Assembly (NCBI GenBank): GCA_024224595.1
Contig: JAAENI010000804.1
Coordinates: 1 to 39,435, forward strand
Direction of reading: 5' to 3'
Source of the DNA: Hyphomicrobiales bacterium
GTDB lineage: Bacteria; Pseudomonadota; Alphaproteobacteria; Rhizobiales; Rhizobiaceae
DNA length: 39,435 bases
Under the pieces are notes generated by a model. It was not told the origin of the DNA. It saw nothing but the letters and a program-made list of their open reading frames with translations, and did no database searches. A program made the position numbers and the translations under genes. Positions 1 to 39,435 of the stretch are shown here, piece by piece (position 1 is the stretch's first letter; each line of letters starts with the position of its first letter).

Positions 1-582
1 ATTGAGTTTTTCACGTGTGGTTTGCAGATCAGGATCGATACGTGAGGTGCCCCGCACTCTGCCTAGTGTATCGACAAATTGGCGTGAAACCCGGCGCAGT
101 GCTTCATTTATCCCGCGTTGGAAGGCCTCCTTGTTATCAAAATAAGGAGTTCGTTTCCATTCAAGTCCAAAAAAACCAATTTTTGACAAAACCATGGAAG
201 GAATCCAAACATTGCGATTGACATTAAAATCGATCAGATCGCGAGATATCTGTATAACACTTGATCGCCCGCATGCAGAATCCGAATTGCCGGCAGATGG
301 AATAAGCTCACCGGGTTCAGCCTGTTTTCCCTTGAAATCATAAGATGCAACATAATCAGGATCGAATCCGGACCAGCGTTGAGTTTGCCAGAAGAAATAA
401 CCATAGGAAAGCAGCCACCCCAAAAGCAAAATTCCCAAAAGACCCCGCAAAAGCCAGCCGCGCCTTGTATACCAGCTACTCACCCAGACGAATGGCAAAA
501 GCAGCCAGGAAACTAATTTTGAAATGCCTCGTAAAAGGAGCGCAAACATTTCTTTGATGTATTCAACAACAGGATCAAGCAT
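1..582 (-). CDS. DUF2333-like membrane-anchored protein, 3' part cut by window edge
   Basis: My translation of the reverse complement from ATG at 582 is open to the window edge: MLDPVVEYIKEMFALLLRGISKLVSWLLLPF...GILLLGWLLSYGYFFW...SRDLIDFNVNRNVWIPSMVLSKIGFFGLEWKRTPYFDNKEAFQRGINEALRRVSRQFVDTLGRVRGTSRIDPDLQ. N-terminal TM segment; the motif pattern recalls the DUF2333 family. Not in the ORF track because it has no stop inside the window. Confidence 0.7.
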   Translation of the reverse strand, partial: MLDPVVEYIKEMFALLLRGISKLVSWLLLPFVWVSSWYTRRGWLLRGLLGILLLGWLLSYGYFFWQTQRWSGFDPDYVASYDFKGKQAEPGELIPSAGNSDSACGRSSVIQISRDLIDFNVNRNVWIPSMVLSKIGFFGLEWKRTPYFDNKEAFQRGINEALRRVSRQFVDTLGRVRGTSRIDPDLQTTREKLN

Positions 583-590
583 GGATGCTC

Positions 591-1868
591 CTAGTGATAA
601 TATCGCTGGCGGTAACCAGCACGGTCAGACAGATAATTGCGGCCGATTTCTTCGACCGCAAATTCACGAAAACTCTCCGGCCAGCTTTCATATTCTTTAT
701 AAAATGCCGGTTTGTTATAGATATAGCGCATCATATAATCGAAGGGCAGATATTCGGAAATCAGCCGATTGATCAAAAAACGATCTTTATGCTCTGGCAT
801 GGCCCGGCACAAGACAAATCGGTGCTGAGGATTAATTTCGTTCATATCCAGCTCGGACCAGTCACTCAGCTTGGCACTGGCCCAGGCTATCAGGGGAATA
901 CTGCCCTCATTTTCTACCAGTCCGGCATTGCGCGCAACCCAGGATTTGGTCCAGCTTTGCGTGGCCTGATTAAAATCCAGTTCCGGTTCAAGTTCTCTGG
1001 CCAGCCAGAAGACCACCATTTGTGAGCGCATATTCAGCAGACCGGTGCGTTCAATCCATGATCCGCGCGGCAACTCAATACGACCGGTATCAACCAGAAA
1101 ACTGAAAACCGATTTTTTATCTTCAATATCCAGATAACTCACCTGCCAGGGTCGCGAGCGCCTGAATCCGGGTGCGTCCGGATTGCCTATTACGGTTGTT
1201 GTTTCTTCGTCAATAAATATATAAATGCCACCAAAATGCGCCGTCCAGAAGGTATCATGTCTGAATATGACTTCATCAGGCAACAATGTATTAGTGCGTA
1301 TATCGCCGGTGACTTTGACAGTTTCAACCATGTCATTGAGTAATTGATCATTGCGCCAACCATCCGGTTCCTTGCGCAATCGTTCCATCATTGTTTTCAG
1401 ATGCACTGATTTTGCCAGTAATTTCGAAGGCGTCGAGAGTTTGAATTCAACCTGTTCAATCGCCAGAAGTTCCTCAATATCCTCAACCTTGAACACTGAA
1501 TCCTCAATCTCACCAAAGACTACATCTTTAATCGTCAGTGCGTATAATGCGCGCGCGTTCAAATTAAAAAACTCAACCATCAGATCTTCGGTATTGGAAA
1601 AAAACGTGTGCACAACCGGTAGTTCTGACTGGCTGGGCGTTAATATGATGAACCGGCGGTTGATACCTTCCGGATCCAGATATTGCATATCTTCCAGTTC
1701 TTCAGCAACTTCCGGTGAGAATCCGGTCATATCGATCTGAAATTCTTTCAGCTTGGTGGGTGACAGACCAAAACCTTCCAGCGCACGATTATAGCGCTCG
1801 ATCATATGCGGTTCATTGACTGTATAAAGACTGCCGAATATCAGGCTTTTTTCGCGCAAGAATTTCAT
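591..1868 (-). CDS. Uncharacterised 425-aa protein (possibly DUF6638-type)
   Basis: Long ORF (MKFLREKSLIFGSLYTVNEPHMIERYNRALEGFGL...), tightly spaced between the AAA ATPase and the DUF2333-like gene on the same strand. The family name is from memory and tentative. Confidence 0.8.
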   Translation of the reverse strand: MKFLREKSLIFGSLYTVNEPHMIERYNRALEGFGLSPTKLKEFQIDMTGFSPEVAEELEDMQYLDPEGINRRFIILTPSQSELPVVHTFFSNTEDLMVEFFNLNARALYALTIKDVVFGEIEDSVFKVEDIEELLAIEQVEFKLSTPSKLLAKSVHLKTMMERLRKEPDGWRNDQLLNDMVETVKVTGDIRTNTLLPDEVIFRHDTFWTAHFGGIYIFIDEETTTVIGNPDAPGFRRSRPWQVSYLDIEDKKSVFSFLVDTGRIELPRGSWIERTGLLNMRSQMVVFWLARELEPELDFNQATQSWTKSWVARNAGLVENEGSIPLIAWASAKLSDWSELDMNEINPQHRFVLCRAMPEHKDRFLINRLISEYLPFDYMMRYIYNKPAFYKEYESWPESFREFAVEEIGRNYLSDRAGYRQRYYH

Positions 1869-1956
1869 GGCGTGATCCCAATGTCCTCAATGTCGCAAAG
1901 TCTACTGCAACCAATGACAGTTTCCAATTTCATCAGGTAATTTTGAACGCCGTCCA

Positions 1957-3867
1957 TCAAGCCCCCCACCGGCCATCTTTTTTCATTTCACCCATGATCT
2001 TAATGGCTTTTTCACGCTGCCGTTCGCGCCTGATAATCTCTTCTACGGCGGCGTTGTCAGACTTATCCGTATAGCGGAACTCTGAATCCGCGTAACGGTT
2101 GATTTCCTGCATCACCATTTCGATGCTGAATGGATTTCGAAGTTCAGCAATCATATCTTTTTTTTCATCAAAGGGTTTGTGCATAAAGTCTTCCGGTTTT
2201 TCAAACCACTCATCAGGCAAATCAATATCCATCGCCCGCATCTTGATCGCATCGGTGATATTTTTAATCGCTCGCCCGGTAAATCGCGGTTCAGCCTTTT
2301 TGATCATATACAGATAAGTACCGATATCAGCCATGGTTTTAAATTTGCCATGTTTATCCATGAAATGATCATAAACATCTTCCAGACCGTCTTCCTGGGG
2401 CTTTGAGTAATCCTCGTAGGCTTCTGACACGGCCTTTTCAATAATCTGCGCATCAAACAGTTTATGCTCGCCCAGATCAATCCTGTGATTTTTACCGGCC
2501 AGCAATACAAAGATATCAATATAATCTGCGCGCGTCTGCGGTCCATCAACCAGCCAGCGCGCACCCGCCCTCTGCCGCAGCGCATCATCGACATTTTCAG
2601 GATAATTGGAGAACATGCCAAATGAACAGTTTCCCCGCACCACTGTTGATGCGCCGGCAAAACTCTCCATCAGCACCGCGGTCACTTCCTGTTGTCCCGC
2701 AGACGCACGATCATCAGAACGTTTAGCCGCAACCTGATCAATATCATCAACTGTGCCAAATCCAATTGTGCGTGTATTGAGCACATTTGTGACGAATTGT
2801 TTGCAGTTCTGACCGGATTTACCCTGATAGGAGGAAATCTGGTCAACGCCAAAATTCTCGTAGGTAAAACCATAACCGGCGATCTGGCAATAATCATATA
2901 CGATACCGGCGATCATTTGAATGAGTATAGTTTTACCTGTACCCGGTGCTCCATCACCGATAAAAGTGAATAAAAATCCGCCCATTTCAACAAAAGGATT
3001 CATCTGCCGGTCAAAATCATAGGCCATCAGCATCTTGGCCAGTTTCATCGCCTGATATTTGGCAATATGGTTACCGATGATTTCATTGGGTTTTTTAAAT
3101 GTCATCACCAGTGGTTTGGATTTGGTTCCCGGTGCCACGTCAAAACCATTAAGTTCAAACCCATCGCTATCAAGGCGAATATGAGTTTGTTCAAATTCTC
3201 CAAGACCGGTGAATCGATTTTTCCGGCTCAACAGATCTTCCAGTGCTTCATCGCAAAACGCTCTAACCCGAGCGGACAAAACTGCATCATCAGGCGCATC
3301 AATAACAACACTTTCCAACCCGGCAACCAGCGTCTTGAGGCCATCCAGCGGTGTGTCAAAATTCCAGTTTGGCGGTTCAACTTCACTTGCTGTTTCGCTG
3401 CCAGCTTCAATCATTTGTTTGAGATAAGCACCAGCCGAAAACGCAGAAACATATGAACTTGCTTCTGTCAGGGCACGAAACTGCTCAGCTTTTTCACCTT
3501 CCAGCATCGAAGAAGCATTGCGTTGACGCAGCGCATCCAGCCCCGTCTGTCTGGCAAATAAATCAGCAACTGCCAAAGCAACGCTAATCGCACGCCGGGT
3601 CTTGAACAGGATATTATGTTGCACCGGGGTCAACAGCCGGTCTTCTTCAGTGACTGAACTGAGGCTCTTTTCCAGTTCAACTTTTCGCGATGAACGAACT
3701 CCAGCTGTCGATACTGTTGAAACAAACCGCCGCCGGGTGCCCGCCAGCTCTGTATTGCTTTTACCTTTGGATGCTTCGAGCACCACACATTGGGTCACCA
3801 GACTCTGAGCCGCAGAAATGTGTTTTTTGATATCATCTTCGTTTAACGTCGTCAGTCCAATATCCAT
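1957..3867 (-). CDS. AAA+ family ATPase with long uncharacterised N-terminal region
   Basis: Walker A GDGAPGTGKT; Walker B-like GFGTVDDID; sensor-1-like MFSNYPENVDDALRQRAGAR; about 280 aa N-terminal to the ATPase core. Confidence 0.9.
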   Translation of the reverse strand: MDIGLTTLNEDDIKKHISAAQSLVTQCVVLEASKGKSNTELAGTRRRFVSTVSTAGVRSSRKVELEKSLSSVTEEDRLLTPVQHNILFKTRRAISVALAVADLFARQTGLDALRQRNASSMLEGEKAEQFRALTEASSYVSAFSAGAYLKQMIEAGSETASEVEPPNWNFDTPLDGLKTLVAGLESVVIDAPDDAVLSARVRAFCDEALEDLLSRKNRFTGLGEFEQTHIRLDSDGFELNGFDVAPGTKSKPLVMTFKKPNEIIGNHIAKYQAMKLAKMLMAYDFDRQMNPFVEMGGFLFTFIGDGAPGTGKTILIQMIAGIVYDYCQIAGYGFTYENFGVDQISSYQGKSGQNCKQFVTNVLNTRTIGFGTVDDIDQVAAKRSDDRASAGQQEVTAVLMESFAGASTVVRGNCSFGMFSNYPENVDDALRQRAGARWLVDGPQTRADYIDIFVLLAGKNHRIDLGEHKLFDAQIIEKAVSEAYEDYSKPQEDGLEDVYDHFMDKHGKFKTMADIGTYLYMIKKAEPRFTGRAIKNITDAIKMRAMDIDLPDEWFEKPEDFMHKPFDEKKDMIAELRNPFSIEMVMQEINRYADSEFRYTDKSDNAAVEEIIRRERQREKAIKIMGEMKKDGRWGA

Positions 3868-3911
3868 AAATTCCTCTTAAATCTGCCCGTCAGGTCCAAA
3901 AATTCGGCCGC

Positions 3912-5048
3912 TTACATATTTCGCAAAATCTGATTACCCGATACAATATTCTTCTGATATCCCTCAAAAATCTCATCCGCTTTGCCGGAGGCATAAATCG
4001 CCTGATAGGATTCATGGGGTACCAGTGCATGGCGAAGGAACGCGCTGACACCCTGCCTTGCACAATCCACATCTTCACTATTGATGTAATACTGATTGCG
4101 TGCCGGTTCCCCCCCCCATATCCCCCATTTTGCCGGAGTCTCATGGATTGAATATATTTCCTGCATCGTCCAGGTCATCAACCATGAATTCTCAGGCTTG
4201 CGAACCTTGCCCAATATTTCCTCCACCAGATGGCCGTGTTCGGTAATACCGGCGTGATAAAAAGGTCCCAGAACAAACCGCCTCACTTGTTTGGGATGCA
4301 GCATTTCAAAATCCTTGTCCATCGAACTGGCAACCGTTGAAAGGGTCAGGGAATAGGAAGAGTTTTTTTCACAAAAATCATCAAACTTGTGAGCAAGATC
4401 TGGATTGAGCAAACCATCCACCGGGAGGGGAATATTCACAGCTTTATTCAGTTTGCCGTTCCTCTTGACCAGCGTTTTGACAATATCAGAACTCGAATCT
4501 TCAATCACCGCCATATAGACCAGCGGCAAATTAGCGCTGCCATCAAAATACCCCCAATGGACAATGTAATAGGGTCGTTTTGTCTTTGGATTGACCGAGA
4601 CACGAATGGTACGAGGCAGAACCAGTGGCGAAAAGTGTTTCTGTTTTAAAACCGTACTCAAATAAGAACGTTCAGCCATCGATTTTTGTAGCTGGGTGGG
4701 AAATTTTTTCTTGCGCAGAATGAAATCAATCATTTCTTCGCGCAAATCCTCTTCACTGGGCATCGTCTTCAACCGGCTTTTGGCGGTTTTGCGATCATTT
4801 TCCAGTTCCAGCACATTGCGAAATCCGGGAAAGCCACTTTCGGCCTTTGATATCTGAAACCGGTCCGCATAAGCAATGCGATCTTCCCAGCTGGCAAATG
4901 AACCGCGCAAACGGCCCAGATAGCTGGACACCACTGCACCAATCAGGTCGTGCTGATAGAGCGGTGAATCATCTTCGCGCAAAAATGTATCAAGCCCGTT
5001 CAGGGCCTGTTCCATAGCATTAAAATATTGCTTGACCGGCAAATTCAA
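3912..5048 (-). CDS. Uncharacterised 378-aa protein in AAA+ cluster
   Basis: Long ORF, same strand and tight spacing with its neighbours; no family recognised. Confidence 0.8.
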   Translation of the reverse strand: MNLPVKQYFNAMEQALNGLDTFLREDDSPLYQHDLIGAVVSSYLGRLRGSFASWEDRIAYADRFQISKAESGFPGFRNVLELENDRKTAKSRLKTMPSEEDLREEMIDFILRKKKFPTQLQKSMAERSYLSTVLKQKHFSPLVLPRTIRVSVNPKTKRPYYIVHWGYFDGSANLPLVYMAVIEDSSSDIVKTLVKRNGKLNKAVNIPLPVDGLLNPDLAHKFDDFCEKNSSYSLTLSTVASSMDKDFEMLHPKQVRRFVLGPFYHAGITEHGHLVEEILGKVRKPENSWLMTWTMQEIYSIHETPAKWGIWGGEPARNQYYINSEDVDCARQGVSAFLRHALVPHESYQAIYASGKADEIFEGYQKNIVSGNQILRNM

Positions 5049-5084
5049 AATGAACTTTCGTATTATCAGAAAAATTAATTGTGA

Positions 5085-6167
5085 TCAGGAAATATAATTC
5101 GCAGAATTATGCTTCTCCATTACATCCTCAAAACGTCTTGAGAATGCATCATCAGCCAGTTTTTTGCGCCGCTGAATATCCTTTGTCGACACCATATTTT
5201 TCTCATGCATCTCCAACAGATCACCAATGTGGGATTGGGCAGCCGCACCAATACCGGCCATGGTTTCTTCCGCTGCCGTATCGACTTTATTGCCCAGCGT
5301 ATTAATCTTGTGAGCGACATCCTGTTGCGCAGCGGTTTTAAGGGAATCTTCCAGTGCTTTGTATAAAACCACCCGCTGTTCTGTATCTATGGTCAGTTTA
5401 TTGATCAGTGTTTGCTGCGCCGCCAACTGGTTGTTCAGGGAATCAACAAACGTCTGGAACATTGAAGTATAACGCTCCAGTGTCTGGCTTTCAGCCAGCA
5501 ATTCCTGCTCCTTTGCCTGTTGTTTATTATATTCTGTCGCCAGTTCGGAACGCTCTGCCTCCAGTTTTGTGCGTTTTTTTTGTTTAGTCGAAGCGGCAAT
5601 TTTGTTTTCTAGATCCATCAGCAACGGGTTGATTTCTTCAATCCGGGTCTGTGTTGCTTCCAATTCGTCCATCGTCCCCTGACGCCGGTCAATGACCTTG
5701 CGAAGACTGGCCTCAGATGCTGCATATCGGCTATCCAGCGTATCCTTCTGAGCTTTCAGGATACCAACAATCCTGTCTGATTTGGTCAGTAGTTCTGAAA
5801 GATTGCCTGAAAGCGAAGTCTGACGCACGCGATCAGAGCGCAGGCGCTGCATTTTTTGTTTTGAAAAAATACCAACTATTTTTTCCCAACCCGAATAGCT
5901 CTTCATACTTTCAAATTCGGCGCCAAATACATTGGTTGCATCTTCCAATCCGATGATCAGATCAGCAATATTGCCTTCCATCACTTTTTGCTGAGCCAGG
6001 ACATCATTGATGCGGGCATTTTCAATATCAAAATCAATTTGACCGATCGTTTCCGTATCAGCAAACTTGTCCAGAATAACACCGCTTTGCTCAAGCTTGG
6101 ACTTCATTTCGTCCATTTCAAGGCGGGTCTTCTTAATCTCATCATCAAACTTGGCTAAACTGGCCAT
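5085..6167 (-). CDS. Coiled-coil protein (possibly TelA-like topology)
   Basis: Heptad-rich, K/E/Q/L/A-rich sequence over nearly its full length (MASLAKFDDEIKKTRLEMDEMKSKLEQ...); first gene of the minus-strand cluster. Confidence 0.8.
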   Translation of the reverse strand: MASLAKFDDEIKKTRLEMDEMKSKLEQSGVILDKFADTETIGQIDFDIENARINDVLAQQKVMEGNIADLIIGLEDATNVFGAEFESMKSYSGWEKIVGIFSKQKMQRLRSDRVRQTSLSGNLSELLTKSDRIVGILKAQKDTLDSRYAASEASLRKVIDRRQGTMDELEATQTRIEEINPLLMDLENKIAASTKQKKRTKLEAERSELATEYNKQQAKEQELLAESQTLERYTSMFQTFVDSLNNQLAAQQTLINKLTIDTEQRVVLYKALEDSLKTAAQQDVAHKINTLGNKVDTAAEETMAGIGAAAQSHIGDLLEMHEKNMVSTKDIQRRKKLADDAFSRRFEDVMEKHNSANYIS

Positions 6168-6286
6168 ATATTTTTTCTCCCAATTGGCACAAAAATCCGG
6201 CCCGCATACGTCAAGCCCCTATTTGAAGGGCTTCATTCATCATACAGGCAAATCAAGGCAGCACTGCGCGGCTAAAATAACTCATA

Positions 6287-6340
6287 GAGCCTGTTTAACA
6301 ATACACAATAGGGTTTGACTTCGCATTGTTGAACAGACTC
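6287..6340. repeat. Imperfect 16-bp inverted repeat (IS-end-like or hairpin)
   Basis: GAGCCTGTTTAACAAT (6287-6302) and ATTGTTGAACAGACTC (6325-6340) are reverse complements at 14/16 positions. Confidence 0.6.
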
Positions 6341-6551
6341 TTGCATAACATAGGTACGCTGACCAATATTTTTTAGATTTCACCCCGAATATTTTCAAAG
6401 TTTTACTGCCATGTCCAAAGAGCCAAACTTCAAATGCCCTAAAATTTTCATCGAAATTTTGAACAGCATTGATCCAATAATATGATTGCCCAATGCCCCC
6501 CGTTGGGTTAAACCACCCCAAGTCAGGGTTTAACAATCCATTACCCTCTTA

Positions 6552-6628
6552 GCACCCGTAGCTCAGCTGGATAGAGTGTTGGCCTCCGAAGCCAAAGGTC
6601 GCGCGTTCGAATCGCGCCGGGTGCGCCA
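6552..6628 (+). tRNA. tRNA-Arg (anticodon CCG), CCA encoded
   Basis: GCACCCG...CGGGTGC acceptor stem, discriminator G, CCA; anticodon arm TTGGC-CTCCGAA-GCCAA; T arm GCGCG-TTCGAAT-CGCGC. Confidence 0.97.
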
Positions 6629-6736
6629 CAGGCTTTTTGCGATGCAAAACGCCAAAACCATCAGACATAGCCAACAAGCGGCAGTCGTTTCGCAGAAACA
6701 ACGAGAGCGTTCAAAGTTGGAACTATTTCTTTTTCT

Positions 6737-6903
6737 CCCTTACTCCACCAATTACAACTCAACCGGCGACACCCAGAACCATCGCCTCATCCTTAAAACC
6801 ATAATCGGTAGAATACAAGGCACTGGCATTCGCGCCCACTATACCATTACCGGTCAGCACAATACATCCGGGCCGCACAGCAGCTATATGGGCAATTGCC
6901 GAT
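6737..6903 (-). pseudogene. Remnant of the C-terminus of an M20 amidohydrolase (paralogue of 10278..11435)
   Basis: Reverse-strand translation IAHIAAVRPGCIVLTGNGIVGANASALYSTDYGFKDEAMV... matches FAHMAAARPGCFVLTGNGTEGSNARALHSADYDFNDDALV of the intact gene; a short internal deletion and frame loss follow. Confidence 0.85.
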
Positions 6904-7074
6904 CACAAGGCAGCCAGATCATAATTTCCTACTTCAATTCACAACGGTCAATCTGATCAATATCTAATAATTTACCATATTTTTTTAGACTAATTTCACA
7001 TCGTTCGGTTATTGAGAAAATCAAAGATTTAATCGAACTGACGGTTACACGATATCGAATTCCGGGGGAATATT

Positions 7075-8373
7075 TTGGGTTACCACTCATTGCTAAATCA
7101 TGATTTCAGCGACAACCATATTGGACAATATGACAACTATGACTTTCTATGCTACAACGATATCGAAAGCATAGAAACACACTGGGATTACTTGCAGCAA
7201 AATAAGTTAGTTTCGCCGTTTCAGCGATTATCGTGGGCCAAAGCAATTATTGCGGGTGAACATGAATTTGCGGAATTAAATGCGTTGCAACACTCTAGCT
7301 ATGTATTTGTCGTTGGGTTTTTTGCAGGAAAACCTGCATTGATACTTCCGTTCGTCGTGCAGAGTGGTTTGCTGGGAAACCGCCTCGCCTGGCTTGGAGA
7401 AAAAATATCCGACTACAACAGTGTGGTTTTTGATCACGATAAGCATGCTGGGATGCCAGCTGATCTTATCGACAACATACTGGAAATGATTCATACGAGA
7501 TTTCCGTCAATTCATGCAGCACACCTTGTCCGCAATCCAGCCGGCATTTTGAAGAAAAACAACAGCAAAGACATTTATTCACAACGATTGACTGCAGAAT
7601 TCAGTTCACATGCCCTGACATTACAAAAAGACTGGAAGAAGTTACTCACTCAACTTCGTTCTTCCAAATCCCGTCAACGGTTACGCAATAAGCTACGCTC
7701 GCTTAAAAAGGCCGGTAAGGTAAAATTTAGTCGGGCACGCGGGACCAAACAACGCGCAAGAGATGCAGCCAAAATTCTTGATTGGAAATCCAGTCAACTC
7801 GACAATGATGGAAACCGCAACCCATTTCATACCAATTTCCAATCCAGCCCGCTTCGCATCACCATTGAAAATGCGCTCAATAACGATGATCAGTCATTGC
7901 AGGTTTTCGGTCTATACCTGAACGGGGAAATGATTGCTGGCATGCTGGCATTTGTGTCAGACGAAACATTCTATTATTTTGTCACAGCATTTTCGGATGA
8001 TGTTGGCAACAAATACTCAGTTGGAACATTGTTACTAGTCAAAACGCTGGAGTTGGCGTCGCGATCCGGACTTAAAAATTATGATTTTCTAATTGGTGAC
8101 GAAATCTACAAATCAAGCTGGTGCAATACACGGATACCACTTGTCCATTATACTCGCGCGTTTAGTATTCAGGGCTTGTTAATCTGCCTGTTAATTCGAA
8201 TTCATCTGGCAGTCAAAAAATATTTGCTGCGTATCCCAAGATTACGATTGTCTGTGCAGCATTGCGTGAAACAAATTCCTTCTCACAACACTAAATACGC
8301 TGCGGTCTTTTCTGCAACAGCGGATATTCCCGAACAGGCCAATAACTGTAAAAAATCTAAGGTGCGGACATAG
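7075..8373 (+). CDS. CelD/BcsL-like acyltransferase (GNAT/FemAB-type, Acetyltransf_6-like)
   Basis: 432-aa ORF (TTG start in track); LRSSKSRQRLRNKLRSLKKAGKVKF and FGLYLNGEMIAGMLAFVSDETFYYFVTAFSDDVGNKYSVGTLLL are typical of COG5653-type proteins. Confidence 0.8.
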   Translation: MGYHSLLNHDFSDNHIGQYDNYDFLCYNDIESIETHWDYLQQNKLVSPFQRLSWAKAIIAGEHEFAELNALQHSSYVFVVGFFAGKPALILPFVVQSGLLGNRLAWLGEKISDYNSVVFDHDKHAGMPADLIDNILEMIHTRFPSIHAAHLVRNPAGILKKNNSKDIYSQRLTAEFSSHALTLQKDWKKLLTQLRSSKSRQRLRNKLRSLKKAGKVKFSRARGTKQRARDAAKILDWKSSQLDNDGNRNPFHTNFQSSPLRITIENALNNDDQSLQVFGLYLNGEMIAGMLAFVSDETFYYFVTAFSDDVGNKYSVGTLLLVKTLELASRSGLKNYDFLIGDEIYKSSWCNTRIPLVHYTRAFSIQGLLICLLIRIHLAVKKYLLRIPRLRLSVQHCVKQIPSHNTKYAAVFSATADIPEQANNCKKSKVRT

Positions 8374-8610
8374 TCATGACATATACTTTGCAGCACCCGT
8401 CCGGATTAATATCAGGGCCGGTTGTTAAGGCGCTCACGCGCAAATCTGACCCGATAGAATGGACAATCAGGATTGTCACTATGCTATTACCGGTCGTGTT
8501 TTGGCAATCAAGGCTCTGTGGAATATCATACCACGTATTGCCCGATGTAGGCCGCCGCGAGAAATTATCGTCAAAAACACAATCTACCAGAACCCTACAA
8601 GGAAATTGAC

Positions 8611-9777
8611 ATGAACAGCAAAACTGCCAGCTACCGCATGCCGATTGCCGACCCATCGGAACAAAAGACCTCTGGGCAGGCGCCGCACTCTTCTTCATTT
8701 TTGAAATCCGGAATTGAACTTGAAATAATCTCAGAAAATGAATGGGACAATATCGCCACCAGATTTGGTGATATTATTCCCGAACAGACGGGTACTTTCA
8801 ATGTCTCTCGCTGGGGCCACGACAATATAGAATGTGTCAAAATCCTGCGCCATGGTGAAATTATAGCTGGAGCGGTTTTGATCGTTCGCAAGATACCTTT
8901 CAGCACCACCGGACTGGCAGTGTTGAAATGGGGCCCGGTATGGTATTCCAGAGATCCAGATCACAACTTTTCAAATTACAGTTTGGCAGTAAAGGCTATA
9001 ATGTCGGAGTATTGTGAGAAACGTAATTTCCATCTGACTATCATGCCAATGGCAGTTCCCCAAATTGCCGACAAAACCTGCGAAGAACTGCTTTCACTTG
9101 GATTCAAGCTTGGCAATTCGCTGGCAGCTCCGGAACGATATTTTGTCAATACCGATCAAAATCCGGAATGTCTGATGACCAGCCTGAATCAGAAATGGCG
9201 TTATAACCTGCGCAAGGCACATAAAAACGATTTTGATATACAATTTGCCGATGATGAACACGGATTGGAAGTATTCCAGGGTCTCTACACAGATATGATC
9301 GAACGAAAGCAGTTCTTGGATGCTTCCGCGATCGGTTCGCTTAGAAACATTATGCAAAGTGACGTTAAAAATGTCAGACCAAAAATTGTCCTTGTATACC
9401 ACAACGGAAAAGTAACCGCTGGCGGTGTTTTCTCAGTAATCGGCAACATGGCGGTTTACATGTTTGGTGCTACCGATGACCGCGCACTGACATTAAAAGC
9501 CGGATACGCAATGCATTGGTGGGTGGCTGAACATTTTTGTAATCGGGAAGATATAAATTGGTATGATCTGGGTGGAAATGATCTAGATGCGGGGCTCCAT
9601 CAGTTCAAGAAAGGTTTTGTCGGCAAGACCGGTGTTATATTGCAAGCACCTGCCCGTTATCACTTTACGAGTTCTATTGCTGCAAGTCTTGCTGGATATG
9701 CAGTTTTCAAATTACGCGATTCCAGAGGAGTAGCGATGAAATTGATCCATAATTTGAAGCAAAAAGCGACAAAGTGA
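8611..9777 (+). CDS. FemAB-like GNAT peptidyl/acyltransferase
   Basis: 388-aa ORF preceded by an AAGGAAAT RBS-like site; LNQKWRYNLRKAHKNDFDIQF and WYDLGGNDLDAGLHQFKKGFVGKTG match the FemAB/FemX pattern. Confidence 0.85.
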   Translation: MNSKTASYRMPIADPSEQKTSGQAPHSSSFLKSGIELEIISENEWDNIATRFGDIIPEQTGTFNVSRWGHDNIECVKILRHGEIIAGAVLIVRKIPFSTTGLAVLKWGPVWYSRDPDHNFSNYSLAVKAIMSEYCEKRNFHLTIMPMAVPQIADKTCEELLSLGFKLGNSLAAPERYFVNTDQNPECLMTSLNQKWRYNLRKAHKNDFDIQFADDEHGLEVFQGLYTDMIERKQFLDASAIGSLRNIMQSDVKNVRPKIVLVYHNGKVTAGGVFSVIGNMAVYMFGATDDRALTLKAGYAMHWWVAEHFCNREDINWYDLGGNDLDAGLHQFKKGFVGKTGVILQAPARYHFTSSIAASLAGYAVFKLRDSRGVAMKLIHNLKQKATK

Positions 9778-9779
9778 CT

Positions 9780-10251
9780 CTCTGGAGTTTTGGAGCTATC
9801 TGCACCGTTTGTTATTGCTCCTGGCAGGGTTGCCAGGTGGCGGTCTTGCAATATTTCTTGTCAATCTTCTGATTGCCAGAAAACTCGGTGTTGAAGCACC
9901 AGATACATTTGCGATATTTGTATCCATGGTGGCCATACTGACAGTATACCCGTCCTGATCATCGTATCATTTACAATAATTATCCGCGTTGTATTCGGCC
10001 CTGCAACATTGATTCTCGCCGCGCACAATCTTCATATTGCAACTGCCGTGATAAGCAGTGTTGGTTTATTATTGGCGGCAGGGACGATCCTGTTATTCTT
10101 TGCCCAATTCCAATTGTTGGCAGTTGCTGTCGCCTATACCATCGCCATTTTTTTTATCTCAACAACAATTTGGCAATACGCGAAGAAGCAGACAGGAATT
10201 GACAGTTCAATCTTCGCAAATCTTCGTCAGCTTTCAAACAAACCAGCATGA
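9780..10251 (+). pseudogene. Polysaccharide flippase (Wzx/MATE-like) remnant with internal deletion
   Basis: N-terminal-like segment LLLLLAGLPGGGLAIFLVNLLIARKLGVEAPDTFAIFVSMVAILTVYPS* (frame 2) is followed at once by the C-terminal-like segment PVLIIVSFTIIIRVVFGPATLILAAHNLHIATAVISSVGLLLAAGTILLFFAQFQLLAVAVAYTIAIFFISTTIWQYAKKQTGI in another frame; the middle of the protein is missing. Confidence 0.65.
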
Positions 10252-10277
10252 AACAGGACCGGTACACAATACCACCC

Positions 10278-11435
10278 TCAGTCCCCCAATTGCTGCTCAA
10301 CCAGCGACACCCAGAACGATGACCCCGGCACCAGCGCATCATCATTAAAATCATAATCTGCCGAGTGAAGTGCACGGGCATTTGAGCCTTCAGTGCCATT
10401 GCCGGTCAGCACAAAACATCCGGGTCGTGCGGCAGCCATATGGGCAAAATCTTCTGAGAAAAGTTTGGCTTCGCAATCTGCATCCACTGCCCCTTCATCA
10501 ACTATCAAACGTGCTGCCCGCATAGCTGCATCTTTGACACTCTGCGCATTCAGCGTCGGGGGAAAAAGGGTATCATAACTTACAGTGGCGCTAATCCCGT
10601 GCGCCTGGCATATGCCTTCAACCAGTTGGCGCATATTAGCTTCAATCGCCTGATTGATCTGCGGCGTCAGCGCTCGTGCATCGCCCTTGAGTATTGCTTT
10701 GCCCGGCAAGACATTACGTTTTCCGTCTGTGATAAATTCGGTTACAGACACGACGCCATTTTTTCCAGGATCGAGTTTCCTCGACACAATACTCTGCAAC
10801 GCACCAACGATCTGGGAGGCGACCAGAATTGCATCGACCCCCATATGCGGCAGCGCCGCGTGCCCGCCTCGCGCTGTTATTTCTATCTCGAAAAGACTTT
10901 CTGAAGCGGTCATAGACCCTGCCCGCGAAGCAAAAGTGCCGAGCGCCATTCCTGGCATATTATGCATGCCATAAATCTCATCGACATCAAAGCGGTCAAA
11001 TAACCCGTTTTTGATCATCGCATCTGCACCAAGCCCGTGCTCTTCATTGGGCTGAAAAATAAAAACAACACGTCCGTTGAATTGACCTTCTGAGGCAAGA
11101 TGTTTTGCCGCGCCCAACAACATACTCGTGTGCCCGTCATGACCACAGGCATGCATCACGCCTTGTTCTTCTGATTTATAGTCAAATTCATTGACCTCAT
11201 GGATCGGCAGCGCATCCATATCCGCCCGCAACCCAATGCTGCGGGTGCCATTGCCACGCTGTAAAACGCCAACAACCCCGGTGCCACCAACACCGGGATA
11301 AACATCAACACCAAAATCCTCAAGCAGCTCAGCCACTTTGGCGCAGGTACGATGCTCGCTAAACCCCAATTCCGGATGCCGGTGAAAATCCCGCCGCCAT
11401 TCGGTCATCACGTCTTTTAGATCAGATGTTTTCAT
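10278..11435 (-). CDS. M20 family metallopeptidase / amidohydrolase (hippurate hydrolase-like)
   Basis: HPELGFSEHRT, GLRADMDALPIHE, MHACGHDGHTSMLLGAA, FQPNEEHGLGADAMI, MHNMPGMALG motifs. Confidence 0.93.
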   Translation of the reverse strand: MKTSDLKDVMTEWRRDFHRHPELGFSEHRTCAKVAELLEDFGVDVYPGVGGTGVVGVLQRGNGTRSIGLRADMDALPIHEVNEFDYKSEEQGVMHACGHDGHTSMLLGAAKHLASEGQFNGRVVFIFQPNEEHGLGADAMIKNGLFDRFDVDEIYGMHNMPGMALGTFASRAGSMTASESLFEIEITARGGHAALPHMGVDAILVASQIVGALQSIVSRKLDPGKNGVVSVTEFITDGKRNVLPGKAILKGDARALTPQINQAIEANMRQLVEGICQAHGISATVSYDTLFPPTLNAQSVKDAAMRAARLIVDEGAVDADCEAKLFSEDFAHMAAARPGCFVLTGNGTEGSNARALHSADYDFNDDALVPGSSFWVSLVEQQLGD

Positions 11436-11582
11436 GTGGTCCTCTGATGCAATTGGCTCATAATATGCCTATGATTGCCAATTTTGTTCGCTGCACATGG
11501 TCTGGCACCATCCATGAAATTATGCAACACGGCAACGCTCCAATTCTTCACTAGTCGGGGCAGATTAAACACCCGCAAAAAT

Positions 11583-12365
11583 TCACATATTCTTCTCAAA
11601 AAATTTCCTACGATGCCGCTCTAAAAATTCTTGGGCAGGTAAAAACCGCTTCGGCAATTCTAGCCTGCCCGTATCAACTTTCTCCAATTCGCTCCCTGCA
11701 ATAGCCGGAACATGAGAGGCAGTGTTCATTTTGTATTCTTCATCAAATGTGATCAGGTGTCGATCAAAAGCCCGGTCATGCAGGGCATTCAGACAAATCC
11801 CATTCGTAGGGTTAACACGAATTTCTGCGTCATCTTTCCAGGGTACAATATGACTGGCATTCAACAATCGGCTGTCTTCGATTCCCGTCAGAGCACAACG
11901 ATTTTGGTAGGAAACCAGTATCATTTTGCGAAATAAGTCTTGCCCAATTCGACGGGTTACCACTACTTGTTTTTTACTTCCCTCAAAATCGAATTTAGCC
12001 CCTTCCTCAGCTACTCCCAGTGATAGTTTTGTCTCTAAAGGCAACGAACTTGAAGGTTTAATATGACAACTTTGTTGTGCAAAAATTTCAATAATTCTAT
12101 CAGGAACTGCCATAAATTCAGCCCACACAATTCTATCCGCTTGACTGGTATTTCCCATACCTTTTTGTGGGATACTTGTATCGAGAGCAGCAAGGTTAAC
12201 CAATTTCAAAGCGACGGCGCTTGGGGTTCGTTTTAGAGATTTAGCCAGATTGATTACATCAGGATTGCCTTTGTGAAGCCTCCCAAAAGCGGTATTGAGA
12301 TAAAGCACAAACGCATAGCGCACTTCATTTTCCGACCAATTTCGACGCTCCGCCAAATTTGCCAC
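11583..12365 (-). CDS. HNH endonuclease domain protein
   Basis: C-terminal HNH-type motif: YQNRCALTGIEDSRLLNASHIVPWKDDAEIRVNPTNGICLNALHDRAFDRHLITFDEEYK. Confidence 0.85.
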   Translation of the reverse strand: MANLAERRNWSENEVRYAFVLYLNTAFGRLHKGNPDVINLAKSLKRTPSAVALKLVNLAALDTSIPQKGMGNTSQADRIVWAEFMAVPDRIIEIFAQQSCHIKPSSSLPLETKLSLGVAEEGAKFDFEGSKKQVVVTRRIGQDLFRKMILVSYQNRCALTGIEDSRLLNASHIVPWKDDAEIRVNPTNGICLNALHDRAFDRHLITFDEEYKMNTASHVPAIAGSELEKVDTGRLELPKRFLPAQEFLERHRRKFFEKNM

Positions 12366-12614
12366 CTCTATTCACCCAACTCACCCCGATGGATTCCGGG
12401 ATGACACGACATAGATCATGCTACTCAATCGGAGTTTATTGTTCAGCGCAACAATGTCCAGGGCAGTGCTGCTAACAAAGTGCATCACGGGACCGTAAAA
12501 ATACCGATCAACCAAGCGTCTGTTTCCAGACACAAAAGCTTCGTCATTCTGGCGTATCACCACCAGCCCAATACATTTATTTGTTGTTATCACGACCCAA
12601 ATACCATCCAGCCC

Positions 12615-13253
12615 TCAAGGCTTCTGGATGGTCTCGATATAAGTCAGTATATCGCGAAGTTGGGTCATCGTGACTTCAAAAACCGGCATGGCTGGATGGC
12701 CTGTTTCGATACGCTCGGCAAAGGCCTCCTCTAACGCCTTGATCGGGTATAGACCGGAAAGGTCACGGAAAGGCGGTGCGCCTTTAAAACTGCTGACATC
12801 ATCGCGACCGACCGCGTGACACCGCGAACAATTTTTCTTCACCAGACGTTTGCCGTGAGCGACAGGTTGTACCCACAATATCCATTCTTCAATATCCAGA
12901 GCCTGTGTCGGTGTAATGACAAACTGAGGCATACCAGTATGTTTGGGAGATTGTTTGTTGACCAGCATGGAGGCAATTGTCACTACATCCCGTCGCTCGC
13001 CAAGTGTGCGAAAAGGCGGAGCCTTATTGTTTGGGCTGTTTCCGCTCAAACCAACATTATGACACTTGCCGCAATTTGTTTTCGCCAGCGCTTCACCATG
13101 AAGGAGTTCATCAATATCTGCTTGGTTACTTTGCGCCTGGACAATACTGATACCCAACAAGGCAATTAGCAACAAAGTGACAAACATCAAAATACCGGCC
13201 CGCAACAGGCTTTCAAATCTCATCGGGATCGGCATAACGTTCTCCTGCATCAT
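12615..13253 (-). CDS. Di-haem c-type cytochrome
   Basis: Two CXXCH motifs (CGKCH, CSRCH), N-terminal signal/TM segment, Met ligand candidates GMPQF and AMPVF. Confidence 0.88.
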   Translation of the reverse strand: MMQENVMPIPMRFESLLRAGILMFVTLLLIALLGISIVQAQSNQADIDELLHGEALAKTNCGKCHNVGLSGNSPNNKAPPFRTLGERRDVVTIASMLVNKQSPKHTGMPQFVITPTQALDIEEWILWVQPVAHGKRLVKKNCSRCHAVGRDDVSSFKGAPPFRDLSGLYPIKALEEAFAERIETGHPAMPVFEVTMTQLRDILTYIETIQKP

Positions 13254-13459
13254 TCTGGTTGGTTGGATTAAATGTTGTTATTCAGACCTATCACCAGAGC
13301 CCGGGAATTCACGTTACAGGTCATTATTGCAAATTAAATCACTGTCTGCTCTGAACTTTGGTGAACAGATAAATAATAATCACTGCAGTTTATGCTGCAT
13401 TGACTTATGTCATACATCTTTAAAAAATACCGCGCTGGCGTGATTCAGCCTCTTTGGAA

Positions 13460-14272
13460 TTAAACTTCTTCCACCACTACGATCTTGTACAGGTGCCATG
13501 TTGCATGACCCAGGATTGGCAGAACAATCAGCAATCCAAGAAATCCCGGTATTGCAGACAAGATAATTGCCAGCACAACAAAGACGCCCCAGCACAACAT
13601 TACGATTGGTGAGGCGGCAACCGCCCGGATACTTGTAATGATTGCGGTTACGATATCCACCTCACGCTCTAGAAGAAGCGGACACGAGACTACCGTAAGT
13701 GTAAAAAGAACCATAGATATTATCGCCCCTACAACATGGCCAACAATCAAAAAGGCAATGCCGTTTGTTGTCGTAAACACTGCATCAACGAACCCTTGTA
13801 ACGTTGCAAATCCCTGAAACCCAAAAAAGACAGCCACCAGGGTGCGCACCTGATACATCCATATCCAGAATATGAACAGCATAACAAATGCCATCCAGCT
13901 TAACTCCCGCCGGTGCTGACGCCAAACCGCAGCCAGAACACCACCCCATGTCAGCGGCGTATTATTTTCCAGTCTGCGGCTTGTCTCATAAAGCCCGGTC
14001 GCAATGAAAGGACCAATCAAGGCAAAACCGATGACCAGAGGATAGACAAGCCACGCCATATCGAATTGGATAACACTGGTTACCAGAACAATCCCGCCGA
14101 CCGCATAGGCCGCGCCAAAGAACATGCCATAATAGGGTGCACGCCTGAAATCTCGCCAACCCAGTGCCAGAATTTTCCTCAGATCGGAAAACTTGATTGA
14201 TCGCACCTCGGGAAAACTAGACTTGCCCTGCAGCGTATCTTCCTCATCAGATGATTCTGCTTTTCTGGTCAC
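13460..14272 (-). CDS. DUF2189 domain membrane protein
   Basis: Multi-TM protein with LRKILALGWRDFRRAPYYGMFFGAAYAVGGIVLV, typical of DUF2189. Confidence 0.85.
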   Translation of the reverse strand: MTRKAESSDEEDTLQGKSSFPEVRSIKFSDLRKILALGWRDFRRAPYYGMFFGAAYAVGGIVLVTSVIQFDMAWLVYPLVIGFALIGPFIATGLYETSRRLENNTPLTWGGVLAAVWRQHRRELSWMAFVMLFIFWIWMYQVRTLVAVFFGFQGFATLQGFVDAVFTTTNGIAFLIVGHVVGAIISMVLFTLTVVSCPLLLEREVDIVTAIITSIRAVAASPIVMLCWGVFVVLAIILSAIPGFLGLLIVLPILGHATWHLYKIVVVEEV

Positions 14273-14500
14273 ATGTTCCCCTCCCGGTAACTCCCAAAAG
14301 TTTGAATGCTAAATCAAAACATAACGCCATATGATGACCCAAATCAACCGCAATGAAGACGCTTTTCACTCCCGGTATGAAATGTTAGAGTGTATCCGGT
14401 TGAGATTGAATTTACATATTTGTTATTGCAAAATTCTGCTGTTCTAATTTTCCAATCAGCAACAAGATTTACCTGATCAGACTGCGAAGGAACTCAATAA

Positions 14501-15529
14501 ATGCGCGCAAGCAAAGTTGTTCATGTGGTCAGTTGCCATGCGGAAGGGGAAGTTGGCGACGTTATTGTTGGAGGGGTTGTGCCACCACCGGGTTCCACCC
14601 TTTGGCAGCAACGCGCATGGATTGCCGAAGATCAGACTTTACGAAATTTTGTTCTCAATGAGCCGCGAGGCGGTGTCTTTCGCCATGTCAATTTGCTGGT
14701 CCCTCCCACTGACCCGAAAGCCCAGGCCGCGTGGATCATTATGGAACCGGAAGATACACCACCGATGTCCGGATCAAATTCGATTTGTGTCTCTACAGTG
14801 CTGCTTGAAACAGGTATTATCGAAATGAACGAGCCGGAAACCAGAATGACATTGGAAGCTCCTGGTGGTCTGGTTGAAGCAACTGCCCAGTGTAAAAATG
14901 GCAAAGCCGAACGTATCACGATTCAAAATGTAGCTTCCTTCGCTGACAAGCTGGACACATACCTTGAAGTCGAGGATATGGGTACCCTTTTAGTAGATAC
15001 AGCCTATGGTGGTGACAGTTTTGTCATCGTTGATGCACAAGCACTCGGTTTTTCCATCACGCCTGATGAAGCTCGCGATATTGCTGTTACCGGCACGAAA
15101 ATCACCAACGCGGCTAATCAGCAATTAGGATTTACCCACCCGCTCAACAAAGACTGGTCTCATATCTCTTTTTGCCAGATTGCCGCACCTGTTAAAACCG
15201 TCGATGGCATCAAAACAGCCGCCAATGCAGTCGCCATCAAGCCAGGGAAACTGGACCGCTCCCCCTGCGGCACCGGTGTATCCGCACGAATGGCTGTAAT
15301 GCAGGCAAAAGGACAAATGTCCGTCGGCGAAAATTTTGTCGCTCTTTCTATCATCGGTTCACGTTTTGACGGACAAATTCTGGAGGTGGTAAAACTGGGT
15401 GATAAAGACGCTATCATCCCAACAATATCCGGGCGAGCCTGGATTACGGGAACCCATCAACATATGCTTGATCCCGATGACCCCTGGCCAAGCGGTTACA
15501 AGCTGAGCGACACATGGCCAAATTTGTAA
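14501..15529 (+). CDS. Proline racemase family protein (4-hydroxyproline epimerase / trans-3-hydroxyproline dehydratase type)
   Basis: [29 protein letters not shown] (first catalytic position Ser), [16 protein letters not shown] (second catalytic Cys). Confidence 0.92.
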
Positions 15530-15573
15530 ACCTGATCTGCGTCTATTCTAATTATTGGATGCCATAAGAAACC

Positions 15574-16827
15574 ATGACCAAAACCTATTCTGCATTCAAT
15601 ATTATCAAAGAGGCTTTCAAAGGCCACAAGGGCTGGAGCCCTGCATGGCGCAGCCCAAAGCCAAAAGCCCAATATGAGGTCATTATCATCGGCGGCGGCG
15701 GCCACGGATTAGCTACCGCTTATTATCTGGCAAAAAACCACGGTGTCAAAGACATTGCCATTGTCGAAAAAGGCTGGCTTGGTAGCGGCAATACCGGGCG
15801 CAATACAACGGCAATCCGCTCGAATTATTTTTACCCCGAAAGCTGTGCACTTTATGATCTGTCGGTGCGCCTCTATGAAAAACTGTCGATTGAATTAAAC
15901 TACAATGTCATGTTTTCCCAACGCGGTCTGATGGTAGTTTTCCACTCTGAAGCTGAAATGGAGATGGCAGTGCGTGGCATGAATGCGATGATGCTTGGCG
16001 GAACTGATGCCAGATTACTGGATGCAAACGAAGTCAAACAACGCGCGCCATTACTCAATTATCGTGCCGATGCTCGTTATCCCATACACGGCGCAGTCAT
16101 ACAGGAACGAGGCGGCACTGCCCGTCATGATGCTGTAGCATGGGGATATGCACGGGCAGCAGATGCTCTGGGTGTCGACATCATTCAAAATTGTGAAGTC
16201 AAAGATGTGATAATTGAAGGCGGCACTATGACAGGTGTTGAAACAAATCTTGGACCAATTCGTGCCTCCCGATTTGGCGCGGCCATTGCCGGGCACTCTT
16301 CTGTACTCGCCAGGATGGCCGGCTATCAACTGCCAATTCACTCCTATGCGTTACAGGCATTTGTATCTGAGCCGCTAAAACCAGTAATCGACGTACTGGC
16401 ATTCTCCTCTACCTATGGTGCCTATATTTCACAATCAGATAAGGGCGGACTGGTCATCGGTGGCGGCCTGGACCGGGTGCCTTCCTATGGGCAGAAAGGC
16501 AATATGCCAATGCAGGAAAACGTATTATCGGGAATAGTTGAATTTGCCCCGGCATTGGCCAAGGTCAAATTAATGCGTCACTGGGCAGGCATCGTCGATG
16601 TTACCCCAGACAGCTCACCCCTGATCGGCCCTTCAGGAGTGGAAGGTCTTTACATAAATTGTGGTTGGGGAACCGGTGGATTCAAAGCTATTCCAGCGGG
16701 TGGATATTTGTTCGCCCATCTTTTGGCAACCGGTAGCCATCATGAAATAAGCCGTCCGTTTGACCCTTCCAGATTCCAGTCCGCCCAATTGATTGATGAG
16801 GGTGCTGCGTCTGGCATCGCGCATTAG
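15574..16827 (+). CDS. soxB: Sarcosine oxidase beta subunit family protein
   Basis: FAD-binding YEVIIIGGGGHGLATAYYLA; GWGTGGFKAIPAGG; followed by SoxD, SoxA and SoxG homologues. Confidence 0.92.
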   Translation: MTKTYSAFNIIKEAFKGHKGWSPAWRSPKPKAQYEVIIIGGGGHGLATAYYLAKNHGVKDIAIVEKGWLGSGNTGRNTTAIRSNYFYPESCALYDLSVRLYEKLSIELNYNVMFSQRGLMVVFHSEAEMEMAVRGMNAMMLGGTDARLLDANEVKQRAPLLNYRADARYPIHGAVIQERGGTARHDAVAWGYARAADALGVDIIQNCEVKDVIIEGGTMTGVETNLGPIRASRFGAAIAGHSSVLARMAGYQLPIHSYALQAFVSEPLKPVIDVLAFSSTYGAYISQSDKGGLVIGGGLDRVPSYGQKGNMPMQENVLSGIVEFAPALAKVKLMRHWAGIVDVTPDSSPLIGPSGVEGLYINCGWGTGGFKAIPAGGYLFAHLLATGSHHEISRPFDPSRFQSAQLIDEGAASGIAH

Positions 16828-16836
16828 GATAAAATT

Positions 16837-17103
16837 ATGCAACAGTTTCCCTGCCCGTTTTGCGGATTGCGCAATGAACAAGAATTCCACTTCGCCGGTG
16901 AAGCCGGCAAGACACGCCCGGATACCATGAAGGAAGTGAGTGCCGAGCAATGGTCGGCCTATCTCAATCATTACAACAACCCCATGGGTAAAACTTGCGA
17001 GATCTGGGTACATTTACCCTGTCAGGAATATTTTGTCATGCAACGTGACACCGTGACCATGGAAGTTTTTGCAAGTGAACAAATACGCAAGGATCTCAAA
17101 TGA
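16837..17103 (+). CDS. soxD: Sarcosine oxidase delta subunit family protein
   Basis: 88 aa; CPFCGLRNEQEFHFAGEA...RP...WSAYL; position between soxB and soxA; overlaps soxA by ATGA. Confidence 0.9.
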   Translation: MQQFPCPFCGLRNEQEFHFAGEAGKTRPDTMKEVSAEQWSAYLNHYNNPMGKTCEIWVHLPCQEYFVMQRDTVTMEVFASEQIRKDLK

Positions 17104-19904
17104 GCGGGTTTCGGGTCCAGAATCGGGGTCTGATTGATCGCCATAAAACCCTGTCGTTTCAGTTTGATGGAAAATCCTGTACCGGTCACCCTGGCGACAC
17201 ACTGGCATCCGCATTGCTGGCAAACGGGATAAAAATAATGGGCCGCAGCTTCAAATATCATCGCCCGCGCGGTGTATGGGGCGCATGGTTTGATGATTCC
17301 AATGCCATCTTTAATATTTCGCTTGGCGCTATCCAATTGCCAAACTGCCCTGCAGCGACGACCTATCTCGAAGATGGCATGCAGGCACGTTCCGTCAATA
17401 CTTTTCCCTCAGCGCGTTTTGACATCAAGGGAGTATTGGACTGGTTTTCTCCGTTTCTGCCAGCAGGATTTTATTACAAAACCTTCATGCGCCCAAATTG
17501 GCATCTGTTTGAGCCGACAATCCGAAAAATGGCAGGATTGGGCAAACTGGATGGCAATATCATTGAGGAATACCAAAGCGACCAGATCCATCAATCCTGT
17601 GATCTGCTGATCGTTGGCGCAGGTCCCGCCGGACTTGCTGCTGCCCTGAGCGCATCACAAAAAGGCAGTTCGGTCGTGCTTGTTGATGATCATGATATTG
17701 CCGGCGGCAGTTCTTACCAGCAGCAATCAAATATCGAAAATAAACCTGCCTCTCTTTGGATCAGAGATCAGATCGCAGCGATTGCTGGAAATGGCGGCCG
17801 CATTTTATTGTCAACCACAGCTTATGGCATTTATGATCACAATCTCGTTGCCCTGATTCAAGATAGTGGTTTTGGTCATGCACCAAGACTTTGGAGAATG
17901 CGCGCCAAACGCATACTGATTGCCACCGGTGCAATAGATCGCCAGATCACCTTTGCCAATAACGATCGACCGGGAATAATGTCGGCGGTGGGTGCCCTTG
18001 AGTTCCTGGGTCGTTATGGCGTTCTGGTGGGTAAAAAAATCGCATTGTTATCCAATAATTCTCACACGCAAAATACAGCAAATCTGCTACGCGAAGCGGG
18101 TGCAGAGGTCGAAACATTTGATACCGGTGATAATTCCCCGGTTGCCATCGGTGGAAAAAAACTGCGCGCCTTGAATATCGATGGAAAATCACATTCCTGC
18201 GATGTCATATTGGCATCAGGTGGATTGACACCTGTTGTTCATCTCTGGCGTCATGGCGGTGGCAGGCTTGAATGGAATGAAGCTATCCAGGCATTCATAC
18301 CGGCACAAGCAACAACTGGCATGCGTGCTGCAGGGGCAGCCAATGGAATATATGAGTTGGATGAAGCTCTGGCGGATGCGCGCGCCGCCGCACTTGATCA
18401 GCCTTCTCCAAAAGTTCAAAGCGCTTACCAGATCAAGGCACTTTTACCGGATATAAATTCGAAAAAGCGCCAGTGGATAGATTTTCAGCACGATGTGACG
18501 GTGAAGGACATTGAACTTGCCGCACGTGAAAATTATTCTTCCGTTGAACATTTAAAAAGATATACCACGCTGGGTATGGCGTCGGACCAAGGCAAAACGT
18601 CAAATATGGCGGGACTGGCGGTGATGGCCTCATTACAAAACCGAACCATCTCTGAAGTTGGCACAACAACATTCCGGCCACCCTTTGTGCCGGTACCATT
18701 CGAACTTTATCGCGGCGTCAAACGACAACAATTATTCAACCCGCCTAAACGCCTTGCCCTTGAGGCTGAACATCGAAATGTCGGTGCGGCAATGGGAGAA
18801 TATGGCGGCTGGTTACGCCCGGCATGGTATGGCGATGATGACCCTCATAACACTATTCGCAAGGAAGTGATTTCAGCGCGAACCCATGTTGCAATCATCG
18901 ATGCTTCCCCACTGGGTAAAATTGAAATCATGGGGCCCGATGCGGAAAAATTTATAAACTTTGTCTTCTACAATACGCTCACCACTCTGAAACCTGGTAA
19001 AATCCGTTATGCGCTGATGCTGAGCGAACGCGGCATTGTTTATGACGATGCGGTGATCACCCGAGTTGATCAAAACAGGTTCATTATATCCTGTTCTTCC
19101 TCCCATGTTGAAGGCGTCAATAATGCACTGGAAGGCTGGCGCCAGGATGGCAACGATCCGGATCGGATATTTGTACATGACACAACACAAAACTGGGCAA
19201 CGATTACATTAAGTGGTCCTAAAGCAGGCGAGTTACTTTCAAAACTCGACATGTCAATTGATTTATCCCCGGATGCATTTCCACATATGACATTTAGGCA
19301 GGCCGATTTTCTGTCTGTTCCCGCCCGCATATCCCGGGTCAGTTTTACCGGCGATCCAAGTTACGAGATTTCAGTGCCCACTTTGCATGCCTCTGCTCTT
19401 TGGTCGGCTATCGCCAAAGCTGGAAAATCAGTTCAGGCGGCTTTTATCGGCGTAGAAGCGCTTTCAATACTTCGGGCTGAAAAAGGCTATATTATTGTTG
19501 GCAAGGATACAGATGGTGAAACCATGCCGCATGATATCGGTTTTTCACAACCCAGGCTTCGCAAAGAATCTGCATTTGTTGGCGACCGGGCACTGCATAC
19601 ACACGCTGCCAATGGACAAAACAGACGTCAACTGGTCGGGCTGATGGTGAAAGGCAATGAATGCAAGATCGTTACAGGCGCACATTTGATAGATCAATCA
19701 GGCAGTAAACCACGTTCCATTGGGTATGTTACCTCCAGTTACGACAGCCCAACACTCGCCCATCCAATTGCGCTGGCATTATTGGAAAACGGTACGGCGA
19801 GAATTGGAGAAAGTGTGGCCGTCTGGAATCAAGGGGATATTCGCCAAGCGACGATTGCCTCTGCGTGTTTTTACGACAAAGGTGGAGGATTACTGAATGC
19901 GTGA
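17100..19904 (+). CDS. soxA: Sarcosine oxidase alpha subunit family protein
   Basis: 934 aa; N-terminal FDGKSCTGHPGDTLASALLANGI, dinucleotide-binding CDLLIVGAGPAGLAAALSA, C-terminal GcvT-like aminomethyltransferase region. Confidence 0.93.
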   Translation: MSGFRVQNRGLIDRHKTLSFQFDGKSCTGHPGDTLASALLANGIKIMGRSFKYHRPRGVWGAWFDDSNAIFNISLGAIQLPNCPAATTYLEDGMQARSVNTFPSARFDIKGVLDWFSPFLPAGFYYKTFMRPNWHLFEPTIRKMAGLGKLDGNIIEEYQSDQIHQSCDLLIVGAGPAGLAAALSASQKGSSVVLVDDHDIAGGSSYQQQSNIENKPASLWIRDQIAAIAGNGGRILLSTTAYGIYDHNLVALIQDSGFGHAPRLWRMRAKRILIATGAIDRQITFANNDRPGIMSAVGALEFLGRYGVLVGKKIALLSNNSHTQNTANLLREAGAEVETFDTGDNSPVAIGGKKLRALNIDGKSHSCDVILASGGLTPVVHLWRHGGGRLEWNEAIQAFIPAQATTGMRAAGAANGIYELDEALADARAAALDQPSPKVQSAYQIKALLPDINSKKRQWIDFQHDVTVKDIELAARENYSSVEHLKRYTTLGMASDQGKTSNMAGLAVMASLQNRTISEVGTTTFRPPFVPVPFELYRGVKRQQLFNPPKRLALEAEHRNVGAAMGEYGGWLRPAWYGDDDPHNTIRKEVISARTHVAIIDASPLGKIEIMGPDAEKFINFVFYNTLTTLKPGKIRYALMLSERGIVYDDAVITRVDQNRFIISCSSSHVEGVNNALEGWRQDGNDPDRIFVHDTTQNWATITLSGPKAGELLSKLDMSIDLSPDAFPHMTFRQADFLSVPARISRVSFTGDPSYEISVPTLHASALWSAIAKAGKSVQAAFIGVEALSILRAEKGYIIVGKDTDGETMPHDIGFSQPRLRKESAFVGDRALHTHAANGQNRRQLVGLMVKGNECKIVTGAHLIDQSGSKPRSIGYVTSSYDSPTLAHPIALALLENGTARIGESVAVWNQGDIRQATIASACFYDKGGGLLNA

Positions 19905-20436
19905 TGACCGCGATAAATGGGCTCCAGCAATTGGTGCGGAGCGCCCGGCAATTAAGAATACTCACCTGCAACTGTCTGTGTTAAAAACCCAACGCCAGAC
20001 ACTGATCAGTGGCCCCTACAAAAAGTGCCTTGATATCTGCAAACTGCCGCGCGCAACAAGCTGGCCGCAAACAGCCACAGGCAATAATTATGCCGTAAGA
20101 TTGAGGCGGGACCGAATACTGGTTATCGATGGACCTTCGCTGGATGATGGCTGGCATGACGACGCCGGTGTTTCAGTATCAGATATGAGCAGCGCCTATA
20201 TTCTAGTCGAGATCAAAGGTGAAGCTGCTCTGGATTTGTTAAACCGGGGGGCTGACTTAAATGTTGATATTGCCTCTGGATCAGTGGTTCGAAGTTTCAG
20301 GGGATTTGATGTCTTCATCTATCGCTGGCAATCAGAAACACAATTTCGAATGCATTTTCATCACGCCAATCTCGAAGCCATCTGGCAATTATCGCAAGCC
20401 TTCGAAAAACAGATTGTTGAATATAACCGGAGGTAG
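19897..20436 (+). CDS. soxG: Sarcosine oxidase gamma subunit family protein
   Basis: 179 aa overlapping the soxA end; SSAYILVEIKGEAALDLLNRGADLNVD and FDVFIYRWQSETQFRMHFHHANLEAIW pattern; last gene of a BDAG order. Confidence 0.85.
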   Translation: MRDDRDKWAPAIGAERPAIKNTHLQLSVLKTQRQTLISGPYKKCLDICKLPRATSWPQTATGNNYAVRLRRDRILVIDGPSLDDGWHDDAGVSVSDMSSAYILVEIKGEAALDLLNRGADLNVDIASGSVVRSFRGFDVFIYRWQSETQFRMHFHHANLEAIWQLSQAFEKQIVEYNRR

Positions 20437-20817
20437 GTCCTTCTGCTCATTTTGTTGATATCCTACACCAGAATTGAATCTTTGGTACTGCAAATGACCG
20501 AACTGCTGACGAAGCGTCAATTCGCTGTGCCAGCCCGATGACTTCTTTTGAACTTCTCGAGTCTAACGAAAGAGTCCGATATGAGCAAAGCGCAAAGTAG
20601 GCATTATAGCGCTTCACGGCAAATCGGTAAATAATAACTCAATCCCATCATTCATCATCCATAAAATCAGTGCTAGACAGCGCAGCATGAATTCAATAGG
20701 TTCCGAGAAACGCATTTATGGGGTTCACATCGGATTTAAATAATTTATCTACACAAAATATCGAAAATAGATAACGATCTGCATGATGAAATAGTGCCTG
20801 GGGAGGACAACGCCTAA

Positions 20818-21594
20818 ATGACTACAGAGCCAATTTTGCGCGTGGAATCGCTTGCGAAAAATTATGGTGGTTTGCAGGCCGTTCGGGGTGTGGATTTTGA
20901 AGTACCCGAAGGCTCGATCGTCGGTCTTATTGGTCCCAATGGTGCCGGAAAAACCACTACCTTTAATATGATTGCCGGTGTGGAAAAGCCATCTGCGGGG
21001 AGTATTTATCTTTCAGGAAATGAGATTACCGGCATTGAAACCCACGCCTTGTATCACAAGGGTTTGTTGCGAACATTTCAACTCAGCCACGAATACGCCC
21101 GCATGACCAGTAAAGAGAATCTGATGGTCGCGGCATCGGCTCAATTAGGTGAAAATATTTTCATGAATTGGTTAGCCTCCTCACGCGTCACCGCACGTGA
21201 ACGCGAAGTGCAAGATCGCGCCGAAGAGACACTCGAATTCCTCGGACTGACCCATGTAAGTGATGAATTGGCAGGTAACCTGTCCGGCGGGCAAAAGAAA
21301 TTACTGGAATTGGGCCGCACCATGATGAGCGATGCACGGCTGATCTTGCTTGATGAACCAGGTGCCGGCGTCAATCCTACTTTGATGCTAAAAGTAATAG
21401 ATATGATCAGGCGCCTCAATCAGGAACGCGGTTATACATTCTGCATTATCGAACACGACATGGATCTGATTGCAGATCTGTGTGAAAACACAATCGTATT
21501 GGCCGAAGGTCAGATTCTGATGCAAGGCACAATGGATCAGGTTCGAAAAGACGAACGTGTTATTGATGCATATTTTGGCGGAGAAGTCGTTTGA
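20818..21594 (+). CDS. livG: Branched-chain amino acid-type ABC transporter ATP-binding protein (LivG-like)
   Basis: Walker A GPNGAGKTT, signature LSGGQKK, GAGVNP, EHDMDLI. Confidence 0.93.
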   Translation: MTTEPILRVESLAKNYGGLQAVRGVDFEVPEGSIVGLIGPNGAGKTTTFNMIAGVEKPSAGSIYLSGNEITGIETHALYHKGLLRTFQLSHEYARMTSKENLMVAASAQLGENIFMNWLASSRVTAREREVQDRAEETLEFLGLTHVSDELAGNLSGGQKKLLELGRTMMSDARLILLDEPGAGVNPTLMLKVIDMIRRLNQERGYTFCIIEHDMDLIADLCENTIVLAEGQILMQGTMDQVRKDERVIDAYFGGEVV

Positions 21595-22313
21595 GTGATC
21601 GCCAGCCCATCCTTGAGTTACGCAATCTTTATGCCGGTTATGGCGAGACAGAAATTCTGCACGACATTAATATGTTTGTTGGCAGCCATGAAGTTGTTAC
21701 CATCATCGGACCCAATGGTGCCGGCAAATCCACAGCGATCAAGGCAGTATTGGGACTGCTAAATATACGCGGCGGTGAGATAGTGCTGGATAGCGTGGAG
21801 ATAACCAACACGCCTCCAGAAGTGGCTGTCACCAAAGGCATCAGTTATGTTCCCCAAACTCATAATGTTTTTGTAAATCTGAGCGTTCAGGAAAACCTTG
21901 AGATGGGCGCCTGGACAATTAGGGACGGAATAGAAGAACGTCTCGAAGCAATGTATGATTTATTTCCCGATTTGAGAGACAAGCGCAAACAGGCAGCTGG
22001 GTCTCTATCTGGCGGGCAACGCCAAATGGTCGCTATGGCCAAAGCATTGATGGTTGATTCCAAAGTATTGTTGCTTGATGAACCCACGGCTGGTTTATCA
22101 CCTAAGTATCGCGGTGAAATATTTGAAACAATCCAGAAAATCAATGCTACCGGCGTGCCAATTTTTATCGTTGAACAAAATGCCAAACAGGCTTTGGGCA
22201 TCGCTAATCGCGGTTATGTTCTGGTTGATGGAAGTAACCGGTATACCGGTACCGGAGCCGAACTCCTCGCGGATCGCGAAGTAGCTCGGATGTTCCTGGG
22301 TGGAAGGGATTAG
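21591..22313 (+). CDS. livF: Branched-chain amino acid-type ABC transporter ATP-binding protein (LivF-like)
   Basis: Walker A GPNGAGKST, LSGGQRQMVAMAKALM, LLLDEPTAGLSP, VEQNAKQAL. Confidence 0.93.
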   Translation: MSDRQPILELRNLYAGYGETEILHDINMFVGSHEVVTIIGPNGAGKSTAIKAVLGLLNIRGGEIVLDSVEITNTPPEVAVTKGISYVPQTHNVFVNLSVQENLEMGAWTIRDGIEERLEAMYDLFPDLRDKRKQAAGSLSGGQRQMVAMAKALMVDSKVLLLDEPTAGLSPKYRGEIFETIQKINATGVPIFIVEQNAKQALGIANRGYVLVDGSNRYTGTGAELLADREVARMFLGGRD

Positions 22314-22323
22314 GATTTAATCA

Positions 22324-23274
22324 ATGTGGGCTAGTTTCGGTTTTGAGTTTGTAAATTTCTATTTTATTCCGGGGTTGGTTCTGGGATGTATCTATGCACT
22401 GGGTGCTATAGGCATCACTTTGACCTTTGGCATTCTGCGTTTTGCAAATTTTGCCCATGGTGAGGTGATGATGACCGGTGCCTATTTCACCTGGACAATT
22501 TCCACCCTTGCCGGATTATGGCTGGGTTGGTCGCTGCATCCGCTGGTTGCTGCAATTCCCGCCATTTTCGCTGCCATTGGCATTTTGATGCTGATCGACC
22601 GTTACTTCTACAAACCATTCCGTAATGCACCAACAATTATGGTGGTGATGGCAAGTTTTGGTATGATGCTGGTGGTGCGAAGCACCGTTCAGTTTATCTG
22701 GGGGCCTAACCAGCTGACATTTGTCAAGGGTATCGACAAGCCAAACGAAGCGGTTCGCCAATTCACTGCCGATTTAGATTTGATGATACTGGTTCCCAAC
22801 AAGCATTTCTGGATTATGGCAGGCACGGTCATTATCATGCTGTGTTTCACCTATCTGCTGGAACGCACTCGCATAGGTAAAGCGATGCGTGCCGTATCCG
22901 ACAGCCCTGATCTGGCCCGAGTGACTGGCATTGATGTCGAGGCAGTAGTGCGCGCCACCTGGGTGGTTGGTGGATTTTGTGCTGTTGCTGCCGGTGTGTT
23001 TCTGGCGATGGATATCCAGTTTCTTGAGACAACTATGGGGTTTCGAATGCTATTGCCGATGTTTGCTGCAGCGATCCTGGGTGGTATTGGACGCCCGTTT
23101 GGCGCGGTATTTGGTGGTCTGATCATTGGATTGGCAGAAGAATTATCTGCTTATCCATGGATTGGAGACGCACCGTTTATCAGCCCCGGATACAAGACCG
23201 GTGTGGCATTCACAATCATGATTATCATGCTGATTGTGCGACCCAGCGGACTGTTTAAAGGGCGGACATTCTAA
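22324..23274 (+). CDS. livH: Branched-chain amino acid-type ABC transporter permease (LivH-like)
   Basis: GLVLGCIYALGAIGITLTFGILRFANFAHGEVMMTGAY; multi-TM; tandem with LivM-like gene. Confidence 0.93.
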   Translation: MWASFGFEFVNFYFIPGLVLGCIYALGAIGITLTFGILRFANFAHGEVMMTGAYFTWTISTLAGLWLGWSLHPLVAAIPAIFAAIGILMLIDRYFYKPFRNAPTIMVVMASFGMMLVVRSTVQFIWGPNQLTFVKGIDKPNEAVRQFTADLDLMILVPNKHFWIMAGTVIIMLCFTYLLERTRIGKAMRAVSDSPDLARVTGIDVEAVVRATWVVGGFCAVAAGVFLAMDIQFLETTMGFRMLLPMFAAAILGGIGRPFGAVFGGLIIGLAEELSAYPWIGDAPFISPGYKTGVAFTIMIIMLIVRPSGLFKGRTF

Positions 23275-24341
23275 TGGATCAGTTACTCGGCTTTTTCCTT
23301 TATTTCCTGTCTCTGCTGACAGTAGGCGGAATATATGCACTTTTGGCTCTTGGCCTCAATGTCCAGTGGGGTTTTGCTGGACTGTTCAATGTCGGCATTG
23401 CCGGTTTTGCAGCAGTAGGTGCCTACACATATGCCCTGTTAACAACCGATGTCAGTCCATTTCATATGGGTGGACTGGGATTGCCCCTGGCAATTGGTGC
23501 CATCGCAGCCATGCTGCTTTCGGGTGCGATTGCCGGGGTCATTGGTGTTATCTGTATCCGGTTGCGAGCAGACTACCTTGCTATTGCCACCATTGGTATC
23601 GCTGAAATTATAAAATTATTCCTGAAAAATCAGACAGAACTTACCAACGGTCCGCGTGGAATAAACAAAATTCCACGGGCCTGGGAACATTTTACTGAGG
23701 AACGTTTTTATACCAGCGCACCGATGTCATGGATCAGTGACGCGGCCGGTTGGCAGGCATTTTTTGACTCCCTGCCCAGATGGTGGTGGCAGCCGATGTT
23801 CACTCTAACCATATTGCTGGTCATCTTCGGTGTTTACATATTACTCGAACGTGCCAGATTATCCCCATGGGGACGCATGATGACCGCGATCAGAGAAAAT
23901 GAGCATGCAGCCCAGGCTGCCGGCAAGGATGTAACTCGTCGCCGCATTGAGGCATTTATTCTGGGCGCCGTAATCATGGGCATGGCTGGTGCCTTGTTCG
24001 CACAACATTTACGGCTGATCGATCCCACCAACACATTCGATCCTGCAAAAATGACGTTCCTGGTCTGGGTGATGTTGATTGCCGGTGGATCAGGCAATAA
24101 TCGTGGTGCGATATTAGGTGCATTTCTGATCTGGACCATCTGGTCTGGCAGTGAACTTGTTATCAATACTTCAATTGAAATCATTGCAAATTATCAGGAT
24201 ATGTTCGATGTTGGGGTGTTAAGGACCCGGGCAGGGTATTTGCGCATGCTCCTGATAGGGATTTTGCTACAATTCATACTTCAACGCTACCCCTCGGGTA
24301 TCTTGCCGGAATCGCGACCCGCCGCGATCGGCAAACAGTAA
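23274..24341 (+). CDS. livM: Branched-chain amino acid-type ABC transporter permease (LivM-like)
   Basis: GGIYALLALGLNVQWGFAGLFNVGIAGFAAVGAYTYAL; multi-TM. Confidence 0.93.
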   Translation: MDQLLGFFLYFLSLLTVGGIYALLALGLNVQWGFAGLFNVGIAGFAAVGAYTYALLTTDVSPFHMGGLGLPLAIGAIAAMLLSGAIAGVIGVICIRLRADYLAIATIGIAEIIKLFLKNQTELTNGPRGINKIPRAWEHFTEERFYTSAPMSWISDAAGWQAFFDSLPRWWWQPMFTLTILLVIFGVYILLERARLSPWGRMMTAIRENEHAAQAAGKDVTRRRIEAFILGAVIMGMAGALFAQHLRLIDPTNTFDPAKMTFLVWVMLIAGGSGNNRGAILGAFLIWTIWSGSELVINTSIEIIANYQDMFDVGVLRTRAGYLRMLLIGILLQFILQRYPSGILPESRPAAIGKQ

Positions 24342-24369
24342 TTAATCTGCGGGAAACAGGAGAATTAAT

Positions 24370-25563
24370 ATGAGAAAGATAATTTTGAGCTCCATTGCCG
24401 CATTGGCAATGACCTCGACTGCATTTGCAGAAGTCAAAATCGGGAACCCGATGGGATTAACCGGTCCTATTCCTGATCTGGTAGCGCCAATGGCTAAAGC
24501 CGTTGATCTGGCTGCAAAACACGTCAATGAGCAGGGTGGCCTGTTTGCCGGTGGCGAGAAATACACAATCGTCAGAGCAGATTCCGCCTGCGACCCGGTT
24601 GCAGCGGTTGATGCTGTGACCAAACTGATCAACATCAACCTCGTATCAGCCATAATTGGGCCAGTATGTTCTGGCTCAACCATTGCGCAGGCAGAATCTG
24701 TATCAATTCCTGCAGGCGTTGTGACACTTTCCGTTTCAGCTTCTTCGCCAGCAATCTCATCGATGGAAAAAGGCACAGACCTCGTTTTCAGAACTGCCGC
24801 ATCGGACGCATACCAGGGCATTGCACTTGCTGAACTGACATTGGCCAAAGGCATTAAAGATATTGCTGTCTCCTATGCCAACGATGACTACAATGCTGCT
24901 ATAGCTGGCGTGTTTGCGAAGTCTTTTGCCGACAAGGGTGGTAAAGTTACCGCTAATGAGGCCCATGAGCCCAGCAAAGCTTCCTATCGTTCAGAAATCG
25001 CTACACTTGGTGCCACTTCCGATAACCTGGCTTTGTTTGCCTATTATGGTTCAGGCGGCATCACAGTGATGCGGAATGCTTTGGAAACAACAGCATTCAA
25101 GAACTTCATTGGCGCTGACGGAATGTTATCTCAAGAAGTGATTGATCAACTGGGTGCTGAAAACCTTACGGCTGTAACATTCACGACTTCTGCATCCGAT
25201 GACAGCACAGCCGCCTATGGTGCATGGAAATCACTGGCAGATGCTGCCGGTGTTCCAGCAGCTGATCCTTTCGTACCCAACTCTTATGATGCGGCCTTCA
25301 TGATGGCTCTGGCTGTCGAAAAAGCGGGTTCTGGCGATCGTGATAAAATTGCCGCCTCATTGCGCTTAATCGCCAATGCACCGGGTGAAGTTATCCTTCC
25401 TGGTGAATTTGCCAAAGCCAAGAAGATCCTGGCTGCCGGTGGTGACATCCATTATGTGGGTGCTGCTGGTCCACAGGACTTTGACGAAAATGGTGATGTT
25501 GCGGGCCGATTCTCAAAAAGCGTTGTCAAAGATGGCGCATGGTCTGCAGAGTTGATCAAGTAA
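24370..25563 (+). CDS. Branched-chain amino acid-type ABC transporter substrate-binding protein (LivK-like)
   Basis: Signal peptide MRKIILSSIAALAMTSTAFA; KIGNPMGLTGPIPDLV; periplasmic binding protein type 1 pattern. Confidence 0.93.
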   Translation: MRKIILSSIAALAMTSTAFAEVKIGNPMGLTGPIPDLVAPMAKAVDLAAKHVNEQGGLFAGGEKYTIVRADSACDPVAAVDAVTKLININLVSAIIGPVCSGSTIAQAESVSIPAGVVTLSVSASSPAISSMEKGTDLVFRTAASDAYQGIALAELTLAKGIKDIAVSYANDDYNAAIAGVFAKSFADKGGKVTANEAHEPSKASYRSEIATLGATSDNLALFAYYGSGGITVMRNALETTAFKNFIGADGMLSQEVIDQLGAENLTAVTFTTSASDDSTAAYGAWKSLADAAGVPAADPFVPNSYDAAFMMALAVEKAGSGDRDKIAASLRLIANAPGEVILPGEFAKAKKILAAGGDIHYVGAAGPQDFDENGDVAGRFSKSVVKDGAWSAELIK

Positions 25564-25593
25564 ACAAGGTTCAAAGCAAAATTGCATATATTG

Positions 25594-25628
25594 GGGCCCG
25601 GATTGATGTTTTGATCCGGGCCCTTTTT
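25594..25628 (+). terminator. Rho-independent terminator
   Basis: Perfect 10-bp stem GGGCCCGGAT / ATCCGGGCCC (25594-25603 / 25614-25623) followed by TTTTT. Confidence 0.92.
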
Positions 25629-25665
25629 CGTCAAAATACTGCTCGGTTTTCAGAGGCAAAATCAA

Positions 25666-27072
25666 ATGTCGAACAGATCAAAGCCACACGCAAGACTTAC
25701 CCGGATCAGTTTGCCGGAATTTGGTGTATCTGAAGAACAGCCAAATCTGGAAGACAGTGTTTATGTAAAAAGATACGCCATGTTAATGGAGCACATTGCT
25801 ACGTCCGGCGCAGATGCAGTTGTTGTTTATGCCGATCGCGAACACGCTGCCAATATGGCCTGGCTGACGGGATTTGATCCCCGCTTCGAAGAAGCCTTAC
25901 TGATCGCTATCCCTTCAAGAGAACCGATAATTCTGACCGGCCCGGAAAATTCTGGGGTAGCTGCTACTGCTCCCCTGCCAATGGAGGTGCGACTTTATCA
26001 GCCTCTGGGACTGATGGGGCAGGACCGCAGTAGCACGCCGGCCCTGGCCGACCTACTGGTGGAGGCAGGCATAAAAAACAGTATGAGTATTGGGGTATGC
26101 GGCTGGAAGTATTTTTCAAAACAGGAACACGCCGATTATCAGTCATGGATCGAAATTCCCGCCTATATCGTTGATACATTACGCAGGATATGCGGTGAGA
26201 ACGGCCATCTATACAATGCCGGCGCTTTATTCATGGCTCCTGAAAGCGGGCTGCGTGCAACCAATACAATTGATGAACTTGCTCGCTATGAATTTGCCGC
26301 GTGCCATACCTCTGAAGCCATCAAACGCGTTGTTCATTCCACTCGCCCTGGCATGCGAGAATTTGAAGCAGCCCAGGCACTGCAGCCTATTGGAATGCCA
26401 CTTTCATGCCACCCGATGCTATCATCAGGAAAAAGGGCCTGGCATGGTCTGCTTAGTCCAACATCGAAAATTATTGAAAAAGGTGATGCGATTACTTCTG
26501 CCTACGGCGTTCAGGGTGCATTAAATTGCCGTGCCGGTTGGCTGGCACATGATGCTGATGATCTCCCTGGCCCGGTTAAAGACTATGCCAATGTTCTGGT
26601 GGCACCCTATTTTGAGGCAATCGTCGAATGGCTGGAGACAATCGAAATTGGCATTGAGGGTGGCACTCTTGATGCAATAATCCGAAAACGATTAGGCGAT
26701 CCATTTTTTGGCATCAAACTTAATCCCGGTCATTTAATACATCTGGAAGAATGGATGCACACGCCGATATCGAAAGGCAGCCAATCCAGGTTGCATTCAG
26801 GCATGGCGATCCAGGTTGATGTCATTCCGGGAACCGGTTCTCCATATTTTACAACTAATATTGAAGATGGAATTGTATTACTTGACAAAAACGGCCGGTC
26901 ACAATTTGCTGAAAAATATCCGCAGGCATTTGAACGTATCATGCTTCGCCGCGAATTCATGCAGGACCAGTTCGGCATCAGTCTCAAGCCGGATTGCCTT
27001 CCTTTTTCCAATATTGCTGGTTGGCTTCCACCATTCTGGCTGTCACCTGAACGGGCAATGACCGTTCGATAA
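25666..27072 (+). CDS. M24 / creatinase-fold (Xaa-Pro aminopeptidase-like) protein
   Basis: 468 aa; N-terminal creatinase-like RYAMLMEHIATSGADAVVVYADREHAANMAWLTGFDPRFEEALL and C-terminal pita-bread-like region (LNPGHLIHLEE, LHSGMAIQVDVIPG, NIEDGIVLLD). Confidence 0.75.
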   Translation: MSNRSKPHARLTRISLPEFGVSEEQPNLEDSVYVKRYAMLMEHIATSGADAVVVYADREHAANMAWLTGFDPRFEEALLIAIPSREPIILTGPENSGVAATAPLPMEVRLYQPLGLMGQDRSSTPALADLLVEAGIKNSMSIGVCGWKYFSKQEHADYQSWIEIPAYIVDTLRRICGENGHLYNAGALFMAPESGLRATNTIDELARYEFAACHTSEAIKRVVHSTRPGMREFEAAQALQPIGMPLSCHPMLSSGKRAWHGLLSPTSKIIEKGDAITSAYGVQGALNCRAGWLAHDADDLPGPVKDYANVLVAPYFEAIVEWLETIEIGIEGGTLDAIIRKRLGDPFFGIKLNPGHLIHLEEWMHTPISKGSQSRLHSGMAIQVDVIPGTGSPYFTTNIEDGIVLLDKNGRSQFAEKYPQAFERIMLRREFMQDQFGISLKPDCLPFSNIAGWLPPFWLSPERAMTVR

Positions 27073-27199
27073 GCCCAGAGTGTTCGCATCGATTAATCGC
27101 AATTCAGCCAAATTACTACACTATCTATATCGAATAATATCAGCTTTAATGGTTCCGTATTAAGATAATCCAGACACAAAACAAGTTGTTTGAAGCCCA

Positions 27200-27925
27200 A
27201 TGTCTGCCAGTACTACCAAAACCAAAAATGCATTTACCACATCCGGTCTTACAAAAACCTATGGTTCTGGTGAGACCGCTGTCCATGCGCTTCGTGGAGT
27301 AGATCTGGAACTCCCGGCCGGTGAACTGGTTGTTCTTTTGGGAGCCTCAGGCAGCGGAAAATCGACATTGCTCAATATTTTGGGCGGACTTGATCATGCC
27401 AGCGAAGGGAGTGCTCATTTTTTTGATGAAGAATTGACTTCAATGAGTGACCATCAACTCACATTATACCGAAGACATCAGGTTGGCTTTGTATTTCAGT
27501 TCTACAATTTGATGCCCAGTTTAACAGCGTTGGAAAATGTAGAACTGGTGACCGAAATATCAAACGATCCACTCGATCCCGGCGAAGCATTAAAACTCGT
27601 TGGATTAGAAGACAGAGCTAATCATTTTCCGGCACAATTATCAGGTGGTGAACAACAGCGTGTCGCCATTGCACGTGCCGTAGCCAAACGCCCAACCGTA
27701 TTGTTTTGCGATGAGCCGACAGGGGCACTCGATAGCAAGACAGGTCGAACCGTGTTGGGAGTATTGCAGGATGTGAATATCAACCTGGGAACGACAGTAT
27801 TGATCATTACCCATGCCGCCGCGACAGCAGATATGGCAGATCGCACCATTCATTTTTCTGATGGTGGAATTCGTAAGGTTATTATCAACAAATCAAAATT
27901 GTCTGCGGAGCAAATTGAGTGGTAA
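27200..27925 (+). CDS. ABC transporter ATP-binding protein (MacB/LolD-type)
   Basis: Walker [39 protein letters not shown]. Confidence 0.93.
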
Positions 27926-27944
27926 TTGGGAAACAAAATACAGC

Positions 27945-30308
27945 ATGACACCGCTTGACCGAAAATTAGTACGTGACCTGTGGCGCATGAAAGGCCAGGC
28001 CATAGCAATATCAGTAGTTATTGCGCTGGGTGTGATGTTATTGATCATGATGGATGGTCTGGTCAATTCTCTTGAGGAAACCAAACAGGCATATTATCAA
28101 CGCTACCGTCTGGCAGATATATTTGCACCAGTGAAAAGGGCGCCTGATCATCTGCTGGCAGAAATTGCGAGAATTCCCGGGGTTTCTTCAGTTGAAGGTC
28201 GAGTGAACGGCAGCGCCCTGATCAACCTGCCTGAAATCAAAACGCCACTACGCGCGCAAACCGTTTCCCAACCTGATATTGGTACCCCGCGCCTCAATGA
28301 CATCTATCTTGCCGCAGGCAGAAGAATTAATCCCAACCACAAGAATGAAATATTGTTGCTTGAGGGATTTGCAAAAGTGCATGGTTTGGAACCCGGTGAC
28401 AAATTGTCCGCAACAATGAATGGATCGAGAAGATCATTTCAGATTGTTGGCCTCGCCCAATCTCCAGAATTTCTGTTTTCTGCTCCTCCTGGTGAATTCA
28501 TGCCCGATGATGCCCGTTTTGCGGTCATCTGGATGAGCAAATCCGCACTTGCCGCAACTTATGATATGAATGGTGCATTCAATGAAGCATTGTTATCGGT
28601 ATCGCGGGGAAGTAAGTTATCCGAGATTCTGGCTCGCGTCGATCGCATATTATCATCTTCGGGTGGAATTGGTGCTTACGCATTGCGTGATCACACTTCA
28701 AATCGATTTATACAGGAGGAAATAAACGGCCTGAAATTATCAAGCAGGGGAGTACCTCCACTGTTTTTGACAGTCGCCGCGTTTTTACTGAATATCGTTG
28801 TATCGCGAATGCTTCAATCCGAACGCGAACAAATTGGTCTGCTCAAGGCATTTGGCTATTCCAGTTTTGAAATCGGGGTCCACTATTTCAAATTTATACA
28901 GACCATTGCTATAGGAGGTGCATTACTGGGTTGTATTCTGGGCATTCTATCGGGCCGCAGTTTACTGGTCGTCTATCAGACCTATTACAAATTCCCGTTC
29001 CTGCTGTTTCAAGTTGATTCCGCTACATTTCTTATTGGCATAGTGATCAGTGTTCTGTCAGCCTCAGCCGGTGGTATTTTTGTCCTTCGTCAGGTTTTTG
29101 CATTGACCCCTGCTACTGCCATGCGCCCACCCGCACCTGCTGATTACAGCCATTCGGCAAATCTCAATAATTCATTGAAATTTCTGCTCGATCAACCCAC
29201 CCGCATGGTGATCCGGCAGCTAACAAGACAGCCGCTAAGAGCAGTCGGTGCAATTGTCGGCATTTCGGCAGGCATGGCGTTATCGGTTGGAATGCTCAGT
29301 GTACTCAGTTCATTTGATCGAACTCTTGATCTCAATTTCAACATCATTGACCGCAGTGATCTAACGGTTAGTTTCAATAATACCCTGTCAGACAAAATTC
29401 TTTTTGAACTGAAAAGTATTGACGGGGTTATTGAAGTAGAGCCGTTTCGAAATGTTGCAGCGATTATGCGAAATGGTTTTGAAGTCTATCGCGGCGGTGT
29501 CAATGGCTTGGTCGAGTTGCCCCGATTAAACAGAGCAGTAGACAAAAATCTGGAGTCAATTCGCATTACAAATGGTGGCATCATATTAGGTGCGGGGTTG
29601 GCCAAAACCTTGAATATAAAGACAAATGATATTTTGACTGTAGATGTGCGTGAAGGACGCCGACCGCTATTACATGTCCCAGTAGTCGGCGTTGCCGAAA
29701 CTCTGATTGGTTCGCCTGCCTATATGCATTTGTCAACGCTAAACCGTTCCCTGGGAGAGCCTGGACGGATATCAGGAGCGCACCTTCGTATTGATAGTTC
29801 CAAAAGCCCGGCTATTTATAAAACAATCAAGAACCTGCCGTCTGTAGCCGGTGTTTCCGTGAAAAAACAGGCCCGCGAAGCTTTCAAAAAAATAATTGAT
29901 TCAGGTGCCGGTGCTATCCGATACATCATGGCGGCAATCGCTGGTATCATCACTTTTGGTATTGTTTATAACAGTGCCCGCATCGCATTTGCCGAGAGAG
30001 CCAGAGATCTTGCAAGTTTACGCGTCATTGGCTTCACCAAAAACGAGACAGCGTTTGTATTGCTGGCTGAGCTGGCAATCATCACTTTGATATCTCTGCC
30101 AGTCGGTTCAATTCTGGGTTACTATCTATCCTTCGCGATTTCCAGGGGATTTAGTACTGATCTCTATCAGATACCAGCCATTTTTTCACCGCAGAACTTC
30201 GGTTTTGCCACCATCGCTGTTTTAGCTGCAGCTGCTGTTTCCGGCTGGCTGGTGAAGCGTGATATTAGTACAATTGATCTGGTTTCATCTTTAAAAACAA
30301 GAGAATAA
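27945..30308 (+). CDS. FtsX-like ABC transporter permease
   Basis: Track ORF 27813..30308; start at ATG 27945 (MTPLDRKLVRDLWRMKGQ) preferred because it avoids most of the overlap with the ATPase. Two FtsX-type TM modules (REQIGLLKAFGYSSFEIG; RARDLASLRVIGFTKNETAFVLL). Confidence 0.88.
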   Translation: MTPLDRKLVRDLWRMKGQAIAISVVIALGVMLLIMMDGLVNSLEETKQAYYQRYRLADIFAPVKRAPDHLLAEIARIPGVSSVEGRVNGSALINLPEIKTPLRAQTVSQPDIGTPRLNDIYLAAGRRINPNHKNEILLLEGFAKVHGLEPGDKLSATMNGSRRSFQIVGLAQSPEFLFSAPPGEFMPDDARFAVIWMSKSALAATYDMNGAFNEALLSVSRGSKLSEILARVDRILSSSGGIGAYALRDHTSNRFIQEEINGLKLSSRGVPPLFLTVAAFLLNIVVSRMLQSEREQIGLLKAFGYSSFEIGVHYFKFIQTIAIGGALLGCILGILSGRSLLVVYQTYYKFPFLLFQVDSATFLIGIVISVLSASAGGIFVLRQVFALTPATAMRPPAPADYSHSANLNNSLKFLLDQPTRMVIRQLTRQPLRAVGAIVGISAGMALSVGMLSVLSSFDRTLDLNFNIIDRSDLTVSFNNTLSDKILFELKSIDGVIEVEPFRNVAAIMRNGFEVYRGGVNGLVELPRLNRAVDKNLESIRITNGGIILGAGLAKTLNIKTNDILTVDVREGRRPLLHVPVVGVAETLIGSPAYMHLSTLNRSLGEPGRISGAHLRIDSSKSPAIYKTIKNLPSVAGVSVKKQAREAFKKIIDSGAGAIRYIMAAIAGIITFGIVYNSARIAFAERARDLASLRVIGFTKNETAFVLLAELAIITLISLPVGSILGYYLSFAISRGFSTDLYQIPAIFSPQNFGFATIAVLAAAAVSGWLVKRDISTIDLVSSLKTRE

Positions 30309-30309
30309 A

Positions 30310-31536
30310 ATGACAAATACAAGATCACGTTCATGGATTTCCATTGCTGCAATCATCCTGATAATGGCAGCAATGGCCTGGGCATTCTGGCCCCGCCCTT
30401 TGCTGGTGGATACCGGAATAGTCAAACTGGAACCGATGATAATTACAATAGATGAAGAGGGAAAAACCCAGGTTCGCAATGCCTATATTGTCTCGACACC
30501 TGTTGCCGGAAGGCTATTACGAATTGAGGTCACTTCCGGTGATCAGGTTGAGGGCGGCAAAACCATAATAGCCCGCATGCTGCCATCAAATCCAGCTGCG
30601 TTAGATGTTCGTACCCGTGAACAGGCACGCGCAATAGTTGCTGCGGCAGAAGCAGCGGTGCGTGTCGCACAGGCAGATCTGAATAAAACAAAAGCCGATG
30701 CCGAACTTGCCGATCTGGATATCGAACGCAAACGCAAACTCGGCAAAAGCGGCATTATTTCACAAGTGGCAGTTGAACGTGCCGAGAGCGCCTGGCGAGC
30801 AGCAAGAGCTTCTCTTGATCAGGCTAAAGCAGGCATTTCGATGCGCCAGGCTGATCTCGCTAATGCTCGAACCAGGCTAACTAATTTTACCAATCGCAAC
30901 ACTGACTCTCAAGATGAAAACACCGTTCAAAAAGGAGCTATTCCGGTATTTGCACCCATCTCGGGTCGCATCTTGAGAATACTGCAGGAAAGCGAAACCA
31001 CCCTGCCCGCCGGTAAACCCATCCTTGAAATCGGAGACATATCAAATGATTTGGAAATTGTAGCCGAGCTCTTGTCGACCGATGCAGTGAAGGTTTCAGT
31101 TGGAAATCGGGTAATCATTCGAAACTGGGGCGGCGCTAAGGATCTGAACGGCACAGTCGAGCGTGTCGATCCCTGGGGATTTACCAAATTTTCAGCACTT
31201 GGTGTGGAAGAGCAAAGAGTGCACACTGTTATCAGATTTAAGGATTCCCCCGGGTTGCGCAAAAGCCTCGGTCACGGATTTCGCGTTGAAACGCGAATCG
31301 TAATCTGGGAAAAAAATAATGCCCTTGTTGTTCCTTCAAGCGCCTTGTTTCGTGACAAAGGTAGCTGGGTCGTATTCGCTGTCGAGAATGGCGTAGCGGT
31401 TGTTAGGAAAATAGAAATTGATCACAACAATGGCGTTCAAGCGCAAGTGCTGTCGGGGCTGAAAAAAGATGATGAGGTAATATTATTCCCAAGTTCAGGT
31501 CTTGTCGACGGAATTCGGGTCGCGAAACGAATCTAA
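30310..31536 (+). CDS. HlyD/RND-type periplasmic adaptor subunit
   Basis: Single N-terminal TM, VSTPVAGRLLRIEVTSGDQVEGG, coiled-coil hairpin, IPVFAPISGRILRILQESETTLPAGKPILEIGD. Confidence 0.88.
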   Translation: MTNTRSRSWISIAAIILIMAAMAWAFWPRPLLVDTGIVKLEPMIITIDEEGKTQVRNAYIVSTPVAGRLLRIEVTSGDQVEGGKTIIARMLPSNPAALDVRTREQARAIVAAAEAAVRVAQADLNKTKADAELADLDIERKRKLGKSGIISQVAVERAESAWRAARASLDQAKAGISMRQADLANARTRLTNFTNRNTDSQDENTVQKGAIPVFAPISGRILRILQESETTLPAGKPILEIGDISNDLEIVAELLSTDAVKVSVGNRVIIRNWGGAKDLNGTVERVDPWGFTKFSALGVEEQRVHTVIRFKDSPGLRKSLGHGFRVETRIVIWEKNNALVVPSSALFRDKGSWVVFAVENGVAVVRKIEIDHNNGVQAQVLSGLKKDDEVILFPSSGLVDGIRVAKRI

Positions 31537-31599
31537 ACTAGAACATTCAGATATAGAAGACTCGGCTTAATAATGGCCTGACTGCGCTGGTTCAGCATC

Positions 31600-31748
31600 T
31601 TGTTGAAATTTCCAACAAAGGCTTGATCAAAGCCTTCGAACGTGAAACTAAATGCCTCGCAACCTTAAGGGCGCTGAGCGCGGTCCGCACATTGGACAAC
31701 CGTAGCGCTGGCCCCTCGTGTTCATGGTTGCCACGCGGAAAAGGGGCC
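31600..31748 (+). promoter_or_regulatory. Inverted-repeat-rich leader upstream of tryptophanase-family gene
   Basis: TTGTTG-N7-CAACAA (31600-31618), AAGGCTT-GATCA-AAGCCTT (31618-31636), and GGCCCCT...AGGGGCC hairpin (31710-31748) before an AGGAG site and ATG 31767. Confidence 0.45.
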
Positions 31749-31766
31749 GACAAACAGGAGCCCCTG

Positions 31767-33134
31767 ATGAAAACTATCTTTGAACCCTTCCGTATAAAAT
31801 CCGTCGAACCCATCCGCGTGACAACGCGGGATGAGCGCGTTCGATTGATTCGAGAGGCGAATTTCAACCCATTCACGCTGCATTCCGATGACGTGATGAT
31901 CGACCTGCTCACAGACAGCGGAACTGGTGCGATGAGTGCTGCACAATGGGCGGCAGTCATGAAAGGCGACGAAAGCTATGCGGGTTCACCTTCCTTTTTT
32001 CGATTTGAAGCGGCTGTCCAGAACCTGACGAATTTCAAACACATCATACCTACCCATCAGGGCCGCGCAGCGGAAGCCATCCTGTTCTCGATGATGGGAG
32101 GACCCGGCCGTCGTATTCCCAACAACACTCATTTCGATACTACCCGTGGCAATATCGAGGCCTCGGGCGCAGAAGGGGCCGACCTTGTGATTGACGAAGG
32201 GCTTGATCCGCAATCCCTGCATCCGTTCAAGGGCAACATGGATCTGGATAAGCTGCGTTCTTATCTTGATGAGCACGGAGACGCCGTTCCGTGCGTTATG
32301 GTTACGATCACCAACAACGCTGGCGGCGGGCAACCGGTAAGCTTGAAAAACATTCACGCGACTGGCGCATTGGCCAGGGAATACGGCAAACCGTTCATCA
32401 TTGACGGGTGTCGCTTTGCGGAAAACGCCTGGTTCATCAAACAGCGCGAAGCGGGTCAAGGGGATCGTTCGATCACCGAAATTGTGCGCGATTGTTTTTC
32501 AGTTGCGGACGGCATGACGATGAGTGCGAAGAAAGACGCGTTTGGCAATATCGGGGGCTGGTTGGCGCTAAATGATAATGATATGGCTGAAACCGCCCGG
32601 GGTCACCTGATCCGCACCGAAGGGTTTCCGACCTATGGCGGCCTGTCAGGCCGGGATCTGGAGGCACTGGCCCAAGGTCTGGTCGAGATCGTGGACGAGG
32701 ATTATCTCAGGTATCGTATCCGCACCAATTCCTACATTGTCGAGAAATTGGATGCGATTGGCATCCCGGTGGTGAAACCCGCGGGCGGACATGCAGTGTT
32801 TGTCGATGCGCGGGCCTGGCTGCCCCATATTGACCCGCTGTTATATCCTGGTCAGGCCGTGTCTGTCGCGCTTTTTGAACTGGGTGGTATTCGCGCTGTT
32901 GAAATCGGAACAGTGATGTTTGGCCGCCAACCCAACGGAAGCGAGATGCCCGCAGCGATGGATCTAGTTCGGCTGGCTTTCCCGCGACGGACCTACACCC
33001 AGTCTCATGCTGATTACATCATCGAGGTCTTTGAAGAACTCGCCGCGATAAAGAACAGCCTCAAGGGGTATCGCATCACTTGGGAGCAGAAACTCATGCG
33101 CCACTTCACTTGTAAATTTGAACCGCTAAGCTAA
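31767..33134 (+). CDS. tnaA: Tryptophanase / tyrosine phenol-lyase family PLP lyase, probably tryptophanase
   Basis: EPFRIKSVEP, DLLTDSGTGAMS, PTHQGRAAE, DGCRFAENAWFIKQREAG, MSAKKDAFGNIGG, GHAVFVDA, RRTYTQSHADYI. Start at ATG 31767 with AGGAG upstream preferred over the track start at 31623. Confidence 0.88.
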   Translation: MKTIFEPFRIKSVEPIRVTTRDERVRLIREANFNPFTLHSDDVMIDLLTDSGTGAMSAAQWAAVMKGDESYAGSPSFFRFEAAVQNLTNFKHIIPTHQGRAAEAILFSMMGGPGRRIPNNTHFDTTRGNIEASGAEGADLVIDEGLDPQSLHPFKGNMDLDKLRSYLDEHGDAVPCVMVTITNNAGGGQPVSLKNIHATGALAREYGKPFIIDGCRFAENAWFIKQREAGQGDRSITEIVRDCFSVADGMTMSAKKDAFGNIGGWLALNDNDMAETARGHLIRTEGFPTYGGLSGRDLEALAQGLVEIVDEDYLRYRIRTNSYIVEKLDAIGIPVVKPAGGHAVFVDARAWLPHIDPLLYPGQAVSVALFELGGIRAVEIGTVMFGRQPNGSEMPAAMDLVRLAFPRRTYTQSHADYIIEVFEELAAIKNSLKGYRITWEQKLMRHFTCKFEPLS

Positions 33135-33640
33135 GCGCAATACCCGGGTTGCCCTGTTTGGTCGGGGCAGCCAACCCAACAATCTCAAAATGATTTTATT
33201 GCCAAAAGCGCTTACATCTTGCTCCCCGAGGGCAGACCAGAGACAGGGTGCTAAAAGAGAGATTAAACCCAATTTTGGATTCCTTCAAGAACAAGAAAAA
33301 TTCCGCCGAACAGAGTTCGCGATCTGCAGATACCACTGTAAAATGTGCAAAACAGACATTGGCCATTTTACAAACAATGGTCACATTGGGCTTGCCTTGT
33401 AATTTCCCTATCGATTCGCAAAGATTGAGCCAATGCGTGCCACACCTTTTTTGGCGAACATTGGCGGCGGCTGGACCGATATGGACTTGGTCGTAAAGGA
33501 CCACCTCTCTAGCAGAACTGGAATTGAAGTCGATTTGTTGGTCATCTGAGGCAAGCATCGGGAATATTTAGCGAAAATGATCGGAAAATCTGATCAATAT
33601 CCAGTTCTATTTGCGATGATTACGCAAATCCGACAGACTG

Positions 33641-34948
33641 CTAAAGTATAAACCGGCTTAGATCGGTATCCTTGGCCAGTTCTCCCAGATTTTCCTGCAC
33701 ATAAGCGCCATCAACCTTGAAGTTCTCACCTGATTTATCAGGAGCGTTGAATGAAATATCATCCAGTATCCGTTCCATCACTGTCTGCAATCGGCGCGCA
33801 CCGATGTTCTCGACGCTTGAGTTCAAACCCACGGCAATATCGGCTATCGCATCAATAGCGTCATCGGTGATCTCAAGAGCAACACCTTCTGTGTCCATCA
33901 GTGCAATATATTGCTTGATCAAACTGGCTTCTGTTTCAGTCAATATCCGCACAAAATCGTCTTTTTCCAACGCGCGCAGTTCAACTCTGATTGGCAGCCT
34001 GCCCTGTAATTCCGGCAGCAGGTCAGAAGGTTTTGATTGATGAAAGGCACCCGAAGAGATGAACAGAATATGATCTGTTTTCACTGATCCATGTTTGGTG
34101 GTAACTGTCGTACCTTCAATCAAAGGCAGCAAATCTCTTTGCACACCCTCGCGTGATACACCGCCGCCACCAGTATTTTGCCTGATAGCTATTTTATCTA
34201 TTTCATCAAGAAAGACGATGCCGTTGTTTTCAACAGAATCCAGTGCTTCGCTGATCAACTGGTCTTCATCGAGCATCTTGTCGGATTCATCGGCAACAAG
34301 AATGTCGTAAGATTCGACAACATTTAATTTACGTTTTTTGGTGCGCTCACCAAAGGCTTTGCCCATCATATCTGAAATATTCATCACGCCAACACTGGCA
34401 CCCGGCATTCCCGGAATGTCAAAACCGCCCATCGGGCTTGACATATCGGCCACTTCAATTTCAATTTCAGTATCATCCAAAGATCCCTCCCGCAACTTCT
34501 TGCGAAATGAATCTCGTGTAGATTTACCGGCATTCTCGCCAACCAGCGCGTCAAGCACCCGGTTTTCTGCCGCCAGATGAGCTTTGGCTTTAACACTTTC
34601 GCGCTTCTTATCCCGGGTCAGCGTAATACCAACTTCCATCAGATCACGTATAATCTGTTCCACATCCCGGCCTACATAGCCGACTTCTGTGAATTTCGTT
34701 GCCTCGACCTTGATGAAAGGGGCACCCGCCAGTTTTGCCAACCTGCGGGAAATTTCGGTTTTACCAACTCCTGTTGGCCCTATCATCAAAATATTCTTAG
34801 GTAAAACTTCTTCTCGCATCGGCCCCTCAAGTTGCAGTCTGCGCCAGCGATTTCTCAGTGCGATGGCGACGGCTCGTTTGGCATCATGCTGGCCGATAAT
34901 AAAGCGATCAAGTTCTGAGACGATTTCGCGAGGTGAAAAATTGGTCAT
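33641..34948 (-). CDS. hslU: HslU, ATPase subunit of HslVU protease
   Basis: [76 protein letters not shown]-terminal LSRFIL. Confidence 0.98.
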
Positions 34949-35011
34949 TCACTGATTTCCATACTGACAAGTTTTAAGTTTATTCGAAGGGGTCTAAATA
35001 AAGCCAGAAAG

Positions 35012-35572
35012 TTATTTTTCCTCATCAAGGCTTTCTATCACCACATTTCCGTTTGTATACACACATATATCTGCAGCAATTTCCATCGATCTTCTGGCAA
35101 TTTCTTCAGCTGATTTCTTGGTATCCGAAAGCGCCATAGCAGCAGCAAGGGCATAATTGCCACCTGAACCAATTGCCATAATACCATGCTCGGGTTCCAG
35201 AACATCGCCATTTCCGGTTAACGCCAGGGTCACATTCTTGTCAGCCACCAGCATCATAGCTTCAAGGCGTCGTAAATACCGGTCTGTACGCCAGTCTTTT
35301 GCCAGTTCGACACAAGCTCGCATCAGTTGATCTGGATATTGTTCAAGTTTTGCTTCAAGGCGTTCAAACAAAGTAAAAGCATCAGCTGTTGCCCCGGCAA
35401 ATCCCGCGATAACATTACCCTTGCCCAGCGGACGAACTTTTTTGGCATTATGTTTTATCACTGTTTGTCCAAGACTAACCTGCCCGTCACCCGCAATGAC
35501 CACCTTACCGCCTTTGCGAACAGTAACGATAGTAGTTGCATGCATGGAAGGAAATCCATTTTGTTCAGCCAT
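35012..35572 (-). CDS. hslV: HslV, peptidase subunit of HslVU protease
   Basis: [37 protein letters not shown]; directly upstream of hslU. Confidence 0.98.
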
Positions 35573-35766
35573 AATATCCCCTGGTGGGTTGTTCGAATAA
35601 TAAATTCGAGATCATATGTAGGCGTTTTTTGCTGCAATACAATCAATTAAAGAAATTCCCGGCTTTTAATGTATTTTAAGCACTTTCATCACATGCGGGT
35701 ATCTGCGGATAATAATGTTTATGGATTTATTAGTGGCGATCGGGTTACAAGCAGCAATAGTTCATT

Positions 35767-36387
35767 GTGAATATTTTGGAGCACAGAAGAGTGGCGCGCA
35801 CGGCAACAATCAATCGCAAAACAAATGAGACAAAAATTTCGGTGAAGATCGATCTTGACGGTTCCGGTAAATATCAAATTAATACCGGTACAGGATTTTT
35901 CGATCATATGCTGGAACAATTATCCCGTCATTCTCTAATCGATATGGAAATCAGAGCCGATGGTGATCTCCACATTGATGCCCACCACACCTCCGAAGAT
36001 GTCGGAATTGCGGTTGGCCAGGCACTGTCAGATGCGTTGGGGGATCGCGCTGGTATCAGGCGTTATGCATCCATAGATCTGGCAATGGATGAAACGCTTA
36101 CCAAGGCAGCACTGGATGTTTCCGGGCGCCCATATCTGATATGGCAGGTCGTATTTTCCCGCGATAAAGTCGGAGATTATGATACCGAATTATTTCGCGA
36201 ATTCTTTCATGCTCTGGCCCAAAATGCAGGCATCACCCTTCATATCATTAATCAGTATGGTGAAAATAACCACCATATCGCTGAGACCTGTTTTAAATCA
36301 GTTGCCCGCGCACTACGTTCAGCCATTGAACCTGATCCCGGAATGGCCGGTGTCATACCATCAACAAAAGGCACCCTGAACGATTAA
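35767..36387 (+). CDS. hisB: Imidazoleglycerol-phosphate dehydratase
   Basis: [59 protein letters not shown]. Confidence 0.97.
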
Positions 36388-36425
36388 GATAATTCGCGTT
36401 TTTCAGATAAAATACTGATGATTAC

Positions 36426-36452
36426 CCAACAAAATATGTTGGTATTTTGTTG
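36426..36452 (+). promoter_or_regulatory. Two mutually exclusive overlapping hairpins in hisB-DUF2628 intergenic region
   Basis: CCAACA-AAATA-TGTTGG (36426-36442) overlaps CAACAAAATA-TGTTGG-TATTTTGTTG (36427-36452). Confidence 0.4.
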
Positions 36453-36473
36453 ATAGACCTATAGATAAAAGTC

Positions 36474-36977
36474 ATGAATACCTACAACATCTATATGCCA
36501 CCCGAATCCGGACCCAACAGCAATATTGCCAGTGCAATATACCTGCCTGACAACAAGGCATGGGTTGCCGCAATAGTGCCGCCAATTTGGTTCATTTGGC
36601 ATCGATTGTGGTGGGGGCTGACAATCTATTTAGCTTATCTGGCAATTGCTTTTCTGCTACTCCTCACGCCCTGGCAATATGCGGTGATATTATTATCAGC
36701 AATTCCTGGCATATATCTGTTTCTGGAAGGTCATGAACTGGTTCGCCAACAATATGAAAACCAGGGGTGGTGGCAGATCGGTGTGGTGCAGGCAAACGGC
36801 GAAGATGATGCAGTATTGCGATATACCCTTGGCCGCAATTCCTCGCAACAGGAGTCACAATCTGATAACATTGAATTTACCGCAGCAGCGTTGGCTAAGA
36901 ATTTCAAAGCGGGTTCCGGTAATCATGATAACGCTTCGAATTCGATCGGCATGTTTCCTCTGGAACCCACCGCATGA
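36474..36977 (+). CDS. DUF2628 domain membrane protein
   Basis: [31 protein letters not shown]...[15 protein letters not shown]; typical position between hisB and hisH in alphaproteobacteria. Confidence 0.88.
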
Positions 36978-37624
36978 AAACCGCGATCATTGATTATGGC
37001 TCCGGCAATCTTCATTCCGCTGCAAAAGCCTTTGAAAGAGCATTGAGAGATAATGAAATTGACGGGAAAATTGTTGTTACAGACAATCCTCAAACCGTTA
37101 CCCAATGTGATCATATCGTACTGCCCGGTGTTGGTGCATTTGCCGATTGTCGCAAAGGGCTGGACAATGTCGATGGTATGATGGAAGCACTCGAAGAGGT
37201 CGTGATCAGTCGGGCCAGACCATTTCTTGGTATATGCGTTGGTACCCAGTTGATGGCAACCAGAGGCCTGGAAAAATCTGTTACGCAAGGGTTTAACTGG
37301 ATTGGTGGCGAAGTGAGGGAAATAGAGCCCGATGATGACAATCTCAAGATTCCGCAAATTGGCTGGAATACCATCAATGTCATCAATAAACATGAATTAC
37401 TCAAGGATATTCAAACCGGCCCTGATGGACGCCATGCCTATTTTGTCCATTCCTATCATCTGGTTGCCGATAATCGCAACCATATCATCGCTGAATGCGA
37501 TTATGGCGGCGCGGTTACCGCAATTGTCGGACGTGACAACATGATTGGCACTCAATTTCATCCAGAAAAAAGTCAAAAGCTGGGATTGGCATTGATTGCA
37601 AACTTTCTCCGCTGGAACCCTTAG
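36974..37624 (+). CDS. hisH: Imidazole glycerol phosphate synthase subunit HisH
   Basis: [48 protein letters not shown]. Confidence 0.97.
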
Positions 37625-37642
37625 CTAGAGCACTGTACCATT

Positions 37643-38374
37643 ATGATCTTATTTCCCGCAATCGATCTGAAAGATGGTGAATGTGTTCGTCTGAAACTCG
37701 GTGATATGAACGACGCAACGGTCTATAATACAGATCCGGGTGCCCAGGCACTTGAATTTGAACGACAGGGTTTTGATTGGTTGCATGTCGTCGACCTGAA
37801 TGGAGCTTTTGCCGGGGAAACGGTAAATGGCGATGCGGTTGAGGCCATATTGAAGGCCACCAAAAATCCGGTTCAGCTGGGCGGCGGCATTCGAAATCTT
37901 GATCATATTGAAGAATGGCTTTCAAAAGGATTGGCCCGGGTGATACTGGGAACCATCGCAGTGCGAGACCCGCAATTGGTAAAGCAGGCCTGCAAACAGT
38001 TCCCCGGCAAAATTGCCGTTGGCATTGATGCAAAAGGCGGCAGGGTTGCGGTTGAAGGCTGGGCAGAGGCCAGTGAACTGGGCATTATTGAAATGGCCAA
38101 CCGGTTTGAGGGTGCAGGCGTATCAGCAATCATCTATACAGATATCGATCGTGACGGGATCTTGACCGGCATCAACTGGAATTCAACGATAGAGCTTGCC
38201 AACGCTGTTAGCATTCCGGTCATTGCTTCTGGCGGTCTGGCATCACTGGATGATATTCACAGGATGAACCAGCCCGATGCAAATATTCTCGAAGGTGCCA
38301 TTTCCGGGCGCGCCCTTTATGATGGACGAATTAATGCTGCTCAGGCATTGGCAATATTAAATGAACATCATTAG
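37643..38374 (+). CDS. hisA: Phosphoribosyl-ProFAR isomerase HisA
   Basis: [39 protein letters not shown]. Confidence 0.97.
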
Positions 38375-38404
38375 CATTAATTCCAAAACCCATGAGGCCC
38401 GTTT

Positions 38405-39184
38405 GTGATGTCATTAAAAGCCCGTATTATCCCTTGTCTTGACGTTAAAGATGGCCGTGTTGTCAAGGGCGTATCTTTCGTTGATCTGATTGACGCAGGT
38501 GATCCCGTTGAAGCGGCTATTGCCTATGACAGCGCCGGTGCCGATGAATTATGTTTTCTTGATATCACCGCATCATCTGACAACCGGGGAATTATTTTTG
38601 ACGTTGTCAGTCAGACGGCTGAACATTGTTTCATGCCTCTGACCGTGGGTGGTGGCGTACGTGAATTAGTCGATATTCGCAATCTGCTGAACGCTGGCGC
38701 TGATAAAGTGGCAATCAATACCACCGCAGTCAAGAATCCCGATTTTGTTGCTCAGGCCGCCGATAAATTTGGCAATCAGTGCATTGTTATTTCAATTGAT
38801 GCCAAACGGGTATCAAATCAAAACCAAGGTAACCGGTGGGAGATATTTACCCATGGCGGTCGCCAATCGACGGGTATTGATGCAATTGAATTTGCCCAAT
38901 TGGTTGTCGAAAAGGGTGCAGGCGAAATTATGTTGACTTCAATGGATCAGGATGGGCAGAAATCTGGCTATGACCTGGCTTTAACCCGCTCGATAGCTGA
39001 CGCAGTCCAGGTACCGGTGATCGCATCAGGCGGTGTGGGAACCTTGGACCATCTGGTTGAGGGCATTCGCGACGGTCATGCTAATGCTGTGCTTGCTGCG
39101 TCAATATTTCACTTTGGCACATATACCATCTATGAAGCCAAACATTATATGAATAATAATGGCATTGCTATGAGGCTCGATTAG
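38405..39184 (+). CDS. hisF: Imidazole glycerol phosphate synthase subunit HisF
   Basis: [52 protein letters not shown]; start GTG 38405 or ATG 38408. Confidence 0.97.
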
Positions 39185-39185
39185 A

Positions 39186-39435
39186 ATGTTTGATCTCACA
39201 GAACTCGAAAGCATTATTGGCCGACGCGCCAAGGATAATACAGAACAATCTTATACTGCTTCTCTGCTGGCAAAAGGTACCAACAAATGCGCCGAAAAAT
39301 TTGGCGAAGAAGCCATTGAGACAATCATTGCCGCCGCCACACAAAATCGCGATGAATTGACGGCAGAGACCGCCGATGTATTATTTCATCTTTTAGTACT
39401 ACTCAAATCTGCCAATATACCTTTGAGTGAAGTTA
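39186..39435 (+). CDS. hisE: Phosphoribosyl-ATP pyrophosphohydrolase HisE, cut by window edge
   Basis: My translation from ATG 39186: MFDLTELESIIGRRAKDNTEQSYTASLLAKGTNKCAEKFGEEAIETIIAAATQNRDELTAETADVLFHLLVLLKSANIPLSEV; open to the end of the window. Confidence 0.95.
   Translation, partial: MFDLTELESIIGRRAKDNTEQSYTASLLAKGTNKCAEKFGEEAIETIIAAATQNRDELTAETADVLFHLLVLLKSANIPLSEV

Follow-up and report, generated by a model that had tools for sequence, protein, structure and literature searches.

Four adjacent genes of a Hyphomicrobiales bacterium, encoding the coiled-coil protein CC360, the soluble protein P378, an AAA+ ATPase (AAA636) and a DUF6638 protein, form one unit that is kept or lost whole. 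They lie at the start of the window, the whole stretch of 39,435 nucleotides that was analysed. Tentatively, and at a little under an even chance, we propose that they encode one AAA+ machine that remodels CC360 coiled-coil assemblies, comparable to Vps4/ESCRT-III in its working and with a role at the membrane or envelope. Rhizobia including Sinorhizobium meliloti, Rhodobacter-like bacteria and vibrios, which all carry the core, would then own an all-or-none four-gene machine that combines an ATP motor with two proteins lacking a match among solved structures. The preliminary description expected an undescribed multi-protein system at this place, and our data bear this out, as the genes are co-conserved, unite one AAA+ motor with a coiled-coil partner, and are covered by no described pathway that we found.

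All five ORFs of the region are carried by the minus strand (Table 1), and the co-oriented, tight spacing described earlier is real, with intergenic gaps of 36, 44, 88 and 8 bp. The fifth ORF, a DUF2333 gene, is incomplete because the contig begins at base 1. Compared with a same-genus genome, the dN/dS values are 0.039 for CC360, 0.055 for P378, 0.025 for AAA636 and 0.059 for DUF6638, and the four complete genes are strongly constrained, well beyond chance. These values, together with homologues of all of them in dozens of genomes, establish that the genes are real.

Table 1. Features of the four-gene core and its downstream neighbour in the window.
Feature	Position	Strand	Basis or remark
CC360, nearly all-helical coiled-coil, 360 aa, core gene 1	5085..6167	-	orthologues, dN/dS
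CC360 C-terminal third, residues 271-360, proposed contact region	5088..5357	-	16 invariant columns
P378, soluble alpha/beta, 378 aa, core gene 2, TTG start	3912..5048	-	AlphaFold2 model
AAA636, classic-type AAA+ ATPase, core gene 3	1957..3867	-	PF00004, 1.8e-10
Walker A GDGxPGTGKT, residues 304-313	2929..2958	-	invariant in 22/22 except x
Walker B region IGFGTVDDID, residues 368-377	2737..2766	-	D374, D375, D377 invariant in 22/22
Sensor 1 Asn421 and arginine fingers Arg431/Arg433/Arg437 (second region of homology)	2557..2607	-	invariant in 22/22
Sensor 2 motif FTGRAIKN, residues 529-536	2260..2283	-	F529, G531, R532, N536 invariant
AAA-DUF6638 junction, 88 bp	1869..1956	-	insertion site of other genes in relatives
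DUF6638 protein, 425 aa, core gene 4	591..1868	-	PF20343, 7.7e-76
DUF2333 protein, N-terminal 194 aa only	1..582	-	full homologue matches PF10095
Hydrophobic segment of DUF2333 protein, likely membrane helix, residues 43-65	388..456	-	read from sequence

CC360, P378, AAA and DUF6638 are linked in that fixed order in 33 of 34 loci, drawn from two lineages of alphaproteobacteria and a single genome outside that class; CC360 orthologues are present in all 34 (34-89% identity). Among 61 relatives, CC360 and the AAA gene are co-present in the identical 23 (Fisher 6e-16), and in the core-less relatives all four genes are missing together from one conserved chromosomal site. The five-gene cluster of the preliminary description is thereby narrowed to a co-conserved, collinear core of four, from which DUF2333 is separable. 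The distance matrices of CC360, P378 and AAA correlate with each other at r 0.956-0.981 and with that of DUF6638 at r 0.75-0.79, a co-divergence which in part reflects shared species history. On the chromosome, the core sits at one stable site flanked by the housekeeping genes choXWV, tdk, fhs and trpE/G; copies on Vibrio megaplasmids and one Rhizobium plasmid stand alone.

None of the four core proteins has a predicted membrane segment. Membrane-protein genes are found directly downstream of the core in both chromosomal lineages; they vary by lineage, and the plasmid copies lack them. Rhodobacter-like genomes carry a small membrane protein and DUF1523 (PF07509) at this position, and Hyphomicrobiales carry DUF2333 (PF10095); both DUF families are uncharacterised and each is tied to one lineage. 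In our literature search, DUF2333 came up a single time, for a Pseudomonas gene that lies close to a T6SS hcp locus and is uncharacterised. While the truncated copy in the window gave no Pfam match, full-length homologues at the same position match PF10095 above the curated cut-off (2.2e-22 to 2.5e-19, the former for the same-genus homologue L078:5977-7089). The hydropathy of the protein is borderline, peaking at 1.64 (residue 14) in the window copy and at 1.54 (residue 47) in its homologue. In Hyphomicrobiales, all 21 loci that extend far enough have DUF2333 as the next gene downstream of DUF6638, every testable core-positive relative carries DUF2333, and in one genome with a split operon (G032) it has stayed attached to DUF6638. 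Such a pattern would fit an obligate five-protein envelope complex in Hyphomicrobiales, with core-less DUF2333 genes as leftovers. We regard this as rather unlikely, since about 10-11 relatives keep DUF2333 without the core (eleven without AAA), in several of these its reading frame is intact and it occupies the same choXWV-tdk...trp site, and the cores of Rhodobacter-like genomes, Vibrio and the Rhizobium plasmid manage without DUF2333 alongside. Instead of the defining anchor it was first taken for, DUF2333 is a linked but separable neighbour outside the conserved core.

The putative motor of the four-gene machine has intact AAA motifs. AAA636 shows the Walker A, Walker B, sensor 1 Asn and arginine fingers of a classic AAA protein (PF00004), and its profile matches VCP-like, YME1-type and 26S Rpt ATPases in the PDB (E 2e-5 to 1e-3). 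The MoxR/VWA assignment considered earlier is not supported by this classic Cdc48/26S type, and neither a MoxR-type AAA (AAA_3/AAA_5) nor a VWA partner appears among the Pfam/NCBIfam matches of the operon proteins. In all 22 members, Asp375 occupies the usual position of the catalytic Glu in Walker B, so that Asp-Asp replaces Asp-Glu and hydrolysis may be slow or regulated. The N-terminal 270 residues are without any domain assignment and gave no Pfam MIT match.

Both remaining core proteins yield confident AlphaFold2 models that match no solved fold. P378 belongs to no Pfam family; its model (pLDDT 91.6, pTM 0.90) retrieved no PDB structure with E<=0.001 and nothing credible from a viral structure library, where ssRNA-phage maturation proteins appeared only at probability 0.08 and TM 0.1. 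The DUF6638 protein is assigned to PF20343 over residues 10-422 with 256 bits (cut-off 27), an uncharacterised family for which our literature search found no paper naming DUF6638, and its model (pLDDT 90.4) has no fold match in the PDB.

Two orphan lineages retain a CC360-like protein without the motor, and the Rhizobium orphans give a clue to the contact between motor and coiled coil. In these, which lack P378, AAA and DUF6638, CC360 keeps 5 of the 16 invariant columns of its C-terminal third and has suffered a 22-residue deletion, while a distant complete system keeps 16/16. As this third decayed exactly where the three partners are gone, the comparison suggests that it is the motor's likely docking region. 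That a motor, a scaffold and a membrane link work together here is an inference, for which the C-terminal third of CC360 now offers a candidate interface. By family analogy, the AAA protein would probably form a hexamer that spends ATP on pulling at CC360 assemblies and remodelling them via this conserved third, and P378 and DUF6638 would serve it as dedicated adaptors or as co-substrates. The tie to the inner membrane may be a membrane protein that differs by lineage, DUF2333 in Hyphomicrobiales and possibly the small membrane protein with DUF1523 in Rhodobacter-like genomes, and the most likely purpose would be membrane or envelope upkeep under stress. Points that weigh against this reading are the Asp in Walker B, the lack of predicted membrane segments in the core proteins, the inconstant membrane neighbours and the orphan CC360 genes. 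Since the orphan genes hint at the docking place, the remodelling idea is directly testable. If CC360 is a polymer dismantled by the motor, bacteria would own an AAA-driven scaffold remodelling analogous to ESCRT.

According to Makarova et al. (2024, PMC10936438), Vps4 and ESCRT-III occur as a pair only in archaea and eukaryotes. The core resembles this pair in that the gene of a classic-type AAA ATPase adjoins that of a long coiled-coil protein, which probably meets the motor through its C-terminal part. It differs in being bacterial, in the lack of any MIT or ESCRT-III family match by sequence, in its two extra obligate proteins without a solved fold match, and in a motor whose profile is nearest to Cdc48/Yme1/Rpt and whose Walker B Glu is replaced. 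A second relative in design are the PspA/Vipp1 phage-shock systems, in which AAA ATPases and membrane partners sometimes accompany the coiled-coil protein (Ravi et al., 2024, PMC11237479). The core shares this composition with the AAA-associated variants, but CC360 does not match the PspA family, and the PspA partners PspB/C/F, Toastrack and band-7 were not found in the core operons. Nevertheless, hhalign of CC360 against a mixed PspA alignment reached a probability of 85% (P 5.9e-6), compared to 0.08 for reversed PspA, 0.015-0.1 for heptad-shuffled PspA and 1e-3 for the best natural coiled coil (SMC); the register was the same in split halves, and 'GIFSK ... NLxELLxKSD' of CC360 recalls 'GIFSR ... 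NxxxLLxKAED' of PspA. On this basis, CC360 would belong distantly to the PspA/ESCRT-III superfamily, and the operon would be a bacterial ESCRT-III with its AAA by descent, beyond analogy, a reading we consider unlikely. The signal drops to 0.015 with classical PspA alone, to 1.4e-4 with an enlarged CC360 set and to 0.005 when the PspA set is enlarged and left untrimmed; besides, PF04012 is absent among the top families for 24 CC360 members at E up to 10, and the CC360 profile hits include no solved PspA. The homology is thus hinted at, not robust to alignment changes, and a minority hypothesis. A full bacterial counterpart of Vps4/ESCRT-III, composed of a PspA/ESCRT-III-related filament, a dedicated AAA disassembly ATPase and two new-fold adaptors, appears a shade less likely still; it would place a coupled AAA/ESCRT-III-type pair in the domain where it is described as absent.

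The junction between AAA and DUF6638 could point in another direction. Its gap is longer than 250 nt at 16 of the 33 loci, a length that the remaining junctions exceed in 6 of 89 cases, and in about ten loci it has taken up VapC-like toxin, HEPN-like, DUF3825 or DUF559-type nuclease genes. Along with the patchy presence through whole-cassette loss and the megaplasmid copies, this could indicate an anti-phage or conflict system, in which the four core proteins sense or assemble and the nuclease or toxin cargo is exchangeable. We judge this distinctly improbable, because about half of the loci are cargo-free, the chromosomal site is stable with housekeeping flanks, no phage copies of the core were found, and PADLOC returned a generic AAA only (TRIP13/IetA AAA-level matches at 5e-4 or worse, and the JetC coiled coil at 0.09). 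A phage or viral origin of the core was rejected, as there were only AAA-level matches.

Highly improbable, finally, is the reading in which the operon is a stress system of the Ter/TelA type and CC360 a divergent TelA; the preliminary description had brought up the Ter/TelA type. Like TelA/Ter tellurite and phage resistance, the core is a multi-gene, stress-like operon that includes a helical protein, and CC360 recalls TelA in size, helical content and partner-rich surroundings, but it is disfavoured as TelA by an hhalign probability of 1% (P 0.05, no better than controls) and the lack of a PF05816 match, a family absent from its own genome and from 60-61 relatives, operon carriers included. 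No other Ter protein family was found among the operon products, and two Rhodobacter-like genomes (G126, G142) carry a true TelA elsewhere, besides the operon.

The five co-oriented, tightly spaced open reading frames of the preliminary description are confirmed; all lie on the minus strand, separated by 36, 44, 88 and 8 bp. No published description of this operon was found, and any function attributed to it here is inferred. Since the window is an entire contig (one of 926 in the assembly), the fifth frame, DUF2333, is truncated by the contig start, leaving 194 codons. Compared with a same-genus locus (L078), dN/dS is 0.039 for the coiled-coil protein CC360, 0.055 for P378, 0.025 for the AAA ATPase and 0.059 for DUF6638, at a dS of 1.3-1.8, and therefore strong purifying selection acts on each of the four complete genes. 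Over the 582 bases adjoining the contig end (window 1-582 vs L078:5977-6558), dS falls to 0.46 and nucleotide identity is 89-91%, vs approximately 80% across those four; possible causes are recombination and an assembly join to sequence of another strain. A divergent tRNA-Arg (CCG) gene lies immediately upstream of the operon (window 6552-6628), a type of site used by inserting islands.

The idea of a multi-protein candidate system holds insofar as the operon is real and strictly conserved, but the defining unit comprises four genes, with DUF2333 being separable. In 34 relatives found via AAA or DUF6638, for which 20 kb of surroundings (less at contig ends) were sampled, CC360, P378, AAA and DUF6638 were all present, in identical order and strand in 33/34. 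The exception (G032) is split at the AAA-DUF6638 junction, with DUF6638 and DUF2333 located about 10 kb away on the opposite strand. Of 61 relatives, 23 carry AAA; all of these and one more carry CC360 (Fisher 6e-16). Across the phylum, DUF6638 was detected in 20 of 299 genomes sampled; in the class of one known carrier it was detected in 1/274, solely that carrier. CC360, P378 and AAA show correlated pairwise distances (0.956-0.981), and DUF6638 correlates with these three at 0.75-0.79; both ranges include the signal of species phylogeny. The core is also found on plasmids, of about 0.9 Mb in Vibrio and 1.3 Mb in Rhizobium leguminosarum. The core on R. leguminosarum plasmid pRlX5 (L082) is a second version, complete and divergent (AAA 60% identity), without DUF2333, and speaks for horizontal transfer of the four genes as a unit. 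In V. parahaemolyticus (L080) and V. vulnificus (L081), the neighbours of the plasmid-borne core are a gene with a SIMPL domain and mfd, for the transcription-repair coupling factor.

Wherever a Hyphomicrobiales locus leaves room for it (21 loci), DUF2333 comes directly after DUF6638. In 11 Rhodobacter-like loci its place is occupied by DUF1523 (PF07509 1.6e-65 for one), mostly together with an 89-aa membrane protein, and neither arrangement adjoins the Vibrio and plasmid cores. Moreover, 11 of the 32/61 relatives with DUF2333 have no AAA gene. We fetched such core-less surroundings for seven genera of the window's family: six kept choXWV-(tdk)-DUF2333-(fhs)-trpE/G with all four core genes absent, and the seventh (G034) kept choXWV, DUF2333 and fhs in rearranged order. 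Thus, the core acts like a cassette that is present whole or not at all, next to a stable DUF2333.

At 16/33 loci the AAA-DUF6638 junction is longer than 250 nt, vs 6/89 for the other junctions, and therefore two blocks, CC360-P378-AAA and DUF6638(-DUF2333), tolerate separation. By eye, four loci carry VapC-like toxins there; the S. meliloti insert is a DUF559 nuclease (8.5e-35) with look-alikes in two further loci, and other inserts include a weak HEPN/DUF4145 match and DUF3825. This cargo fits either a role in conflict or neutral insertion between two transcription units. Neutral insertion is favoured because the housekeeping flanks are stable and phage or defence matches are absent.

Features located in the sampled loci
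Feature	Location	Remark
AAA-DUF6638 junction with small nuclease- or toxin-like genes	L057, L060, L062, L066, L070, L074, L079, L047, L050, L048	VapBC, DUF559, HEPN-like, DUF3825
Orphan CC360-like gene, intact, C-terminally altered	L126:7982-9181	DUF2333 kept, other three core genes lost
Orphan CC360-like gene, intact, C-terminally altered	L217:5791-6864	DUF2333 kept, other three core genes lost

The suggested TelA/Ter and MoxR/VWA readings do not fit the operon. AAA636 belongs to the classic AAA ATPases (PF00004 1.8e-10), with VCP-like, YME1-type and 26S Rpt ATPases as nearest solved structures. The 22 aligned members share Walker A, sensor 1 Asn421, Arg431/433/437 and sensor 2 Arg532 without variation; all 22 have Asp375 in place of the usual Walker B Glu. 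Gene 4 belongs to the DUF6638 family, and DUF2333 was assigned through full-length homologues. Pfam searches gave no curated family for P378 and solely sub-threshold coiled-coil families for CC360. Simple hydropathy revealed no membrane segment in the four core proteins; DUF2333 is borderline, with hydrophobic N-terminal segments seen by eye. AlphaFold2 models are confident for P378 (pLDDT 91.6, pTM 0.90) and DUF6638 (pLDDT 90.4, pTM 0.85). Foldseek against the PDB returned nothing below E 0.2 and 2.6, respectively, so that "new fold" here means without a solved match in this comparison; P378 had no match of substance among viral structure models.

One profile comparison linked CC360 to PspA (probability 85%, P 5.9e-6), scoring better than reversed, shuffled and natural coiled-coil controls. 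The signal relied on a mixture of divergent PspA sequences and was weaker or gone with other alignments, and we treat a PspA/ESCRT relation as a lead from sequence comparison. A likeness in working, with a coiled-coil partner on which an AAA motor acts, is a claim apart from membership of the ESCRT/PspA family.

At the site in G030 and R. leguminosarum pSK03, both Rhizobium-type, P378, AAA and DUF6638 are lost, and a CC360-like frame and DUF2333 stay. Of the 23 invariant residues in CC360 region 118-270 the orphans retain 13, and of the 16 in region 271-360, which also bears a 22-residue deletion, they retain only 5; the complete plasmid-borne R. leguminosarum system keeps 16/16 in the latter. 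The C-terminal third of CC360 is thus a putative binding region for P378, AAA or DUF6638, which is only suggestive because the orphans are more divergent overall.

By the locus-tag order near choX and shmR, SMc02733 may lie in the S. meliloti copy of the operon. A screen recorded binding of ChvI, an envelope-stress regulator, to a fragment within this gene (PMC3687685).

Elsewhere in the window, consecutive genes for a proline racemase, an FAD oxidoreductase and a sarcosine-oxidase-alpha-like protein (14501-19904) probably serve proline-betaine or hydroxyproline/sarcosine catabolism, and positions 11583-12365 encode an HNH_2 endonuclease-domain protein (PF13391 2.7e-14).
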